Assembly (NCBI GenBank): GCA_012797815.1
Contig: JAAZOK010000047.1
Span: 1-64,000, forward strand
Reading direction: 5' to 3'
DNA from: Chloroflexota bacterium
GTDB lineage: Bacteria; Chloroflexota; Anaerolineae; Anaerolineales; Anaerolineaceae
DNA length: 64,000 nucleotides
Position numbers and translations under genes: made by a program. Each line of letters begins with the position of its first letter. Within the stretch, counting starts at the first letter, position 1. A model generated the notes under the pieces. It was not told where the DNA came from and did no database searches. It worked only from the letters and a program-made list of their open reading frames with translations. Of this stretch, positions 1 through 64,000 are shown piece after piece.

Positions 1-908
1 TGAGTCAATATACATCTTTACACAATCAATCAAAAACGGATTTTGATGAAGCATATTTCCGCGGTTTCATCCGTTCGATCGAAAAATGGTTGGGGCAAAA
101 TAACACGCGCCTGATCGCTTTCAATGATATTCTCAGCCACCTTTCCATTCGAGGGCAATACGATGCGGGGATCCAGGAGATCGAGATGGATAAGATCATC
201 GGGAGTGTCAACCGCTACGCTGATTTTGATGATGCTTTCTTGCCCCGGCAAAAACATACCCGCAGTCGTTGGGAAAAAATAGATCGTGCCTACCTGCGTG
301 ATGAGATCTTACCGCCAGTGGATGTTTATCAGATCGGAGATTTTTATTTTGTCATTGATGGCAATCACCGTGTCTCTGTGGCAAAAAGGAGAGGGCAGCG
401 CTGGATCGACGCACACGTAGTTAAGATCGACGTTCCCTACGAAATCGACCGCTCCTTTAATTTCAATAAGTTGATTTTGAAAAAAGAACAGGCTCAATTC
501 TACGAGACCACCAATCTCAAAAAGTTATACCCGGATGCCAATATTGAAATGAGCGTCCCCGGCTTATTTGACAGGTTGAGAGAGCATATCGATGCGCACC
601 GTTTTTACACCAGTGAATATCTACAACATGAAATCAGCTATGAGAAAGCAGTTTCCAGCTGGTATGAGAATATCTATTTACCTTTGGTAAAAATTATTCG
701 TGAACGAAAGATTCTGGAACAATTTCCCGATCGGACGGAAGCCGACCTTTATTTTTGGATCATTGAGCATCTGGCTTATCTTAAAGCTGAGCAACATCAA
801 GACATCAGCTTTGAAGAAGCCACCCAAGATTTTGTGGTTAAATTTCACCCAAACTTTTTCAAGATAGTCTGGTCAAAAATTAAAAAGGCTTTCTCAAAGC
901 AGCATTAA
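1..908 (+). CDS. DUF4032-like protein with ParB-like fold (start cut by 1 base)
   Basis: The reading frame is open from the first bases. Positions 1-2 are TG followed in frame by Ser-Gln-Tyr, so the start codon is almost certainly an ATG whose A lies just outside the window, giving about 302 residues. Around residue 120 it has the motif DGNHRVSVAK, typical of the ParB/sulfiredoxin-like fold. The preceding segment (IIGSVNRYADFD, then SRWEKI and LPPVDVYQIGD) and the C-terminal segment (RTEADLYFWIIEHL) resemble the DUF4032 proteins known from Actinobacteria. Their function is unknown. The ParB-like fold can bind nucleotides or DNA, but I cannot assign a partner. No signal peptide or membrane segment is visible. 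The stop codon overlaps the stop of the convergent downstream gene. Confidence 0.75.
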   Translation, partial: SQYTSLHNQSKTDFDEAYFRGFIRSIEKWLGQNNTRLIAFNDILSHLSIRGQYDAGIQEIEMDKIIGSVNRYADFDDAFLPRQKHTRSRWEKIDRAYLRDEILPPVDVYQIGDFYFVIDGNHRVSVAKRRGQRWIDAHVVKIDVPYEIDRSFNFNKLILKKEQAQFYETTNLKKLYPDANIEMSVPGLFDRLREHIDAHRFYTSEYLQHEISYEKAVSSWYENIYLPLVKIIRERKILEQFPDRTEADLYFWIIEHLAYLKAEQHQDISFEEATQDFVVKFHPNFFKIVWSKIKKAFSKQH

Positions 909-1138
909 TCCTGCTGCTCTTTTTCCAATAAATAGTGATTGGGAAGGACATACTTACTGGTCTTTATCTTCAGCCCCAAATTATGTTGAGGTAAATTAGT
1001 AAGATCATTTTGCGGGTTGATATAACAGCACTCTGCTTTAGCTCCGTATTTTTCCTCATAGAAGTCAGCAGCCATTTTGATCTTCTGAATAATGGTGATA
1101 TTTTTTCGATCATCAAACCACAGCAATCCTTTATCCAT
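905..1138 (-). CDS. small conserved-looking hypothetical protein (77 aa)
   Basis: This is a short leftward gene. The chosen ATG (1138) has an AGAGG ribosome binding site six bases upstream; a longer in-frame reading to 1189 lacks one. The protein begins MDKGLLWFDD, carries a central YEEKYGAKAECCYINPQ segment and ends in an acidic tail. The pattern of a helix plus YEEKYG followed by a Cys and Pro-rich strand, then VLPNHY, resembles small uncharacterised proteins I associate with Chloroflexota genomes, but no function is known to me. Its stop codon TAA overlaps the TAA of the gene to the left (shared TTAA, 905-908). Confidence 0.6.
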   Translation of the reverse strand: MDKGLLWFDDRKNITIIQKIKMAADFYEEKYGAKAECCYINPQNDLTNLPQHNLGLKIKTSKYVLPNHYLLEKEQQD

Positions 1139-1282
1139 TTTAACCTCTGAATCAATTATAGAACTTATGTTCTTATTTGTCAAATTCACCTATTTCCAAA
1201 AACTGATTAATGGAATTTTTATATCTTTTGAGGTATCCTTAAATATTGAAATCCCGCTCTTGACCTATCGAAGGAGGACGTG

Positions 1283-1840
1283 ATGATTAACGAAGCTATA
1301 CATGATGCTGAAAAACGGATGAAAAGTGCCATTCAATCACTGGAAGATGACCTGGCAGGAATTCGTACCGGGCGTGCCAGTCCGGCTCTGATCGAGAAAT
1401 TATCGGTCGAATATTACGGTTCTCCGGTGCCGCTCATCCAATTAGCTACCATCGGTGTACCCGAACCACGCCAATTATTGATCAGACCATTTGATGCCAC
1501 CTCAATAAAAGATATCGAAAAGGCAATTCTGGCATCCGATCTGGGATTAACTCCCATTAATGATGGCAAGGTGATCCGCTTGAACATCCCTCCATTGAAC
1601 GAAGAGCGGCGCGTCGAACTGACCAAAGTGGTCGGAAATCGATGTGAAGAAGCACGCATTGCCATTCGGAATGTACGCAGAGACTCCATCAAGGACCTGC
1701 GAGATTTCGAAAAAGAAAAATTGATCTCCGAAGATGATCTCAAACACGGGGAAGAAGAGATCCAAAAAATAACCGATAAATTGATCGAAGCAATTAATTC
1801 CATTGGTGATCGTAAAGATAAAGAGATCATGGAGGTTTAA
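1283..1840 (+). CDS. frr: ribosome recycling factor
   Basis: RRF splits post-termination ribosomes together with EF-G. The 185-residue length is standard. The conserved N-terminal segment ([28 protein letters not shown]) and the C-terminal coiled-coil helices ([13 protein letters not shown], then [16 protein letters not shown]) are present. The ATG at 1283 sits five bases after an AAGGAGG ribosome binding site; the GTG three bases upstream is too close to it. It is the first gene of frr-uppS-cdsA, with 12 bases to uppS. Confidence 0.97.
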
Positions 1841-1852
1841 ATCTGACTTCCT

Positions 1853-2599
1853 ATGTCTAAAAACCAACCCGAAGAATTGAAAAGCGTTCCCCAGCACATC
1901 GCTATCATCATGGATGGAAACGGTCGCTGGGCAAGAGCACGCTTACTGCCCAGAATGGCAGGGCATCGTGCCGGAGCAGAAAACCTGCGCCGTATCATCA
2001 AAGCCTGCGTGGAATTCGGGATACGCTATTTAACCATCTATGCCTTCTCAACTGAAAACTGGTCACGCCCCAAGGATGAGGTCGCTGGACTAATGAACAT
2101 CTTTGCCGATCTGTTGGAGAAGGAAGTACCAGAATTGCATGCCGAGGGAGTTCAGATCCGTCACCTCGGGAAAATCGAAGACTTGAATCCTGCTCTGCAA
2201 AAAAAACTGCTTAACGCCATTGATTTCACCAAAGAAAATGACAGGCTGGTCCTTTGTATCGCCATTAACTACGGAGGACGAGATGAGATCGTCCAAGCCG
2301 TAAAAGAGATCATCAGCGAAGGAATTCCAGCAGATGCCATCACTCCGCAAGTGATAGCCGACCATTTATTTACAGCCGGCATTCCCGATCCCGATCTGAT
2401 CATCCGCACTTCAGGAGAGGTCCGCACATCCAACTACCTGGTGTGGCAAAGCGCATATTCAGAATGGTTATTTACCGGCACACTCTGGCCGGATTTCGAT
2501 AAAGAGAACCTGAGAAAAGCAATTCTTGAATATAATACCCGCACCCGGAAATTTGGCGGGAGGACATCCGAAGAGAAAAAAGAAGCATACAATGGGTAA
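1853..2599 (+). CDS. uppS: isoprenyl transferase (undecaprenyl diphosphate synthase)
   Basis: This cis-prenyltransferase makes the undecaprenyl carrier for cell-wall precursors by adding isopentenyl diphosphate units to farnesyl diphosphate. The signature IAIIMDGNGRWA with the catalytic Asp is at residues 17-28. GHRAGAENLRRI, the YLTIYAFSTENW block and the C-terminal PDLIIRTSGEVRTSNYLVWQ block are all in place. At 248 residues it is of normal length. The last eight bases overlap the start of cdsA, so the two are probably translationally coupled. Confidence 0.96.
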   Translation: MSKNQPEELKSVPQHIAIIMDGNGRWARARLLPRMAGHRAGAENLRRIIKACVEFGIRYLTIYAFSTENWSRPKDEVAGLMNIFADLLEKEVPELHAEGVQIRHLGKIEDLNPALQKKLLNAIDFTKENDRLVLCIAINYGGRDEIVQAVKEIISEGIPADAITPQVIADHLFTAGIPDPDLIIRTSGEVRTSNYLVWQSAYSEWLFTGTLWPDFDKENLRKAILEYNTRTRKFGGRTSEEKKEAYNG

Positions 2600-3398
2600 A
2601 CGGATATTAGGAATAGCCATCATCGTTCCGATCGGTGTTGGACTGGTGCTGGCCGGAGGGTGGATCTTCACCCTGGGTGCGGCATTCATTCTAGCAATTG
2701 CAGCCTGGGAATACTGGCATATGTTCAACGAAAGTAAATATTCCCCCAATAAATATTATTTATTGGGGGCGGCAGTTTTCTGTACTATTGCCCGCTATGT
2801 ATTCTCGGGAGTTTACTTTGAACCGGTTTTTATTTTGCTGTTCATTTATGCGGTGATCAATGGTTTAATACGTTTCGAACACGATGATATAAACAGTATT
2901 GCTACATTTGGTTTCGAAATCGCCGGATTGATTTTTATCGCATACTTCGGATCATACCTTGTTTCCCTGCGTTTCCTACCAGATGGAAAAATGTGGGTAC
3001 TGTTGGCAATTCCAGCCATTGGGTGCGGCGACATCGGCGCTTTCCTGATTGGCAGTATGTTCGGGAAGCATAAGATGTCACCCAAGGTTAGCCCCCAAAA
3101 AACCATCGAGGGATATTTTGGCGGCATTTTATTCACCGTTTTATATGCACTTCTGTTTTCTCTCATTTTTACCTTTGGGAGTGCCAACATCACCATTGGG
3201 CGATCAGTTCTGTTGGGGCTGATCTTGGGTATTGTCAGTCCACTCGGCGATTTGCTGGAAAGTCTATTCAAGCGCTCATTCAATAAAAAGGATGCCGGAA
3301 AGCTCATTCCCGGGCACGGGGGAATTCTCGATCGCATCGATACCTGGTTGTTAGGCGGAGCAACTGCTTATTATATTATTTCCATGTTCTGGATATAA
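2592..3398 (+). CDS. cdsA: phosphatidate cytidylyltransferase
   Basis: This integral membrane enzyme makes CDP-diacylglycerol from CTP and phosphatidate, the branch point of phospholipid synthesis. The 268-residue protein has about eight hydrophobic segments and ends with the family signature SLFKRSFNKKDAGKLIPGHG followed by GILDRID (about residues 220-247). The ATG at 2592 overlaps the end of uppS by eight bases. A longer reading from 2526 would lie wholly inside uppS and adds a non-hydrophobic leader, so I reject it. A strong bidirectional terminator follows directly. Confidence 0.95.
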   Translation: MGKRILGIAIIVPIGVGLVLAGGWIFTLGAAFILAIAAWEYWHMFNESKYSPNKYYLLGAAVFCTIARYVFSGVYFEPVFILLFIYAVINGLIRFEHDDINSIATFGFEIAGLIFIAYFGSYLVSLRFLPDGKMWVLLAIPAIGCGDIGAFLIGSMFGKHKMSPKVSPQKTIEGYFGGILFTVLYALLFSLIFTFGSANITIGRSVLLGLILGIVSPLGDLLESLFKRSFNKKDAGKLIPGHGGILDRIDTWLLGGATAYYIISMFWI

Positions 3399-3429
3399 AA
3401 AGACCCGCTTCGCTGAAGCGGGTCTTTTC
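3397..3429. terminator. bidirectional intrinsic terminator between cdsA and SIMPL gene
   Basis: An 11-bp perfect stem (AGACCCGCTTC with GAAGCGGGTCT) with a three-base loop is flanked by A and T runs on both sides. It can end transcription from cdsA and from the convergent SIMPL gene. Confidence 0.9.
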
Positions 3430-3432
3430 AAT

Positions 3433-4170
3433 CTAGTTACTGATCTCGTACTGGACGGTGACCTGTGAAGAGATCACATAATTTCCTGCGGAGATCGGCA
3501 CCTTGGTCGCCGATTGCGGATACCCTCCCCCACCCATACCATAAGAATCGGTCGCTACATAAGGCACATCATTGGAATAGACATTGATGGTCAGAATTTC
3601 CCCCAGTTTCACCCCTGAAGAAGCGGCTACTTCCTCTGCTTGTTGTTCAGCAAAGGCTATGGCGAGCTCGCGGGACTGCTGTAACGCTTCGGTTTTGTCC
3701 TGAACATCAAAACTGATCCCATAAATCGAATTGGCGCCATTGGCAGTTACTTTATTCAAAAGCTCACCCAGCGTGCTGAGATCCCGCACAGTGACATACA
3801 CATTATTGTTCACTACAAAGACCGTCCCCGTGACATTCCCGTTGAAATCATAGTTGCTTTGAGGATAGACACTGAAGCTGGAAGTCTGAATATCTTCTTC
3901 TGCAATACCACTGGCGATCAATTCTTCTTTGATCGCTTGCGCCTGGCTGGAATTTTGCTGGATAGCATCCGAAACATTTTCTGACTGGCTGGTTACACCG
4001 ACATTGATATAGGCGATATCAGGAACTACCTTTACAATGCCTGTTCCCGTCACAGTGATATTTTTCTGAATAGCGCTGGACGTACCCGCCACAGTTTGCG
4101 TGCCATTGCATGCGGCCGCTCCAATGAGTAGAGTCACAAGGATAGCAGTAATTAGGATTTTCTTATTCAT
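3433..4170 (-). CDS. SIMPL (DUF541) domain lipoprotein
   Basis: This is a predicted secreted lipoprotein of 245 residues. The signal peptide MNKKILITAILVTLLIGAAAC ends in a lipobox Cys at about residue 21. The mature part starts ITVTGTGIVKVVPDIAYINVGV, the hallmark of the SIMPL/DUF541 family, and runs to the end (YVISSQVTVQYEI). SIMPL proteins have been linked to oxidative-stress protection and oligomeric cages in other bacteria; the role here is not known. The ATG at 4170 has GGAGAAG six bases upstream. It is read in the same direction as the PspC and LiaF-like genes upstream, suggesting an envelope-stress group. Confidence 0.88.
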   Translation of the reverse strand: MNKKILITAILVTLLIGAAACNGTQTVAGTSSAIQKNITVTGTGIVKVVPDIAYINVGVTSQSENVSDAIQQNSSQAQAIKEELIASGIAEEDIQTSSFSVYPQSNYDFNGNVTGTVFVVNNNVYVTVRDLSTLGELLNKVTANGANSIYGISFDVQDKTEALQQSRELAIAFAEQQAEEVAASSGVKLGEILTINVYSNDVPYVATDSYGMGGGGYPQSATKVPISAGNYVISSQVTVQYEISN

Positions 4171-4329
4171 TTTCTTCTCCATTTCTGTTCTTCTATTAAA
4201 CGAAAACCCTCCAGAAAAGTTCCCGGAGGTTTTTTCTATGGAATGCTTGCATGCCTGATTGGAACATGTTATCATGGGTTTGCCCTTCCAGCCGGTTGCC
4301 CCCCTCAATCGGTTGGGAGGGTCTTCTCT
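4171..4329 (-). other. intergenic region with weak terminator-like hairpin
   Basis: This 159-base gap separates the PspC gene from the SIMPL gene. On the minus strand, CCTCC ... GGAGG arms with partly paired GGGAA/TTC interiors are followed by a T-rich stretch (about 4199-4237), a possible weak terminator after the PspC gene. I see no clear promoter or protein here. Confidence 0.4.
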
Positions 4330-4776
4330 TTATTTCTTTTTCAGGTATGTTTTTACCAGGATAAAAACTCCACCCACTATCAACAAACCAGCCCACACCA
4401 GTGTTGAATTCCAGTATTGCGACCAATCTAATCCAAGTGCACGCAGTAGAGTTACAATGCCAACTCCCACCAGCATGATGCCACCATAAGTAAGCAACTT
4501 GGGCGAAGGTTCCTGGAACACATCCCGGATATCATTGCCGATCAAGCGAAATCTTGCCCCAATATCCTGGATTTGGAAGTCACCACCGCTGTATTGTTGC
4601 GGCGGCATGATGAGCCATAGCAAAAAATAGGCTATGACACCCCACTCCCCTATGACAATCCACAGCAGAAAGAAAATCCGCACGATGATAGGGTTGATCT
4701 GAAAATACTCTCCCAATCCACCACATACGCCCCCGATCATTTTATCTTGAGAACTGCGCGTTAATTTTCCGTTCAT
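4330..4776 (-). CDS. PspC-domain membrane protein
   Basis: The N-terminus (LTRSSQDKMIGGVCGGLGEYF, then IVRIFFLLWIV and YFLLWLIMPP) is a classic PspC domain, residues 3-60. Two more hydrophobic segments follow in the C-terminal half (TYGGIMLVGVGIVTLL and TLVWAGLLIVGGVFIL), ending in a Lys-rich tail. PspC-domain proteins act as membrane partners in phage-shock and envelope-stress signalling. The ATG at 4776 lies five bases after GGAGG; the ATG 12 bases upstream is part of that site. The gene lies 20 bases downstream of the LiaF-like gene on the same strand. Confidence 0.88.
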   Translation of the reverse strand: MNGKLTRSSQDKMIGGVCGGLGEYFQINPIIVRIFFLLWIVIGEWGVIAYFLLWLIMPPQQYSGGDFQIQDIGARFRLIGNDIRDVFQEPSPKLLTYGGIMLVGVGIVTLLRALGLDWSQYWNSTLVWAGLLIVGGVFILVKTYLKKK

Positions 4777-4796
4777 TCTTTCCTCCAATGGTCTAT

Positions 4797-5585
4797 TTAA
4801 TCTATCTCTATCGAACCGACGCCGGATTCAATTTCTATTTCAGCTTGATTTTGCGATTCATTATAATCTGGTGATATATACATATCATTAACATTGGGAA
4901 ATCGTTTGGTATCAATGGCTTTGCCGATCAACCCACCCACTTTAATCCTGGCTGCCACATTTTCCGGCACATGGATCCGAATGGTGGATGCTCCTGATTC
5001 GACATGAACCCTGGCAAATGTGCTTTTTTCCGATAAATACAATTCGGTGGTTGATGCACCGGTCTCCAACTTGATCTCCTGTAATTGTGTTCCACGGAAG
5101 TCCAGATTGTTGCTGCTGGCACCGGTTTCCATTTTCAGCTTCAGGGGAATCTGAGGGTTGACGGACAGATCCCACAACAGCCGATGTTCCTTCTCGATCC
5201 TGGGTACGAATTTGAAGAAATCAAGGGTGCTCTGTAATTTCACGTGACATTTACCCTGCGCATTGGATACCTTGCTTTTAACCCCACCACGGAAATTGCC
5301 CTTTAGCAGACTATCGGGAAGTTCTTCTGATCTCAAGTGGATCGTACCAGCCCCATGTTCGATCTTGATGGTAGCCTGTTGGACCCCCTCTAAGGGAACG
5401 GAAAATTCCTCATCCATGACTTCGATTCCGCGGGAAAGAAAGGGAATAAGAAGAATCCAGGAACCTGCCACAATAATCATAAATGGCCAGATCAAATTCC
5501 AAACCGGATAATTCATTTGATACCCGAACAAGAAGATCAATCCCAAAATGATCAATATGACGCCCCAGAATATTCGATTGCGCAT
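4797..5585 (-). CDS. LiaI/LiaF-type membrane protein with toast-rack-like C-terminal domain
   Basis: Two N-terminal membrane helices (FWGVILIILGLIFLFGY and WNLIWPFMIIVAGSWILLIPF) match the LiaI-LiaF transmembrane unit. The remaining 200 residues are a repetitive beta-rich domain with recurring motifs such as IEHGAGTI, METGASS, LETGASTTEL, VESGASTIRI and IESGVGSI, as in toast-rack/DUF4097-like right-handed beta domains. Proteins of this architecture occur beside PspC proteins and sense or damp membrane stress. GGAGG precedes the ATG at 5585. It is the first gene of a leftward group with the PspC gene. Confidence 0.82.
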   Translation of the reverse strand: MRNRIFWGVILIILGLIFLFGYQMNYPVWNLIWPFMIIVAGSWILLIPFLSRGIEVMDEEFSVPLEGVQQATIKIEHGAGTIHLRSEELPDSLLKGNFRGGVKSKVSNAQGKCHVKLQSTLDFFKFVPRIEKEHRLLWDLSVNPQIPLKLKMETGASSNNLDFRGTQLQEIKLETGASTTELYLSEKSTFARVHVESGASTIRIHVPENVAARIKVGGLIGKAIDTKRFPNVNDMYISPDYNESQNQAEIEIESGVGSIEID

Positions 5586-5650
5586 GCTGCCTCCAAATGT
5601 TTCTATTTATATACGATTTATCAGATAAGAAGTTGCAATGGGATCTGCGC

Positions 5651-5848
5651 TTGACAGAAGAGCACAAAAGGAATACCATTTTTATGATTAATTTAACAAT
5701 TATTGAAAAAACATGAATAAAAATTGCATCTGTTCCATGCGGGGTCCAACTTAAACTGCCCTGCGCCATAGCACAAGATCAAGAGCCATATGGTCGCAGT
5801 GGTGTTAACCCCGTCTACCCCACTCCAGCCCGATGGCTCTTTGTTTTT
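5651..5848 (+). promoter_or_regulatory. promoter and structured leader with intrinsic terminator upstream of cysK
   Basis: TTGACA (5651-5656), a 17-base spacer and TACCAT (5674-5679) form a plausible promoter. The transcript would have a leader of about 190 bases. It contains a stem GCGGGG/CCCTGC (5739-5744 with 5759-5764, one G-U pair). It also has a perfect 9-bp stem AAGAGCCAT/ATGGCTCTT (5781-5789 with 5833-5841) that encloses a smaller AGTGG/CCACT stem and is followed by TTGTTTTT. This is an intrinsic terminator placed between promoter and gene, so cysK is probably controlled by attenuation. I cannot assign it to a known riboswitch or T-box class. Confidence 0.6.
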
Positions 5849-5879
5849 AACACCAATTATCTCTAAAAAAGGAGTTGAC

Positions 5880-6806
5880 ATGCAAATTGCAAATGATATT
5901 ACCAACTTGATCGGCAATACCCCTCTGGTCTGGTTGAACAGGATCAATCAGGGCAATGCGGCACGCATTGCTGCGAAATTGGAATACTTCAACCCATCCC
6001 ACAGCGTAAAAGACCGTATCGGATATGCAATGATCAACGCTGCTGAAAAAGCCGGAAAGATCAAAGCCGATACCATTATTCTCGAACCGACCAGTGGCAA
6101 TACTGGCATTGGATTGGCATTCGTCGCCGCAGCGCGCGGGTATCGCTGCACATTAATCATGCCAGAAAGTGTTTCCGCCGAAAGAAAAAAAATCATCAAA
6201 GCCTATGGCGCACAGATCATCCTGACCCCCGCCGATAAAGGCATGAAAGGAGCCATCCAAAAGGCACAGGAGATGGCTGGTGACGATGAGCGCTATTTCA
6301 TTCCGAATCAGTTCGAGAATCCTGCCAATCCACAAATTCACCGGGAGACAACCGCCCCAGAAATATGGCGCGATACTGAAGGAAAAGTGGATTTTCTGGT
6401 TGCCGGTGTCGGCACCGGAGGAACGATCACGGGTATCGGTGAATTTCTCAAGCAAAAAAAGAGCACTTTCAAAGTCGTTGCTGTCGAACCTCAAGAGTCC
6501 GCCGTCCTTTCCGGTAATGCCCCTGGGAAACACCCCATCCAGGGAATCGGAGCAGGGTTCATACCCAAGATACTCAACGTTGATATTATCGATGAAATCA
6601 TCCAGGTGAGCGGAGAACAAGCGCGAGAAACTGCCAGAAGAACCGCCCAACAGGAGGGACTGTTGGTTGGCTATTCTTCAGGAGCTGCCATCTGGGCTGC
6701 TCTGCAGGTTGCTGCCCGACCTGAAAACGATGGCAAATTGATCGTGGTGATCATCCCTTCATTTGGGGAGCGCTATCTCAGCACTGACCTCTATGACTTG
6801 GAATAA
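5880..6806 (+). CDS. cysK: cysteine synthase (O-acetylserine sulfhydrylase)
   Basis: This PLP enzyme makes cysteine from O-acetylserine and sulfide. The PLP lysine lies in [14 protein letters not shown], the substrate loop is [13 protein letters not shown], and the phosphate-binding loop is [15 protein letters not shown]. The 308-residue length is typical. The ATG at 5880 has AAAAGGAG upstream; the open frame before it overlaps the leader hairpin and is not used. cysE follows after four bases, so the two form the cysteine operon and can form the cysteine synthase complex. Confidence 0.97.
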
Positions 6807-6810
6807 GAGA

Positions 6811-7461
6811 ATGGGAAATATCTTTCAAACCATAAGGAATGACATCCACGCAGCTCTCGAACGCGACCCGGCTGCCCGCAATAGCCTGGAGATCATTCTA
6901 TGCTATGCCGGGCTGCACGCTATCTGGAATCACCGCATCACCCACTGGCTCTGGCAGCATCAATTGCGTCTTTTAGCGCGCTGGATGGCGCAAATCAACC
7001 GCTTTTTCACCGGTATCGAGATCCACCCGGGGGCAGTGATAGGACAGGGATTCTTCATTGACCATGGTATGGGTGTGGTAATCGGAGAAACATCGGTGAT
7101 CGGTAACAACGTCACTATTTATCATGGTGTAACACTGGGCGGGGTAAGCCTGGAAAAGGGAAAACGACATCCCACCATTGAAGATGAAGTTGTAATCGGT
7201 GCAGGCGCTAAAATATTGGGAAATATCACGGTCGGTAGTCAAAGCCGTATTGGTGCGAACGCCGTGGTCGTTAAAGATATTCCCCCCGATTCCGTGGTAG
7301 TGGGTGTTCCGGGGCGTATCATGCATAAAAACCATGTCAACATGCATGTTCCCGATCTGGCACACGATCAGCTTCCGGATGTAATAAGCCAGCAAATCAC
7401 TGATCTCACCCGCCGGATAGAACTATTGGAACAACAGGATACGACCGTTCGATCCAATTAG
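6811..7461 (+). CDS. cysE: serine O-acetyltransferase
   Basis: It makes O-acetylserine from serine and acetyl-CoA, the substrate of the adjacent cysK product. The C-terminal half is a left-handed beta helix of hexapeptide repeats ([60 protein letters not shown]). The catalytic histidine region IDHGMG is present. At 216 residues it is the short form seen in Gram-positive-type bacteria. The start at 6811 is chosen because it follows the cysK stop by four bases and gives the usual N-terminus; the ribosome binding site is weak (AAGAGA). Confidence 0.95.
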
Positions 7462-7476
7462 AAAGGAAGAGGGAGG

Positions 7477-8433
7477 TCACTCCTTCTTCCTGAACATCGT
7501 ATAGATCAAATATGCCAAACCGATCCCACAACCAATAATCAGAACGATCCCCAGCACTTCCCGATTTCCCTGGGTAACGATGGAATCGGAGTCTGACGCC
7601 TCAGTCTGGTTCTTGAGCGCCTGTGGAGTCTGCGGAGGAATGGGGGTGCGGGTTGGTGGCATAGGAGTGACGGTGGAGGTCATGGTAGGAGTTTGCGTAT
7701 ATGCCGCCCGAACATATAATTGCTGTCCCTCATAAATATTGGCTGTCTCGGATAGATTGTTCAAGATACGCAATTGATCAACGGTCACCCCATAAGTTAT
7801 GGCAATACTCCATAACGCCTGTCCTTTTTCAACGACATGGATAATCGAACCGTCTGTCTGGGGGGTAGCCACATCTACCGGCACCACTTCCGGGGTTTCT
7901 GTTCTGGAAGTAGCCAGCCCGGTGGGTGAAGAAGTATAGTCCACAACCACATTTAAGACATAATAAACCATGTCGTCCACCTGTGCCACGCCCGCCCCGA
8001 TCTGAATGCCATAGGGATGCAACATGACATTGGTGTGATCCGCATCGCCCCAGACGGAGTTGATCAGTTCATCCACAGTGGTACTGCTGCTAACCCCTGC
8101 CCAATTCTCCCTTACCTGGGTACCAGTGGTGAAGACATAACCGGCTTCCTCCGCACGGCTGGTGGCATCACTGCCATCAGTCCCAATATGCCCTTCTGTT
8201 TCTCCCGGGGGAGTTGCAGCATAGGTATTGGCCAGATAAGTGGCTTGATTCTGGGCAGCTGCCATCAGGTACACACTGGTCGATAAAGCGGCCACGTCAT
8301 TATCCGCGCGTAGCGAATTTACCGCGACGGTGAGATCATAGGCACCGACCGCTGCCTGCGCAGCTTTCGGTGAAACACCATTGATCGAAAAGAGCATAAG
8401 CACGCTGCAAATAAATAAAGCTAACTTCTTCAT
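7477..8433 (-). CDS. surface protein: CAP domain + LysM + C-terminal membrane anchor
   Basis: A signal peptide (KKLALFICSVLMLFSINGV) is followed by a CAP/SCP (YkwD-like) domain, residues 40-175, with AVNSLRADN, GHIGTDGSDATSRAEEAGY, ENWAG and the C-terminal VYYVLNVVVDY strand. One LysM repeat follows (IIHVVEKGQALWSIAITYGV ... IYEGQQLYVRA), then a Thr/Pro-rich linker and a terminal helix (VLGIVLIIGCGIGLAYLIYTMF) with a basic tail. The LysM would hold peptidoglycan and the helix the membrane. It is a paralogue of the gene immediately upstream on the same strand (30 bases away). A TATAAT lies exactly six bases before the ATG. Confidence 0.87.
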   Translation of the reverse strand: MKKLALFICSVLMLFSINGVSPKAAQAAVGAYDLTVAVNSLRADNDVAALSTSVYLMAAAQNQATYLANTYAATPPGETEGHIGTDGSDATSRAEEAGYVFTTGTQVRENWAGVSSSTTVDELINSVWGDADHTNVMLHPYGIQIGAGVAQVDDMVYYVLNVVVDYTSSPTGLATSRTETPEVVPVDVATPQTDGSIIHVVEKGQALWSIAITYGVTVDQLRILNNLSETANIYEGQQLYVRAAYTQTPTMTSTVTPMPPTRTPIPPQTPQALKNQTEASDSDSIVTQGNREVLGIVLIIGCGIGLAYLIYTMFRKKE

Positions 8434-8439
8434 GCTGGC

Positions 8440-8445
8440 ATTATA
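8440..8445 (-). promoter_or_regulatory. -10 element of a predicted leaderless promoter for the CAP-LysM gene
   Basis: On the minus strand TATAAT is followed by six bases (GCCAGC) and then the ATG at 8433. No ribosome binding site fits in that space, so transcription would begin at or next to the start codon. The -35 region is weak. Confidence 0.5.
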
Positions 8446-8463
8446 CCCAATATCTTGCACGCT

Positions 8464-9441
8464 TTACCGTTCATCTCGCTGCCCCAAAAACACCAAGGCA
8501 AAACCCAGGATCGCAATGACTACGATCCCGATGAACACGAATTGATCGCTGTCAGGCGAGTGATCATTACTTTTATCCGTGGCAAACATCGTCTTGGTTG
8601 GTAGAAGCTGGGGGGAAACACTGGCATGATATTCAAAGGTCGTCGACGGCAACGGACCAATGGTGACACTGGGTACCATGGAAGGGGTGGGCACGATTTC
8701 GATCAATAATTTATTCCCGGCATAGATCATGCTATCCGAGGTCAAACCATTAAGCCGCCGAATTTGTTCAATGGTTACCCCATAAGTGGTAGCGATACTC
8801 CATAATGTTTGTCCCTGCAACACCTGATGGATCACTCTACCCTGTTCATCCGCTTCGGCGATCTGGACTGGTGCAATATATTGTGAAACGGATTCCCCGC
8901 TGGCTAACCCGGGATAAGCACCGGATGTGGGTTGGACGGTAAGCCCCGCGTCCCCCCAGAAGGCTGCCACATTAAGGACATAGATCACCGAATCACCGGA
9001 CACTGCCACTCCGGCACCGACATGTTGCCCCACCTGATGAAGCATGGTATGCGTATGGACGGAATCTCCCCAAGCATTGTAAATCAGAGTGTGCAGATCG
9101 GCGTCAAGAGACATCGAAGCCCAATTCTCATTGATATCCAATCCGGGAACCTGTGCATATCCTACCGCAGCAGCGCGCGCGTCCGCATCGGTGCCGCCTT
9201 CTCCCACATGACCACTCTTCATACCCTCCTGGGCAGCCAGATATTCGGCATGCATCTGAGCAGATAGCATTAACAATGGATCTATGACAAGCGCAGGCAA
9301 TCCGTTGGCCGCCCTATAAGCATTTACCGCATCAATCAGATCGTAAGCGCTGGGAACCAGGAATGGTGCCGCGTAGACGGGTTTTACCACGACGCAACTG
9401 CAAAACAATATGATCAATATAATCCGCAGTTGTTTCATCAT
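8464..9441 (-). CDS. surface protein: CAP domain + LysM + C-terminal membrane anchor (paralogue)
   Basis: It has the same architecture as its downstream neighbour: a signal peptide (LRIILIILFCSCVVVKPVYA), a CAP domain with SAYDLIDAVNAYRAANGL, GHVGEGGTDADARAAAVGY, ENWASM and VIYVLNVAAFWG, a LysM repeat (VIHQVLQGQTLWSIATTYGV), a Ser/Thr/Pro linker and a C-terminal helix (FVFIGIVVIAILGFALVFLG) with a charged tail. The two proteins are clearly related but well diverged, so the tandem duplication is old. The exact start (9441 or 9438) is uncertain because two ATGs follow the AAGGATAGG ribosome binding site. It lies 17 bases after surE. Confidence 0.87.
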   Translation of the reverse strand: MMKQLRIILIILFCSCVVVKPVYAAPFLVPSAYDLIDAVNAYRAANGLPALVIDPLLMLSAQMHAEYLAAQEGMKSGHVGEGGTDADARAAAVGYAQVPGLDINENWASMSLDADLHTLIYNAWGDSVHTHTMLHQVGQHVGAGVAVSGDSVIYVLNVAAFWGDAGLTVQPTSGAYPGLASGESVSQYIAPVQIAEADEQGRVIHQVLQGQTLWSIATTYGVTIEQIRRLNGLTSDSMIYAGNKLLIEIVPTPSMVPSVTIGPLPSTTFEYHASVSPQLLPTKTMFATDKSNDHSPDSDQFVFIGIVVIAILGFALVFLGQRDER

Positions 9442-9458
9442 CCTATCCTTTGCTGCGT

Positions 9459-10229
9459 CTATTTAGAGATATCCCAGCTTCGGAAATGATCCAGGCAACC
9501 ATACGCTGTGAGATCCAGCGAGATGGGAGAAACGGACACATATCCCCCATTCAATGCACCAATATCGGTTCCTTCTTCGGGAACCCCCGTAGGAGCTTCC
9601 CCACCGATCCAATAATAGGGGCGACCGCGCGGGTCTTCGCGGCGGATCAATTCGTCACGATAAACGCGCAATCCCTGGCGCGTGATCAAAAATCCCTTCA
9701 GGTCATCAAATGATAAATAGGGAACATTGATGTTCAATAATACATTCCCCGGCATTTTGTTTTCAAGTACTTTTTGCGCCACCAGCCTGGCGACCTGCGC
9801 TGCCGGCTGGTAATCCAACGGTCCACTAAAAAACTCTGGCGCATCCAGGGAAACAGCAATGCTGGGGATATTACTTATTGCTCCTTCCATAGCCGCCGTA
9901 ACTGTGCCCGAGTAGGTGACATCATGCCCAACATTGGCGTTGGGATTGATCCCGGAAACCACAAAATCTACCGTCTCATCCAGCAATCCCAGGATGGGGA
10001 GTGCCACACAATCCGACGGAGCACCATCGCATGCATACGCTTTGGTGTTATCTGCCAGATATACTTCCTTCACACGTAGTGGTCGATTGAGAGTTTTTAC
10101 ATGCCCGGAAGCAGACCAGTTCTTATCTGGCGCGACCACTGTTACTTTTCCTAATTTGCGAATTTCTTGCGTTAGAGCCAACAGCCCTGGAGCTTGCACG
10201 CCATCATCGTTGGTTACAACAAAATGCAT
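9459..10229 (-). CDS. surE: 5'/3'-nucleotidase SurE
   Basis: SurE is a metal-dependent phosphatase acting on nucleoside monophosphates and short polyphosphates. The N-terminal metal site TNDDGVQAPG (residues 6-15), the segment APDKNWSASGH and the second metal motif VSGINPNANVGHDVTYSGTV are all present. The 256-residue length is normal. GGAAAAGG precedes the ATG. The gene diverges from rpsB. Confidence 0.95.
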   Translation of the reverse strand: MHFVVTNDDGVQAPGLLALTQEIRKLGKVTVVAPDKNWSASGHVKTLNRPLRVKEVYLADNTKAYACDGAPSDCVALPILGLLDETVDFVVSGINPNANVGHDVTYSGTVTAAMEGAISNIPSIAVSLDAPEFFSGPLDYQPAAQVARLVAQKVLENKMPGNVLLNINVPYLSFDDLKGFLITRQGLRVYRDELIRREDPRGRPYYWIGGEAPTGVPEEGTDIGALNGGYVSVSPISLDLTAYGCLDHFRSWDISK

Positions 10230-10340
10230 TTCCTTTTCCTCTTCTTTCGCGATGCCTAATTATATAGCCTGTTAGAGAGTCCTGTATCCCCGAAAACTAT
10301 GTTATACTTCTGCCGGCGCCCAAAAGGCGTCAAATACACA

Positions 10341-10415
10341 CGCTCTATACTAGACTTTGCGTGCTGAGAGAAATCAGTTGTCTAAAAAATAGAGCGGAGG
10401 AAAAACGCAAAGGAG
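10341..10415 (+). promoter_or_regulatory. structured rpsB leader with a possible pseudoknot over the ribosome binding site
   Basis: Perfectly complementary segments nest in the 85 bases before rpsB. CGCTCTAT (10341-10348) pairs with ATAGAGCG (10389-10396), TAGAC (10351-10355) with GTCTA (10380-10384), and CTGA (10364-10367) with TCAG (10374-10377). In addition TTTGCGT inside that hairpin (10356-10362) is complementary to ACGCAAA (10405-10411), which touches and partly covers the AAGGAG site (10410-10415) used by rpsB. The arrangement is a pseudoknot that would hide the ribosome binding site, as expected for autogenous control by protein S2. I do not know a described S2 leader of this form in this phylum. 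Confidence 0.55.
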
Positions 10416-10423
10416 TTTATCCA

Positions 10424-11317
10424 ATGAGTGCCAATGTATCAATGAAGAGCCTGTTGGAAAGTGGTGTTCATTTCGGGCACCGCACCAACAAATGGAACCC
10501 TCTGATGAAGCCTTATATCTTCACAGAACGCAACGGGATCCATATTATCGACCTGCAGCAAACCGTTAAATATCTCGACAAAGCCTATGATGTGGTACGT
10601 GATATGGTCGCTGAAGGCGGAACCATCCTGTTCGTAGGAACCAAACGCCAGGCACAGGAAACCATTCAGGAAGAGGCAACCCGCTGCGGTATGCCTTATG
10701 TTACACAACGCTGGTTACCCGGAACCCTGACCAACTGGATGACCATCTACCAGCAAATTCTGGAACTGGAAACACTGGAAAAGAAGCGTGAAACAGGACA
10801 ATTCGACAAGCTGGTTAAAAAAGAGATCCTGATGATCGACCGCCGCATCCAGCGTTTATTAAAGAACCTGAGCGGTATCCGCTATATGAAGACACTACCC
10901 GACATGCTTTTCGTGGTGGATGTCATGCGAGAATATACCGCCGTTCATGAAGCAAATGTAAAAGGCATTCCTGTGCTCTCGCTGGTCGACACCAATTGTG
11001 ATCCCGGTGGTGTGGACTATCTGATCCCAGCCAATGACGACGCCATTCGCGCTATCAAATTACTGGTTGGGAAAATGGCAGACGCTGTACTCGAAGGAAA
11101 AGATATGCGGAAGGATGAAGAAGAGCTGGATGAAGCCGCCGTCCTGGAAGGTGCATCCGATGCCGAATCTGTCCGTCATAAAGTTTCTTTAGAAGAAGAG
11201 ATCTCTGATGAAGAACTGCTTGGCGCTGCCACTCTCGCAAAACTAACCAACAAAGATGACGATTCAGATGAAGACGAAGACCATTTCGATGATGATGAAG
11301 ATGAAGATGAGAATTAG
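10424..11317 (+). CDS. rpsB: 30S ribosomal protein S2 with long acidic tail
   Basis: The N-terminus ([20 protein letters not shown]) and the middle ([61 protein letters not shown]) are canonical S2. The ATG at 10424 has AAGGAG eight bases upstream. At 297 residues it is about 55 longer than usual. The extra C-terminal region is strongly acidic and ends in an almost uninterrupted run of Asp and Glu. It heads rpsB-tsf-pyrH. Confidence 0.97.
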
Positions 11318-11342
11318 AAAAGGGATGTAAGGAATAGGAAAA

Positions 11343-12727
<1,385 letters not shown>

Positions 12728-12758
12728 ACAATAATCTATAGCCTTCTAACTTGCATTT

Positions 12759-12786
12759 AAGGGTTCCCGACGGGGACCCTTTTCGT
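12759..12786 (+). terminator. intrinsic terminator after pyrH
   Basis: A 10-bp stem (AAGGGTTCCC with GGGGACCCTT, one G-U pair) with a three-base loop is followed by TTCGTTT. It ends the rpsB-tsf-pyrH operon just before the pheS leader promoter. Confidence 0.8.
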
Positions 12787-12790
12787 TTCC

Positions 12791-12818
12791 TTGACTTTTT
12801 AATCAATTAATAGATAAT
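12791..12818 (+). promoter_or_regulatory. promoter of the pheS T-box leader
   Basis: TTGACT (12791-12796) and GATAAT (12813-12818) are separated by 16 bases. The predicted transcript start near 12825 coincides with the beginning of T-box stem I. Confidence 0.7.
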
Positions 12819-12824
12819 AGGGAG

Positions 12825-13093
12825 AAATCATAAACATGCGATGACGGAGCAAAGTAGATCATCGGAAACCAACAGGGATATCGGGGCATAGATTGAAACC
12901 CCGGTTTGGCAGAAAATGGTCGAAGTTCTCTCCCGAGCAGTCCGGGTGAAAGGATATCGATTAGTCTGGACCGCAGGTGCAGCGATAACGGCACAACCAA
13001 TCGAGTGAGACCGGTTGGTAAAAGAGTGGGCTGGTTTTCAGCCAATCAGGGTGGTACCGCGGATTACCCCGTCCCTTTGGACGGGGTTTTTTT
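12825..13093 (+). promoter_or_regulatory. T-box riboswitch (phenylalanine) controlling pheS-pheT
   Basis: The leader has the T-box hallmark AGGGTGGTACCGCGG (13048-13062), with the TGGTACC bulge that pairs with the acceptor end of uncharged tRNA. It is followed by a terminator of CCCCGTCC and GGACGGGG (13067-13074 with 13079-13086) and seven Ts. In stem I the sequence GAAGTTCTC (12922-12930) offers TTC (12926-12928) as the specifier, a phenylalanine codon that matches the downstream pheS and pheT genes. Uncharged tRNA-Phe would stabilise the antiterminator and let transcription continue. Confidence 0.93.
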
Positions 13094-13114
13094 ATAACTT
13101 AATATGGAGCAATA

Positions 13115-14158
13115 ATGGAAGACAAAAAAGATTTAACCCTTGCGCTTCAAACTATAAAACAGAAAGCATTGACCGCATTAAAAAATGTCAATTCTCCAGA
13201 AACGCTGGATGCCTGGAAGATCACCTTTTTAGGTCGTTCTTCAGAGATCATGCAAGTTTTTAAAGAAATCCCCCATGCAGCGCCGGAAGAACGCCCCAAG
13301 ATCGGGCAGCATGCCAATGTGGTGAAAAGTGAATTGGAATCCCAGTTTGAAAGTACCAAACAACACATTCAACAGGACCTGTTGAGCCACAACCTTGAAC
13401 ACGAGAAACTGGATGTAACCCTTCCGGGTCGCAAACCACAACGCGGTAGATTACATATTGCCACGCAAACTCTGCAGGAGATCTATCGCATTCTGGCAGA
13501 AATGGGGTTCCAGGTTTACCGTTCCCGCGAAGTGGAATCGGATGAATATAATTTCGAACTGCTGAATATTCCCGCGCACCACCCGGCGCGTGATCTGTGG
13601 GATACCTTCTACACTACCAAAGAAGGGGTCATTCTACGCACTCATACCTCTCCCGGGCAAATCCATGCCATGCATGAATTTGCACCCGACCCGGTACGTA
13701 TTTTGCTGCCCGGCATCGTTTATCGCTATGAACAGATGGATGCCAGTCACGAGATCCAGTTCAATCAGGTCGAACTGCTGGCAGTTGGAAATAACATCAC
13801 TTTCAGCCACCTGCGCGGTACGCTGGACGAATTCGTAAAGCGCATGTTCGGCACCGGCGTCGAAACTCGGCTACGCCCTTCATACTTCCCGTTCACCGAA
13901 CCAAGCGCCGAAATGGATATGAAATGCATTGCCTGCCATGGGAAAGGCTGCAATGTCTGCTCCGGTACCGGTTGGCTTGAAATCTTGGGGTGTGGCATGG
14001 TACATCCCACCGTATTGAAAAATGGCGGATATGACCCGGAAAAATTCTCCGGTTTTGCTGCCGGGTTAGGACCCGAACGAATTGCCATGCTGCGTTATGG
14101 CATTGACGACATACGTAATTTCTGGGCAAATGATATACGCTTCTTAAGCCAATTCTAG
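13115..14158 (+). CDS. pheS: phenylalanine-tRNA ligase alpha subunit
   Basis: This is the catalytic subunit of the (alpha-beta)2 class II synthetase. An N-terminal coiled coil (residues 5-90) is followed by motif 2 (RTHTSPGQIHAMHEF) and motif 3 (GFAAGLGPERIAMLRYGIDDIR). A CIACHGKGCNVCSGTGWLEILG segment forms the usual Cys-rich insertion before GMVHPTVL. At 347 residues it is normal. GGAG precedes the ATG. pheT follows after 15 bases. Confidence 0.97.
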   Translation: MEDKKDLTLALQTIKQKALTALKNVNSPETLDAWKITFLGRSSEIMQVFKEIPHAAPEERPKIGQHANVVKSELESQFESTKQHIQQDLLSHNLEHEKLDVTLPGRKPQRGRLHIATQTLQEIYRILAEMGFQVYRSREVESDEYNFELLNIPAHHPARDLWDTFYTTKEGVILRTHTSPGQIHAMHEFAPDPVRILLPGIVYRYEQMDASHEIQFNQVELLAVGNNITFSHLRGTLDEFVKRMFGTGVETRLRPSYFPFTEPSAEMDMKCIACHGKGCNVCSGTGWLEILGCGMVHPTVLKNGGYDPEKFSGFAAGLGPERIAMLRYGIDDIRNFWANDIRFLSQF

Positions 14159-14173
14159 AAAAGGAAAGAAAAA

Positions 14174-16708
14174 ATGAAACTAGTATTATCTTGGTTGAAG
14201 GAATTCGTCGATATTGATTGTTCCCTGGAGGAATTGGCTCGCACCATGACCATGATCGGGCTCGAAGTAGAAGAGATTCAGTTGATCGGGTTGCCCAAAC
14301 CACAGGATGAACGTCTCGAAAATGTGTACGCGGGGCTGGAATGGGAAAAAGACAAAGTAGTGGTCGCCGAAGTCACCGAAGTCATGCCCCACCCCAATGC
14401 CGACCGGCTGGTGTTATGCAAGCTCAATGATGGGAATAGCGAAAGTATTGTTCTGACCGGCGCGCCGAATCTGTATGAGTTTAAAGGCAAGGGTCCCCTT
14501 CCAAATTCCCTCAAAGTCGCCTACGCCCGTGAAGGGACAACTCTATACGATGGTCACCAACCCGGCAGAGTGCTTACCACCCTCAAACGCATGAAGATCC
14601 GCGGAGTCGAATCTTCATCCATGATCTGTTCTGAAAAAGAACTGGGTATTTCGGATGAACATGAAGGGGTGATCATTTTAGACAACGATGCACCGGTGGG
14701 AACACCCCTGGTAGATTATATGGGTGATGCAGTTTTCCAGGTTGCCATCCTGCCCAATATGGTCAGAGATGCATGCATGCTGGGAGCAGCAAGGGAGATT
14801 GCCGCTGCCTTCAATAAATCCCTCCGCCTGCCTTCTCCAAAACTTCGCGGAGAAGGTCCAACCATCGAAGGGGCAGTAAAAATTGAGATCACGGATCCCA
14901 CTTTAAACCCGCGTTTTGTCTTTGGTATGGCGCGCGCTGCCACCGCCCAGCCCAGCCCCTACTGGGTCCAGCGCCGTCTGCGTTTGGCAGGGATGCGCCC
15001 TATCAACAGTACGGTTGACGCTACCAATTATGTGATGCTGGAAGTGGGAGAACCATTGCACGCTTTTGATTATGACATTTTGAAAAAACGCGCCAACGGC
15101 AAATCTCCAACCATTATCACCCGTGCGGCGCAAGAGGGAGAAACCCTGACAACCCTGGATGATGTGGATCGAAAACTGGACGAATTCACCATCCTGGTGA
15201 CCGATACTGCCGGACCGCTGGCACTGGCAGGTGTCATGGGTGGGCTGGAAAGCGAAATCACCGCCAGCACCAGTAACATTCTGCTGGAAGGTGCCAGCTG
15301 GAACTTCATCAATACCCGCCGCACCGTAGCTGCCCAAAAATTACAGAGCGAAGCCGGTTATCGCTTTTCGCGCAATATCCATCCTGCTTTAGCCAAATAC
15401 GCGGTGGAATTATGTTTGAGCCGCATCGCGGAATGGAGTGGGGGATCGATCGCCAGCGGGTTGGTAGATGAATATCCACTACCCTATATCGATCCGATTT
15501 TGGAGATTACACCGGCAGATGTAGAGCATTCCATTGGTATTTCATTATCTCCTCAAGAGATCGCCGATCTCCTAACCCGATTGGATTTCACTTGCACGGT
15601 GAAAGGCAAAGGGATCACCGTCAAATCCCCGGATCACCGCACCGATATCGGGGAAGGGGTAATCGGAAAAGCAGACCTGATGGAAGAAATTGCACGTCTT
15701 TATGGATACGACCGCATTCCATCCAACCGTATGGAAGATCTTCTTCCTCCCCAGCGCACCAATTCCGTTGATGACTTTGACCGCAAGGTGAAGAACACCC
15801 TCACCGGTATGGGACTGCAGGAGATCATCAATTATCGCTTAACCTCTCCAGAAGAAGAACAACGCATTCTGCCCGACCCGAACGGGGAAGATGAAAAAAC
15901 CTACGTTCAGATCTTAAACCCTATCTCGCAGGACAAACGAGTGATGCGCTCAGAATTGACCCCACAAATGCTGGTCATTCTGGAACATAATATTCGCCAC
16001 AGTGATCGACTGGGACTATTCGAGATTGGACCGGTTTTCATATCCCTGGGTGAGAAGCAGCTCCCTAAAGAAGAATATCACCTGTGCATCGGGCTCAGTG
16101 GGTTGGAGCAAAACAAAGCCTGGGATCGCAAAGCACCCAACGCCGTCGATTTTTATGATATGAAAGGGTATGTGGAGATGTTCCTAGAAACCCTGCATAT
16201 CGAAAACATCAAGTTTTCTCCACATGAAAATCCGATCTTTCATCCAGGCAAATGTGCTGCTGTTTATTGCAACGAAGTTAAGATCGGGGTCTTCGGAGAA
16301 ATCCACCCCAAGACATTGGAAAAATTCGATTTCCTGGAAAACCAGGTCTACATTGCCGATTTTGATCTGGATGCTCTTTTCAAGAATCTGCCTGATTCAT
16401 TCCACAGCCGGCCGGTTTCCACTTTTCCTCCAGTGCTGGAAGACCTGGCAATCATTGTCCCGGACGAGATGCCTTCCAAACAGGTGGAGGATGTCATTCG
16501 TTCCGCCGGTGGAAGTTTGCTGACCAATGTGACCCTGTTCGATGTGTTCAAAGGGGAACAGATCGGGAGCGGAAAGAAGAGCCTGGCATACAACTTGACC
16601 TTTCAGGCATTTGACCGCACGCTCACCGATAAGAATGTAGAAAAAGCACGTGAGAAGATCATCAAAGCGCTGGAAAGCCAGCTGCAGGCATTGGTTCGAA
16701 GAAAATAA
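14174..16708 (+). CDS. pheT: phenylalanine-tRNA ligase beta subunit
   Basis: The 844-residue protein has the full domain order: the EMAP/tRNA-binding domain (about residues 45-175, VVAEVTEVMPHPNADRLVLCKL), the B3/B4 editing domain (about 230-420), the B5 domain (about 430-505), a catalytic-like core and the C-terminal anticodon-binding ferredoxin-like domain (about 750-844, SRPVSTFPPVLEDLAIIVPD). GGAAAG precedes the ATG. It is expressed with pheS under the T-box. Confidence 0.97.
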   Translation: MKLVLSWLKEFVDIDCSLEELARTMTMIGLEVEEIQLIGLPKPQDERLENVYAGLEWEKDKVVVAEVTEVMPHPNADRLVLCKLNDGNSESIVLTGAPNLYEFKGKGPLPNSLKVAYAREGTTLYDGHQPGRVLTTLKRMKIRGVESSSMICSEKELGISDEHEGVIILDNDAPVGTPLVDYMGDAVFQVAILPNMVRDACMLGAAREIAAAFNKSLRLPSPKLRGEGPTIEGAVKIEITDPTLNPRFVFGMARAATAQPSPYWVQRRLRLAGMRPINSTVDATNYVMLEVGEPLHAFDYDILKKRANGKSPTIITRAAQEGETLTTLDDVDRKLDEFTILVTDTAGPLALAGVMGGLESEITASTSNILLEGASWNFINTRRTVAAQKLQSEAGYRFSRNIHPALAKYAVELCLSRIAEWSGGSIASGLVDEYPLPYIDPILEITPADVEHSIGISLSPQEIADLLTRLDFTCTVKGKGITVKSPDHRTDIGEGVIGKADLMEEIARLYGYDRIPSNRMEDLLPPQRTNSVDDFDRKVKNTLTGMGLQEIINYRLTSPEEEQRILPDPNGEDEKTYVQILNPISQDKRVMRSELTPQMLVILEHNIRHSDRLGLFEIGPVFISLGEKQLPKEEYHLCIGLSGLEQNKAWDRKAPNAVDFYDMKGYVEMFLETLHIENIKFSPHENPIFHPGKCAAVYCNEVKIGVFGEIHPKTLEKFDFLENQVYIADFDLDALFKNLPDSFHSRPVSTFPPVLEDLAIIVPDEMPSKQVEDVIRSAGGSLLTNVTLFDVFKGEQIGSGKKSLAYNLTFQAFDRTLTDKNVEKAREKIIKALESQLQALVRRK

Positions 16709-16728
16709 CCTGTACAAATTGAAAAGAA

Positions 16729-16760
16729 AAAGAGCTCGCAATTGCTGCGAGCTCTTTTCT
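16729..16760. terminator. bidirectional terminator between pheT and the aldo/keto reductase
   Basis: A long stem of AAAAGAGCTCGCA and TGCGAGCTCTTTT around an ATTGC loop ends in T runs on both strands, serving pheT and the convergent reductase gene. Confidence 0.88.
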
Positions 16761-16774
16761 TAACGCCTTCCTGG

Positions 16775-17734
16775 CTATTCGGGGATCCCATTAAAGATCA
16801 TATCGATCTTGTCCAAAATATTCTCATCCAGTTTTTCGACCAGGGCAGCCGCATCCAGATTGTCATCCAGTTGCTCCGTTTTGCTGGCACCGGTGATGAC
16901 CGAACTGACTTCTTTGCGGCGCAATACCCAGGCAATTGCCAGCTGAGCGGTCGTAACATCCAGAGCTTCCGCAATCTTCATGAATTCACGCACTTTAGCA
17001 ATATTCTCAGCAGTGATTTGATCACGCAACCAGCCCATATTATCCATGGAGGCACGACTCCCCTTTGGCAAACCGTTATTATATTTGCCGGTCAGGATAC
17101 CATTTTTCAACGGGCTGAAAGTGGTCAGCCCTAATCCATACTGGCGCGTCAGGGGTTCGAGATTTTCCTCAACATTGGTCCGTTTCAGCAAATTATATTG
17201 GGGCTGCTCCATGGATGGACCGACCAAACCCGTGCGGGCAGCATATTCAATGGCTTGCGTAATATGAACCGCCTTCCACTCCGAGGTTCCCCAATACAGG
17301 ATCTTTCCACTCCGTACCAACATATCCATGGTCTGAACTACTTCTTCGATGGTGGTATCGGGATCATAGCGGTGGCAGAAATACAGGTCCACATAATCCA
17401 ACTGTAACCGTTTCAGGGTTGCATCGATGGATTCGGTAATATGTTTGCGCGACAAGCCCTTGCCATTCACTCCCTCGAAGGTGGGCCAGAAGACCTTGCT
17501 GGAAATGATCAGGGTCTCACGGGGTAAATTCTTGATCGCTTTTCCCAGTACCGTTTCGGCTTTTCCGCCGGCATAGACATCGGCACAGTCAAAGAAGTTG
17601 ACACCTTTTTCGTATGCGGCTTGAACCATTTCAATGGCAATTTGCTCCTGAATTTGATCACCAAAAGTGATCCATGATCCAAGGGATATTTCGCTGACCT
17701 TTATGCCAGCTTTGCCCAATCTTCTGTAATGCAT
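16775..17734 (-). CDS. aldo/keto reductase (potassium-channel beta-subunit-like)
   Basis: This is an NADPH-dependent oxidoreductase of the (beta/alpha)8 AKR family. The opening MHYRRLGKAGIKVSEISLGSWITFG, the catalytic-Tyr segment NFFDCADVYAGGKAETVLGKA, the catalytic His in DLYFCHRYDP, and LYWGTSEW put it near the AKR6/YghZ-type group. At 319 residues it is full length. The ATG follows the kamA stop by a single base with AAGGAG inside kamA, so the two are coupled. Whether it acts on a product of the aminomutase is not known. Confidence 0.9.
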   Translation of the reverse strand: MHYRRLGKAGIKVSEISLGSWITFGDQIQEQIAIEMVQAAYEKGVNFFDCADVYAGGKAETVLGKAIKNLPRETLIISSKVFWPTFEGVNGKGLSRKHITESIDATLKRLQLDYVDLYFCHRYDPDTTIEEVVQTMDMLVRSGKILYWGTSEWKAVHITQAIEYAARTGLVGPSMEQPQYNLLKRTNVEENLEPLTRQYGLGLTTFSPLKNGILTGKYNNGLPKGSRASMDNMGWLRDQITAENIAKVREFMKIAEALDVTTAQLAIAWVLRRKEVSSVITGASKTEQLDDNLDAAALVEKLDENILDKIDMIFNGIPE

Positions 17735-17735
17735 T

Positions 17736-19088
17736 TTATTCTCCTTCTTTTGTTTCATCTTCAGTGTCGCCAATGCCGAGGGGCTTCCACTTATTTGTAT
17801 TCTCACGCAGACGGTGCTGTGTTCCTCCGCGGAAATGCACATGGTCAAACCCTTCCGGCTTGATCGCCATGTGTTCTCCTTCCAGTAACCCCAGCACGCC
17901 GCTCTGTCCGGGTTCAATCGTTCTTTCTTTACAAAAACTGCACCGGCTGGCGTCATGTGGTTCATACTGGATCGGTTCCTCATATGTGGTAATGAACCCC
18001 TCATAATTTCGCAGAACCACTTTATGGTCCGAGGCGCTGATCATATAATTAGGCATCACAGGGATCTTCCCCCCCCCACCGGGAGCATCTACCACATAGG
18101 TGGGTACTGCAAAACCGGAAGTGTGTCCACGCAATCCTTCGATGATCTCGATCCCTTTCGCAACCGGGGTGCGGAAGTGTCCCGCTCCTTCCACCAGGTC
18201 ACATTGATACAAATAATAAGGACGTACACGAATGCGTACCAAAGATTGGACCAGGCTGCGCTGGATATTCACACAATCGTTAATCCCACGCAACAACACC
18301 GATTGGTTTCCCAGCGGTATTCCCGCATCGTTCAATTTATCGCATGCTTCGGCAAGCTCTGCCGAGATCTCATTGGGGTGATTGACGTGAATATTCATCC
18401 ACAAAGGATGGAATTGGCGCAACATACTGGTCAGTTCCTCTGTGACGCGCATGGGCATAAAAACCGGCACGCGGGAACCGATGCGAATAACCTCAATATG
18501 GGGAATTTCGCGCAACCGGGTTAGCAATTCTTCGAGCAATTTAGGTGCCAATACCAGCGGATCCCCCCCCGAAAGCAGCACATCCCGCACCTGGGGGGTT
18601 GCTTTCAGGTAAGCGATTTGCTGTTCGAATTCCTCGCGTGAAAAAGTAGCACTTGGGTTACCCACGATCCTGCCACGGGTACAGTAACGACAATACGAAG
18701 CACATTGCGTGGTAACCAGCATTAAGACTCGGTCGGGATAGCGATGCACCAAACCCGGCACCGGAGAATGCATATCTTCTGCCAGGCTATCTTCCATCAT
18801 CCCTGTGAATGGAACGATCTCCGCCGCAGTGGGCACAACCTGCCTGCGCACCGGGTCATTCGGGTCTTCCGGGTTGATAAGAGAAGCATAGTAGGGAGTG
18901 ATATCAACACGAAATAAATGATCCGATTGCAAAGCCTGTTTTTCGCTTTCGGTCAAAGGAAAAACCTTTTCGAAATCTTCGACTGTATTCAACCGATGGC
19001 TTAGTTGCCAGCGCCAATCATTCCATTTTTCATCCGGGATATCCTGATAAACCTTCGCTCTTTTCGAGGGTAAAGCGAGATCTTTCAT
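17736..19088 (-). CDS. kamA: lysine 2,3-aminomutase (radical SAM, PLP)
   Basis: The enzyme interconverts L-lysine and beta-lysine. The radical-SAM cluster motif is CASYCRYCTRGR (C-x3-C-x2-C, near residue 125), followed by LLSGGDPLVL. The PLP-binding lysine lies in VDAPGGGGKIPVMP. The C-terminal Cys pair (SRCSFCKER) matches the zinc site of the clostridial enzyme. I choose ATG 19088 because AAGGAG lies nine bases upstream; the ATG at 19106 overlaps that site. beta-Lysine can serve lysine fermentation or osmolyte synthesis; no other fermentation genes are nearby. Confidence 0.92.
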   Translation of the reverse strand: MKDLALPSKRAKVYQDIPDEKWNDWRWQLSHRLNTVEDFEKVFPLTESEKQALQSDHLFRVDITPYYASLINPEDPNDPVRRQVVPTAAEIVPFTGMMEDSLAEDMHSPVPGLVHRYPDRVLMLVTTQCASYCRYCTRGRIVGNPSATFSREEFEQQIAYLKATPQVRDVLLSGGDPLVLAPKLLEELLTRLREIPHIEVIRIGSRVPVFMPMRVTEELTSMLRQFHPLWMNIHVNHPNEISAELAEACDKLNDAGIPLGNQSVLLRGINDCVNIQRSLVQSLVRIRVRPYYLYQCDLVEGAGHFRTPVAKGIEIIEGLRGHTSGFAVPTYVVDAPGGGGKIPVMPNYMISASDHKVVLRNYEGFITTYEEPIQYEPHDASRCSFCKERTIEPGQSGVLGLLEGEHMAIKPEGFDHVHFRGGTQHRLRENTNKWKPLGIGDTEDETKEGE

Positions 19089-19106
19089 TGGGTAAAGCTC
19101 CTTCAT

Positions 19107-19132
19107 AATGCAATGTATACCATCATTGTATT
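19107..19132. promoter_or_regulatory. inverted repeat at the kamA promoter (candidate operator)
   Basis: AATGCAATG (19107-19115) and CATTGTATT (19124-19132) are complementary in eight of nine positions around an 8-base spacer. The repeat sits directly upstream of kamA, where the promoter -10 region is expected. It could bind a dimeric repressor, but none is encoded next to it except hrcA, which has its own site. Confidence 0.45.
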
Positions 19133-19217
19133 GCTTAATACTAACCCGTCAACGAAATTAATCCCTATCTCCAGTATTAATAATTCATAAGAAAGGTGAG
19201 TAGCATGCTTTAGATTC

Positions 19218-19246
19218 TTGACGCTTAATTTTCAGCATGGTATCAT
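19218..19246 (+). promoter_or_regulatory. promoter of the hrcA operon
   Basis: TTGACG (19218-19223), a 17-base spacer and TATCAT (19241-19246) form a good sigma-70 promoter. The transcript would start near 19253, just before the CIRCE element. Confidence 0.8.
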
Positions 19247-19259
19247 GATTAACGTGTTT

Positions 19260-19286
19260 TTAGCACTCTGGCATTGAGAGTGCTAA
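19260..19286. promoter_or_regulatory. CIRCE element (HrcA operator)
   Basis: TTAGCACTC, nine bases, GAGTGCTAA: a perfect match to the CIRCE consensus. It lies directly downstream of the promoter and 14 bases before the hrcA ATG, so HrcA represses its own operon. Confidence 0.97.
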
Positions 19287-19300
19287 AATTGCAGATAAAA

Positions 19301-20329
19301 ATGGAAAAATTAACGAACCGCCAACAAAAAATATTATCGTTGATCATTCACGAACATATCCGTTCAGCCGAACCGGTTGGCTCTACGCGGTTGGTCAGTG
19401 ATTTCAACCTTGACCTTAGCTCCGCAACGGTGCGCAATGAAATGGCATACTTAACCGAGGCGGGTTTTTTACGACAACCTCACACCTCCGCAGGACGGGT
19501 ACCGACCGAGGAGGGTTACCGCTATTTCGTTGGCAATCTGATGAGGAATACAACTTTACCGGAAGATGCTCGCCGCACCATCAGCCACCAGTTTTACCAA
19601 TCGCGCAATGATATTTCAAACTGGATGCACCTGGCAGCTTCTATTCTAGCCAATCAATCCAAAGCCGCCTCGTTGGTCACCTCTCCGCATCCCGAGCAGG
19701 TACGTTTCAAACACCTGGAATTGATCGCCACACACAGCACGCAGATTTTGGCAGTTTTAGTTCTAGATGGTGGAGAAATTCATCAAAGTGTTATGTCTAC
19801 GGATGTGCCTGTCACACAGGAAGAACTATCCAAGATATCCAATCGCTTAAGCGCTCTCTTCCAAGGTAAGAATTTCAGTGAGATCAAATTGCTCGTGAAC
19901 CAATACAGCGACCTGGAAAAAAACATGCTGAATTGGCTCATTACAGAGATGAAGCAAACGGAAGAATTGACGGCCGGAGAGGTCATTTTAGATGGTCTGA
20001 CCAATGTGCTCTCTGAACCTGAATTTGTGGAATCGGATGAAGCCCGTCGCGCTCTAAAACTGATCGAAGAGCGCACACTGCTACAAGAATTGATCGCCCG
20101 ATCCATGATGAAAGATCAAACCAACGGAGTGCAGGTTTTAATCGGGGGCGAGGGCACCTGGGATGAACTAAAACAAATGTCAATCATCCTGGCAAAATAT
20201 GGATTGCCGGGCGTAGCAACCGGCACCCTGGGAGTGTTTGGACCCATCCGTATGTCCTATGGGCATTCCATCTCCATCGTGCGTTTCTTATCAAGCCTGA
20301 TGTCAGATTTTATCGCAGAGCAATGGTAA
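19301..20329 (+). CDS. hrcA: heat-inducible transcription repressor HrcA
   Basis: HrcA binds CIRCE and is released on heat shock. The N-terminal winged helix (LTNRQQKILSLIIHEHIRSAEPVGSTRLV, SSATVRNEMAYLTEAGFLRQPHTSAGRVPTEEGYRYFV) is canonical, and the C-terminal dimerisation/GAF-like part ends GPIRMSYGHSISIVRFLSSLM. The ATG at 19301 is chosen because the earlier TTG at 19274 falls inside the CIRCE repeat. No good ribosome binding site is visible. At 342 residues it is normal. Confidence 0.96.
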   Translation: MEKLTNRQQKILSLIIHEHIRSAEPVGSTRLVSDFNLDLSSATVRNEMAYLTEAGFLRQPHTSAGRVPTEEGYRYFVGNLMRNTTLPEDARRTISHQFYQSRNDISNWMHLAASILANQSKAASLVTSPHPEQVRFKHLELIATHSTQILAVLVLDGGEIHQSVMSTDVPVTQEELSKISNRLSALFQGKNFSEIKLLVNQYSDLEKNMLNWLITEMKQTEELTAGEVILDGLTNVLSEPEFVESDEARRALKLIEERTLLQELIARSMMKDQTNGVQVLIGGEGTWDELKQMSIILAKYGLPGVATGTLGVFGPIRMSYGHSISIVRFLSSLMSDFIAEQW

Positions 20330-20351
20330 TTTGGATAACAAGGATCTAGGT

Positions 20352-20957
20352 ATGGCAAAAGAAAAAGAAAAAATTAAAAAAGAAGAAACCGAAGAAGTGC
20401 AGGAGAAAGAAGCGACCAAAGAAAAAGAAAATCCTTCAAGTTCAGATTCAAATACAACAGAACAAGAAGAGATGGTCACCATCCCTCTGAAGAGTATGGA
20501 AGAACAGCTCAAAGAGATCGATGACTTAAAAGATAAGGTTAAATCCTACTCCGATGGCTGGCAACGAGAACGGGCCGATTTCGATAATTACCGTAAACGC
20601 ATCGTTCGCGATCGGGATCAGGAAAAACAGAATATTACTGTGGATATCCTCAAGAAATATCTGGATATCTATGACGACCTGGACCTGGCGATGAAAAATG
20701 CGCCCCAATCGGAAGAGGTCAAACAATGGAAAGATGGCATCGCAATGATCTTAAAAAAGATGCATAAAATACTTGAGACGGAAGGGATTGAACCCGTCAG
20801 CACGGATATGAAGTTCTTCGATCCGCAGTATCACGAAGCCATTTCACACGAAGATAATCCTGATTTCGAAAGCGGACAGATTATCGAGGTCGTTAAAAAA
20901 GGATATCAAATCAAGAATCGTGTAATCAGACCAGCGCTGGTTAGAGTAGCAAAATAG
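20352..20957 (+). CDS. grpE: nucleotide exchange factor GrpE
   Basis: GrpE releases ADP from DnaK. A charged, low-complexity N-terminus (about residues 1-60, rich in Lys and Glu) leads into the long coiled-coil and the conserved core ([27 protein letters not shown]). The C-terminal beta domain ends [18 protein letters not shown]. The ATG at 20352 is preferred over the TTG at 20331 because AAGGAT is suitably spaced before it. At 201 residues it is typical. dnaK follows after 10 bases. Confidence 0.95.
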
Positions 20958-20967
20958 GAGGCTCCCA

Positions 20968-22890
20968 ATGGGAAAAATTATTGGAATTGATCTTGGAACA
21001 ACAAACTCAGTAGTAGCCGTTATGTCAGGTGGCGAACCGATCGTCATCCCGACCGCAGAAGGAGAACGCTTATGCCCTTCTGTTGTAGCAATCAATAAAA
21101 ACGGAGAGAGGGTCGTTGGTCGCACCGCCCGTAACCAGGCAGTTGTCAACCCCGAAAATACGATCTTCTCTATCAAGCGCTTTATGGGACGCAAATATGA
21201 CGATCCCGAAGTTCAGCGCACGATCAAAAAAGTACCCTATAAGGTATCCAAAGCTCCTAACGGAGACGTACGTGTTGAGATGGGTGGCAAAGAATATTCT
21301 CCGCCGGAAATCTCTGCCATGATCCTCGCTAAATTGAAGAAGGATGCCGAAACATACCTCGGTGAAACGGTCACACAGGCTGTTATCACCGTCCCGGCAT
21401 ATTTTAACGATGCCCAACGCAATGCCACCAAAGATGCCGGCAAGATCGCCGGTCTGGACGTGTTGCGCATCATCAACGAGCCGACCGCATCTTCGCTTGC
21501 CTATGGGCTGGATAAGAAAAAGAACGAAGTGATCGCCGTTTATGACCTGGGTGGCGGCACATTCGATATTTCAATTTTGGATGTTGGTGAAGGAGTATTC
21601 CAGGTCCGTTCTACGAATGGAGATACTTTCCTGGGTGGTGATGACTTCGACCAGGTTATCATGGATTACCTGATCGATGAATTCAAACGCGATCAAGGCA
21701 TTGACCTGCACAATGATCGTCAGGCACTGCAACGCTTGAAAGAAGCCAGCGAGAAAGCCAAGATCGAACTTTCCACCGTAATGGAAACCGAGATCAACCT
21801 GCCTTATATCACCGCAGACGCGAATGGTCCCAAACACCTGCTCATTCGCCTAAGCCGCGCCAAACTAGATCAGCTCACCAACGACTTGGTAGAACGCACC
21901 ATTCCGCCGGTCGAAAAAGCCTTACAAGACGCTTCTTTGAAACCCAGTGAAGTGAACGAAGTCGTCATGGTTGGCGGTATGACCAGAATGCCGGCAGTAC
22001 GCGAGATTGTTAAGCAAAAGTTTGGCAAAGAATCACACAAAGGCGTCAATCCTGATGAAGTAGTTGCTATCGGTGCCGCCATTCAAGCCGGTGTGCTGGG
22101 TGGCGACGTGAAAGATATCCTGCTTCTGGATGTCACTCCGCTCACCCTTTCGGTTGAAACATTGGGAGGCGTTTCCACGCCGTTGATCGAGCGCAATACC
22201 ACCATTCCGACTCGCAAAAGCCAGATCTTCTCAACTGCGTCAGATAACCAGACTCAGGTTCAGATCCATGTCACCCAGGGCGAGCGCCCCATGGCATCGG
22301 ATAATAAATCCCTTGGTCAATTTATCCTGGATGGCATCCCCCCTGCGCCGAGAGGAATTCCTCAGGTTGAGGTAACTTTCGACATTGACGCCAATGGTAT
22401 CTTGAATGTAACCGCAGCCGACAAGGCTACCGGGCGCAGTCAAAAGATCACCATTACCGCTTCTTCAGGTCTTTCAAAAGAAGAGATTGAACACATGAAG
22501 AAAGAAGCTGAATCATTCGCCGATCAGGATAACAAGCGTAAAGAACTGATCGAGGTGCGCAATACTGCAGATAACACCATCTATACCACCGAGAAAACGT
22601 TGCGTGATGGTGGCGATAAAGTGGCAGCCGATGCGAAAAAAGAAGCGGAAGAAGCCATCAATAAACTCCGCAAAACCATGGAAACAGAAAATGTGGAAGA
22701 GATTCGCAAAGAAACCGAAGCGCTGGGTCAGATTTTACAGAAGATCGGTGCCAGCATGTATCAGCAGCCTGGTTCTCAACCCGGTGGTGGCGCTGGTACA
22801 GAAGGGACTGGTCCATCAGATGACGGGCAGAATCCCGACAAACCTGACGATGGGGAAGACGTTGTCGATGGCGAATTCAAGAATGTATAG
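20968..22890 (+). CDS. dnaK: molecular chaperone DnaK (Hsp70)
   Basis: All the ATPase signatures are present: [19 protein letters not shown] at the N-terminus, [16 protein letters not shown] near residue 190 and [17 protein letters not shown] near 330. The substrate-binding domain begins after the linker [16 protein letters not shown], and a Gly/Pro-rich tail ends in [13 protein letters not shown]. At 640 residues it is normal. AGGAGG precedes the ATG. A terminator follows, separating it from dnaJ. Confidence 0.98.
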
Positions 22891-22915
22891 GTTCTAGAAT
22901 TCAAGTACAATAATA

Positions 22916-22953
22916 GCGTTTTGGGGCCCATATTTGGTCCCAAAACGCTTTTT
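22916..22953 (+). terminator. intrinsic terminator between dnaK and dnaJ
   Basis: GCGTTTTGGGGCC (22916-22928) pairs with GGTCCCAAAACGC (22936-22948) through 13 bp with one G-U pair, followed by TTTTT. It would reduce dnaJ relative to dnaK, matching the usual excess of DnaK. Confidence 0.88.
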
Positions 22954-22975
22954 CATACTCAATACGGATCATTTT

Positions 22976-24103
22976 ATGGCAGAAAAAAGAGATTACTACG
23001 AAATTTTAGGTGTATCAAAAACCGCTTCGTCGGATGAGATCAAATCAGCATTCAGGAACCTTGCCCGGCAATACCATCCGGATGTTAACTCTGATGCAGA
23101 TGCCGAGGAAAAGTTCAAAGAGATCAACGAAGCCTTTGCGGTTTTAAATGATCCGGAAAAACGCGCCGCTTACGATCGTTACGGTCATGCCGGTGTCAGT
23201 GGTAATGGTACTCCTCCCTGGGGCGACTTCAACAATTTTGATCCCTTCGAAATTTTCGAGCAGTTCTTCGGATTCGGCGGCATGGGCGGCAGTTCACGCC
23301 GGCGTAATTCACCCCGAAAAGGGCAGGATATCGGTCTCACCCTGACCCTGAATTTTGATGAAGCCTTCAGCGGGGCTGATAAAGAAATTTCCATCACCAG
23401 AGAAGAATATTGTCAGGTCTGCAAAGGAACCGGGTCTGAACCGGGCACCAGCACCAAAACCTGCTCTACCTGCGGCGGTCATGGAGAAGTTCGCCAGGTC
23501 CGCAATACTCTGCTCGGATCAATGGTGCAGGTCACCACCTGCCCAACCTGCGGTGGAAGCGGTAAGGTCGTTGAGCAAGCCTGCCACGCCTGTCGAGGTC
23601 ATGGCTACGAAACCCGTACCATAAAAAAGACCGTGCCCATTCCAGCCGGGGTGGATAACGGCACACAGATCCGCCTGACCGGAGAAGGGCAACCCGGCAG
23701 CAACGGTGGACCACGCGGAAATCTTTATATAAAGATCAATGTTCGTCCTCATCAATACTTCCGGCGCAAGGAATTTGATATCCTGCTTGACCTGAATATC
23801 AACGTCTCTCAGGCTGCACTGGGGGCGGATATCATGGTTCCAACCATGCAAGGGGAGACCAAATTATCCATCCCAGCAGGAACGCAATCCGGAAAGATAT
23901 TCCGTTTACGCGGAAAAGGGTTCCCCCACGTCCATTCCAACAGCGCCGGCGACCAGTTAGTAGTTATCGACGTGGATATTCCAAAACGATTGACCAAAGA
24001 ACAGCGAGAATTATTCGAAAAGCTGGCTGATACTCTGGATAGTGAAGTACACCCCCAGGAAAAAAGTTTTATGGATAAATTGAAAGAGGTATTGGGTGGA
24101 TAA
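22976..24103 (+). CDS. dnaJ: co-chaperone DnaJ (Hsp40)
   Basis: DnaJ stimulates the DnaK ATPase. The J domain with the HPD motif is at residues 4-70 (DYYEILGVSKTASSDEIKSAF, QYHPDVN), followed by a Gly/Phe-rich stretch (GFGGMGGSS). Four zinc repeats follow (CQVCKGTG, CSTCGGHG, CPTCGGSG, CHACRGHG), then the C-terminal substrate domain. At 375 residues it is a full type I DnaJ. ATG 22976 gives the usual N-terminus; the longer frame lies in the terminator. Confidence 0.97.
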   Translation: MAEKRDYYEILGVSKTASSDEIKSAFRNLARQYHPDVNSDADAEEKFKEINEAFAVLNDPEKRAAYDRYGHAGVSGNGTPPWGDFNNFDPFEIFEQFFGFGGMGGSSRRRNSPRKGQDIGLTLTLNFDEAFSGADKEISITREEYCQVCKGTGSEPGTSTKTCSTCGGHGEVRQVRNTLLGSMVQVTTCPTCGGSGKVVEQACHACRGHGYETRTIKKTVPIPAGVDNGTQIRLTGEGQPGSNGGPRGNLYIKINVRPHQYFRRKEFDILLDLNINVSQAALGADIMVPTMQGETKLSIPAGTQSGKIFRLRGKGFPHVHSNSAGDQLVVIDVDIPKRLTKEQRELFEKLADTLDSEVHPQEKSFMDKLKEVLGG

Positions 24104-24998
24104 ACATAGTTGGGTTGAAGTATCGTTTTTACTCCCAGGCGAACAGGCTGAATCCGTTGCCGAGATTCTCAACCGCTATGCCCATCAGGGAGTGGTCATT
24201 GAACGCGATATGCAATCCAACGATAAAAATCAGATGAAAGTTTTTGCCTATCTGTTGGATGACAATACCCTGGAACACAACAAACTGGAGATCGAAAAAG
24301 CTATTTTCTATCTGGGGAAGATTCTACCAGTGCCTGCTCCAACCTACCGCCCGATACGCGATCAAGATTGGATGGCAGCCTGGCGGCAATTCTACAAACC
24401 CGTCGATATCGGACATAAACTTCTCATCATCCCCGCCTGGTATGATGAGAAGAAGATCGTTGATGCACGCATCCCCATCCGCATCAATCCCGGCATGGCA
24501 TTTGGCACAGGCACCCATCCCACCACGCAGCTCAGTTTGGAATTACTCGAACACTACCTGCAGCCGGAACAAACCATGATCGATGTAGGCTGTGGGTCGG
24601 GCATTCTTTCTATCGCTGGAATTCTATTAGGAGCAACTCATTCTATTGCAGTGGATGTGAGTCAGGCAGCTGTGCTTTCCACTCACGAGAATAACGCACT
24701 GAACAAAGTAGAAGATAAGATTGAGGTCGCCAAAGCATCGGTCAGCGAGGTCAAAGCCGGAAACTTCTCCTATCAAAAAGCACCGCTGGTAGTCGCCAAT
24801 ATACTCCTCAAAGTTTTAGAAGACCTATTTGATATTGGCATGGGCGATCTGGTGAACGATGAAGGCATCCTGCTTATTTCGGGTATTCTGGTGGACCAGA
24901 TGGACAGCATTGAAGAAAAAGCCCGGGCAAATGGGTTTACCCGGGTTGACAGCATCGTTCAGGATGACTGGGCTGGATTGGCTTTTAAGAAGAATTAG
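24096..24998 (+). CDS. prmA: ribosomal protein L11 methyltransferase
   Basis: PrmA trimethylates L11. An N-terminal substrate-binding domain (residues 1-95) is followed by the SAM-binding fold with GMAFGTGTHPTTQLSLELLE and DVGCGSGILSIAGILLGA. VVANILLKVL carries the N-x-L motif where the family has NPPY/NILA. It starts with GTG and overlaps dnaJ by eight bases, the common dnaJ-prmA arrangement. At 300 residues it is normal. Its stop overlaps that of the convergent OsmC gene. Confidence 0.95.
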   Translation: MDKHSWVEVSFLLPGEQAESVAEILNRYAHQGVVIERDMQSNDKNQMKVFAYLLDDNTLEHNKLEIEKAIFYLGKILPVPAPTYRPIRDQDWMAAWRQFYKPVDIGHKLLIIPAWYDEKKIVDARIPIRINPGMAFGTGTHPTTQLSLELLEHYLQPEQTMIDVGCGSGILSIAGILLGATHSIAVDVSQAAVLSTHENNALNKVEDKIEVAKASVSEVKAGNFSYQKAPLVVANILLKVLEDLFDIGMGDLVNDEGILLISGILVDQMDSIEEKARANGFTRVDSIVQDDWAGLAFKKN

Positions 24999-25408
24999 GC
25001 TTCTTCCGGTTCAATCACGAACTCGGTGGTGATTTGCGCCTTCCCCTTCAGGGTCGCTGCCACGGAACAATACTTCCCCTCCGATAATTCGATCGCTTTT
25101 GCGACATCTTTTTCATTCAAACCCCGTCCAGCCAGGATATATTTCAGATGAATCTTTTCAAAGGTCCATGGGGGGTCAGCTGCCTGTTCGGCAGAAACCT
25201 GTACTTCATACTTCGTCAGTTTGATCTTGCGTTTTTCCAGAATTCCAACCACATCCACCGAACTGCATGCCCCTAACGCCACCAGCATCAGTTCGGATGG
25301 TTTCATCCCAACTCCCTCATCCGGGGTAGATAATACCACAGAGTGGTTGGTCGAATCCACTCCCATAAATTTTTTTCCTTCTATCCACTTAACCACTGCA
25401 TTTGCCAT
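24995..25408 (-). CDS. OsmC/Ohr family protein
   Basis: This 137-residue protein has the OsmC fold. The two redox cysteines are visible in LGACSSVDVVGIL (near residue 49) and EGKYCSVAATLKG (near 113). The family includes thiol peroxidases acting on organic hydroperoxides; the substrate here is unknown, and it is closest in layout to the YhfA-like branch. ATG 25408 follows GGAGAA by five bases. The four bases TTAG at 24995-24998 carry both its stop and that of prmA. Confidence 0.9.
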   Translation of the reverse strand: MANAVVKWIEGKKFMGVDSTNHSVVLSTPDEGVGMKPSELMLVALGACSSVDVVGILEKRKIKLTKYEVQVSAEQAADPPWTFEKIHLKYILAGRGLNEKDVAKAIELSEGKYCSVAATLKGKAQITTEFVIEPEEA

Positions 25409-25473
25409 CTTGTTCTCCAAATTATTTTGATTTGCCGTCTTTATGATAATACAAATTATTCATTTCCATCCTC

Positions 25474-25502
25474 TTGACACAGAACGTATGTTCCGGTATA
25501 TT
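25474..25502 (+). promoter_or_regulatory. lexA promoter with LexA box in the spacer
   Basis: TTGACA (25474-25479), 17 bases and TATATT (25497-25502) form a near-consensus promoter. The spacer holds GAACGTATGTTC (25482-25493), which matches the Gram-positive-type LexA box GAAC-N4-GTTC exactly. LexA bound there would block RNA polymerase, giving autorepression. Confidence 0.93.
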
Positions 25503-25541
25503 ATTAGTACATTTGTCCAACTATTTATTGAGGAGCGCGAT

Positions 25542-26270
25542 ATGGCACGCAAATCAGAAGGGCTAGGATCCAGGCATAAGAAGATCATGCGTTTTCTGAT
25601 TGACTTTCAAAAAGAAAACGGCTATTCCCCTTCCATTCGGGAAATCGGGGAAAGCATTGATGTTAAATCAACTTCCCTGGTAGATTATTACCTGAACCAG
25701 CTGGAAGAAATGGGCTATATTTCCCGCGAGAATCATATCTCACGCAGTATTTGTATCAAGAAAGAGATCGAAAGCAAAGAATCACTGGCATCACGGGTTA
25801 GCGGTGCGGTTCAAAAAGCCGGCGAAACGATCGATGAATTACTGCAAATTCCAGTCATGGGTCGTATCGTCGCCAGTGAACCCATCCCCATGCCCGCTTC
25901 GGACATGAACTACTTTGATCCCGAAAGCAGTATCGAGATCGCCCGCAGTTTGTTGCCGGCAAAAGAAAAGATAGACGAGCTGTTCGCATTGGAAGTTCAG
26001 GGCGATTCCATGATCGATGCCATGGTAAATGACGGGGATGTCGTCATCATGAAACGTACCAACCAGGCTGCCAATGGAGAAATGGTAGCGGTGTGGCTGG
26101 ATGATAAAGATGAAACTACCCTGAAGTACTTCTATAAAGAAACCAACCGCATCCGGCTGCAACCCGCCAACCCAAACATGGGTCCAATTTACATCAACAA
26201 CCCTGCCAGTTTACGCATTATGGGCAAGGTGGTGATGGTCATCCGCCAGATCCAAAGTATCGCTGCATAA
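25542..26270 (+). CDS. lexA: LexA repressor
   Basis: LexA represses SOS genes and self-cleaves when RecA is activated. The N-terminal winged helix reads YSPSIREIGESIDVKSTSLVDYYL, and the C-terminal serine-protease domain has the catalytic Ser in QGDSMIDAMVNDGD and the catalytic Lys in DETTLKYFYKE. The cleavage region reads GRIVASEPIP, so the scissile pair would be Ala-Ser instead of the usual Ala-Gly. The ATG at 25542 has GAGGAG upstream; the longer frame runs through the promoter. At 242 residues it is slightly long. Confidence 0.95.
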   Translation: MARKSEGLGSRHKKIMRFLIDFQKENGYSPSIREIGESIDVKSTSLVDYYLNQLEEMGYISRENHISRSICIKKEIESKESLASRVSGAVQKAGETIDELLQIPVMGRIVASEPIPMPASDMNYFDPESSIEIARSLLPAKEKIDELFALEVQGDSMIDAMVNDGDVVIMKRTNQAANGEMVAVWLDDKDETTLKYFYKETNRIRLQPANPNMGPIYINNPASLRIMGKVVMVIRQIQSIAA

Positions 26271-26271
26271 C

Positions 26272-26296
26272 AAAAATCCCCTCACGGGGATTTTTT
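26272..26296. terminator. bidirectional terminator between lexA and the SDR gene
   Basis: AAAAATCCCC and GGGGATTTTT pair perfectly around TCAC, with a T run on each strand. Confidence 0.9.
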
Positions 26297-27119
26297 ATTC
26301 CATTTTATAAGCGACCATTTCTTCACATTTTTTCCACATGGCTTGTTGTAACGCCTTATCATAAGTCTGCTGGGCACTCTGGATGGGTTTGCCCTCTTCA
26401 AAGTATTTTCCGTTCCATTTCGCCACTTCATCAGCCGATGCCAGATAGACAGAAGTACGCGCACCTTCTTCCAGGCTGATGCCCTGCATGTCAGGGAAAG
26501 CACTATGTAATACTTTGGTATCGACCGTACCAGGATGAAGACAATTGGCCGTTACGCCGCTACCTTCCAGTTTCTGTGCAAGGGCATAGGTAAACAATAC
26601 ATTGGCAAACTTAGAAAGCTTATATGCGCCCCATCCATGATAGGTAGCCGGATCATTTATCCTTTCCAAGTTCGGTTCACGAACATGATGAGCTATCGAA
26701 GTGACCGTGATGATACGAGCAGGCTGACTGGCTTTCAATTTATCCAACAGCAGCAACGTTAATAAGAACGGAGCCAATTGGTTTACGGCGAAAGTGAGTT
26801 CATATCCATCGCCGGATCGTTTGAAATCCGGACTATGAATCCCGGCATTATTGATCAGCACGTGCAGTGATTTTTCTTCCTCTTTGATCTGTTGTGCTAA
26901 CCCGCGCACCGCATCCAGTGCGGCAAAATCGGCAACATAACCCTTCAATTCCGCATCCGCCTGCTTCCGCGTAATTTCCGCAATCGTTCGATCTACCTTC
27001 TCTTGACTGCGACCGTGGATAAGAACACGTGCACCTTGCAGCGCCAAGACGCGCGCTGTTTGTTTTCCGATACCAGCGGTTGAACCGGTTATCAGGATCG
27101 TTTTTTCTGTAGAGAACAT
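26295..27119 (-). CDS. short-chain dehydrogenase/reductase (retinol-dehydrogenase-like)
   Basis: A Rossmann-fold oxidoreductase of 274 residues. The cofactor loop is TGSTAGIGKQTA (residues 11-22), followed by INNAGIH and the active-site Tyr-x-x-x-Lys in GAYKLSKFANVLF. ARVLIHGRSQEKV suggests NADP(H). SDRs of this branch are named after retinol or protochlorophyllide reductases, but the substrate is unknown. It lies 22 bases after a LysM lipoprotein gene on the same strand. Confidence 0.9.
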   Translation of the reverse strand: MFSTEKTILITGSTAGIGKQTARVLALQGARVLIHGRSQEKVDRTIAEITRKQADAELKGYVADFAALDAVRGLAQQIKEEEKSLHVLINNAGIHSPDFKRSGDGYELTFAVNQLAPFLLTLLLLDKLKASQPARIITVTSIAHHVREPNLERINDPATYHGWGAYKLSKFANVLFTYALAQKLEGSGVTANCLHPGTVDTKVLHSAFPDMQGISLEEGARTSVYLASADEVAKWNGKYFEEGKPIQSAQQTYDKALQQAMWKKCEEMVAYKME

Positions 27120-27141
27120 TTATCGTTTACCCTGCTTTCCC

Positions 27142-28086
27142 TTATTGGCTGTAAATCGCTTCGACCAACAGATCAACATTAACCATTGGATTGCCGGCAG
27201 AATAGATAAAGCCACTCATTTCAATAACACCCAGGTCATCCAGAGTAGCAATCTTCTCAATGCGTCTCACCCCCACAATATTTCCGTTTGTGTCCTGTGC
27301 GACAACCGCGAGCCACACTTGTACTGTTTCCCCTGCGACACCGTTCACAAACACTCGCGCAGTAACCTGCCCTGTCAATCCATCTGCAGAGATCACCCGG
27401 GATTCATCCAGCAGGCTGGTCTCCACATAGCGATCTGCATTCTCCACCGGTAGCGCGGAAACCAATTGATAGCTATAACGATATGGCTCCGGAACCGGAG
27501 GAGGAAAATATGCTGAAAGCGGCAGCGCTGCGCCACTTGGGATCATGTTCAGTGGTGCAGCAGCAGTCTGAGCAGCTAAAACATTCGCCCCTTCATCTCC
27601 TATGGTTATTTCCACCAGCACATTTTCTACCGCGCTTTCATTTTCATTCTTCGCTTCCATAAAACACCACAGCCCACCACTCTTTTCTCGATAGCAATTC
27701 GGTTCTGATAAAAGAACCGGCGCAGGGGTGGATCCGGATATCACTTCAGCAGTGCTGGCGCTCTTGGGGGGGATCAATATTTGCATGCCAACCACCATCG
27801 CGTTCGGGTTGATCTCGGGATTAGCCTGGATCACGTCCGCCATATTGAGCCCATATAAAAGTGCGATACTCGACATGGTTTCCCCTGCCTGGACAATATG
27901 ATAGTTGGGAGTTGGTGAAGGGGTGGGAAATGGTGTGGGCGTCAATTCAGCAGACCCATTCCCGGTCGCCAACACCGCAGTTTTTCCATAGGGGGTCAAA
28001 TCTGACGCGCTGTAATCGGCTTGCGGTACATTACAAGCCGCCAGAAAGAAGACCAGACAAACCGGTAGAATTAAATTGCGTTTCAT
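27142..28086 (-). CDS. LysM-domain lipoprotein
   Basis: The signal peptide KRNLILPVCLVFFLAAC ends in a lipobox Cys at about residue 17. After a Thr/Pro-rich linker, one LysM repeat (YHIVQAGETMSSIALLYGLN ... MVVGMQILIPP) spans about residues 64-107. The C-terminal 200 residues look like an extracellular beta-sandwich domain (ENESAVENVLVEITIGDEG and VTARVFVNGVAGETVQVWLAVV) of a kind used for interactions. On the minus strand a TATAAT lies nine bases before the ATG, so the mRNA leader must be very short. It diverges from the C39-like gene. Confidence 0.82.
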   Translation of the reverse strand: MKRNLILPVCLVFFLAACNVPQADYSASDLTPYGKTAVLATGNGSAELTPTPFPTPSPTPNYHIVQAGETMSSIALLYGLNMADVIQANPEINPNAMVVGMQILIPPKSASTAEVISGSTPAPVLLSEPNCYREKSGGLWCFMEAKNENESAVENVLVEITIGDEGANVLAAQTAAAPLNMIPSGAALPLSAYFPPPVPEPYRYSYQLVSALPVENADRYVETSLLDESRVISADGLTGQVTARVFVNGVAGETVQVWLAVVAQDTNGNIVGVRRIEKIATLDDLGVIEMSGFIYSAGNPMVNVDLLVEAIYSQ

Positions 28087-28148
28087 CAACAGGAAATTAT
28101 ACTTTTGGATAAATACTTTTATAATGGTATTAATAAAGTTTAAAGATT

Positions 28149-28811
28149 ATGAATTATCCTAAACCGCACAACCTGGATGTCCCCCCGAAAGAGGAGCAAT
28201 CACCCATCCAAAAAACTTTTCCCTCCTTCTTCGGACAATTCTATATGTCTCAGGGCTTTCGTGAAAAAGGGGTGATTTCTAACGATTGTGGACCGACCAG
28301 CCTGGCAATGATCATTAATGTTATTCTGGCACAAGAAAATATCCGGAATTTGAGTTTGCGCAAAGAAAACATCATCTACCAATCCCGTTTTCACTTTTGG
28401 GATCGCATTCCCACCAAATTACCCACGGTGGGAGGGGCTACCGCCCCATGGGGGATCGTTTCTGCTTTCAACCAGTGGATGTTGAAATTAGGGCTGTCAT
28501 GGAGTGCCGAGCGCATCAGCGGGGCAGACCGGCATACCATCATCAAGAACATCATCTCAGGAAAATATATTTCTGCCTTGAAAGTGTGGAAGAATGGCGG
28601 TGCACACTGGGTCGATATCATCGATTTTTCATCTGAGGATAATATGGTGTACACCCTTGATCCCAATCCATATCTGGTCCACCTTCCACAGAATCGCCGG
28701 GTGCAAAAAGAAAGCTGGGATAAATTTGCATCAGACTGGCAAAGAAGAAAACCGTGGGGGTATTTGTTCGGTATCGACCGGGAACTGATCGTTTACTCAC
28801 GCAATCTCTAA
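28149..28811 (+). CDS. C39-like papain-fold protein, no signal peptide
   Basis: The 220-residue protein carries NDCGPTSLAMIINVIL near residue 52 (catalytic Cys), GGAHWVDIIDF near 155 (catalytic His) and YTLDPNPYL (possible Asp), the arrangement of peptidase_C39_2 proteins. No signal peptide or membrane helix is seen, so it may be cytoplasmic or exported by another route. The substrate is unknown. A related domain sits in the TPR protein at 49.4-50.7 kb. Confidence 0.78.
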   Translation: MNYPKPHNLDVPPKEEQSPIQKTFPSFFGQFYMSQGFREKGVISNDCGPTSLAMIINVILAQENIRNLSLRKENIIYQSRFHFWDRIPTKLPTVGGATAPWGIVSAFNQWMLKLGLSWSAERISGADRHTIIKNIISGKYISALKVWKNGGAHWVDIIDFSSEDNMVYTLDPNPYLVHLPQNRRVQKESWDKFASDWQRRKPWGYLFGIDRELIVYSRNL

Positions 28812-28830
28812 AAAATCATTCTGGTTTGAT

Positions 28831-28839
28831 TGGTATAAT
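28831..28839 (+). promoter_or_regulatory. extended -10 promoter of glyQS
   Basis: TGGTATAAT is an extended -10 element (TGN plus TATAAT, 28831-28839). The -35 region is weak. The leader of about 35 bases carries GGAG before the glyQS ATG. Confidence 0.55.
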
Positions 28840-28879
28840 TCGGGGATTGAACGAAAACTGAATTATTTGTGGAGTGATT

Positions 28880-31800
28880 ATGAGTGACGCGCTGAAATTC
28901 CAGGAAATCATCTTAAAACTGCAGGATTATTGGTCTAAAAACGGTTGTTTGATCTGGCAACCCTACTACACCCAGGTAGGAGCCGGCACCATGAACCCTG
29001 CTACTTACCTGCGTGTCATAGGTCCCGAACCCTGGAACGTAGCATATGTAGAGCCATCCGTCCGTCCCGATGACGGGCGTTATGGTGAAAATCCCTACCG
29101 CTTGCAACAGCACTATCAATTTCAGGTCATTCTAAAACCCGATCCGGGCAATCCACAAGAATTGTATCTGAATTCCTTGCAAGCCCTTGGAATAGATCCG
29201 CTTGAACATGACATCCGCTTTGTAGAAGATAACTGGGAATCTCCCGCACTGGGAGCCTGGGGATTGGGTTGGGAAGTGTGGCTGGATGGGCAGGAAATCA
29301 CCCAATTCACCTATTTTCAGCAAGCCGGGGGGATCGTACTGGAACCCGTCTCGGTGGAGATTACCTATGGATTGGAACGGATCGCCATGGCATTACAGGG
29401 CAATTACAACTTCCGCACGATCCAATGGAACGATCGATTCACCTACGGAGATGTGAACTATCAGGGTGAAAAAGAGCACAGTATCTATTACTTTGAAAAG
29501 GCGGATGTGGATAGCCTGCGCACGATGTTTGACCTTTTCGAAAAGGAAGCCAACGCCTGCCTTGAAAATGGGCTGGTATTGCCAGCGCATGACTATATTC
29601 TAAAATGCTCCCATACCTTTAATATTCTGGATACCCGTGGGGCAGTCGGGGTAACTGAACGACAGGCACTTTTCTCCCGTATGCGCGATCTGTCTCGTAA
29701 GGTAGCGACCGAGTATCTCAAACAGCGCGAGGAATTGGGATTCCCCTGGCTGGAAAAGAAGGTCACCGGGCAAGAGAGCGAGCAGGACGCGCAACTTTCC
29801 CTGGATGGCGCGGTGGCAGATCTACCCACTGAGCCGCAATCTTTCCTTTTCGAGATCGGTACTGAAGAATTACCCGCCCAAGATTTGAGTGACGCCCTGG
29901 CTCAACTCCATCAGAATACGATTGCCATATTAGATGGATTGCATCTTGGTTATGACAGCGTAAAAGTGATGGGAACTCCCCGCCGGTTGGTTATTTTTGT
30001 TAATAAACTGAACGCCAGCCAACCCGATATCCGTGAAATCGTCAAGGGTCCGCCAGCCGCCAATGCTTTTGATGCACAGGGAAAGCCCACCAAAGCGGCA
30101 GAGGGATTTGCGCGCGGCAAAGGGGTCAAAGTGGAAGATCTCAAGATTACCGAGATGGACGGTGGCAGTTATGTGACCGCAGAAGTGTTCAATAAAGGGA
30201 AACCTGCCATGCAGGTTTTGCCTGAAGCACTTGAAACAATGCTCGCCGGCATCCGCTTCAACAAATCAATGCGCTGGAATGAAAGCAACGTCGCATTCTC
30301 GCGTCCTATCCGCTGGTTGTTAGCTCTATACGGGGATAATGTCATCCCCGTACGCTATGCAGATTTGAATGCCGGCAACATCACCCGTGGGTTACGATTC
30401 CACGAACAGGACGCGGTCGAGATCGATGATGCCGCCCACTATTTTGAGTTTATGAAATCTCAGGGCATTATCCTGGATGTGAATGAACGCCAACAAGCTA
30501 TCACCAACCAGGTAGAACAGTTATGCAGCAGCATCCATGCCGACAAGGATTTGGATGAAAAGTTGGTAGAAGAAGTGAATAATTTAGTGGAGGCGCCCAC
30601 CGCATTGTTGGGAAATTTCTCGAAAGAACATCTGGAATTGCCCAAAGAAGTTTTGATCGATGTAATGAAAAAACATCAGCGCTATTTTCCCATGGTTGCA
30701 CCGGATGGAAAAATGCTTGCGAATTTCGTCACCATCCGTAATGGAGATGATCAGCACCTATCAATCGTCGCGCGTGGTAATGAAGAAGTCATCAGCGCCA
30801 GATTCAAAGATGCTGCATTCTTCATCAATGAGGATCGCCAGCACGATCTCGAATGGTTCCGGCTCAAACTGGGCACACTCACCTTCCATCTGGCACTGGG
30901 ATCCATGCTGGATAAAAACCGGCGGATCGAAAAAGTGGTCGATGACCTTCTGCCCCAATTCAAACTCAATCTAATTCAAGCCGACGCTGCAAAACGGGCT
31001 GCTTTTCTTTGCAAAGCCGATCTGGTGACCAATATGGTCGTTGAGATGACATCCCTGCAAGGGATAATCGGGAAATATTACGCCAGTCTATCCGGAGAAA
31101 CAGAAGACGTGGCAATAGCCATTGAGGAACAATATTATCCACGTTTTGCAGGGGATCGAGCTCCCACCTCAAAGCTTGGGCTTATCGTCGGACTAGCCGA
31201 CCGCTTGGATTCCCTGGCCGGGCTATTCGCGGCACAAATGGCGCCCAGCGGGACAAAAGATCCCTTCGCGCTACGCCGTGCAGCCATCAGCATTATTCAA
31301 AATCTGATCGAATGGGAATTGGATTTCAATGTTGAACAAGGCTTGAGAACGGCCACGAAATACCTACCGATCAAAATGGAAACCACCGATTTTGCTGCTT
31401 GTGTCGATTTTGTCAAGGGACGTCTTTCAAATTACCTGCTCGACAAAGGATTCCGCTACGACATCGTCTCCTCCGTTGAAGAAACACTCGGCATCACCCC
31501 CTATCGCGCCTTTGTTGCAGCGCAACAGCTTTCAAACTGGGTAGCGCGGGAAGATTGGCTTGAGATCCTGCAAGCATTCTCCCGCTGTGTTCGCATAACC
31601 CGCGAGCTTGAGACGCAATTTTCCGTTGATCCCGCACTGCTCGCCGATAAGGAGGAAAAGCAATTATACGATGCGGTGAAGGCGTCGCTTTCAACCGAAC
31701 GCCAGGCTGGATCCGTCGATGATATGCTGAACGCATTTATGCCGCTGATCCCCACCGTCAATGCGTTCTTCGATAAAGTCCTGGTGATGGCAGAAGAACA

Positions 31801-31891
31801 AAAAATTCGCGAGAATAGGCTGGGATTGCTCCAACAAATTGTCAGCCTTTCTCAAAACGTGGTCGATTTCTCGAAACTAGAAGGATTTTAG
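28880..31891 (+). CDS. glyQS: glycyl-tRNA synthetase, alpha and beta chains fused
   Basis: One 1003-residue chain contains both subunits. Residues 1 to about 300 are the alpha (GlyQ) catalytic chain ([48 protein letters not shown]). Residues from about 323 are the beta (GlyS) chain ([19 protein letters not shown], an HD domain and the C-terminal DALR-like tRNA-binding region). The linker is an acidic stretch of about 25 residues. Most bacteria with this type have separate glyQ and glyS; fusions are known from Chlamydia and some others. ATG 28880 follows GGAG by five bases. Confidence 0.95.
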
Positions 31892-31892
31892 G

Positions 31893-32174
31893 ATGGCACA
31901 GGTTGAAAAAGTTGAAAACGTGAGCTTTCCCAATCCAAAAGACGGATATTTGAAAACACTGGAAATCTTGCCGGAATTGGGAATGGATATCTGGAAGACC
32001 CGCGAGATCGCCAACCTCATCTTAGCCCGCAAAAAAAAGAAGGATCACCAGATCCAGTGCAACATCATCTTCAATCTCAATAACACGGTCAGCATTACCC
32101 TGGAATCAGAACAGGAGAATGAGGTGGACCTGCAATCGTTGGCTGAACAGATCTTCAACGCTATTGCGACATAG
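31893..32174 (+). CDS. small hypothetical protein (93 aa)
   Basis: It starts one base after the glyQS stop, with AAGGAT inside glyQS as ribosome binding site, so it belongs to the same operon. The sequence has a helical first half with a Lys-rich patch (ILARKKKKDHQIQC) and a beta strand pair (IQCNIIFNLNNTVSITLE), ending in an acidic helix. I do not recognise a family. The position, between glycyl-tRNA synthetase and dnaG-rpoD, is one that other phyla also fill with small regulators, but that is only context. Confidence 0.6.
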   Translation: MAQVEKVENVSFPNPKDGYLKTLEILPELGMDIWKTREIANLILARKKKKDHQIQCNIIFNLNNTVSITLESEQENEVDLQSLAEQIFNAIAT

Positions 32175-32295
32175 ATTTTTGGGATGTTGCATTCCACAAA
32201 GTTTTTGATCCATGTCCCCACCTCCGTGGTATTGACCGGGCATCTTTCTGTTCCGACATCATTCTGCTCCTATAATTAAAGTAAGTTGAGTTTTT

Positions 32296-34218
32296 ATGAA
32301 TAATATCGAAGAGATCAAAGCAAGGATCGATATCGTTGACCTGGTTTCTGAAACCGTTAAATTACGCCGGGCTGGAAAAAACTATACGGGTTTTTGTCCA
32401 TTTCATGCCAATACCCGCACTCCAGCATTTGTAGTATTCCCAGATTCCGGCACCTGGCGATGTTTTGGGGAATGCAATGAGGGCGGAGACATTTTTAAGT
32501 TTGTTATGAAAAAAGAAGGGTGGGACTTTCCCGAAGCATTGCGCTACCTGGCAGAGAAAGCGGGCATCACTCTTGAACCCGTAACCCCCAAGAAAAAAGA
32601 AGAGAACGAATATATTGAAAAACTGCGCAGTATTCTCGAAGATGCGGTTATTTTCTTTCGTCATCACCTTACCCAGACAGAAAACGGGAGACAAACCTTA
32701 TCCTATTTAAAACAGAACAGACTTTTGAACGATAAAACAATTGAAACCTTCGAGCTAGGGTACGCCCCCAATGCCTGGGAAGCCATGCTGGATCATTTTC
32801 ATAATAAGGGAATTAATGATAAAGCATTACTTGACTGTGGCTTGATCACCAAACGCAACGAAGCAGATGGATACTATGACCGCTTTCGTAATCGTGTTAT
32901 TTTCCCTATTCGTGATGCCTCACAACGTATTTGTGGATTCGGCGCCAGGGCGCTCTCCAACGACGATATGCCGAAATATTTGAATTCACCACAAACGTTA
33001 ATCTTCGATAAAAGTGCATTGTTATTTGGATTAGATAAAGCCCGCAAACCAATTCGCACGGCAGATCAGGTGATTATCGTTGAGGGATATTTTGATGTGA
33101 TCGGGCTATATCAAGCTGGTTTCCAAAACGCCGTATCCCCGATGGGAACTGCGTTGACTCCGGTGCAGATGCGACATGTCAAACGCTATACCCGAAAGAT
33201 CGTCCTGGCTCTAGATCCCGATTCTGCAGGGGAAAAAGCTACTTTGAAAGGACTTGAAGTAGCCCGCGAAACCATGGACCATTCCGCGGAGTTCGTGTTC
33301 GATCCGCGCGGATTGGTGCGTAGTGAAGCACGCCTCGACGCAGATATTCGGGTTTGTTCTTTGCCTGATGGTCTGGATCCTGATGAAATCGCCCTGCAGG
33401 ATGCTGCTCGTTGGCAGACCGTTGTCGAAAATGCCAAACCGATCATTACCCATGTGATTGACACTCTCACTGCCGGAAAGGACCTGGAGGATCCCAAAAC
33501 AAAAAGTGAGATTGCAGAAAAAGTGATCCCCTTGATAAAGGATGTTCCGAATGCAGTTGAACGGGATACCTACCGCCAGCAACTCGCGAAAATTCTGCAT
33601 GTCAGTGAGCAATCGCTATTTTCCGTTTCAGAGGTGCAATATCTCAATAAGAGACGCCCGAGAAGACAAAAAATGGCGCTGGAACCTGATTCCCTGGAAA
33701 CGCAGGTCAAAGCTGAACGCAATAAATTCTATAATCTCGAAAAACACATCCTCCTACTCCTCGTGAAAAAACCGGATATGGTCTATGATCTGGATCGTTA
33801 TCTCAAGAAAAACGATCTTCAGCCCATTTCCGAAGAGGACATGGAATTTGGCGATTTGCAGTTAGTGTTATCGCTCATATTGGATTCGTTAAAACAGATC
33901 GATACGGCTGCAGAAGAATATATCGATGCAAAGCTACCTGAAGATATGACCTGGTTAAAAACCGATAGCGAAGAGCTCATTCTTAAACCGGAAAATATCA
34001 CGCAGAATCATCTTTTTACCGATCTGGTGCAAACATTTCTTAATTTACGGAAAAATAAAGTGGTTGAAAAAATAAACAGCCTCTCCATGTTGCATAGTTC
34101 TAGCGAAACCGAACCGGGCAATCTGGATATGTCCATGATCCAAAGAGAATTGCTGGAAAGCATTAAAATGCGTGCTACGCTCGATAGAGTTTTATCGTCC
34201 CCTCTGATTGGTGATTAA
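32296..34218 (+). CDS. dnaG: DNA primase
   Basis: DnaG makes RNA primers at the replication fork. The zinc-binding domain (FCPFHANTRTPAFVV, WRCFGECNEGGDIFKFV) occupies residues 34-75, with one extra residue in the CFGEC knuckle. The TOPRIM core has VIIVEGYFDVIGLYQAG and LALDPDSAGEKATLKG with the catalytic acids. The C-terminal DnaB-interacting helices follow. At 640 residues it is normal. A TATAAT lies at 32271-32276, 19 bases before the ATG. Confidence 0.96.
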   Translation: MNNIEEIKARIDIVDLVSETVKLRRAGKNYTGFCPFHANTRTPAFVVFPDSGTWRCFGECNEGGDIFKFVMKKEGWDFPEALRYLAEKAGITLEPVTPKKKEENEYIEKLRSILEDAVIFFRHHLTQTENGRQTLSYLKQNRLLNDKTIETFELGYAPNAWEAMLDHFHNKGINDKALLDCGLITKRNEADGYYDRFRNRVIFPIRDASQRICGFGARALSNDDMPKYLNSPQTLIFDKSALLFGLDKARKPIRTADQVIIVEGYFDVIGLYQAGFQNAVSPMGTALTPVQMRHVKRYTRKIVLALDPDSAGEKATLKGLEVARETMDHSAEFVFDPRGLVRSEARLDADIRVCSLPDGLDPDEIALQDAARWQTVVENAKPIITHVIDTLTAGKDLEDPKTKSEIAEKVIPLIKDVPNAVERDTYRQQLAKILHVSEQSLFSVSEVQYLNKRRPRRQKMALEPDSLETQVKAERNKFYNLEKHILLLLVKKPDMVYDLDRYLKKNDLQPISEEDMEFGDLQLVLSLILDSLKQIDTAAEEYIDAKLPEDMTWLKTDSEELILKPENITQNHLFTDLVQTFLNLRKNKVVEKINSLSMLHSSSETEPGNLDMSMIQRELLESIKMRATLDRVLSSPLIGD

Positions 34219-34228
34219 TTTCTTCATG

Positions 34229-34234
34229 TATAAT
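34229..34234 (+). promoter_or_regulatory. -10 element of a predicted leaderless transcript upstream of rpoD
   Basis: TATAAT is followed by six bases and then ATG (34241), the same spacing as at miaB, pncC and the CAP-LysM gene. The -35 region is weak (TTGGTG at 15 bases). Confidence 0.45.
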
Positions 34235-34240
34235 TCATTT

Positions 34241-34345
34241 ATGACCTCACACGAATCCATTTTGCAAAAAGGGGTTACTATTTCTGAATCGAATTACCTG
34301 CATTCTCATATTTCTTTTCAAATGATGGTGTCGAATAATGTCTGA
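34241..34345 (+). CDS. possible leaderless leader peptide overlapping the rpoD start (34 codons)
   Basis: An ATG six bases after TATAAT opens a 34-codon frame ([12 protein letters not shown] ... MMVSNNV) whose TGA (34343-34345) overlaps the rpoD start codon at 34338. rpoD itself has only a poor ribosome binding site (GGTG), so ribosomes ending the short frame could restart on rpoD. No similarity to a known peptide is evident. It may instead be a chance frame in a 5' untranslated region. Confidence 0.35.
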
Positions 34346-35858
34346 TTACATTGATGACGAATCCGATGATGAATTAGAATCCATTTCTTCTGCAGAAGAT
34401 AATGATAGTTTTGACGACGCGCTTGATGAAGCCGCCGACAAACACTCCCCCGCATTGGAATATTCGGAAGATCCTGTAAGGTTGTATCTAAAAGAAATAG
34501 GTCAAATTGACCTATTGGATGCCACCAATGAATTTCATCTTTCCACTCGTATTGAGGCTGATCGCCGCATTCGCAAACTAACCAATCAGATGCTGGCAAA
34601 AAAAGATGGTGAACAGGAGACTATTTACCAACAAGTTTTCCTGCAAATTTGCAGGGACCTTTCCATTTCTTATGCCAATGTGGAAAGTGTCACCGCCACC
34701 AAACCCGGATTGAACTTTCCCGATTTCAGTCTTATCCTTACCGAAGCACAAATGCTGCGTTCTCGCTGGAACATGGAAATTCCTTCCTATACCAGAGATT
34801 ATCTGAACACTTTTTGGCGGCAGAAGTTTTCTTCAGATGATTCATTGACAAATGAATTATTGACAGGGCTGATTCAAGAGATATATGCAATCTTCCTGGC
34901 ATGCTACCTACTGCCTGAAAATGTTGCCCAGGAATTACTCGAATACTACAGTGAGCAGCAACGCATCCCACGTTCAAATTTTTTCCAAAATCGGTTCCCG
35001 GAAGAAGCTGATTTAAAACAGATCATATCGGAGATCCATGGACTCTCCTACGAAGCCACCCAAGTATTGATTCGCGCCAATTTACGGTTGGTAGTCAGTG
35101 TGGCGAAGAAATATCTCGGACGCGGCATTTCTTTACTCGATCTCATTCAAGAAGGCAATCTGGGATTGCTGCGTGCGGTATCCAAATTCGATCCCACGCT
35201 GGGATATAAATTCAGCACCTACGCCACCTGGTGGATCAGGCAATCTATCAGCCGTCATATTGCCGAACAAGCGCGCACCATTCGCATCCCGGTGCACCTT
35301 TTTGAATCCATCTCCAAACTACTGCGCATCCAGCGCAAATTAACCCAGAATCTGAACCGCGACCCCACCTTTGAGGAACTGGCACTGGAATCAGAATTCA
35401 TCGAGAAACATGATGCTGACCGCATTAAGGAAGCTTTGCAATCCGATCAGTCTGTTCCGAAACAGCTGATGACAAAGTGGAAAAACGCGTCGCAAAAAGT
35501 ACAGCAGATCATGAAGTCTGCCGAGGAACCCATCTCATTGGAATATCCGGTTGGTGACGAGGATAGCAGCCAACTGGGTGATTTTATTGAAGATATTGAT
35601 GCTATCGAGCCAATGGATGCCGCCGCCAAGGAGATGTTAAGAGAACAGGTACAATCAGCGCTTTCCGCGTTATCGGAACGCGAGCGTCAAGTTTTAGAGC
35701 TTCGTTTCGGGTTATTGGATGGAAAAGACCATACCCTTGAAGAGGTGAGCAACTATTTCAATGTTACCCGCGAACGCATCCGCCAAATTGAAGCGAAAGC
35801 ATTACGGAAGCTGCGCCATCCTTCGCGCAGCCGTGATTTAAGAGAATATTTATCCTAA
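34338..35858 (+). CDS. rpoD: primary RNA polymerase sigma factor (sigma-70/RpoD)
   Basis: Region 1.2 ([16 protein letters not shown]) lies near residue 50. Region 2 ([59 protein letters not shown]) covers core binding and -10 recognition. Region 3 follows, and region 4 ([50 protein letters not shown]) reads the -35. The first 45 residues are strongly acidic. At 506 residues it is a housekeeping sigma factor. It follows dnaG as in the classical macromolecular-synthesis operon. Confidence 0.96.
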
Positions 35859-35877
35859 AACCATGCGTCGCGATTGC

Positions 35878-35906
35878 TTGCGAGCCCCTATGAACCATGT
35901 TATAAT
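35878..35906 (+). promoter_or_regulatory. promoter of rho
   Basis: TTGCGA (35878-35883), exactly 17 bases, and TATAAT (35901-35906). The transcript would carry a leader of about 145 bases before the rho ATG, long enough for leader-based control as known for rho in enterobacteria. I see pyrimidine-rich stretches but no compelling structure in it. Confidence 0.8.
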
Positions 35907-36058
35907 CTCGGCGCGTACAAAAAGCTACTCCAATTGTTTTTCCCCAAGTTATTACAAGGGAGCATAAAACCCCAAAAGGACTCTTAACTCATTATTCCTG
36001 TTTTCAGCCTAACAGCGGGTAGTAATTTTAATCAAACTCAATTCATGGAAAGTAAAAT

Positions 36059-37336
36059 ATGATCACGATTGCAGAACTGGAAAATAAACCTTTAGTTGAA
36101 CTTCGCAACATGGCAAAGGAAGCCGGCATAGAAAATGCCATGCTCCATAAAAAAGAATACCTGATTGTAAATATCGCTCAATACAGTGCTCAGCAAGAGG
36201 GGCGCGATATGGGCGGAGGGATTCTCGAAATCATGCCGGAAGGGATCGGTTTTCTCCGGCAGGATTACCAGATGGGCAAGAATGATATTTATGTTTCACA
36301 AGCCCAGTTGCGTCGCAATGAACTACGCAATGGAGATATGGTTTTTGGAGATATCCGCCCTCCGCGCGAATCGGAACGCCATTATGGATTGGTTCACGTC
36401 GAAAGCATCAACGGCATCCCCGTTGCTGAAAATGAAAAACGGATCAAATTCGAAGATCTTACTCCCATTTTCCCGGACCAACGCTTTAACCTTGAAACTC
36501 CGCGTAACGTACTTTCCAACCGGGTCATAGATATGATTGCACCGATTGGAAAAGGACAGAGAGGGATGATCGTTTCTCCCCCCAAAGCGGGAAAAACCAC
36601 CATTATGAAAGAAATTGCCAATGCAATTTCCACCAACAACCCCGAAGTTGATTTGATGATCAGTCTGATCGGTGAACGTCCAGAAGAAGTCACTGACATG
36701 GATCGTTCGGTAGAAGGAGAAGTAATAGCTTCTACATTCGACGAACCGGTTACCTCCCATGTGCGTACTGCTGAAATCACTTTGAACCGTGCAAAACGAC
36801 TGGTCGAGAATGGGCATGATGTGGTTATTTTGATGGATTCTTTGACTCGTCTGGCACGTGCTTATAACCTGGTGGTCAATCCATCCGGACGGACGCTCTC
36901 CGGCGGTATGGACCCCTCTGCACTTTACCCGCCCAAACGATTCTATGGAGCTGCCCGTAACATTGAAAATGGTGGCTCGTTAACCATCATCTCTACCGCG
37001 TTGGTAGATACCGGTTCTCGTTTAGATGATGTCGTATACGAAGAATTCAAGGGAACCGGCAATATGGAATTACACCTTTCCAGAAGATTGCAAGAACGAA
37101 GAATCTTCCCTGCTATTGATATCGAACGCTCCTCCACACGCCGTGAAGAGCTGCTTCTCAGTCCTGATGAATTGCAGAAAGTCTGGCTGATGCGTCGGAT
37201 GTTCCTGCAAATGATCGGTCAACCACCGCAGGGAGGAGGGATGGATATCGCCATCGCTACAGAAGCGATCTTGCAAAGGCTGGAAAAAACGAAAAACAAT
37301 ATGGAATTTCTTTCCACCCTAACGGAGGGAATTTGA
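36059..37336 (+). CDS. rho: transcription termination factor Rho
   Basis: Rho is a hexameric RNA helicase that ends transcription. The N-terminal helical domain (ITIAELENKPLVELRNMAKEAGI) and the cold-shock RNA-binding domain (GGGILEIMPEGIGFLR ... DIYVSQAQLRR) precede the ATPase with Walker A (GMIVSPPKAGKTT) and the Walker B / Q-loop / R-loop segments (DVVILMDSLTRLARAYN, GSLTIISTALVDTGSRLDDVVYEEFKGTGN). At 425 residues it is compact and lacks the long basic insertions seen in Actinobacteria. GGAAAG precedes the ATG. Confidence 0.97.
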   Translation: MITIAELENKPLVELRNMAKEAGIENAMLHKKEYLIVNIAQYSAQQEGRDMGGGILEIMPEGIGFLRQDYQMGKNDIYVSQAQLRRNELRNGDMVFGDIRPPRESERHYGLVHVESINGIPVAENEKRIKFEDLTPIFPDQRFNLETPRNVLSNRVIDMIAPIGKGQRGMIVSPPKAGKTTIMKEIANAISTNNPEVDLMISLIGERPEEVTDMDRSVEGEVIASTFDEPVTSHVRTAEITLNRAKRLVENGHDVVILMDSLTRLARAYNLVVNPSGRTLSGGMDPSALYPPKRFYGAARNIENGGSLTIISTALVDTGSRLDDVVYEEFKGTGNMELHLSRRLQERRIFPAIDIERSSTRREELLLSPDELQKVWLMRRMFLQMIGQPPQGGGMDIAIATEAILQRLEKTKNNMEFLSTLTEGI

Positions 37337-38445
37337 GCAACTCAACAACAAATTCTCCACAGAACGATCAAGATCGCGATAATGAACAGCAGATCAAGAA
37401 AAAACCTCGCACCATCCTTACGATTGTTACCTGGATTATTGCAGTTCTGATGATCGCCCTCATGGGCACGACCGTTTATCAATACTTTAGAGGTGCCTCG
37501 ATCCTTGATATCTTTGGAATAAAGCTAAGCCAAAGCATTTCGGATGATTCAGCCGCAGCTCTACCCACATTTTCTGCTGACAACAGCTACCAATCCCTTA
37601 AACGAGATGCAAACGCCGATACTGTTTTGCCTACCGGATATCGAAAGAAACCGGTTAATTACACTGTTGAATCCGGGGATTCGATCTTCGGAATTGCACA
37701 GAGTTTCGAGCTTGAGCCCGAAACGGTTTTGTGGGCAAATTATGACATCCTGAACGATGATCCTCACTTAATTTCAGTGGGGCAGGACCTCACCATTCCC
37801 CCCATCGATGGTATTTTATATAAATGGCAGGACGGGGATACTTTAGAGAAAGTAGCAGAAAAGTATCACGCCAACGTTGAAGACATCCTGCTTTTTCCGG
37901 GCAATGATCTCGATATGACCAACCCCACTATAGCAGCAGGAACGTTTGTGATGATCCCGGGTGGTTACCGTGAATACGAAACCTGGGTAGTTCCTTCGGT
38001 TGCCAGCACCGATGCCGGTGTAAATTCCACCATCCTTGGTCCCGGTGGTTGTACGACTTCAGGAGGTGGCTATGTTGGCACCTACACGTTCATATGGCCC
38101 ACCTCCTATCGTGTGATAAGTGGTAATGACTATTGGAGTGGGCACCAGGCACTTGACATGATGTGCTACCTTGGCGATGGCATTTTTGCAGCCGATTCCG
38201 GCGTAGTCGTTTATGCCGGCGCGATCAGCGGTGGATACGGGAACATGGTGATGATCGATCACGGCAATGGCTATGCCACCTTATACGCTCACTTGAGTTC
38301 GATCAATGTCACCTGCGGTCAAAGTGTCTATCAAGGACAGGTGATCGGCGCCTGTGGTTCTACCGGGAATTCGACCGGAGCTCACCTGCACTTCGAAATT
38401 CGCCTCAACGGGGGAATGATCAATCCCTGGCAGGTGATCCAATAG
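37333..38445 (+). CDS. membrane-anchored LysM + M23 peptidase (LytM)
   Basis: It starts with TTG overlapping the rho stop, with CGGAGGG just upstream. One N-terminal helix (ILTIVTWIIAVLMIALMGTTVY) anchors it. Two LysM-like repeats follow (NYTVESGDSIFGIAQSFELEPETVLWANYD and YKWQDGDTLEKVAEKYHANVEDIL). The M23 domain has the zinc residues in GHQALDM and AHLHFEI, with YATLYAHLS between, so it should be an active peptidoglycan endopeptidase. It is a paralogue of the gene at 42.0-43.2 kb. Confidence 0.9.
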   Translation: MSNSTTNSPQNDQDRDNEQQIKKKPRTILTIVTWIIAVLMIALMGTTVYQYFRGASILDIFGIKLSQSISDDSAAALPTFSADNSYQSLKRDANADTVLPTGYRKKPVNYTVESGDSIFGIAQSFELEPETVLWANYDILNDDPHLISVGQDLTIPPIDGILYKWQDGDTLEKVAEKYHANVEDILLFPGNDLDMTNPTIAAGTFVMIPGGYREYETWVVPSVASTDAGVNSTILGPGGCTTSGGGYVGTYTFIWPTSYRVISGNDYWSGHQALDMMCYLGDGIFAADSGVVVYAGAISGGYGNMVMIDHGNGYATLYAHLSSINVTCGQSVYQGQVIGACGSTGNSTGAHLHFEIRLNGGMINPWQVIQ

Positions 38446-38469
38446 ACCTTGGTAATAAAGGAAATATCA

Positions 38470-38508
38470 ATAAAAGGCACTTCTTTTAAAAAAGAAGTGC
38501 CTTTTATT
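38470..38508. terminator. bidirectional terminator between the M23 gene and priA
   Basis: ATAAAAGGCACTTCTTT and AAAGAAGTGCCTTTTAT form a perfect 17-bp stem around a TAAA loop, with T-rich flanks on both strands. Confidence 0.92.
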
Positions 38509-38525
38509 TATCAATCCGGCCCTTC

Positions 38526-41039
38526 TCAAAGAATGTCGGGGGGATTGATTTCCACATGCCAGTCATCCAATTTCAGATGATCGAGGACGAGATTGAGGTC
38601 CTTCCCGCGCAGCAGGATCTGTTGCCGGTATGCTCCTCTGATCTTAGGGAAAAATGGCGGCGTCGGACCACTTATATTTATTCTCGACTCGACTCCCATG
38701 GTCGCCGTCACCTGCCTGATTTGATAAGCCAGGTCTTGTGCTTTTCGATAAGTAACTTTTTCATCCGGATGGCGAAATTCCAGGCGCACTAATTCGTTGA
38801 ACGGCGGATAACCCAATTTTCTTCTCTGGGTGATTTCATCATTATAGAATCCTTTGAAATCATGAGCTGCTGCCCTGCGGATCACATAATGTTGCGGTTG
38901 ATAAGTTTGCATCACTACATGACCGCCTAATGGGCTGCGTCCTGACCTGCCCGCAACCTGGGTCAATACTTGAAAAGTCCTTTCAGTTGCCCGGTAATCA
39001 GGGAAATTCAACCCCACATCTGCCAGGATTATGCCCACCAATGTTACCAGAGGAAGATCCAATCCCTTCGCCAGCATTTGTGTTCCGATTAAAATATCGG
39101 CATGATGGTTTGCAAAATGGGATAAAAGTAATTCTTCTGCTCCCCTTTGATGGGCGGTATCTGCATCCCAGCGCAAGACGCGCGCTTGGGGGAAAACAGA
39201 AGAGATTTCTTTTTCTACCGTTTGAGTGCCACTGCCATATTGGCGAATTTGTTCCTTCCCACAAGCAGGGCATTTTTCTGGGCTGGAGCGTACGTACCCG
39301 CATGAGTGGCAGACTAACCTGTTCCTGTCAGCATGCCAGGTAAGCGGCATATCACAGCGTGGACAGCGCAGTACATTCCCGCAATCACGACAGAAAACAT
39401 AAGAAGCACTACCGCGGCGATTCAGAAACAAAATGGCTTGTTGATCATGGTTTAAAACAGATTGCAATGAAGATTGCAGTGCCCTGCTCAACAATGAACG
39501 ATTTCCCTGGCGCAATTCATTCCTCATATCCACCGTTTGTACGAATGGCAGAGGAAGAGACGCCGCAGTTTCTCCGTCATTCTCAATCTTTTTAACCTCG
39601 GTGGGAAAGCTTTGTTTTTTCAATTGAAGATATTCCTGATGGGCAAGAATCCTATCAGGCAGATGGACAATTGGCCATCCCTCACTCTGTGCTTTAAAAT
39701 ACAGGCTGATGTCCGGTGTCGCTGAACCGAGGATGATCCCGCTATTGGTCAATTTTGCATAAGCGATGGCACTGTATACCGCATCATATGTTGGGGCAAA
39801 GTCATTCTGGTAAAAAGAGGAATCGTGGAATTCATCGATGACGATTAACCCGAGGTTGGGAAGGGTTGTAAAAAGTGCGCTTCGTGGACCAATGATGACC
39901 GATATTTTGCCCATTCTTGCCCGCCGCCAGGTATCGTAGCGCTCTCCAGCAGACAACCGTGAATGTACCAGCCCTACTCGTCCGGGAAAACGTGCCATAA
40001 ACCTTTTTACGGTTTGTGGTGTCAGTGAGATCTCCGGCACCAGCACGATCACTTGCCTGCCCTGTGCCAGCGTATTTTCTACCGCGCGCAAATATAATTC
40101 GGTTTTTCCCGATCCCGTCACCCCGTGTAATATGAGCGGTACCTGCATCACATTATTCTTCAAATATTTTTCAATCTGGGACCAGGCCTGCTTTTGAGCA
40201 GAGGTGAGATCAGGGACGCTGGCTGGTTCCACCTCAATATCCTTCAAAGGATCCCGCCAGATCTCTTCTTCTCCAAGATGAACGAACCCTTTATCTTCCA
40301 AGAATTTCAAGTCGCCCGCATTTGCGCCTGATGAGGCATATACCCATGAGACATTAACCGGGATCGCTTCGTTCACCAGAAACTCGACCGCTGCTTTTTT
40401 TCTTTTATAGGCATTGCTGTTGATCTTACCCAGTTGCTCTTTCTTTTTACTCACTTCTTGGGGAGAAACGGCAATCTGCGCAGTACGAATCGTTTTCCGG
40501 TTTACACGTGCGTCGGGTAGCACAGCTTTACTGCTTATAATCCCTTTCTTCATGAGACCCTGCAATGCATATTTCCAGTTCATGTGCGAAAAAGCTGCCC
40601 TGATCTGCCGGGCTCTTAACTCACCAGATTTTTGGATCTTCCGCACGAGCAATTTTTGTGTTTCGGAAAGAGTAATGTTGTCGAATTCACCCGATAGCAG
40701 GAAATATGCCACATCCGCCAATTGATTCAACCCGGGTGGTAACATCATGTGAATGCAATTCGAAATGGCGGTATGATAATACCTTGCCATCCGGGCGGCT
40801 ATTGCCAGTTGAGCCTGATTCAGTGCCGGTTCGCTATCCAGAATTCCGATGATCTTTTTTACTTCTTTTACATCCGTGGATGGTAAAAGTTCCATCACTA
40901 CAGCCTGTGCTTTTAAATTTCCAAATGGCACGACGATCAGGCAGCCTGCCTGCAACCCCTCTATATGTGGTGGTACTTCATAATCATACAGATCATGAAT
41001 ACCCGGTACATTGACTGCCACACGAGCGATGGAATTCAT
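38526..41039 (-). CDS. priA: primosomal protein N' (replication restart helicase PriA)
   Basis: PriA reloads the replisome at stalled forks. An N-terminal 3'-DNA-binding domain is followed by Walker A (LHGVTGSGKTELYLRA), the Walker B region VIDEFHDSSFY, GSATPDISL and zinc-binding Cys pairs (CRDCG, CPRCD, CHSCG, CPACG). The helicase C-terminal block (GTQMLAKGLDLPLVTLVGI, QVAGRSGR) follows. The usual DEEH box reads DEFH here: the catalytic DE is kept but the third residue is changed. At 837 residues it is normal. Its start overlaps the MEMO gene stop by four bases. Confidence 0.95.
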   Translation of the reverse strand: MNSIARVAVNVPGIHDLYDYEVPPHIEGLQAGCLIVVPFGNLKAQAVVMELLPSTDVKEVKKIIGILDSEPALNQAQLAIAARMARYYHTAISNCIHMMLPPGLNQLADVAYFLLSGEFDNITLSETQKLLVRKIQKSGELRARQIRAAFSHMNWKYALQGLMKKGIISSKAVLPDARVNRKTIRTAQIAVSPQEVSKKKEQLGKINSNAYKRKKAAVEFLVNEAIPVNVSWVYASSGANAGDLKFLEDKGFVHLGEEEIWRDPLKDIEVEPASVPDLTSAQKQAWSQIEKYLKNNVMQVPLILHGVTGSGKTELYLRAVENTLAQGRQVIVLVPEISLTPQTVKRFMARFPGRVGLVHSRLSAGERYDTWRRARMGKISVIIGPRSALFTTLPNLGLIVIDEFHDSSFYQNDFAPTYDAVYSAIAYAKLTNSGIILGSATPDISLYFKAQSEGWPIVHLPDRILAHQEYLQLKKQSFPTEVKKIENDGETAASLPLPFVQTVDMRNELRQGNRSLLSRALQSSLQSVLNHDQQAILFLNRRGSASYVFCRDCGNVLRCPRCDMPLTWHADRNRLVCHSCGYVRSSPEKCPACGKEQIRQYGSGTQTVEKEISSVFPQARVLRWDADTAHQRGAEELLLSHFANHHADILIGTQMLAKGLDLPLVTLVGIILADVGLNFPDYRATERTFQVLTQVAGRSGRSPLGGHVVMQTYQPQHYVIRRAAAHDFKGFYNDEITQRRKLGYPPFNELVRLEFRHPDEKVTYRKAQDLAYQIRQVTATMGVESRINISGPTPPFFPKIRGAYRQQILLRGKDLNLVLDHLKLDDWHVEINPPDIL

Positions 41040-41899
41040 TTCTGGTGATTCACTCCAATAATCTCGATGGCAGCGGACCCATATCCCACCACCGATGAAA
41101 AATCCCCTGTCTCATCCCCGGATGTGCGGTAATTGAGAACCTGCACCTTTGAGGCGCCCAACAATTGGGAAATTCGCAAAACGGTTGCTACCGCTCCTGC
41201 CCCACAGGCAAAACCCTTCCCTTTTCTCTCTGCCTCGAGCACCTGGTCTGGAGCAAGGTTCTCGATCCGTCGCAGCATTTCCCTGTCAAACATATTCGCT
41301 GTCTTCTGTTCATAAAAATGGGAGAGATCGGTACTGGCTATGATCAGGGCATTGCTATCTTTGAGAACAGCAGTGGCTGCTTGAGCGATCATTTCAATTT
41401 TTTGCGGATCGTGCGTTCTGACCATGACAGGAAACAAGTGAAACTTTTCATCCAGGGCAACCTGCAAAAACGGGAGCTGTATTTCAAGAGAGTGTTCCCC
41501 GTCGCGGGATAGTTCGGCAATAAAAAGCTCTTTTTCTGCCAATTTCTGTTCGAAATCACGCAATAGCTCTCGCTCAACAGGAATGATTCCCAGTGGTGTC
41601 TGATATGCACTATGACGGGTGGTGAGCAATTCTTCCGGGGTGTAGGCATGAAATGGAGAAAATATCGCCACGATGTCAAATTGCATCCCCTGCACAGCCC
41701 GATAAGCATAAGCGGCGGTCGGTCCCGAATAACGATATCCTGCATGGGGAGCTACCAAGCCGATCACTTTTCCCTCAATTGCCGGCAAATTTGCCCGCGA
41801 CAGGTAACCGGTTATTTCCTGCTGTAACTCAACCGGTCGGTCAGAATACCAGGTTCCTGCAATGGGCGAAGGGCGGATATCAATTTCACCATTGAACAT
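41036..41899 (-). CDS. amrB: MEMO1 family protein (AmmeMemoRadiSam system protein B)
   Basis: The 287-residue protein shows the MEMO pattern: RPSPIAGTWYSDRPVELQQEI at the start, APHAGYRYSGPTAAYAYRAV near residue 50, STDLSHFYE near 190 and a CGAGAVATVLRIS segment near 234. MEMO resembles class III extradiol dioxygenases; its substrate is unknown. Bacterial copies usually travel with an AMMECR1 protein and a radical SAM enzyme, neither of which is next to it here. AGGAGG precedes the ATG, and TATAAT lies just upstream of that on the minus strand. It overlaps priA by four bases. Confidence 0.92.
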   Translation of the reverse strand: MFNGEIDIRPSPIAGTWYSDRPVELQQEITGYLSRANLPAIEGKVIGLVAPHAGYRYSGPTAAYAYRAVQGMQFDIVAIFSPFHAYTPEELLTTRHSAYQTPLGIIPVERELLRDFEQKLAEKELFIAELSRDGEHSLEIQLPFLQVALDEKFHLFPVMVRTHDPQKIEMIAQAATAVLKDSNALIIASTDLSHFYEQKTANMFDREMLRRIENLAPDQVLEAERKGKGFACGAGAVATVLRISQLLGASKVQVLNYRTSGDETGDFSSVVGYGSAAIEIIGVNHQK

Positions 41900-41939
41900 T
41901 TTAGCCTCCTATCTCAATTATAGCGGGTGCGATAAGAAG

Positions 41940-41966
41940 AAGAGGGAAGGTTTTTCCTTCCCTCTC
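41940..41966 (-). terminator. hairpin after the LysM-M23 gene (probable terminator)
   Basis: AGAGGGAAGG and CCTTCCCTCT pair perfectly around five Ts (AAAAA on the minus strand). On the minus strand it is followed by a T/C-rich rather than pure T tail, so its strength is uncertain. Confidence 0.6.
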
Positions 41967-41988
41967 TGAGAACAGGCAAACATCTTTA

Positions 41989-43200
41989 TTAATATGGGTA
42001 ATATCGATGGGGGTTGACGCGGCTACCGTTATAACTCATTTCATAATGCAGGTGAGGACCGCTGGAATTTCCGGTGCTCCCCATGGCACCGATAAGCTGC
42101 CCACCAAAATTGACGTAATCCCCACAATTGACATACACTTCACTCAAGTGAGCATAGAGGGTCTGCCATCCATTTCCATGATCGAGCACGATCACGTTAC
42201 CATAACCCCAGTCATTCCACCCGGCATACACTACCACACCAGCATCCGCTGCATAGATCGGATTCCCCAGATCACCTCCGATGTCAATACCCCAGTGGTT
42301 TACTTCTGGTGAGAATTCATAACCAGAAATGAATGTTTCAGATGTTGGCCACACAAAAGCCTCGCTTCCGATCGGACCGCTGTACACTGCTTCGCAATGA
42401 CCCGGACCTAGAATTCTGGATGTGGCGGGATCATCCCGATTGAAGAGAGCAGCCGACCAGTCATAATAACTACGCGACCCTCCCGGCGCAAAGATCAAAG
42501 TACCAACCGCAATATTGGGATAAGCATAATCTCCGATGGTCTCATAACTCAAATTGTTACCAGGCCACTCAATGATGTCTGCGGGAGTGACATGCAAGCC
42601 AGTTGCGACCCCATTCAACCCGTCCCCTTCCTGCCAGCGATAGGTGGTACCGTCTGCCGGGTAAATATCCAGTACCTGCCCGGGATAGATGGCAGCCGGA
42701 TTATCGAGCAGCACATCATAGTTGCACCAAAGAATAGTTTCCGGTTCAAGCCCAAATTTGTCGGCAATGCCGATCAGCGTATCCCCGGCAACCACTTCAT
42801 ATTTCACAACATCATAGCGGGAAGAGGCTGTTTCATGGACATCTGTGCTGATATCCGAAGAACGAGAAATACCCTCAACCGGAGCGACCCCTTCATAGGC
42901 AGGCAACACCAACTCGGATGAATCCACCACTTCTGTGGAAACATACAAACCTCCAGCAGCAGTTTGGGCTTGTTCTTCTTTTAGAAAGAAGGTCTTCATC
43001 ACCCAGATGACCAATCCGACCATCACGATGGTTAATAAAACAGTACTGAATTTAGAAACAAAATCATTCAACCCAATTTTTTGAACACGTTTCCAGAATT
43101 TATCCCAAATGGTTAAAAAACGAGGGGTTTCTTCAGGCTGATTTTGTTTATTAACTTCTTGCTTTTCATCAACATCATGCGATGTTATATTTTCGTCCAT
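41989..43200 (-). CDS. membrane-anchored LysM + M23 peptidase (paralogue)
   Basis: The layout matches the gene at 37.3-38.4 kb: a charged cytoplasmic N-terminus (about 50 residues), one membrane helix (FSTVLLTIVMVGLVIWVMKTFF), two LysM-like repeats (KYEVVAGDTLIGIADKFGLEPETILWCNYD and YRWQEGDGLNGVATGLHVTPADII), then an M23 domain with NHWGIDIGGDLG and PHLHYEMSYNG zinc ligands. At 403 residues it is slightly longer than its paralogue. A strong promoter and a GAGG ribosome binding site precede it. Confidence 0.9.
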   Translation of the reverse strand: MDENITSHDVDEKQEVNKQNQPEETPRFLTIWDKFWKRVQKIGLNDFVSKFSTVLLTIVMVGLVIWVMKTFFLKEEQAQTAAGGLYVSTEVVDSSELVLPAYEGVAPVEGISRSSDISTDVHETASSRYDVVKYEVVAGDTLIGIADKFGLEPETILWCNYDVLLDNPAAIYPGQVLDIYPADGTTYRWQEGDGLNGVATGLHVTPADIIEWPGNNLSYETIGDYAYPNIAVGTLIFAPGGSRSYYDWSAALFNRDDPATSRILGPGHCEAVYSGPIGSEAFVWPTSETFISGYEFSPEVNHWGIDIGGDLGNPIYAADAGVVVYAGWNDWGYGNVIVLDHGNGWQTLYAHLSEVYVNCGDYVNFGGQLIGAMGSTGNSSGPHLHYEMSYNGSRVNPHRYYPY

Positions 43201-43217
43201 TCTTACCTCGATGCGCC

Positions 43218-43246
43218 ATCATAACATGGTGATTTTTTATGGTCAA
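43218..43246 (-). promoter_or_regulatory. promoter of the LysM-M23 gene
   Basis: Read on the minus strand: TTGACC (43246-43241), 17 bases, TATGAT (43223-43218), followed by GAGG and the ATG at 43200. Confidence 0.78.
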
Positions 43247-43289
43247 GCGCCCGGAAGACCATTAATTTTCGTAATTGAATGTAAAAAGA

Positions 43290-43295
43290 TATAAT
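43290..43295 (+). promoter_or_regulatory. -10 element of a predicted leaderless promoter for pncC
   Basis: TATAAT is followed by six bases and the ATG at 43302. No ribosome binding site is possible between them. The -35 region is weak. Confidence 0.5.
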
Positions 43296-43301
43296 CATGC
43301 T

Positions 43302-43811
43302 ATGACCGAAATGAAAATAGAAGAAATTATAGGAAAATTCTTATTACAAAATGGATTAAGCATTGCTACCGCAGAATCCTGCACGGGTGGACTGATTGCA
43401 AACCGGATCACCGATATTCCAGGCTCTTCCGAGTACTTTTTAGGAGGCGTAGTTAGTTATTCTTACGGAGCCAAGATGAATTGGCTCGGGGTGAAAGAAA
43501 AGACCCTTGCCGATTTTGGCGCGGTCAGTCAGGAGACGGTCCGCGAGATGGCATTAGGACTGGTGCAAATGCTTGATCCGATTTGCGATCCAGCGCGTTT
43601 AATGACAATTGCAGTTTCAGGCATTGCCGGTCCGGGCGGAGGAACTTCGCTCAAACCGGTTGGAACAGTGTGGATGGCTTGGGCATTTAATGGGAAGGTG
43701 AATACTTCATTGTTTCAATTTCACGGAGAGCGAACATCCGTTAAAGCACAAAGCGCCGACCAGGCTTTGAACGGCGCTTTACAATTCCTGCAAGAAGAAC
43801 TCGGAAGCTAA
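43302..43811 (+). CDS. pncC: nicotinamide-nucleotide amidohydrolase (CinA C-terminal domain)
   Basis: The 169-residue protein consists only of the CinA C-terminal domain, which deamidates NMN in pyridine-nucleotide recycling. SIATAESCTGGLIANRITDIPGSSEYF, GVVSYSYGAKMNWLGV and AVSGIAGPGGGTSLKPVGTVW are all family hallmarks. The N-terminal MoaB-like domain of full-length CinA is absent, as in stand-alone PncC. ATG 43302 is six bases after a TATAAT; an ATG at 43311 is an alternative. Its stop shares four bases with the convergent metG stop. Confidence 0.93.
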   Translation: MTEMKIEEIIGKFLLQNGLSIATAESCTGGLIANRITDIPGSSEYFLGGVVSYSYGAKMNWLGVKEKTLADFGAVSQETVREMALGLVQMLDPICDPARLMTIAVSGIAGPGGGTSLKPVGTVWMAWAFNGKVNTSLFQFHGERTSVKAQSADQALNGALQFLQEELGS

Positions 43812-45598
43812 TTCGTTTCGCCTAATCTCGCTCTTTCTTCAGCGATAATACCGGCATCCAATTTTTTGAACAAGGGGGTGGGCTTTTCAAATTTACTCCC
43901 GGGTTGCAAAGTACTGGCTTTCCATTCCCCTGTTGCAGGGGAGGGATCGTACCGTAAAATGGTATGCTGCCCTAACTCATCTTTTATCGTTTCCGTAAAT
44001 TGTGAGCCGAACAATCTTGTACTATTCCCGAAGAATTCGTGCAATTGTTGGCTGGTAAAAGGCAAGAAGGGTGCGAACATGATCTTCAAAGAGTCAATTG
44101 CCTTCATCGCTACAAAAATCGCTCTGGCAGCAGCTTGTTTATCTTCTTTTATGGTCATCCAGGGTGCGGTCTGGTCAAGATACTTATTGACCTCACTGGC
44201 AAGGCGCATCACTTCTGCCAGGGCAGCCCGCAGATGCACCTGACCCAGCTCTTTCCCGACGCTATCAAAGCCAGCTTCAATGGTTGCCAGCAGAGTTTCA
44301 TCAACTTCGTTCAATTGCCCGGGGTCGGGCACGACACCCTCCCAATATTTATAAGCAAAAGAAAGCACACGATTGGCCAGGTTGCCCCAGGTAGCCACCA
44401 GTTCATCATTATTACGATGGTAAAACTCTTCCCAATCCCAATCGGAATCCCGAGATTCTGGCATAATGCTGGTAAGGTAATATCGGAAGGCATCCGGATC
44501 ATAGCGCGATAGGAAATCTTTTCCCCATACTGCCCAGTTACGGCTACCGGAGATCTTCTTCCCTTCCAAATTGAGAAATTCATTCGCCGGAACGTCATAA
44601 GGCAACACAAAATCTTGTGTTTTTTCTTCTTTAAAAAGTTCATCGAATCTGGTCCCACACCCGATCAGCTCGGCTGGCCAGATAATGGCGTGAAAAGGTA
44701 TGTTGTCCTTCCCGATGAAATACAAGGTCTTGGCATCCCTATTTTTCCACCAATCGCGCCATGCATCTTTATCCCCTTCTAAACCACTCCATTCAATGGA
44801 AGCGGATAAATAACCAATGACCGCTTCAAACCACACATACAGGCATTTGCCATCCCAGCCTTCCAAAGGTACCGGGATACCCCAATCCAGATCGCGAGTG
44901 ATGGGGCGCCCATGCAGTCCTTCGGTCTGGATCTGGCCCAGTGATTGGCGCACCACATTGGGGCGCCAATAATCCTGTCGCTGGCTCAAGAACTCCACCA
45001 CGCTATCCTGTAATTTACCCAGGTCCAGGAAAAAATGTTCCGTCTCACGCAATTCAGGGGTCGACCCATCGATCTTGCTGCGTGGATGGATCAGTTGGGT
45101 GGCATCCAACAAATTACCGCAGTTATCACATTGATCACTGCGCGCGCCCTCAAAACCGCAGATGTAACATGTTCCTTCCACATAGCGGTCGGGCAAGAAA
45201 CGATTTTGGGAAACGGAATACCACTGGGATTGTTTTTCTTTATACAGATATCCGTTTTCCAACAGTGCGGTAAACATCAATTGCGATACATTGAAATGAT
45301 TGCTGGTATGAGTGGAGGTAAAAAGATCATAGGTTAAACCCATGCTCTGAAATAGTTCTAGAAAACCTTCATGAAAACGCTGATAAACTTCCAATGAAGT
45401 GGTCCCTTCAGCGTCTGCCCGTACCGTGATCGGCGTACCATGCGAATCACTGCCTGAAACCATGAGAACGTTGTCGCCTTTCAGGCGGTGATATCTGGCG
45501 ATGATATCGGCAGGTAAATAGGACCCTACCAGATTCCCGGCATGAATTTCAGCATTGGCATAAGGCCAAGCAACAGCGACAAGCACATTTTCGGACAT
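43808..45598 (-). CDS. metG: methionyl-tRNA synthetase
   Basis: A class I synthetase of 596 residues. The HIGH-like motif is in PYANAEIHAGNLVGSYLPAD near residue 20. The zinc knuckle (CYICGFEGARSDQCDNCGNLLD) lies near 145. The KMSKS-like loop reads GKKISGSRNWAVWG near 350, so the second Lys of KMSKS is replaced by Gly. The anticodon-binding helical domain follows (NRVLSFAYKYW, DQTAPWMTIKED). There is no C-terminal EMAP-like dimerisation domain. ATG 45598 has GGAGAGG upstream. Confidence 0.95.
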   Translation of the reverse strand: MSENVLVAVAWPYANAEIHAGNLVGSYLPADIIARYHRLKGDNVLMVSGSDSHGTPITVRADAEGTTSLEVYQRFHEGFLELFQSMGLTYDLFTSTHTSNHFNVSQLMFTALLENGYLYKEKQSQWYSVSQNRFLPDRYVEGTCYICGFEGARSDQCDNCGNLLDATQLIHPRSKIDGSTPELRETEHFFLDLGKLQDSVVEFLSQRQDYWRPNVVRQSLGQIQTEGLHGRPITRDLDWGIPVPLEGWDGKCLYVWFEAVIGYLSASIEWSGLEGDKDAWRDWWKNRDAKTLYFIGKDNIPFHAIIWPAELIGCGTRFDELFKEEKTQDFVLPYDVPANEFLNLEGKKISGSRNWAVWGKDFLSRYDPDAFRYYLTSIMPESRDSDWDWEEFYHRNNDELVATWGNLANRVLSFAYKYWEGVVPDPGQLNEVDETLLATIEAGFDSVGKELGQVHLRAALAEVMRLASEVNKYLDQTAPWMTIKEDKQAAARAIFVAMKAIDSLKIMFAPFLPFTSQQLHEFFGNSTRLFGSQFTETIKDELGQHTILRYDPSPATGEWKASTLQPGSKFEKPTPLFKKLDAGIIAEERARLGETN

Positions 45599-45713
45599 AA
45601 ATCCTCTCCCAATCAGAATAATCTCGATTTTATCATGAAGATTTAGCATCTCATGGGGGGTACTGCAGAATAGTGGTTAACCAAAAGGATCTGGCGAGGT
45701 TATTTCGAAAGGC

Positions 45714-45742
45714 TTGACGTGAATTTCAATTATGTATACAAT
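45714..45742 (+). promoter_or_regulatory. promoter of the btu operon
   Basis: TTGACG (45714-45719), 17 bases, TACAAT (45737-45742). The predicted start near 45749 lies just before the riboswitch aptamer. Confidence 0.8.
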
Positions 45743-45755
45743 CAAGCCGTATTGT

Positions 45756-45966
45756 ATTCTGGTGTCCTCTCCCCGGATAGAAGGACACAATGGCGAAACC
45801 GGTGCTCTAGGAATAGAAAGTCCGGTGCTGTCCCGCAACTGTAAGGTTACCAAACCAAGCCAGGTCGACCGCCAGAATGAAAACAACTCACACACTCTCG
45901 TGGATAGGAGGTGACCGGTGCCCATAACTTACCAAGCATGATCTGTCAAATAGCGGCAGATTTTTC
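45756..45966 (+). promoter_or_regulatory. cobalamin riboswitch with terminator, upstream of btuFCD
   Basis: P1 is closed by ATTCTGG (45756-45762) and CCAGAAT (45872-45878). The conserved core reads AAGTCCGGTGCTGTCCCGC, then AACTGTAAGG, and ends with the B12 box AAGCCAGGTCGACCGCC (45857-45873). Downstream, ATCTGTC and GGCAGAT form a hairpin followed by TTTTT (about 45941-45965), an intrinsic terminator. Adenosylcobalamin binding would stop transcription before the transporter genes. Confidence 0.95.
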
Positions 45967-45991
45967 ATTTTAAGTTACACGGAGAACAATC

Positions 45992-46930
45992 ATGAAAAGA
46001 AAATTTTATATTTTTCTATCTTTCGTTGTCATTGGTTTAACCCTGGTCGGTTGTGGCACTGCTCCTTCTGAAGGAACCGTCGCAGAACAAACAGCAGAAA
46101 TAAGCCTGGTGGATGGGCTCGGACGTACGGTTACGTTAAGCAGTCCGGCAACCAGCATTGTCTCATTATCTCCTTCCAATACCGAACTGCTTTATGCGGT
46201 GGGTGCAGGGGATATGATGGTAGGCAGAGATTCCTTTTCCGATTATCCGGAGGGGGTAAGTGATCTGCCAGATATCGGAGGCGGCTATTCTGAATATAAC
46301 CTCGAGATGCTGGTCGATATGGATCCTGACCTGGTGTTAGCCGCCGAGATCAACACAGCCGAATTGGTGCAATCCATTGAAGACCTTGGTATTACGGTTT
46401 TCTACATCAGCAATCCAATTGTACTGGATGACCTGTACACCACTATCGAGAACGTCGGGATTTTAACAGGGAATGAGGAGAATGCGCAACAGTTGATCGA
46501 GCAATCCAAACAACGGGTAGAAATGGTAGTTGATGCCATATCTCAAGTGGAGAACACGCCAGTGGTATTTTATGAGCTGGACGCGACGGATCCTACCAAA
46601 CCCTATACGCCTGGTCCTGATACTTTCTACAGCACTTTGATCAACATGGCAGGTGGAAAGAACCTCGGTGATTCCTTATCCGCATCCTGGGCGCAAATCA
46701 GTCTTGAAGAACTGGTCCTTCAAGATCCCGACCTTATTCTGCTGGGAGATGCGGTATGGGGCATTACTCCCGAAAGTGTGGGGGAACGAGAAGGATGGAA
46801 TACCCTGACCGCCGTACAACAGGGAAATGTGTTGCCCTTCGATGATAATCTGCTGGCACGTCCCGGGCCGCGATTGATCGACGGTTTGGAAGCGCTGGCG
46901 CAAGCGATCCACCCAGAGGCTTTTAAATAG
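45992..46930 (+). CDS. btuF: cobalamin/corrinoid ABC transporter substrate-binding lipoprotein
   Basis: The signal peptide KRKFYIFLSFVVIGLTLVGC ends in a lipobox Cys at about residue 21, so the protein is a membrane-tethered binding protein. The two-lobed class III fold is indicated by ATSIVSLSPSNTELLYAVGAGDMMVGRDSFSDYP, DLVLAAEINTAELVQSIEDLGI and the long linking helix. The B12 riboswitch upstream fixes the ligand as cobalamin or a precursor. The stop overlaps the btuC start by one base. Confidence 0.93.
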   Translation: MKRKFYIFLSFVVIGLTLVGCGTAPSEGTVAEQTAEISLVDGLGRTVTLSSPATSIVSLSPSNTELLYAVGAGDMMVGRDSFSDYPEGVSDLPDIGGGYSEYNLEMLVDMDPDLVLAAEINTAELVQSIEDLGITVFYISNPIVLDDLYTTIENVGILTGNEENAQQLIEQSKQRVEMVVDAISQVENTPVVFYELDATDPTKPYTPGPDTFYSTLINMAGGKNLGDSLSASWAQISLEELVLQDPDLILLGDAVWGITPESVGEREGWNTLTAVQQGNVLPFDDNLLARPGPRLIDGLEALAQAIHPEAFK

Positions 46931-47961
46931 TGAAAAAGAACTCCCAACCCAAATTGACATTTATCCTTGGGGTAGGGGTGATTTTAATTGCACTTCTCAG
47001 CATCCTGCTGGGGAGTGTCAATATTCCATTGCAAGACTTCTTCGCGGTTTTAAAAGAGAGGGTGACAAGCGGGTTCACCCTCTCTCAACCGCAAGAGAGA
47101 TTTTCAAATATTATCTTTCAATTACGCATACCGCGCACCCTGCTGGTGATGCTGGTAGGCGCAGCACTGGCAACCAGTGGCGGCGCCTACCAGGGTTTGT
47201 TCCAAAATCCTCTGGCAGACCCTTATTTGATTGGAGTTGCTTCTGGAGCCGGTCTGGGTTCGATCATTGCCATGACCATCCGATGGCCTCAAGATACATT
47301 GGGGTACTTCGCCATTCCGATCAGCGCATTTGTGGGGGCAATTCTGGCGGTTGTACTGGTCTATTCACTGGCGAAGGTAGGCAAGACAATACACAATACC
47401 ACACTAATATTGGCAGGGGTGGCAGTCAGTTCTTTTTCCAATGCGGTAACCTCATTTCTTCTCATCAACGCCGGTGGTGAGCTGCGACGTGCTATCGTGT
47501 GGATGATGGGGGGCAGTACATTGATCGGTTGGAAACCAGTGCTGGCAGCCTCCCCTTATATTTTGCTTGGTATCCTCCTGCTTTGCAGTACCGGTTACCA
47601 ACTTAATGTGCTGCAATTTGGAGATGAAGAAGCCCAACAAATGGGTGTGCCGGTAAAGAAAGTACGGATCTTCATCATTCTGGCAGCTACCCTGACCACC
47701 GCTGCCGCAGTCGCATTTGCAGGCACCATTGCCTTTGTTGGGCTGGTGGTACCGCATATTTTGCGACGTTTCGTTGGCAACGATTATCGAAAAATTCTGC
47801 CGCTTTCTGCGCTGGGAGGCGCCATCTTTCTGGTTACTTCAGATATCATTGCGCGGATGCTGCTGGCTCCACAGGAGATCCCGGTGGGGATCATCACCAT
47901 TTTATTCGGAGCGCCGTTTTTCCTCTTCATATTACGGCGGACCAAGAGAAAGATGTGGTAG
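46930..47961 (+). CDS. btuC: cobalamin ABC transporter permease
   Basis: FecCD-family permease of 343 residues with about ten membrane helices. RIPRTLLVMLVGAALATSGGAYQGLFQNPLADPYLIGVASGAGLG and the C-terminal AFAGTIAFVGLVVPHILRRFVGNDYR are the family signatures; the latter contacts the ATPase. It starts with GTG, overlapping the btuF stop by one base. Confidence 0.95.
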   Translation: MKKNSQPKLTFILGVGVILIALLSILLGSVNIPLQDFFAVLKERVTSGFTLSQPQERFSNIIFQLRIPRTLLVMLVGAALATSGGAYQGLFQNPLADPYLIGVASGAGLGSIIAMTIRWPQDTLGYFAIPISAFVGAILAVVLVYSLAKVGKTIHNTTLILAGVAVSSFSNAVTSFLLINAGGELRRAIVWMMGGSTLIGWKPVLAASPYILLGILLLCSTGYQLNVLQFGDEEAQQMGVPVKKVRIFIILAATLTTAAAVAFAGTIAFVGLVVPHILRRFVGNDYRKILPLSALGGAIFLVTSDIIARMLLAPQEIPVGIITILFGAPFFLFILRRTKRKMW

Positions 47962-47965
47962 GGCT

Positions 47966-48733
47966 ATGTTATCCGTAGAACACGTGTCATTGCGTTTAAA
48001 CGGCGCCCAGATTCTCGAGGATGTATCGTTTACTCTTCATAAAGGGAAGATCCTCGGTCTGATCGGTCCCAATGGGGCGGGGAAAACATCCCTGCTGCGC
48101 GCCATCAATGGATCGGTGCAACTCGAACACGGCAAGATCGTCTTCAAAAAGCAAGTCATCAGCAATCTATCAGCGCAAGAACGTGCCAGATTGATCGCAA
48201 CTGTTTCGCAAAACCGCACCATTCCCGCCGGTTTTCCAGTCCGTCAAATTGTATCCATGGGCAGAACACCCTACCTCAATTGGTTCGGGAAAATCACTCC
48301 AAAGGATAACAGGATCATCGATAACGCCATGCAGCAGACGAATGTGAAAAAACTGGCAAACACCCTGGCAGAGGAGCTGTCAGGCGGTGAACAGCAACGT
48401 GTCATCCTGGCGCGCGCGTTTGCACAAAATTCAGCTTTGTTGTTACTCGATGAACCCACCACCCATCTGGATATCCATTATCAAATGGAATTCCTGGATC
48501 TGCTACTGGAGCATGTCAAAGAAAAAAAGACATCCGTGATCATCGCTCTGCATGACCTCAACCAGGCCCTTCGTTTTTGTGATGAGATCCTATTGCTTTC
48601 ACAAGGCAGGATATTCGCCAGCGGAAAACCCAAAAACGTATTGACAGAAAAGAAATTATCAGAGGTTTACCAGTATCCCATTCGCATCAGGCACAGTGAG
48701 AATGAAAGCCCGGCATTCATCTACCCTAAATAA
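47966..48733 (+). CDS. btuD: cobalamin ABC transporter ATPase
   Basis: Walker A (GLIGPNGAGKTSLLRAI), the ABC signature (LSGGEQQRVILARAFAQ) and Walker B (ALLLLDEPTTHLD) with the following H-loop (VIIALHDLNQAL) are intact, so it is an active ATPase. ATG 47966 starts four bases after the btuC stop; a longer frame inside btuC is rejected. At 255 residues it is normal. Confidence 0.95.
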   Translation: MLSVEHVSLRLNGAQILEDVSFTLHKGKILGLIGPNGAGKTSLLRAINGSVQLEHGKIVFKKQVISNLSAQERARLIATVSQNRTIPAGFPVRQIVSMGRTPYLNWFGKITPKDNRIIDNAMQQTNVKKLANTLAEELSGGEQQRVILARAFAQNSALLLLDEPTTHLDIHYQMEFLDLLLEHVKEKKTSVIIALHDLNQALRFCDEILLLSQGRIFASGKPKNVLTEKKLSEVYQYPIRIRHSENESPAFIYPK

Positions 48734-48736
48734 ATA

Positions 48737-49417
48737 TCAAGCGAGTAAATTCAATAGTTCCGATGGAGAATCGAGAACGTAATCAGCGGCGGCACGCTGC
48801 AATTCCTGGGGTGTTCCAAAACCACACAGCACACCGATCGTGAACATGCCGGCTGCTTTCCCTGCCAGAATATCCACGATAGTATCTCCGACCATCAAGC
48901 ATTTTTCAGGAATTATTTTTATTTTTTGTGCCGCATATAATAATGGATGCGGAAAAGGCTTGGTATAGTAACAAGTATTCGCTGATACGATCACATCAAA
49001 GAATTCTTCCAGAGAAAAGAGTTCCAGGAAATGGCGTACCCCCTCCTCACTGCGCGCGCTGACAATGCCCAATTTATAGCGTTGATGTAAAACTTGCAGT
49101 GTCACTTTCACACCGTCAATTAGATTACGATCCTTCTCGAAGTTGGAATATTCTTTTTTCCTTTTCCGCGGAAACAGCTTCACAAAAAAATTATCCAATC
49201 CAAGGCGATCAACAAAGTGATAAAAGTTATTGAAAAGACTCATTGCCAGGCTTACAGCATAGCGGGCAACTTTTCGCAAAAACGGGTCCTTAAATACCAA
49301 TCGCAAGAAACGCAGGCGCCGCATGACCTCTTCGATAACCTGGTCATCAGAATCACTCAAAGTCCCGTCAATATCAAAAAAGATCGCTTCGATTTGAGAG
49401 AAGCCAGATTCCATCAA
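48737..49417 (-). CDS. HAD-family phosphatase
   Basis: Motif I is FFDIDGTLSDSDD (residues 12-24), motif II is GIVSARSEEG, and motif III/IV is CLMVGDTIVDILAGKAAGM, the pattern of phosphoglycolate-phosphatase-like HAD enzymes with a helical cap. The 226-residue protein's substrate is unknown. The cap (residues 28-105) is rich in Arg, Lys and Phe. It lies six bases after the C39/TPR gene on the same strand and ends three bases from the convergent btuD stop. Confidence 0.87.
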   Translation of the reverse strand: MMESGFSQIEAIFFDIDGTLSDSDDQVIEEVMRRLRFLRLVFKDPFLRKVARYAVSLAMSLFNNFYHFVDRLGLDNFFVKLFPRKRKKEYSNFEKDRNLIDGVKVTLQVLHQRYKLGIVSARSEEGVRHFLELFSLEEFFDVIVSANTCYYTKPFPHPLLYAAQKIKIIPEKCLMVGDTIVDILAGKAAGMFTIGVLCGFGTPQELQRAAADYVLDSPSELLNLLA

Positions 49418-49423
49418 TTTCCC

Positions 49424-50713
49424 CTAGTTCGCCGTAACATAATCGATCGCCCACAACGCGTCCTCATAATCATCACGAATCTTCAAAGCATCGCGGAAAT
49501 AATTCAAAGCAGTGCTCTTATCTCCCATCTGGTAGAATGCCCAACCGCGCCACAACATCGCTTCTTCAGAAGTACGTGAAATATCCAGGGCATATTTGGT
49601 TAGTGTAACCAAATCATCCGTTCTGGCAACTTGAAAATATGCGATAAAAGGTCCAAACTGATAGCGCAACATGCGTTGCGGCAACCCGATGCTACGGGCT
49701 GTATCATATGCCTGGGCTGCCTCTGAATAACGCTGGAAATAAGTTAAGTTAGTGCCCTGATTGAACCAGGCGAAAGCATTCTGCGGATCATCCTGGGTTT
49801 CTTGTTGAGATATCGCCAGAGCATGCTCACGATTTTTATCTACATCCCAATTCTCTCCGAGGATGTTTTTCAACAGGTCTTCCTGTTCAGCGCGGTAAAC
49901 GATGATGTACACCCGATTAAAACCCTGCCAGCGATCATTCAAAATATCGTAGTTGATCGATTGGTTGGGTCCAATTTCAGAATCCTGTGCGGTGAAAGTG
50001 CGGGTTATATCGTTATAGCCGGTGATCAGCAGATAATGCCCTGACCAAAGATCATCTTCCGGCCAATACTGGCGGTCGGTGGTAAATGATTCTTCAATCA
50101 TCACCGGGAAACCGGCTGCCAACAATTTTTTCAGCAGGTCGATATCTCCGCCTACTCTGAATTCAGCCTTCAGCCAACCGGAATAATTGCGAACGTAATA
50201 TACCAGCTCTTCCACGTTGACATTGCGGTCGTCACGGGTCGGCTTTACGATCTGGGAAATATCATACTGGTCACCTTCCCACCCGTAATATCGTAAGGTG
50301 AGCGCCAGCGTTGCCGGTCCGCAGTTATTCCAGTCTTGCTTATCCTTCGCTTCATCATAAGCCGGAGGAGTCAGCAGGGTCTTTTCTGCGATGGGGGTCG
50401 GTACCAGTGTAGGAGTAGGAGATACCAGTGGGGTGGGAGTGCTGGTAGCTGGCGGAGGCGTAGCAGAAGGCAGCGCCGCGACCGGTGCAGTAGAGCGACT
50501 CACCATAGGAGCCGGAAGACTTTCAACCGGATTAAAAAGGCGGTGGATATAGGTTTGTGCCAGGTCAATGCGCCAGCTCAACAAGCGCTTCACCCTGGGA
50601 ATCTGGTAAAGACCGAAACTCAGCAAAACGACCAAACTGATCAGAATAAGGATATTCAACCCTTTTCTGCTTTTCTTCTTATTCTTATATGGAATATATT
50701 CAGGATATTGCAT
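49424..50713 (-). CDS. membrane-anchored C39-like peptidase with TPR repeats
   Basis: One N-terminal helix (GLNILILISLVVLLSFGLYQI) is followed by a Pro/Thr-rich linker. A C39-like domain has WNNCGPATLALTLRYYG (catalytic Cys) and LWSGHYLLITGYND (catalytic His), then FTAQDSEIGPN. At least three TPR-like helical pairs follow (about residues 290-425, e.g. AFAWFNQGTNLTYFQRYSEAAQAYDTA and EEAMLWRGWAFYQMGDKSTALNYFRDAL). It probably sits outside the membrane and cuts or binds peptides. On the minus strand TAAAAT lies six bases before the ATG. Confidence 0.85.
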   Translation of the reverse strand: MQYPEYIPYKNKKKSRKGLNILILISLVVLLSFGLYQIPRVKRLLSWRIDLAQTYIHRLFNPVESLPAPMVSRSTAPVAALPSATPPPATSTPTPLVSPTPTLVPTPIAEKTLLTPPAYDEAKDKQDWNNCGPATLALTLRYYGWEGDQYDISQIVKPTRDDRNVNVEELVYYVRNYSGWLKAEFRVGGDIDLLKKLLAAGFPVMIEESFTTDRQYWPEDDLWSGHYLLITGYNDITRTFTAQDSEIGPNQSINYDILNDRWQGFNRVYIIVYRAEQEDLLKNILGENWDVDKNREHALAISQQETQDDPQNAFAWFNQGTNLTYFQRYSEAAQAYDTARSIGLPQRMLRYQFGPFIAYFQVARTDDLVTLTKYALDISRTSEEAMLWRGWAFYQMGDKSTALNYFRDALKIRDDYEDALWAIDYVTAN

Positions 50714-50719
50714 GCCGCT

Positions 50720-50725
50720 ATTTTA
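50720..50725 (-). promoter_or_regulatory. -10 element of a predicted leaderless promoter for the C39-TPR gene
   Basis: On the minus strand TAAAAT is followed by six bases and the ATG at 50713. The spacing equals that of the divergent miaB promoter. The -35 region is weak. Confidence 0.4.
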
Positions 50726-50751
50726 CCTTATCCGCGCAGGTTCTAATAGGA

Positions 50752-50779
50752 TTGAAATAGTCTGAATTATTGATATAAT
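50752..50779 (+). promoter_or_regulatory. promoter of miaB, predicted leaderless
   Basis: TTGAAA (50752-50757), 16 bases, TATAAT (50774-50779) with an extended TGA before it. The ATG (50786) lies six bases after the -10, so the transcript should begin at the start codon. No ribosome binding site is present. Confidence 0.65.
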
Positions 50780-50785
50780 CGCCGC

Positions 50786-52105
50786 ATGCGTTACCATGTT
50801 TGGACAGAAGGTTGTCAAATGAATGTAGCCGATTCCATCCGGCTTTCTTCTGCTTTGGAGCAGATCGGTTACTTGCCTGCAGGTCAACCCGAGCAAGCGG
50901 ATGTGATCGTTCTAAACACCTGTGTGGTTCGGCAAAGCGCAGAAGATAAAGCCGTTGGCAGACTTTCATCATTGAAGAAAATGAAGGAGCAACATCCCGA
51001 AAAGACTATCTGCTTGATGGGTTGCATGGTCGGAGTGGGTGACACCACTCCGCTGAAGAAGCGCTTCCCTTATGTAGATATATTCTCTGCTCCTTCCGAT
51101 ATCACCGCTGTGCTCGATTATTTGCTGAAAATGGAAAAGGTTCCCTCTGAAGATCTACGCGCCACCGCACAGCTCATTCTCGATAAGGATGAGGATTTCA
51201 TCCTGCCGGCAGAAATGCGCGGAAATGCCGTATCCGCTTTCGTGCCGATCGTGCTGGGATGTTCGCATGCTTGCAGCTATTGTGTGATCCCGTTACGGAG
51301 AGGGAAAGAGATCAGCCGCCCGCCGCAAGAAATCCTATCCGAAGTTCGGGCTCTGGCTGATCAGGGCATCAAAGAAGTGACATTGCTGGGGCAGATCGTG
51401 GACCGCTATGGACAAGATGATGCCTCCTATCCAACCCTGGCAGAATTGCTACGCCAGATTCACCAGGTGGAAGGCATCCAGCGCATTCGCTTTCTCACTT
51501 CGCATCCCAACTGGATGACAGACGAACTGCTGGATAGGATACAGGAACTGCCAAAAGTCATGCCCCATTTTGAACTCCCCATCCAAGCCGGCGACGATGA
51601 AGTCCTGCGCAGAATGCATCGAGGGTACACCAGCGAAAAATATCTGACGATCGTGGCAAAGATCCGCGCCCGTTTCCCGGTTTCTTCCATTGCCACAGAT
51701 CTGATCGTTGGTTTTCCGGGTGAGACAGCCGAACAATTCCAACACTCATTAGACATATTAATGCTGGCTAAACCAGATATGACCCATGTAGCCAGGTACT
51801 CCCCCCGCCCGGGCACCTACTCCACCCGCCATATGCAAGATGACGTCAGCAATGCTGAAAAATGGGAACGGTTCAGAGCAATAGAACGCCTGCAAGAGCA
51901 GATCACAACCAGCATCAACGCACAATACTTACACAACAGAGTCAGTGTTCTTTTTGAAGGATGTAAAAAAGAGCGCTGGTATGGTAGAACTCCTACCAAC
52001 AAACTGGTTTTCGTGGAATCACCCACGTCCCTGATTGGAAAGATCGAAGACGTGACTATCACATGGACAGGACCCTGGTCGATGATCGGGGATATAGCGC
52101 AGTAG
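50786..52105 (+). CDS. miaB: tRNA-2-methylthio-N6-dimethylallyladenosine synthase (MiaB family)
   Basis: A radical-SAM methylthiotransferase for A37 of tRNA. The N-terminal domain supplies three cluster cysteines (TEGCQMN, NTCVVR, MGCMVG). The radical-SAM motif is CSHACSYCVIPLRRG (C-x3-C-x2-C) near residue 158. The C-terminal TRAM domain (about 370-439) is present. At 439 residues it is normal. RimO- or MtaB-type specificity is less likely because of the overall pattern. The promoter places the ATG at the transcript start. Confidence 0.9.
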   Translation: MRYHVWTEGCQMNVADSIRLSSALEQIGYLPAGQPEQADVIVLNTCVVRQSAEDKAVGRLSSLKKMKEQHPEKTICLMGCMVGVGDTTPLKKRFPYVDIFSAPSDITAVLDYLLKMEKVPSEDLRATAQLILDKDEDFILPAEMRGNAVSAFVPIVLGCSHACSYCVIPLRRGKEISRPPQEILSEVRALADQGIKEVTLLGQIVDRYGQDDASYPTLAELLRQIHQVEGIQRIRFLTSHPNWMTDELLDRIQELPKVMPHFELPIQAGDDEVLRRMHRGYTSEKYLTIVAKIRARFPVSSIATDLIVGFPGETAEQFQHSLDILMLAKPDMTHVARYSPRPGTYSTRHMQDDVSNAEKWERFRAIERLQEQITTSINAQYLHNRVSVLFEGCKKERWYGRTPTNKLVFVESPTSLIGKIEDVTITWTGPWSMIGDIAQ

Positions 52106-52114
52106 AATAACGAT

Positions 52115-52822
52115 ATGAAAACATTCTTAAAGGTCATCCTGATCGGTACGGGTATCGTGGTGGTGGTCATTGCCATCATTTTTTTCGAAACCATTCTGCA
52201 TCCGCAACGTTCTGCCAAAGTCGTGGAATGGCTACAGAATCCGGAAGAGCATACTGACTGGGCAATCCAGGCTAATACACAATGCGCCGCGGCACCTTTT
52301 CAATTACCAACAAACGGTTTGATCGGTTACCTGTGGGGAGATTCCTTCCGGCTTGGGCATAGTCATCAAGGAATCGATATTTTCGGAGGCAGTGAACCCG
52401 GCGTCACTCCGGTTTATGCAGCCTATGACGGATATCTGACGCGGCTTTCTGATTGGAAATCCTCGGTTATCATCCGCATCCCCAACGACCCCCTACAGCC
52501 AAGACGGCAGATCTGGACCTATTACACTCATATGGCAGATAAAAACGGCAATTCCTATATCGTGGCTGATTTTCCCCCCGGCAGCAATGAAGTATACGTA
52601 AAAGCCGGCACCCTGCTCGGATATCAGGGAAATTATTCAGGGACATCCGGCAATCCAACCGGGGTTCACCTCCATTTTTCCATTGTGTTAACCGGTAGCG
52701 ATGGTAATTTCAAGAATGAATTGGAAATCAAAAATACGCTCGATCCATCCCCCTATTTTGGATTGCCGTTGAATGGGAAGGAAAACAAGGATACCGTCCC
52801 AGTCTGCACGTCTTTTCAATAA
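52115..52822 (+). CDS. membrane-anchored M23 peptidase family protein
   Basis: An N-terminal helix (TFLKVILIGTGIVVVVIAIIFF) is followed by an M23 (LytM) domain with the zinc ligands in SHQGIDIFGG and GVHLHFSIV. WTYYTHMAD stands where the family has YAHL. At 235 residues it lacks LysM repeats, unlike the other two M23 genes. The ATG is ten bases after the miaB stop without a clear ribosome binding site, so it probably follows miaB in an operon. Confidence 0.85.
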   Translation: MKTFLKVILIGTGIVVVVIAIIFFETILHPQRSAKVVEWLQNPEEHTDWAIQANTQCAAAPFQLPTNGLIGYLWGDSFRLGHSHQGIDIFGGSEPGVTPVYAAYDGYLTRLSDWKSSVIIRIPNDPLQPRRQIWTYYTHMADKNGNSYIVADFPPGSNEVYVKAGTLLGYQGNYSGTSGNPTGVHLHFSIVLTGSDGNFKNELEIKNTLDPSPYFGLPLNGKENKDTVPVCTSFQ

Positions 52823-52837
52823 TTCCCACACTTATCC

Positions 52838-52843
52838 TATAAT
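52838..52843 (+). promoter_or_regulatory. -10 element close to the AAC(3)-like start
   Basis: TATAAT lies 11 bases before the ATG at 52855, implying a leader of only a few bases. A small AAAGAG before the ATG would be at the very 5' end of the transcript. Confidence 0.4.
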
Positions 52844-52854
52844 TCAAAGAGCAT

Positions 52855-53664
52855 ATGCTACAATACCGCGATATTCGAAAAGCCCTGGATGACCTGCACC
52901 TACGGAGGGGGGACCCTGCGATTGTGCATGTTTCCGCATCCCTTCTCTCACAAGTACGGGGAGGAGCACAAACCATTTTAGGTGCGTTGCTAGCGGGGAT
53001 CGACAATTTATTGATGCCCAGTTTCACATACAACACCATGGTCATCCCTGAAGTGGGCCCGGCAGATAACCTTATTGAATATGGTAGCGGCAGGATCAAC
53101 AATCTAAATGCTGCCATTTTCAGCAGTGACTTACCTGCTGATTTTGAAGACCGCGAGATCAGTGAATTTTTCCGGCACTACCCGGACGTAACACGTTCCG
53201 ATCATCCCATTCTTTCTTTTCTCGGGTTGGGACTCGACGCAGCTCTTTCCATGCAATCCGTTGCAGATCCGTACGGTCATATCGCCTATTTACGGGGGAA
53301 GGGAGTAAAGATCCTGCTGATGGCAAAAGATGCCTCCAGCATCTTCAGCCTGCATCTTGCGATCAAACAAAGCGGGCGTAAACAGTTTACACGCTGGGCA
53401 CTTACCTCACAGGGAGTACAGGAATGCCAGTTTTATCCGGGTTGCGCCGATGGATTTCATAAGCTCTTTTTTTATATGGAAGATCAACTTAAACAAATTC
53501 AAGTTCAGGAAGAAGTATGGTATGCGCTCCCACTCGACGCAACGCTTGAGACAGCCGAGCGTTTAATTAAAAAAGACCCGTATGCATTGCTTTGCAACGA
53601 TCTGCAGTGTGAAAAATGCAATCTCATCAGAAAAGAGATCCGCCAATCAGGGTCAGCAGGATGA
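52855..53664 (+). CDS. AAC(3)-family-like N-acetyltransferase
   Basis: The fold family is that of aminoglycoside 3-N-acetyltransferases: VIHVSASLLSQVRGGAQTILGALLAGIDNLLMPSFTYN at the start, RSDHPILSFLGLGLDA near residue 120, YLRGKGVKILLMAKDASSIFSLHLAI near 145. A C-terminal Cys cluster (LLCNDLQCEKCNLI) is unusual. Many chromosomal members do not act on antibiotics, and its local context (no resistance genes) gives no reason to think this one does. The substrate is unknown. Confidence 0.72.
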   Translation: MLQYRDIRKALDDLHLRRGDPAIVHVSASLLSQVRGGAQTILGALLAGIDNLLMPSFTYNTMVIPEVGPADNLIEYGSGRINNLNAAIFSSDLPADFEDREISEFFRHYPDVTRSDHPILSFLGLGLDAALSMQSVADPYGHIAYLRGKGVKILLMAKDASSIFSLHLAIKQSGRKQFTRWALTSQGVQECQFYPGCADGFHKLFFYMEDQLKQIQVQEEVWYALPLDATLETAERLIKKDPYALLCNDLQCEKCNLIRKEIRQSGSAG

Positions 53665-53740
53665 TTTCGTTCACCTTTATAAGGATGACATATAATAAAT
53701 TCAAATCTTAAACGATCATTACGGTTACCGGAGAATGTGC

Positions 53741-54577
53741 ATGAAAGAAATCAGTGAAAATGTGATAATTGATAGCTCATTAAGTGGTGTGACGGTTGGA
53801 GTGATAAAAACGCCCAAGGGAGTTATCTTTATCGATTCTCCATTGACCCCCAAAGATGTACAATCCTGGCGCACCACAGCCATGAAGACCGATAGCGGTT
53901 CCTCTCGCGTGCAGGTATTGTTGGATGAACATTTTGACCGAACTGCCACGGCTGTCCCGATCAAAAGTCCGGTGATCTCTCATGAAAAGACCTGCAAAGC
54001 CATCCAGGCACGACCTTCCACCTTTCGTTTTCCCGCATCGGATACCGGCAGCGCATGGGAACTCTACCCTGACATAGGTCCCATGCAATGGATAAGCCCT
54101 GAGATCACTTTTACCAATAATCTACTGCTGGAATGGGATAAGGACGTAGCCATTCTTGAATATCATCCCGGGCCTTCTAAAGGCTGCAGTTGGGTAAATA
54201 TTCCCGAGGCAAAGATCCTTTTTGTGGGGGATACAGTAGTAGCAGACGAGCCACCCTTCCTCGAAAACGCCGACCTGGAACAATGGCTGCAGGAATTGGA
54301 ATCCCTGAAATCCGAGCAATTCAAGGATTTCATCATCATCAGCGGCAGATCGGGGATCATTGAAAAAGCAGATATTCAGGCACAGATCAAATTTCTCCAT
54401 CAGCTCAATAAAAAAATCGAAAAATTTTCAGCGAAAAACATCGAATCGGGACAATTGGATAAATTCATTGCCGGTCTATTGGAAAATTTCCCGACCAAGA
54501 CGAAAAAATTACAAGAACATTACCATGCGCGCTTGAAATGGGGCATCAGCCAGTATTACACTAAGAACATACGATAA
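53741..54577 (+). CDS. metallo-beta-lactamase-fold protein with degenerate metal site
   Basis: The start shows GVIKTPKGVIFIDSPLTP, the usual opening of the MBL fold. The HxHxDH loop is replaced by LLDEHFDRTATA, which keeps one His and the Asp but loses two His. HPGPSKGCSWVNIPEAKILFVGDTVV keeps the downstream His and Asp ligands. The protein of 278 residues may bind one metal, or none. The function is unknown. ATG 53741 has GGAG seven bases upstream; the ATG at 53735 is too close to it. Confidence 0.68.
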   Translation: MKEISENVIIDSSLSGVTVGVIKTPKGVIFIDSPLTPKDVQSWRTTAMKTDSGSSRVQVLLDEHFDRTATAVPIKSPVISHEKTCKAIQARPSTFRFPASDTGSAWELYPDIGPMQWISPEITFTNNLLLEWDKDVAILEYHPGPSKGCSWVNIPEAKILFVGDTVVADEPPFLENADLEQWLQELESLKSEQFKDFIIISGRSGIIEKADIQAQIKFLHQLNKKIEKFSAKNIESGQLDKFIAGLLENFPTKTKKLQEHYHARLKWGISQYYTKNIR

Positions 54578-54602
54578 GTTCCCAAACAGGCGAGGCGAAT
54601 TC

Positions 54603-55676
54603 ATGAAACATGTTTTTGAAGCATTAGTTGAAGTTACCCGCGGTAATATTGCCGAAGCCATCCATTTCGGATCGGTGGTTGTATGCAATAACCGGGGAGA
54701 GGTCTTATTCAACCTCGGTGATCCTGAACTGGTTACTTATCTGCGCTCCACCGCTAAACCACTGCAAGTGCTGGCATTGATGGAAAACCCCGCCTCACAG
54801 ATATTTCAATTCACCGATGAAGAGATTGCCATCATGTGTGCCTCCCACTCGGGCACTGACCGGCACGTGGCAGTTCTGGAAGCACTGCAAAAGAAATTGC
54901 ATATTTCACAAGATGATCTGCAATGCGGGCTGCATCTACCGTTCGACCGCATCACCAGCCACCAGATCATTCGCGGAGAAGCACAGAACTCCAGTTTGCG
55001 CCACAATTGTTCCGGGAAGCACAGCGGCATGCTGGCACTGGCGGGCATTTTAGCTGCTCCCAAAGAAAACTATCTTGATCCTACATCTCCCGCCCAACAA
55101 TTGATCCTGCAAACCTGTGGAGAAATGTTCGATTATCCCGCTGCGAAATTTGAGATGGGAGTAGACGGATGTTCCGCACCGGTTTTTGCCGTGCCCATGC
55201 GCAATGCAGCCCGTGCTTATGCCACCCTATGCCAGCCCGATCTATTAACCGAACAACGCGCCGGTGCCTGCCAACGCATCACGCATGCCATGATGACCCA
55301 TCCATTTCTGGTAGCCGGTCCAGAGCGCTTCGACACCGCTTTGATGGAAGCACTTCCCGGGAAAGTGATCGCCAAGACCGGCGCCGAAGGGTTCTTTGGA
55401 GTGGGCATCATGCCCAATATGCTCTATCCTCACAGCCCTGCGATGGGGATCATGGTAAAGATCAGTGACGGGGATCTGAAAGATCGTGCCAGATCGATCG
55501 TACTGGTGACCCTGTTACGCCATCTGGGATTGCTCAATCCAGAGAACCATGCGCTTCTGACTGATTACGATAACCGAAACATCACTAACTGGCGCAATAT
55601 CCCGGTGGGAGAGATCCGAGCATCCGCACAGCTCAAACAGGCACTGAAAGCATGGAAGATCGGACCGGGCGCATGA
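54603..55676 (+). CDS. L-asparaginase II family (Rhizobium etli type)
   Basis: The 357-residue protein matches the asparaginase_II family, unrelated to E. coli AnsA/AnsB. The active-site pairs are visible in LRSTAKPLQVLAL (Ser and Lys) and HNCSGKHSGMLALAG (Cys and Lys), with CASHSGTDRHV and GVDGCSAPVFAVPM between and after. It would hydrolyse asparagine to aspartate and ammonia. Its stop overlaps the nth start by four bases. Confidence 0.9.
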   Translation: MKHVFEALVEVTRGNIAEAIHFGSVVVCNNRGEVLFNLGDPELVTYLRSTAKPLQVLALMENPASQIFQFTDEEIAIMCASHSGTDRHVAVLEALQKKLHISQDDLQCGLHLPFDRITSHQIIRGEAQNSSLRHNCSGKHSGMLALAGILAAPKENYLDPTSPAQQLILQTCGEMFDYPAAKFEMGVDGCSAPVFAVPMRNAARAYATLCQPDLLTEQRAGACQRITHAMMTHPFLVAGPERFDTALMEALPGKVIAKTGAEGFFGVGIMPNMLYPHSPAMGIMVKISDGDLKDRARSIVLVTLLRHLGLLNPENHALLTDYDNRNITNWRNIPVGEIRASAQLKQALKAWKIGPGA

Positions 55677-56374
55677 ACGATCTACAAGGGCGGCAGCGTA
55701 ACGACCAGCAGAATGCCCAATGGATGTATAACCGGCTCCTGGAAAAATTCGGACAACCTACCTGGCGTGCTCCCCTTCCCGCCATTGACGAGCTGGTCTC
55801 CACCATCCTCTCACAAAATACCAATGACCGCAACCGAGATGTGGCATTTGAGCGCCTGCGCAACCGCTTTCCCACCTGGGAAGCAGTGCGCGATGCGGAT
55901 GTGGATGCCATCATCGATGCCATCCGTCCAGCCGGACTGGGAAATCAGAAGGGGAAACGCATCAAGGCGGTTCTGCAACAGATCAGCCGGGAGCAAAATC
56001 AACTCGATCTGAGTTTTCTGTCGGATTGGAAAGCGGAGCAGATCAAAGAGTACCTGCTGCAATTCAAAGGGGTGGGCTACAAGACCGCCGCCATCGTGAT
56101 GCAGTTTTCGCTGGGCATTCCAGCGTTTCCGGTGGACACCCATATCTACCGCGTAAGCGGGCGTTTTGGGATCCGCCCAGCGGGCATGAGTGTGGAAGAT
56201 TGCCATTCATACATGGAGCAACTCTTTAAACCGGAACAGTATGAAGCCGGACATCTCAATATCATCCGCCTTGGAAGAGAAATCTGCCAGGCGCGCAAAC
56301 CGCAATGCACGATCTGCCCACTTAACCAACGCTGTGCATACTTTGCGGAACATCCTATCGACCAGGTTCCATAA
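55673..56374 (+). CDS. nth: endonuclease III family DNA glycosylase/lyase
   Basis: The helix-hairpin-helix and catalytic Lys are in LQFKGVGYKTAAIVMQF, the catalytic Asp in FPVDTHIYRVSGRFG. The [4Fe-4S] loop is CQARKPQCTICPLNQRC (C-x6-C-x2-C-x5-C). At 233 residues it is a complete base-excision repair enzyme for oxidised pyrimidines. ATG 55673 gives the ATGA overlap with the asparaginase stop; the ATG at 55652 lies 21 bases further inside it. Confidence 0.92.
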   Translation: MNDLQGRQRNDQQNAQWMYNRLLEKFGQPTWRAPLPAIDELVSTILSQNTNDRNRDVAFERLRNRFPTWEAVRDADVDAIIDAIRPAGLGNQKGKRIKAVLQQISREQNQLDLSFLSDWKAEQIKEYLLQFKGVGYKTAAIVMQFSLGIPAFPVDTHIYRVSGRFGIRPAGMSVEDCHSYMEQLFKPEQYEAGHLNIIRLGREICQARKPQCTICPLNQRCAYFAEHPIDQVP

Positions 56375-56497
56375 GCGTTTCATCACCCAAATTTTTTCAT
56401 ATGCAATTTTTTACAACTTCCCATAATGATGGTATATTACAATTTAGTAAACCACTTTATTAGTAAATACAAAACAATTTAATAGGAGAAAATCGAA

Positions 56498-57346
56498 ATG
56501 AAGGTTACTTTATTACTTGAAAACAATAGTATGTTTGCATCGTATTTGAATTCAGAACACGGTTTTTCGGCTTGGATCGAAGATGAAGATATCAAAGTGC
56601 TGTATGACTTTGGTTTTTCCGATAACTTCATCAAAAATGCAGAAGCTCTGGATATCGACCTGCGCACCGCCGATTACGTCGTCCTCTCCCATGGTCACCG
56701 CGACCACGGCTGTGGGTTGAAATATCTTCTCAAATACTACCGCGACACCGCCATGGCACGCAAACCCATCATGCTTGTCACCATGGAAGACATCTTCTAC
56801 AAAAAGTACAACTTTAAGAAAAATCATTCTTCCGGATTTGATGTCGACCGTGATATTCTGGAACAGTATTTTGACCTGCGCATCACTCCCGAGCCATTAT
56901 GGGTGACAAAGAATCTGTGCTACATGGGTGTGACCGAAAAGACCAACGATTTTGAACATAAGGTGCCCCAGGTAGCCAGGAGGCTCGTGAACGGTGAATG
57001 GGTCGATGATGTGGTGGATGAAGACACCCAGTTCGCCTATCGCCATAAAAATGGCAAAGAGGTAAGTGTGGTGGCCGGCTGCGCCCATTACGGCATCTGC
57101 AACATCATGGAATATGCCAAGAAACTGACCGGCACGCAGCAGGTCCATACCTACCTGGGCGGTTCTCATCTGCGCATCGATGAGGTTCCCCAATCACAGG
57201 TCGACAAAACCGTCGAGTATGTGAAGCAACAAAACATCAAGGATTTCTACATCTGCCACGATACCGATCTGCACTGCAAACTGGCATTATGGAATGCCAC
57301 CCCCAGTAAAGAAGCCGGCACCGGACTGGTGGTTGAGCTCGATTGA
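56498..57346 (+). CDS. metallo-beta-lactamase-fold hydrolase (COG1237-like)
   Basis: The metal-binding motif LSHGHRDHGCGLKYLL is near residue 66. GCAHYGICNIMEY near 190 and TYLGGSHLR near 222 match the COG1237 group, which includes dihydropteroate-synthase-like enzymes of the methanopterin pathway and many hydrolases of unknown substrate. All ligands appear intact, in contrast to the protein at 53.7 kb. AGGAGAA precedes the ATG. At 282 residues it is normal. Confidence 0.87.
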   Translation: MKVTLLLENNSMFASYLNSEHGFSAWIEDEDIKVLYDFGFSDNFIKNAEALDIDLRTADYVVLSHGHRDHGCGLKYLLKYYRDTAMARKPIMLVTMEDIFYKKYNFKKNHSSGFDVDRDILEQYFDLRITPEPLWVTKNLCYMGVTEKTNDFEHKVPQVARRLVNGEWVDDVVDEDTQFAYRHKNGKEVSVVAGCAHYGICNIMEYAKKLTGTQQVHTYLGGSHLRIDEVPQSQVDKTVEYVKQQNIKDFYICHDTDLHCKLALWNATPSKEAGTGLVVELD

Positions 57347-57380
57347 GCTCCTTGCAAAGATAAAGATTTTTTTTGAATCT

Positions 57381-57413
57381 AAAAGGTCTGCTGATGAAAA
57401 GCAGACCTTTTTC
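57381..57413. terminator. bidirectional terminator between the MBL gene and the DUF3048 gene
   Basis: AAAAGGTCTGC and GCAGACCTTTT form a perfect stem, with T runs on both strands. Confidence 0.9.
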
Positions 57414-57416
57414 GTT

Positions 57417-58664
57417 TTATTCGGGAGCATGCACCCGCACTGCCCAATAACCGGAGCCCGGCTGATCGCCATACACCAATCGATTGTAAATTTCAGAATC
57501 GACCGTTTCCCAGTAAGGAGTATAGAAAGGGACGATCTCGATCCAGGTCTGACCGGGTTTGATCGTGAAGGTATTTCCTTCCGCATCGATAAACCGGATC
57601 GGGCGCAGTTTGCCGGTGGTCTTTTCATATTCTTCGCTGGCTGTGGTCCAATAAATATTGTATTTCTGCCCATCCCGAAAGAGCAGAGCCTGCCCACGCT
57701 TGATATACAACAGAGAGATATCGATCACGGTGGCGCTTTTTACATCATGGTCGGCGAAAAGGATGATGACATTGGATGCCTGAATCGGTTCTCCGGTCAG
57801 ACGATCGGTTGCCTGGATGAAATTGGTCGCATCGGCATTATCCTGCCAGCGCGTGAAGGTACTGCTGGGTTCATCATAGCGCCAGAAGATCTGGTTGAGA
57901 TAGGAATAATAGAGCCACAAGGATTGCGCCGGTTTCCCTCCCTCCGGAACCACGTTATCAAAAACCATGCCGCTCAGGGCGGCATCGCCCAGTTCTTTCT
58001 GACCCGATTGTGCCAGCTCTTCCAGCTGCGTTACGTCCATCATGGCGCTGTTGGGGTCCGACAGGTCATCCCCGAAGATATTCGTATAATCGCTGAGCTG
58101 ATCGGATACGTCTTTGGCAGCCGAAGCCATGACCAGATACCCACCAAACAACTTCCGGAGCGATTCATACGGCAGTCTCCCGGAACGGATCGGTCCTACC
58201 GCCGGTGCACGCACAGGAGTGGTGGTTTCATCTTCTGGATAGGAGACAGCAACTTCTTGAGGAAAATCGCCATAGAAGATGCCCAGAAAACGGGTCATGC
58301 CCTCCCCGATCCACATCTCAAAGATGATAGGGCAATACGACAGCCCGGCCTGGGGGCGGGCAGTGGGCGGGAAATTGCTGATGGACACCAGCAGGGGCGC
58401 CTGTTTCAGATTCTCCGCATTGCTGACTGGCAGCCCATTCAAAGGATTGACATCCCGCGGGTAGGTGTTGGGACCCGGCGATGGGGGAGTGGAGATCACA
58501 GTTGGAGTGGGGACGGCGACGGATTGCGGGGGCAAGGCGGCTGCTTCCATTTGCATTCCTTCAGGCAGGGGGGTGGCAGTAGGGTCAGGTTGAACAGCCG
58601 GGAAAGTGCAACTGACCAGACCCAGCAAACCGGTCAGAAAGACACTTAGATACTTATTCTTCAT
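57417..58664 (-). CDS. DUF3048 lipoprotein
   Basis: The signal peptide KNKYLSVFLTGLLGLVSC ends in a lipobox Cys. After a Pro/Thr-rich linker the family motifs appear: DVNPLNGLPVSNAENLKQAPLLVSISNF, RPQAGLSYCPIIFEMWIGEGMTRFLGIFYG, VGPIRSGRLPYESLRKLFGG. The C-terminal part (about residues 260-410) is the second DUF3048 domain. The function is unknown; B. subtilis YerB is a relative. The upstream ATG at 58667 is only two bases after the GAGG ribosome binding site, so 58664 is more likely. Confidence 0.85.
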   Translation of the reverse strand: MKNKYLSVFLTGLLGLVSCTFPAVQPDPTATPLPEGMQMEAAALPPQSVAVPTPTVISTPPSPGPNTYPRDVNPLNGLPVSNAENLKQAPLLVSISNFPPTARPQAGLSYCPIIFEMWIGEGMTRFLGIFYGDFPQEVAVSYPEDETTTPVRAPAVGPIRSGRLPYESLRKLFGGYLVMASAAKDVSDQLSDYTNIFGDDLSDPNSAMMDVTQLEELAQSGQKELGDAALSGMVFDNVVPEGGKPAQSLWLYYSYLNQIFWRYDEPSSTFTRWQDNADATNFIQATDRLTGEPIQASNVIILFADHDVKSATVIDISLLYIKRGQALLFRDGQKYNIYWTTASEEYEKTTGKLRPIRFIDAEGNTFTIKPGQTWIEIVPFYTPYWETVDSEIYNRLVYGDQPGSGYWAVRVHAPE

Positions 58665-58747
58665 CATAACCTCTTTTTTTTTATTTTAAGCGGGTCTTTC
58701 TCACTTGACAAACCTTGACAATGGCGCAGAATGTGGTTACACTATGG

Positions 58748-58772
58748 TATAGTGGTATGACCAATATACCAC
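58748..58772 (+). promoter_or_regulatory. promoter region with inverted repeat before the jelly-roll lipoprotein
   Basis: Two TTGACA copies (58705-58710 and 58715-58720) precede TACACT (58738-58743, 17 bases from the second) and TATAGT (58748-58753). GTGGTAT (58752-58758) and ATACCAC (58766-58772) form a perfect 7-bp inverted repeat with a 7-base spacer directly downstream, a plausible operator. Confidence 0.5.
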
Positions 58773-58799
58773 ATAAGTAATCAAAAAATGGAGAAAAGA

Positions 58800-59549
58800 A
58801 TGAAAACAAGAACAATTTTTGGCATCATTATGGCGGCAGTTCTGCTGGCTTCCTGCAATGTTGCGCCAAAGGTTAGCACGAATCAAGGTTCAAGCTCTGA
58901 CATGCAAACCACCGCATTAAAACCAGAGCCCACTGAATCCGTTTTGTCGGATGATCTTATCCTGCGCGATGAATTTGAGGATGACATCAACAAGAATTGG
59001 GGCATGAAGATCGTTTCCGGATTGGAAGATCAGCTCATCTGGTCGCAAACCAACGGAAAGTTCCGCCTCGAGATCCAACCGCCCAACGACACCAACTTCG
59101 CATTCTTCCGCAAGGACGCTTCTTACAGTGACGTGATCGTGCAAGCCGAGGTGGAAAACTACGGTCAACTGGATAACGCTTTTTCCCTGATGTGCCGGGC
59201 AAGCGATGCGGGTTGGTATGAACTGCGTATCAGCAGCCAGGGTTACTACGAACTACTGCGCTATGACCAGTATCTGGCAGATGAAGGCAAGAATGCCTAC
59301 ACCAACTTCGTAGAAAGCCGTATTGGCAGCACCCTGATCAACAGCGGATTAGACAAGAACGTTTTCGCACTTTCCTGCCAGGACAACCAGTTGAAAGTAT
59401 TCATCAACGGCGAACAGGTTTATTATGACAAACGCCCTCTCACCGTTGAAGACGATACCTACAGCAGCGGTACCATCGGGTTTGGTGCCCTGAGCTACGG
59501 CAAAGAAGTGGATGTCACCTTCAACAATATTGAAACCCTGAAACCCTAG
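58800..59549 (+). CDS. lipoprotein with concanavalin-like (jelly-roll) domain
   Basis: The signal peptide KTRTIFGIIMAAVLLASC ends in a lipobox Cys at about residue 19, followed by a Ser-rich linker. The mature part opens with LILRDEFEDDINKNWG and shows the alternating beta pattern of family DUF1080/LamG-like domains (WSQTNGKFRLEI, DVIVQAEVENYGQLDNAFSLMCRAS, WYELRISSQGYYELLRY, LKVFINGEQVYYDK, GTIGFGALSYGKEVDVTFNNIE), which bind sugars or proteins at the surface. ATG 58800 has GGAGAAAAG upstream. Confidence 0.78.
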   Translation: MKTRTIFGIIMAAVLLASCNVAPKVSTNQGSSSDMQTTALKPEPTESVLSDDLILRDEFEDDINKNWGMKIVSGLEDQLIWSQTNGKFRLEIQPPNDTNFAFFRKDASYSDVIVQAEVENYGQLDNAFSLMCRASDAGWYELRISSQGYYELLRYDQYLADEGKNAYTNFVESRIGSTLINSGLDKNVFALSCQDNQLKVFINGEQVYYDKRPLTVEDDTYSSGTIGFGALSYGKEVDVTFNNIETLKP

Positions 59550-59575
59550 CCCTCCGGGTTTCAGGTACCCCTTCA

Positions 59576-59601
59576 AGAAGGAGGCTTTACAGCCTCCTTC
59601 T
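59576..59601 (+). terminator. hairpin after the jelly-roll lipoprotein (probable terminator)
   Basis: AGAAGGAGGCT and AGCCTCCTTCT pair perfectly around TTAC. The tail (ACCTTTAAT) is only moderately T-rich. A second stem, CTGAAACCC with GGGTTTCAG, overlaps the stop codon just upstream. Confidence 0.7.
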
Positions 59602-59634
59602 ACCTTTAATCTAGCCAGTCATTTTATCCTTCGT

Positions 59635-59640
59635 TATAAT
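59635..59640 (+). promoter_or_regulatory. -10 element of the nurA operon
   Basis: TATAAT ends 30 bases before the nurA ATG (59671), which has its own GGGG ribosome binding site. An ATG at 59648 opens a ten-codon frame that overlaps the nurA start (stop at 59678-59680). Confidence 0.45.
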
Positions 59641-59670
59641 CAACTATATGCCCACCATCAGGGGAAACCC

Positions 59671-60834
59671 ATGCCCTTAGATTTTTCCAGCTTGCAAGAC
59701 CAGGTTGATACCTTCTCTGAAAACGAGAAGGCATTTCACCATCTGCTCGAAGAACAAATAACGCAAGCCTTGCAAGCATTGAAAAAATTTTCCCTCAACA
59801 TTAGAGAGATGCGAACGGCAGGGGAAAAGGAATCCAAACGGATCGCCCTGCCCTTCCGCGAAAATCCAAATCGGGTTTTTTCCTCTCATACCACACCATC
59901 AGAGTACAACCTGGTATGTGCAGACGGCTCACAGATCATTCCCGACCCGCACGACGCGCCGCTGTTCGCCTTGCTTAACGTGGGCATCGTGCAGATGTCG
60001 AGTAAAGACGCAGTTGTAACACCCACCACCATCAGCCAGTTGTACCAGCACCATGAACTTTACATCGACAACGAGTTGATCGGGGAAGATATTCTCAACC
60101 TGGACCGGGATGTGCTTGAAATGCGCTTGCTAAGTGAGCACAGTTGCAAGCTGCCAGGGACCACCGTTGCACTACGAGACGGATTGCTGGAACTATATCA
60201 TGAACCCCGCAGTGAAAAAGCATACCGCGAGCGGTTTTCGCGCTATCATGGTTATCTCAATGATATGCAAAGAAAAGATATCATCACTGCCGGGTATGTG
60301 GATAAACCGCGTTCACAAATGCTGGCAGCTCTGCTGCGGGTTTGTTCCGCACAAGAATCCCAAGATCAACCAACCGGCAGCTTTTTTCCGGATGTCATCG
60401 ATCGGCAATTATTCGAGCAGATCTTGAAAGCCGGGGAACGCTCAGCGATCTTTGAGAACCACACGATTGCCAACGGTGCACGGGGTGATCTGGAAAAGAT
60501 GCCTTCTTATTTCTTTTATCTGAACGTCAGTCAGAATAAAAAAGCCTGGATCGTGCGGGTGGAAATCCCACAATGGGTAGCTGCGGATGAAAAAAAGGTC
60601 GCTGTACTGCACCAAGTTCTGCTGGAGCAGTGCGCCATCATGGGCAGTAGACCATATCCCTATTATCTGCACCGTGCGCATGAAACAGCTCTGGTGCGCC
60701 AATCAGAAAAAGAAGAATTGAAAAAGCAAATCGAAAGAACATTGATCCAGAAAGAAGTCCCTCTCGAAGAGGGTTCTTACAAGCAAAGCGCCAAAGATCA
60801 ACCAACCCATAGAAAAGTGGAGCGAAAAAGATGA
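59671..60834 (+). CDS. nurA: NurA nuclease
   Basis: NurA is a manganese-dependent nuclease that resects DNA ends with HerA. The first catalytic Asp lies in NLVCADGSQIIPD near residue 86, and a second conserved Asp in TTVALRDGLLELY near 170. ITAGYVDKPRSQMLAALLRV near 210 matches the family block, and the C-terminal VVAVEIPQWV-like part follows (AWIVRVEIPQWVAADEKKV). At 387 residues it is full length. Its stop overlaps the next gene by four bases (ATGA), so it is coupled to the HerA partner. Confidence 0.87.
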   Translation: MPLDFSSLQDQVDTFSENEKAFHHLLEEQITQALQALKKFSLNIREMRTAGEKESKRIALPFRENPNRVFSSHTTPSEYNLVCADGSQIIPDPHDAPLFALLNVGIVQMSSKDAVVTPTTISQLYQHHELYIDNELIGEDILNLDRDVLEMRLLSEHSCKLPGTTVALRDGLLELYHEPRSEKAYRERFSRYHGYLNDMQRKDIITAGYVDKPRSQMLAALLRVCSAQESQDQPTGSFFPDVIDRQLFEQILKAGERSAIFENHTIANGARGDLEKMPSYFFYLNVSQNKKAWIVRVEIPQWVAADEKKVAVLHQVLLEQCAIMGSRPYPYYLHRAHETALVRQSEKEELKKQIERTLIQKEVPLEEGSYKQSAKDQPTHRKVERKR

Positions 60835-61442
60835 GCGGAAACAAGATCGGTTACGTGTTGAATGCAGACGCACTGGGCTGCACGGCAGGCTGCCGGATGG
60901 ACCCGATTTCCAATCCCGGCTTTGGGGAAATGGTAAAGGCAGCCGCGCAAAATGAACAAACTATTTTCGGGATCATTTCCAATGTACACATTCTGGATGA
61001 TGGGCTGGTAAGACAATTGGCGACTACCAACGACATCAATGCTCAAGTGATCCGCGACAACCGCGATAATCGCATCATCCCGCTGGAGTTCAGCGTCCTC
61101 TTCCTGGGATTCAGCCGCCAGCAGCACATTAACCATTTGCTTCCGCCCAACCCGCCTCTTTCTCTGGAATCCGTCTACTCATGCACCAACGAAGAGATCA
61201 TCGCATTCACAACAGCCAGGAACGGCGGCTATCTACGCTATATGGTCGGAGAAAAAGAAGCCATCAATTTCGATCTGGTGGCGGCTCATTTTCGCAACCT
61301 GCACAATTTGTTGACAGAAGATATGCGGGCAGCATGGGTCGAGAAAACCACCCGTCACCTGGTACACCTTTACCGCAATGATTACGACACTTTGAGCGAG
61401 TTGCTGCATACTCTAACCGATACAGCAGTATTTACAGCATGA
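60831..61442 (+). CDS. HAS-barrel-like protein between nurA and herA
   Basis: The 203-residue protein starts KIGYVLNADALGCTAGCRMDP, followed by TIFGIISNVHILDDGLVRQLAT, a pattern that resembles the HAS-barrel found at the N-terminus of HerA ATPases. The middle (IPLEFSVLFLGFSRQQHINHLLPPNPPLSLESVYSCTNEEIIAF) also resembles the region that follows it. It has no ATPase motifs. It may form an adaptor or cap for the HerA ring; this is inference from fold resemblance and from the ATGA coupling on both sides. Confidence 0.6.
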   Translation: MSGNKIGYVLNADALGCTAGCRMDPISNPGFGEMVKAAAQNEQTIFGIISNVHILDDGLVRQLATTNDINAQVIRDNRDNRIIPLEFSVLFLGFSRQQHINHLLPPNPPLSLESVYSCTNEEIIAFTTARNGGYLRYMVGEKEAINFDLVAAHFRNLHNLLTEDMRAAWVEKTTRHLVHLYRNDYDTLSELLHTLTDTAVFTA

Positions 61443-63208
61443 TACAGGACAAAGGCATGGAAAACAAACCCACTCCCAATTCACCAAAATCCGGCAAAAC
61501 GATCGGCACCGTGATCGGCGGCAGCCTTTCCGAAAGCCTGACCGCGCGCCTGCAGGTCTCTCCGCAGGAGATTCAGGAGGGTAGTTTTGTGACCATCAAG
61601 AGCGGCGACTGGCAATTCTACGGGCTGATCACCGACCTGCGGTTGGGTGCCACCGACCCGCGGTTCTCCGATGAACAGATCGACACATACTATCCTGCGG
61701 CGATCGCCCACGCCCTGCGTGAAGAAGTGCTGTATTCCAATGCCGTGATCCTGCCGGTGCTGATGTTGGAAAACGGACCGGAAATGAATGTTGTTAATGC
61801 CCGGCAGGTAATGGATTGGCAGCGACAAAAAGAAGAGCACGGGGAATTGATGACCCGCCCCATCCAGATCAAGACCATTCCGGCGCACCAATCGGCAGTG
61901 CGACTGGCAAGCGCGGTGGACATCGCCACCGTCTTCGGTGATCCGGGCGAGAAAAACAATTTTGTGATCGGGTACACGCGCGAACAGAACTTTCCGGTGT
62001 GCATCGATCTGGCACATTTCATCCAGCGTTCGGCAGGCGTGTTCGGCGCCACCGGCACCGGCAAGAGCTTTCTCACCCGCATCCTGCTGGCAGGTCTGAT
62101 CCAGCAAGCCAGCGCCTGCCTGCTGGTCTTCGATATGCATGATGAATACGGTTTCGATGACACGGCTTCCGACACCGGTGAAAAAGTAACCGGATTGCAC
62201 ACACATTTTGGACCGAAAGTACAGGTGGTAGGGTTGGGCGGGGGAAAGAGCATCCGTGGCAACAGCCCGGATTTTCATATAGAGATCGCGGAAAGCGATA
62301 TCGAAGCCAGCGACATCGAGATGCTGTCTGTTGAACTCAACCTGAAGGAAACCACCGCCACCACGCTGGCAGCATTAACAACCAGTTTAGGCAAAGAATG
62401 GTTTTCGAAATTCAAAGCCATGAAAGCCAACAGCACCATTGAAGACGAGAATGGGAAAAAGATTCCCGCGCCAGACAGCATAGCTTTCTGGGCGAACCAA
62501 AATGGTGTGAATGTGATGGCAGCCGAAAGCCTGCACAGCAAATTGGGCAGATTATTTCATGCCGGGTATATCACCAGCAAACCTGCCGGGAATGGGCTGC
62601 AGAGCGTGGTCGACCTGCTGAAGCACGGTAAACATGTCATCCTCTCCTTCAGCGGTTACGGTAACGACCTGGATTACCTGTTCATCTCGAATCTTATCAC
62701 GCGCAAGATCCGCGAAGAATGGGAACAGCTCACCAACGCCTATCGCAACGGCAAGAGCGGCGCCGGCGAACCACGCCAGCTGGTGATCGTGGTAGAGGAA
62801 GCGCACAAACTGCTCAACCGCGAGATGGCATCTCAAACGGCTTTCAGCACCATCGCACGCGAAATGCGCAAATATTACGTGACCCTGCTCATCATCGATC
62901 AGCGCCCCTCGCAAATCTACGACGAGGTGCTGTCGCAGCTCGGCACGCGCATCTGCGGCTACCTGACGGACGATGAAGATATCCGGGCAGTGCTCTCGGG
63001 GGCAGCCGGCAAGGATGCCCTGCGCAGTATGCTGGCACACCTGCAACCCAAAGAAGAGGTACTCATCGCAGGTTGGGGAGTGCCCATGCCGATCCCGGTG
63101 CGTTCGCGAAGGTTGGATATCACATTCTGGGAAGAGTTAAAAAAAGGCGGGGCAAGCGCCCTGCACAGTGATGATGTGGGAGCACAAAAGAAAATGCTGG
63201 GATTTTAG
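61439..63208 (+). CDS. herA: HerA-family DNA translocase ATPase
   Basis: HerA is a hexameric ring ATPase that drives DNA into NurA. The N-terminus (KTIGTVIGGSLSESLTARLQV, FVTIKSGDWQFYGLITDLRLG) is a HAS-barrel. Walker A is GVFGATGTGKSFLTRILLAG near residue 205, followed by LLVFDMHDEYGFDD. Walker B is QLVIVVEEAHKLLNREMA near 450, then LLIIDQRPSQIYDEVLSQLGTRICGYL. At 589 residues it is normal. The start at 61439 overlaps the upstream stop by four bases; ATG 61457 is an alternative. Confidence 0.9.
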   Translation: MIQDKGMENKPTPNSPKSGKTIGTVIGGSLSESLTARLQVSPQEIQEGSFVTIKSGDWQFYGLITDLRLGATDPRFSDEQIDTYYPAAIAHALREEVLYSNAVILPVLMLENGPEMNVVNARQVMDWQRQKEEHGELMTRPIQIKTIPAHQSAVRLASAVDIATVFGDPGEKNNFVIGYTREQNFPVCIDLAHFIQRSAGVFGATGTGKSFLTRILLAGLIQQASACLLVFDMHDEYGFDDTASDTGEKVTGLHTHFGPKVQVVGLGGGKSIRGNSPDFHIEIAESDIEASDIEMLSVELNLKETTATTLAALTTSLGKEWFSKFKAMKANSTIEDENGKKIPAPDSIAFWANQNGVNVMAAESLHSKLGRLFHAGYITSKPAGNGLQSVVDLLKHGKHVILSFSGYGNDLDYLFISNLITRKIREEWEQLTNAYRNGKSGAGEPRQLVIVVEEAHKLLNREMASQTAFSTIAREMRKYYVTLLIIDQRPSQIYDEVLSQLGTRICGYLTDDEDIRAVLSGAAGKDALRSMLAHLQPKEEVLIAGWGVPMPIPVRSRRLDITFWEELKKGGASALHSDDVGAQKKMLGF

Positions 63209-63666
63209 AGCCCGTAATAGACCACCCACACGATGAGCGCATTGAAAATCCCCAGCACCACGCCCCCGATCGCCTCAAAGGGGGTGTGACCCAATACTTC
63301 CTGTAATTTTTTATACGAAAAATTACTGCTCTTAAAGATCTCCTCCACGATCTTATTGATCCATTCCGCATGGATACCAGCCTGGCGGCGAATGCTGATG
63401 GCATCATAGATCACAATGGTAGCCAGGGTCATAGCCAGTGCGAAGAGGGATGAATCAAAACCCTCCTTGAGCCCGATCGCCAGCGCAGCCGCGGTGGAGA
63501 TGGCGGAATGAGAACTGGGCATACCCCCCGGGCTGATCAAGATCGACCAATCCCATTCATTATTAAAGAAATAATTGATCGGCAATTTCAATAGCTGGGC
63601 TACGAGCCAGGCGGTGGCTGCACTCATCAAAACGTAGTTGGACAATAACTGTTGAAAAAAATTCAT
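63205..63666 (-). CDS. DivPAP family membrane protein
   Basis: The 153-residue protein has four to five hydrophobic segments and the family motif ISPGGMPSSHSAISTAAALAIGL near residue 47, then IYDAISIRRQAGIHAEWIN and the C-terminal LGHTPFEAIGGVVLGI. DivPAP proteins are divergent relatives of PAP2 phosphatases; some are annotated as acid phosphatase/vanadium haloperoxidase-related. Its start overlaps the xseB stop by four bases. Its stop overlaps the herA stop (TTAG, 63205-63208). Confidence 0.88.
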   Translation of the reverse strand: MNFFQQLLSNYVLMSAATAWLVAQLLKLPINYFFNNEWDWSILISPGGMPSSHSAISTAAALAIGLKEGFDSSLFALAMTLATIVIYDAISIRRQAGIHAEWINKIVEEIFKSSNFSYKKLQEVLGHTPFEAIGGVVLGIFNALIVWVVYYGL

Positions 63667-63917
63667 GCCCGATCCCCTGCATCAGAAATAGCATCGTCCA
63701 TCTGCCCAACCTCACGCACCTTTAATTCAGCCTGATCGAGCAATTGCTGGCAGTGGGCTAAAAGCTCTTTACCCTGTTCGAAACATGCCAGCATCTCCTC
63801 CAATTGCAATGTGCCGCTTTCCAAATCGCTGATCACCTGTTCCAACTGTTGCAGGGCTTCTTCATATTTCAATTTTGAGACATCCAATTTTGCATCCATC
63901 TTATTTTCCTGTTCCAT
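63663..63917 (-). CDS. xseB: exodeoxyribonuclease VII small subunit
   Basis: XseB partners XseA in a single-strand-specific exonuclease. The core LKYEEALQQLEQVISDLESGTLQLEEMLACFEQGKELLAHCQQLLDQAELKV is the complete family domain. The ATG at 63917 overlaps the xseA frame; ATG 63899 is an alternative just after the xseA stop. At 84 residues it is normal. Confidence 0.93.
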   Translation of the reverse strand: MEQENKMDAKLDVSKLKYEEALQQLEQVISDLESGTLQLEEMLACFEQGKELLAHCQQLLDQAELKVREVGQMDDAISDAGDRA

Positions 63918-64000
63918 TATCTTTTTCAACAGCGGTGATCTGTGCCTGCAGCGATCCATCCTTCAGGCGCACACCCACCATCTCATTTTCGCCGGTTTTG
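63901..64000 (-). CDS. xseA: exodeoxyribonuclease VII large subunit, C-terminal end
   Basis: The minus-strand frame, open to the window edge, reads KTGENEMVGVRLKDGSLQAQ, then ITAVEKDNGTGK and stop. The DGSL-x-A-x(1)-I/V ending is the usual last beta-hairpin of XseA. Only about 32 residues are inside the window. Confidence 0.8.
   Translation of the reverse strand, partial: KTGENEMVGVRLKDGSLQAQITAVEKDNGTGK

Follow-up and report, generated by a model that had tools for sequence, protein, structure and literature searches.

The question raised by this locus is whether a -10 hexamer placed almost against a start codon marks a separate class of translation starts. The window, i.e. the whole stretch of 64,000 nucleotides analysed here, belongs to the 2.72-Mb assembly (179 contigs) of an uncultured member of the Anaerolineaceae (Chloroflexota). 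An earlier note had drawn attention to five hexamers lying exactly six bases ahead of an ATG (N6, the figure giving the bases between hexamer and start codon), and had proposed them as a real class lacking a Shine-Dalgarno (SD) site. All five arrangements are present in the window, as listed below, and the gene names of all five sites are borne out by Pfam domains.

50774..50779, + strand: -10 hexamer of miaB, TATAAT, preceded by TGA (extended -10), with the ATG six bases on
50786..52105, + strand: miaB, tRNA-modifying enzyme with UPF0004, radical SAM and TRAM domains (PF00919, PF04055, PF01938)
50714..50785, no strand: divergent intergenic region between miaB and C39-TPR, 72 bp, with both promoters inside (from the sequence)
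50720..50725, - strand: -10 hexamer of C39-TPR, TAAAAT, with the ATG at 50713
49424..50713, - strand: gene of a C39-peptidase-like TPR protein, divergent from miaB (PF13529, PF07719)
34229..34234, + strand: -10 hexamer of the rpoD transcript, TATAAT, with the leader-frame ATG at 34241
34241..34345, + strand: leader ORF of 34 codons, putatively leaderless, whose stop overlaps the rpoD start (from the sequence)
34338..35858, + strand: rpoD, primary-type sigma factor (Sigma70 regions 1.2, 2, 3 and 4, Pfam)
43290..43295, + strand: -10 hexamer of pncC, TATAAT, with the ATG at 43302
43302..43811, + strand: pncC, CinA C-terminal family (PF02464)
8440..8445, - strand: -10 hexamer of CAP-LysM, TATAAT, with the ATG at 8433
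7477..8433, - strand: CAP-LysM gene, with the signal-peptide-like start MKKLALFICSVLMLFS (PF00188, PF01476)

The miaB ATG at 50786 is the first start codon past the upstream stop, and A50786 is the predicted 5' end of the transcript. Among the five sites, only that of miaB has TGN before the hexamer; a TG extension as a general rule is not supported either, being found in 4 of 34 candidates of the source genome. The window also holds two known leader elements, a T-box leader (12832-13079; Rfam RF00230, 105.9 bits) and a cobalamin riboswitch (45743-45890; Rfam RF00174, 61.1 bits) upstream of the gene at 45992.

Frequency and spacing of the arrangement

In the window, TATAAT-N6-ATG occurs four times against 0.60 expected, and none of 100 shuffled sequences reaches four; genome-wide it occurs 41 times, compared with 13 for the reversed control. 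The looser TANNNT-N6-ATG is not enriched in the window (29 vs. 31.5 expected), and the genome-wide count of TANNNT, which had been suggested as a check, gave 1050 vs. 1037 in the control, again without enrichment. TANNNT is thus ruled out as the signature of the class, since it shows no excess in window or genome, and only the full TATAAT gives a signal. Other spacings are also in excess genome-wide: 110 vs. 48 for N6-8, 144 vs. 76 for N7-11 and, for N1-5, 102 vs. 55 in the control. The spacing of exactly six bases, on which the original proposal had laid weight, is consequently no rule, as neighbouring spacings are enriched, the miaB and rpoD homologues vary, and the class spans about N6-10; the fixed six bases of the window are a local coincidence.

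The size of the class was estimated from a sample of 1.53 Mb of the genome, window included, in which 1323 genes were called by means of a home-made hexamer coding model and not a standard gene caller. A subset of 954 genes was formed by leaving out the window and the contigs picked for N6 matches, and is slightly biased towards the N1-5 and N7-11 spacings, some of its contigs having been taken from those lists. In this subset TATAAT precedes an in-frame ATG at N6, N7, N8, N9 and N10 in 2, 7, 8, 5 and 3 cases, respectively, the controls giving three in all at N0-5, three at N11-16 and one out of frame at N6-10. The excess amounts to about 22 of the 954 genes, or about 2-3% of genes: the class of starts is real, small, and spans about N6-10.

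Two of the counts would suit the view that these are AT-rich hexamers falling near starts by chance and picked out by the reader, namely the lack of enrichment of TANNNT-N6-ATG and the density of the window, whose four TATAAT-N6-ATG sites exceed the genome mean (41 in 2.72 Mb, or about one for every 64 kb). Against it stand the excess of TATAAT, both genome-wide and in frame, and the conservation that four of the five sites show in the family, so that chance is hardly credible as an explanation.

SD sites had been described as common elsewhere, and this holds: an SD 5-mer is found at -18 to -5 in 18 of 60 window genes (5 of 60 in the control region) and in 472 of 1277 sampled genes, compared with 83 in the control region. 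An SD 4-mer at the called start is present in 651 of the 1277, which leaves about half of the genes without one.

The arrangement is not confined to the source genome. When TATAAT-N6-8-ATG and its reversed control were counted in 201 genomes, the totals were 580 vs. 205 in the own family (5 genomes), 1742 vs. 250 in another family of the same order (12 genomes), 244 vs. 34 in 8 other genomes of the class and 4848 vs. 2576 in 176 genomes of other classes. An excess of at least two-fold with at least 20 sites was seen in 5/5, 12/12, 5/8 and 41/176 of these genomes, respectively.

Conservation of miaB and its divergent neighbour

The miaB gene was followed in 80 Anaerolineae loci chosen on protein similarity alone. 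An exact TATAAT lies at most 70 nt upstream in 80/80 homologues, and in 77 of them it stands at N6-9 before an in-frame ATG or GTG (N6 5, N7 54, N8 11, N9 7), the layout being found in 5 of 332 other genes on the same loci. TGN precedes the hexamer in 64 of the 80, and the motif is present in Pelolinea submarina (L066), Bellilinea caldifistulae and Longilinea arvoryzae. Information content ahead of the hexamer is low, mostly below 0.35 bits per position from -40 to -5 and at most 0.23 bits anywhere from -40 to -20, which means that the flanks have diverged and that the set shows no -35 element. The spacer between TATAAT and start is 76% G+C in 86 leaderless loci, a GC-rich discriminator, while that of rpoD is AT-rich.

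The addition of 21 class members from a search of the phylum, and the removal of 2 duplicates from the resulting 101, gave 99 distinct loci: 84 are leaderless by layout (TATAAT at N6-10; N6 5, N7 54, N8 15, N9 9, N10 1) and 15 are led. Layout and SD site nearly exclude each other in these sequences, an SD-like 4-mer being present in 2/84 leaderless vs. 12/15 led loci (Fisher p 4e-11, species not being independent). Ten of the 15 led loci have a TATAAT displaced to 25-69 nt upstream, each of them accompanied by an SD motif; the other five have no TATAAT, and an SD motif in two cases. Nine of the ten displaced cases fall in one clade of the tree, intermixed with leaderless members, and the remaining one, L200, sits among other families of the class. 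Seven changes of state are required on the tree, at least three of which are forced by well-supported branches; a tree-based sign test on the miaB states did not reach significance. Outside the class most miaB loci are without the layout, a qualitative statement based on the 44 loci of L182-L250 whose N-terminus matches the motif filter. Almost all relatives examined thus appear to have a leaderless miaB, and part of one family has an SD-led one, in which a longer leader separates an unchanged TATAAT from the ATG; the evolutionary switch between initiation modes can in this way be observed directly. The related methylthiotransferase gene rimO was considered as a second conserved case and rejected: the layout occurs in 1/27 homologues, that of the window's own genome only (the raw score was 3/29, with L399 and L400 set aside as miaB by place and identity).

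The conservation could be read otherwise if the TATAATs were ordinary promoters whose transcripts begin inside the annotated gene, the true start codon lying downstream behind a normal leader. A start caller based on coding potential did place miaB at 50819 and rpoD at 34338. The miaB start codon cannot lie further in, however, because the UPF0004 domain (PF00919) begins at residue 2 of MiaB, and almost every homologue has the conserved TEGCQMN among its first 13 residues. Moreover, the spacings N6-9 cover three frames, yet the start tracks the hexamer, and three loci (L098, L101 and L110) use an upstream ATG 9 nt from TATAAT, which replaces a TTG at the usual start. A downstream start is hence very improbable. 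Gene annotation can also be corrected by the leaderless starts, since coding-potential callers easily misplace the rpoD start in the family, as well as those of CAP-LysM and miaB.

The divergent C39-TPR gene shows a similar picture: depending on the zone searched, 18-20 of its 26 scored family loci have TANAAT at N6-8, and 2 of the 26 have an SD site. Among the 97 miaB loci whose upstream sequence is long enough, 29 have the divergent pair (median intergenic distance 94 nt), and a near-consensus -10 box, TANAAT, stands at N6-9 of C39-TPR in 26 of the 29. The compact divergent layout was rejected as the cause of miaB leaderlessness, the partner being present in only those 29 loci and most miaB genes being leaderless. 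As a separate observation, the two divergent boxes differ across species, with an exact TATAAT for miaB and almost always TA[ACG]AAT for C39-TPR; judging by these hexamers, the strengths of the two promoters look as if they were held apart.

rpoD with its leader ORF, pncC and CAP-LysM

Of the 29 family homologues of rpoD from outside the source genome, 25 have a TATA-type box 5-9 nt before the in-frame ATG (N5 1, N6 12, N7 10, N8 1, N9 1). Both the motif TATA[ACGT][TA] and the N5-9 range behind this count were chosen once the sequences had been seen. The stricter count, allowing at most one mismatch, gives 2, 8, 8, 1 and 1 cases in frame at N5-9, with three at other in-frame spacings and one out of frame as controls. 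None of the 25 loci with a box has an SD site, and in other families of the order the layout is found in 0-1 of 11. Many Anaerolineaceae (L342-L369) carry the string TATGG-TATAGT-TAA directly before the rpoD ATG, which exceeds a plain -10 box and may, from its sequence, hold extra regulatory information.

In the genus of the window the situation is different, and the leader frame before rpoD, which the earlier note had listed, proved a good lead: TATAAT-N6-ATG is kept in 5/5 genus members (the window and its four congeners, L401-L404), and the ATG opens not rpoD itself, but a short ORF of 34, 32, 32, 25 and 32 codons. No SD site precedes the rpoD start of the window. Counted from base one of rpoD, the stop of the ORF ends at +7, 0, 0, -7 and -3 nt, the sequence reading TAATG in two of the cases; in all five the distance is thus no more than 12 nt. 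Shuffled leaders end so near with frequencies of 0.16, 0.056, 0.048, 0.048 and 0.045 per species; given these 5-16%, and since the species are related, the end position is only suggestive. The peptide sequence is conserved between close pairs only. An assembly error behind the leader frame is unlikely, 5/5 genus members being without an in-frame extension. Translational coupling between this leader ORF, itself leaderless, and rpoD is the likeliest reading of these features in the genus.

The two other sites are those of pncC and CAP-LysM. Of 29 family homologues of pncC, counting that of the window's own genome, five have the leaderless layout; none of the five has an SD site, and 15 of the other 24 have one. 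For CAP-LysM, TATAAT lies at N5-10 in 19 of 27 family homologues and an SD site in 0/27, the gene being multi-copy and the 27 therefore including paralogues. Taken together, real starts do exist at which a -10 box adjoins the start codon and an SD site is absent, cross-species conservation showing that they are maintained.

Proposed initiation mode and comparison with known systems

The start codons themselves give an indication of where transcription begins. Of the 84 leaderless miaB loci, 77 have a C or T at base -1 of the start, compared with 229 of 420 bases at -2 to -6, and base -1 of the rpoD start is a pyrimidine in 24 of 25 loci. Transcription usually initiates at a purine that follows a pyrimidine (+1 and -1, respectively), and for this reason the A of the ATG is likely to be +1; the modal N7 spacing of miaB leaves room for a leader of one nucleotide.

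These data also bear on the view that transcription comes from further upstream, with an unstructured leader and SD-less translation (by S1 or A/U-rich sequence), the TATAAT being secondary or inactive. SD-less led starts may exist in this genome, because about half of the genes are without an SD 4-mer at the called start (651/1277 have one). Such a view would have to account for an invariant TATAAT amid diverged flanks in miaB, for the SD site that accompanies the displaced TATAAT in 10/10 cases and for the pyrimidine at -1 in both miaB and rpoD, and it is regarded as improbable. Very probably, as far as comparison of the sequences can tell, the five sites form a class of transcription units that are leaderless or have a leader of 1-3 nt.

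In the mechanism proposed, a sigma-70-type -10 box 6-9 nt ahead of an ATG or GTG would cause RNA polymerase to initiate at, or adjoining, the first base of the start codon. The resulting mRNA would have no SD site, and the ribosome would bind the 5'-terminal AUG directly, translation beginning there. Such a start would have been long retained in miaB, C39-TPR and rpoD, with pncC varying among relatives, some of them SD-led. In the led form of miaB, an otherwise preserved TATAAT lies further upstream, with an SD site in the longer leader. Box position, conservation, near-exclusion with SD sites and the pyrimidine/purine signature are visible in the sequences; where the RNA really begins, how the ribosome binds it and whether leaderless starts bring a regulatory benefit are inferred.

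A more far-reaching proposal holds that selection in the Anaerolineaceae has locked leaderless initiation onto rpoD and miaB as particular parts of the gene-expression machinery, that leaderlessness is itself regulatory, and that rpoD of the window's genus is a two-step device. Ribosomes might, for example, translate leaderless mRNAs differently under stress or, alternatively, the promoter's initiating nucleotide and the start codon might be the same bases; in the two-step device, the leaderless leader peptide would be made first and rpoD afterwards, by termination-reinitiation at the overlapping stop and start. This larger scheme is tentative and, on balance, doubtful. A leaderless rpoD, if true, would tie the main sigma factor to an SD-independent route of translation.

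Leaderless genes are usually counted per genome; here single genes can be tracked. What seems most worth following is the long-term leaderless state of miaB, C39-TPR and rpoD, as well as the switch of miaB to an SD-led start behind a displaced TATAAT. In the open-licence literature no report was found that names miaB or rpoD among genes whose leaderless state is conserved in this phylum, nor any paper on transcription start sites in Anaerolineae.

The earlier note had likened the class to those of Actinobacteria and Deinococcus-Thermus, an apt comparison, although the Chloroflexi themselves provide the closer precedent (PMC3160421, in the portion available). According to the available sections of that survey, leaderless genes were predicted in 4 of 12 Chloroflexi genomes, at 4.7% of genes on average, the bacterial leaderless class carries its TA-like signal some 12 bp upstream of the start, and medium-GC groups including Chloroflexi follow the consensus TAtaaT, not TAnnnT (Zheng et al. 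2011, PMC3160421). The present class is alike in signal, position and absence of SD, its first T lying 12-15 nt upstream at N6-9. Unlike that genome-level survey, miaB and rpoD were followed here gene by gene, and neither is named as a conserved leaderless gene of Chloroflexi in those sections (PMC3160421). The leaderless class is thus already known in Chloroflexi at genome level, and the gene-specific conservation goes beyond it.

In Deinococcus-Thermus, as described in the accessible part of the source, a -10 box about 6-7 bp before the ORF is conserved among homologues within a genus and has been promoter-tested (PMC12340547). The present boxes are likewise near the ORF and kept among homologues. 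D. radiodurans uses TANNNT / TACACT before nearly a third of its genes (PMC12340547, same part), whereas here the hexamer is a near-exact TATAAT and the share roughly 2-3%. Finally, in mycobacteria a 5'-terminal ATG or GTG is enough for translation, and leaderless small ORFs overlap the next start, as stated in the available part of PMC4633059; those coupled small ORFs were demonstrated by experiment, whereas the rpoD leader ORF is their predicted counterpart in the genus of the window.
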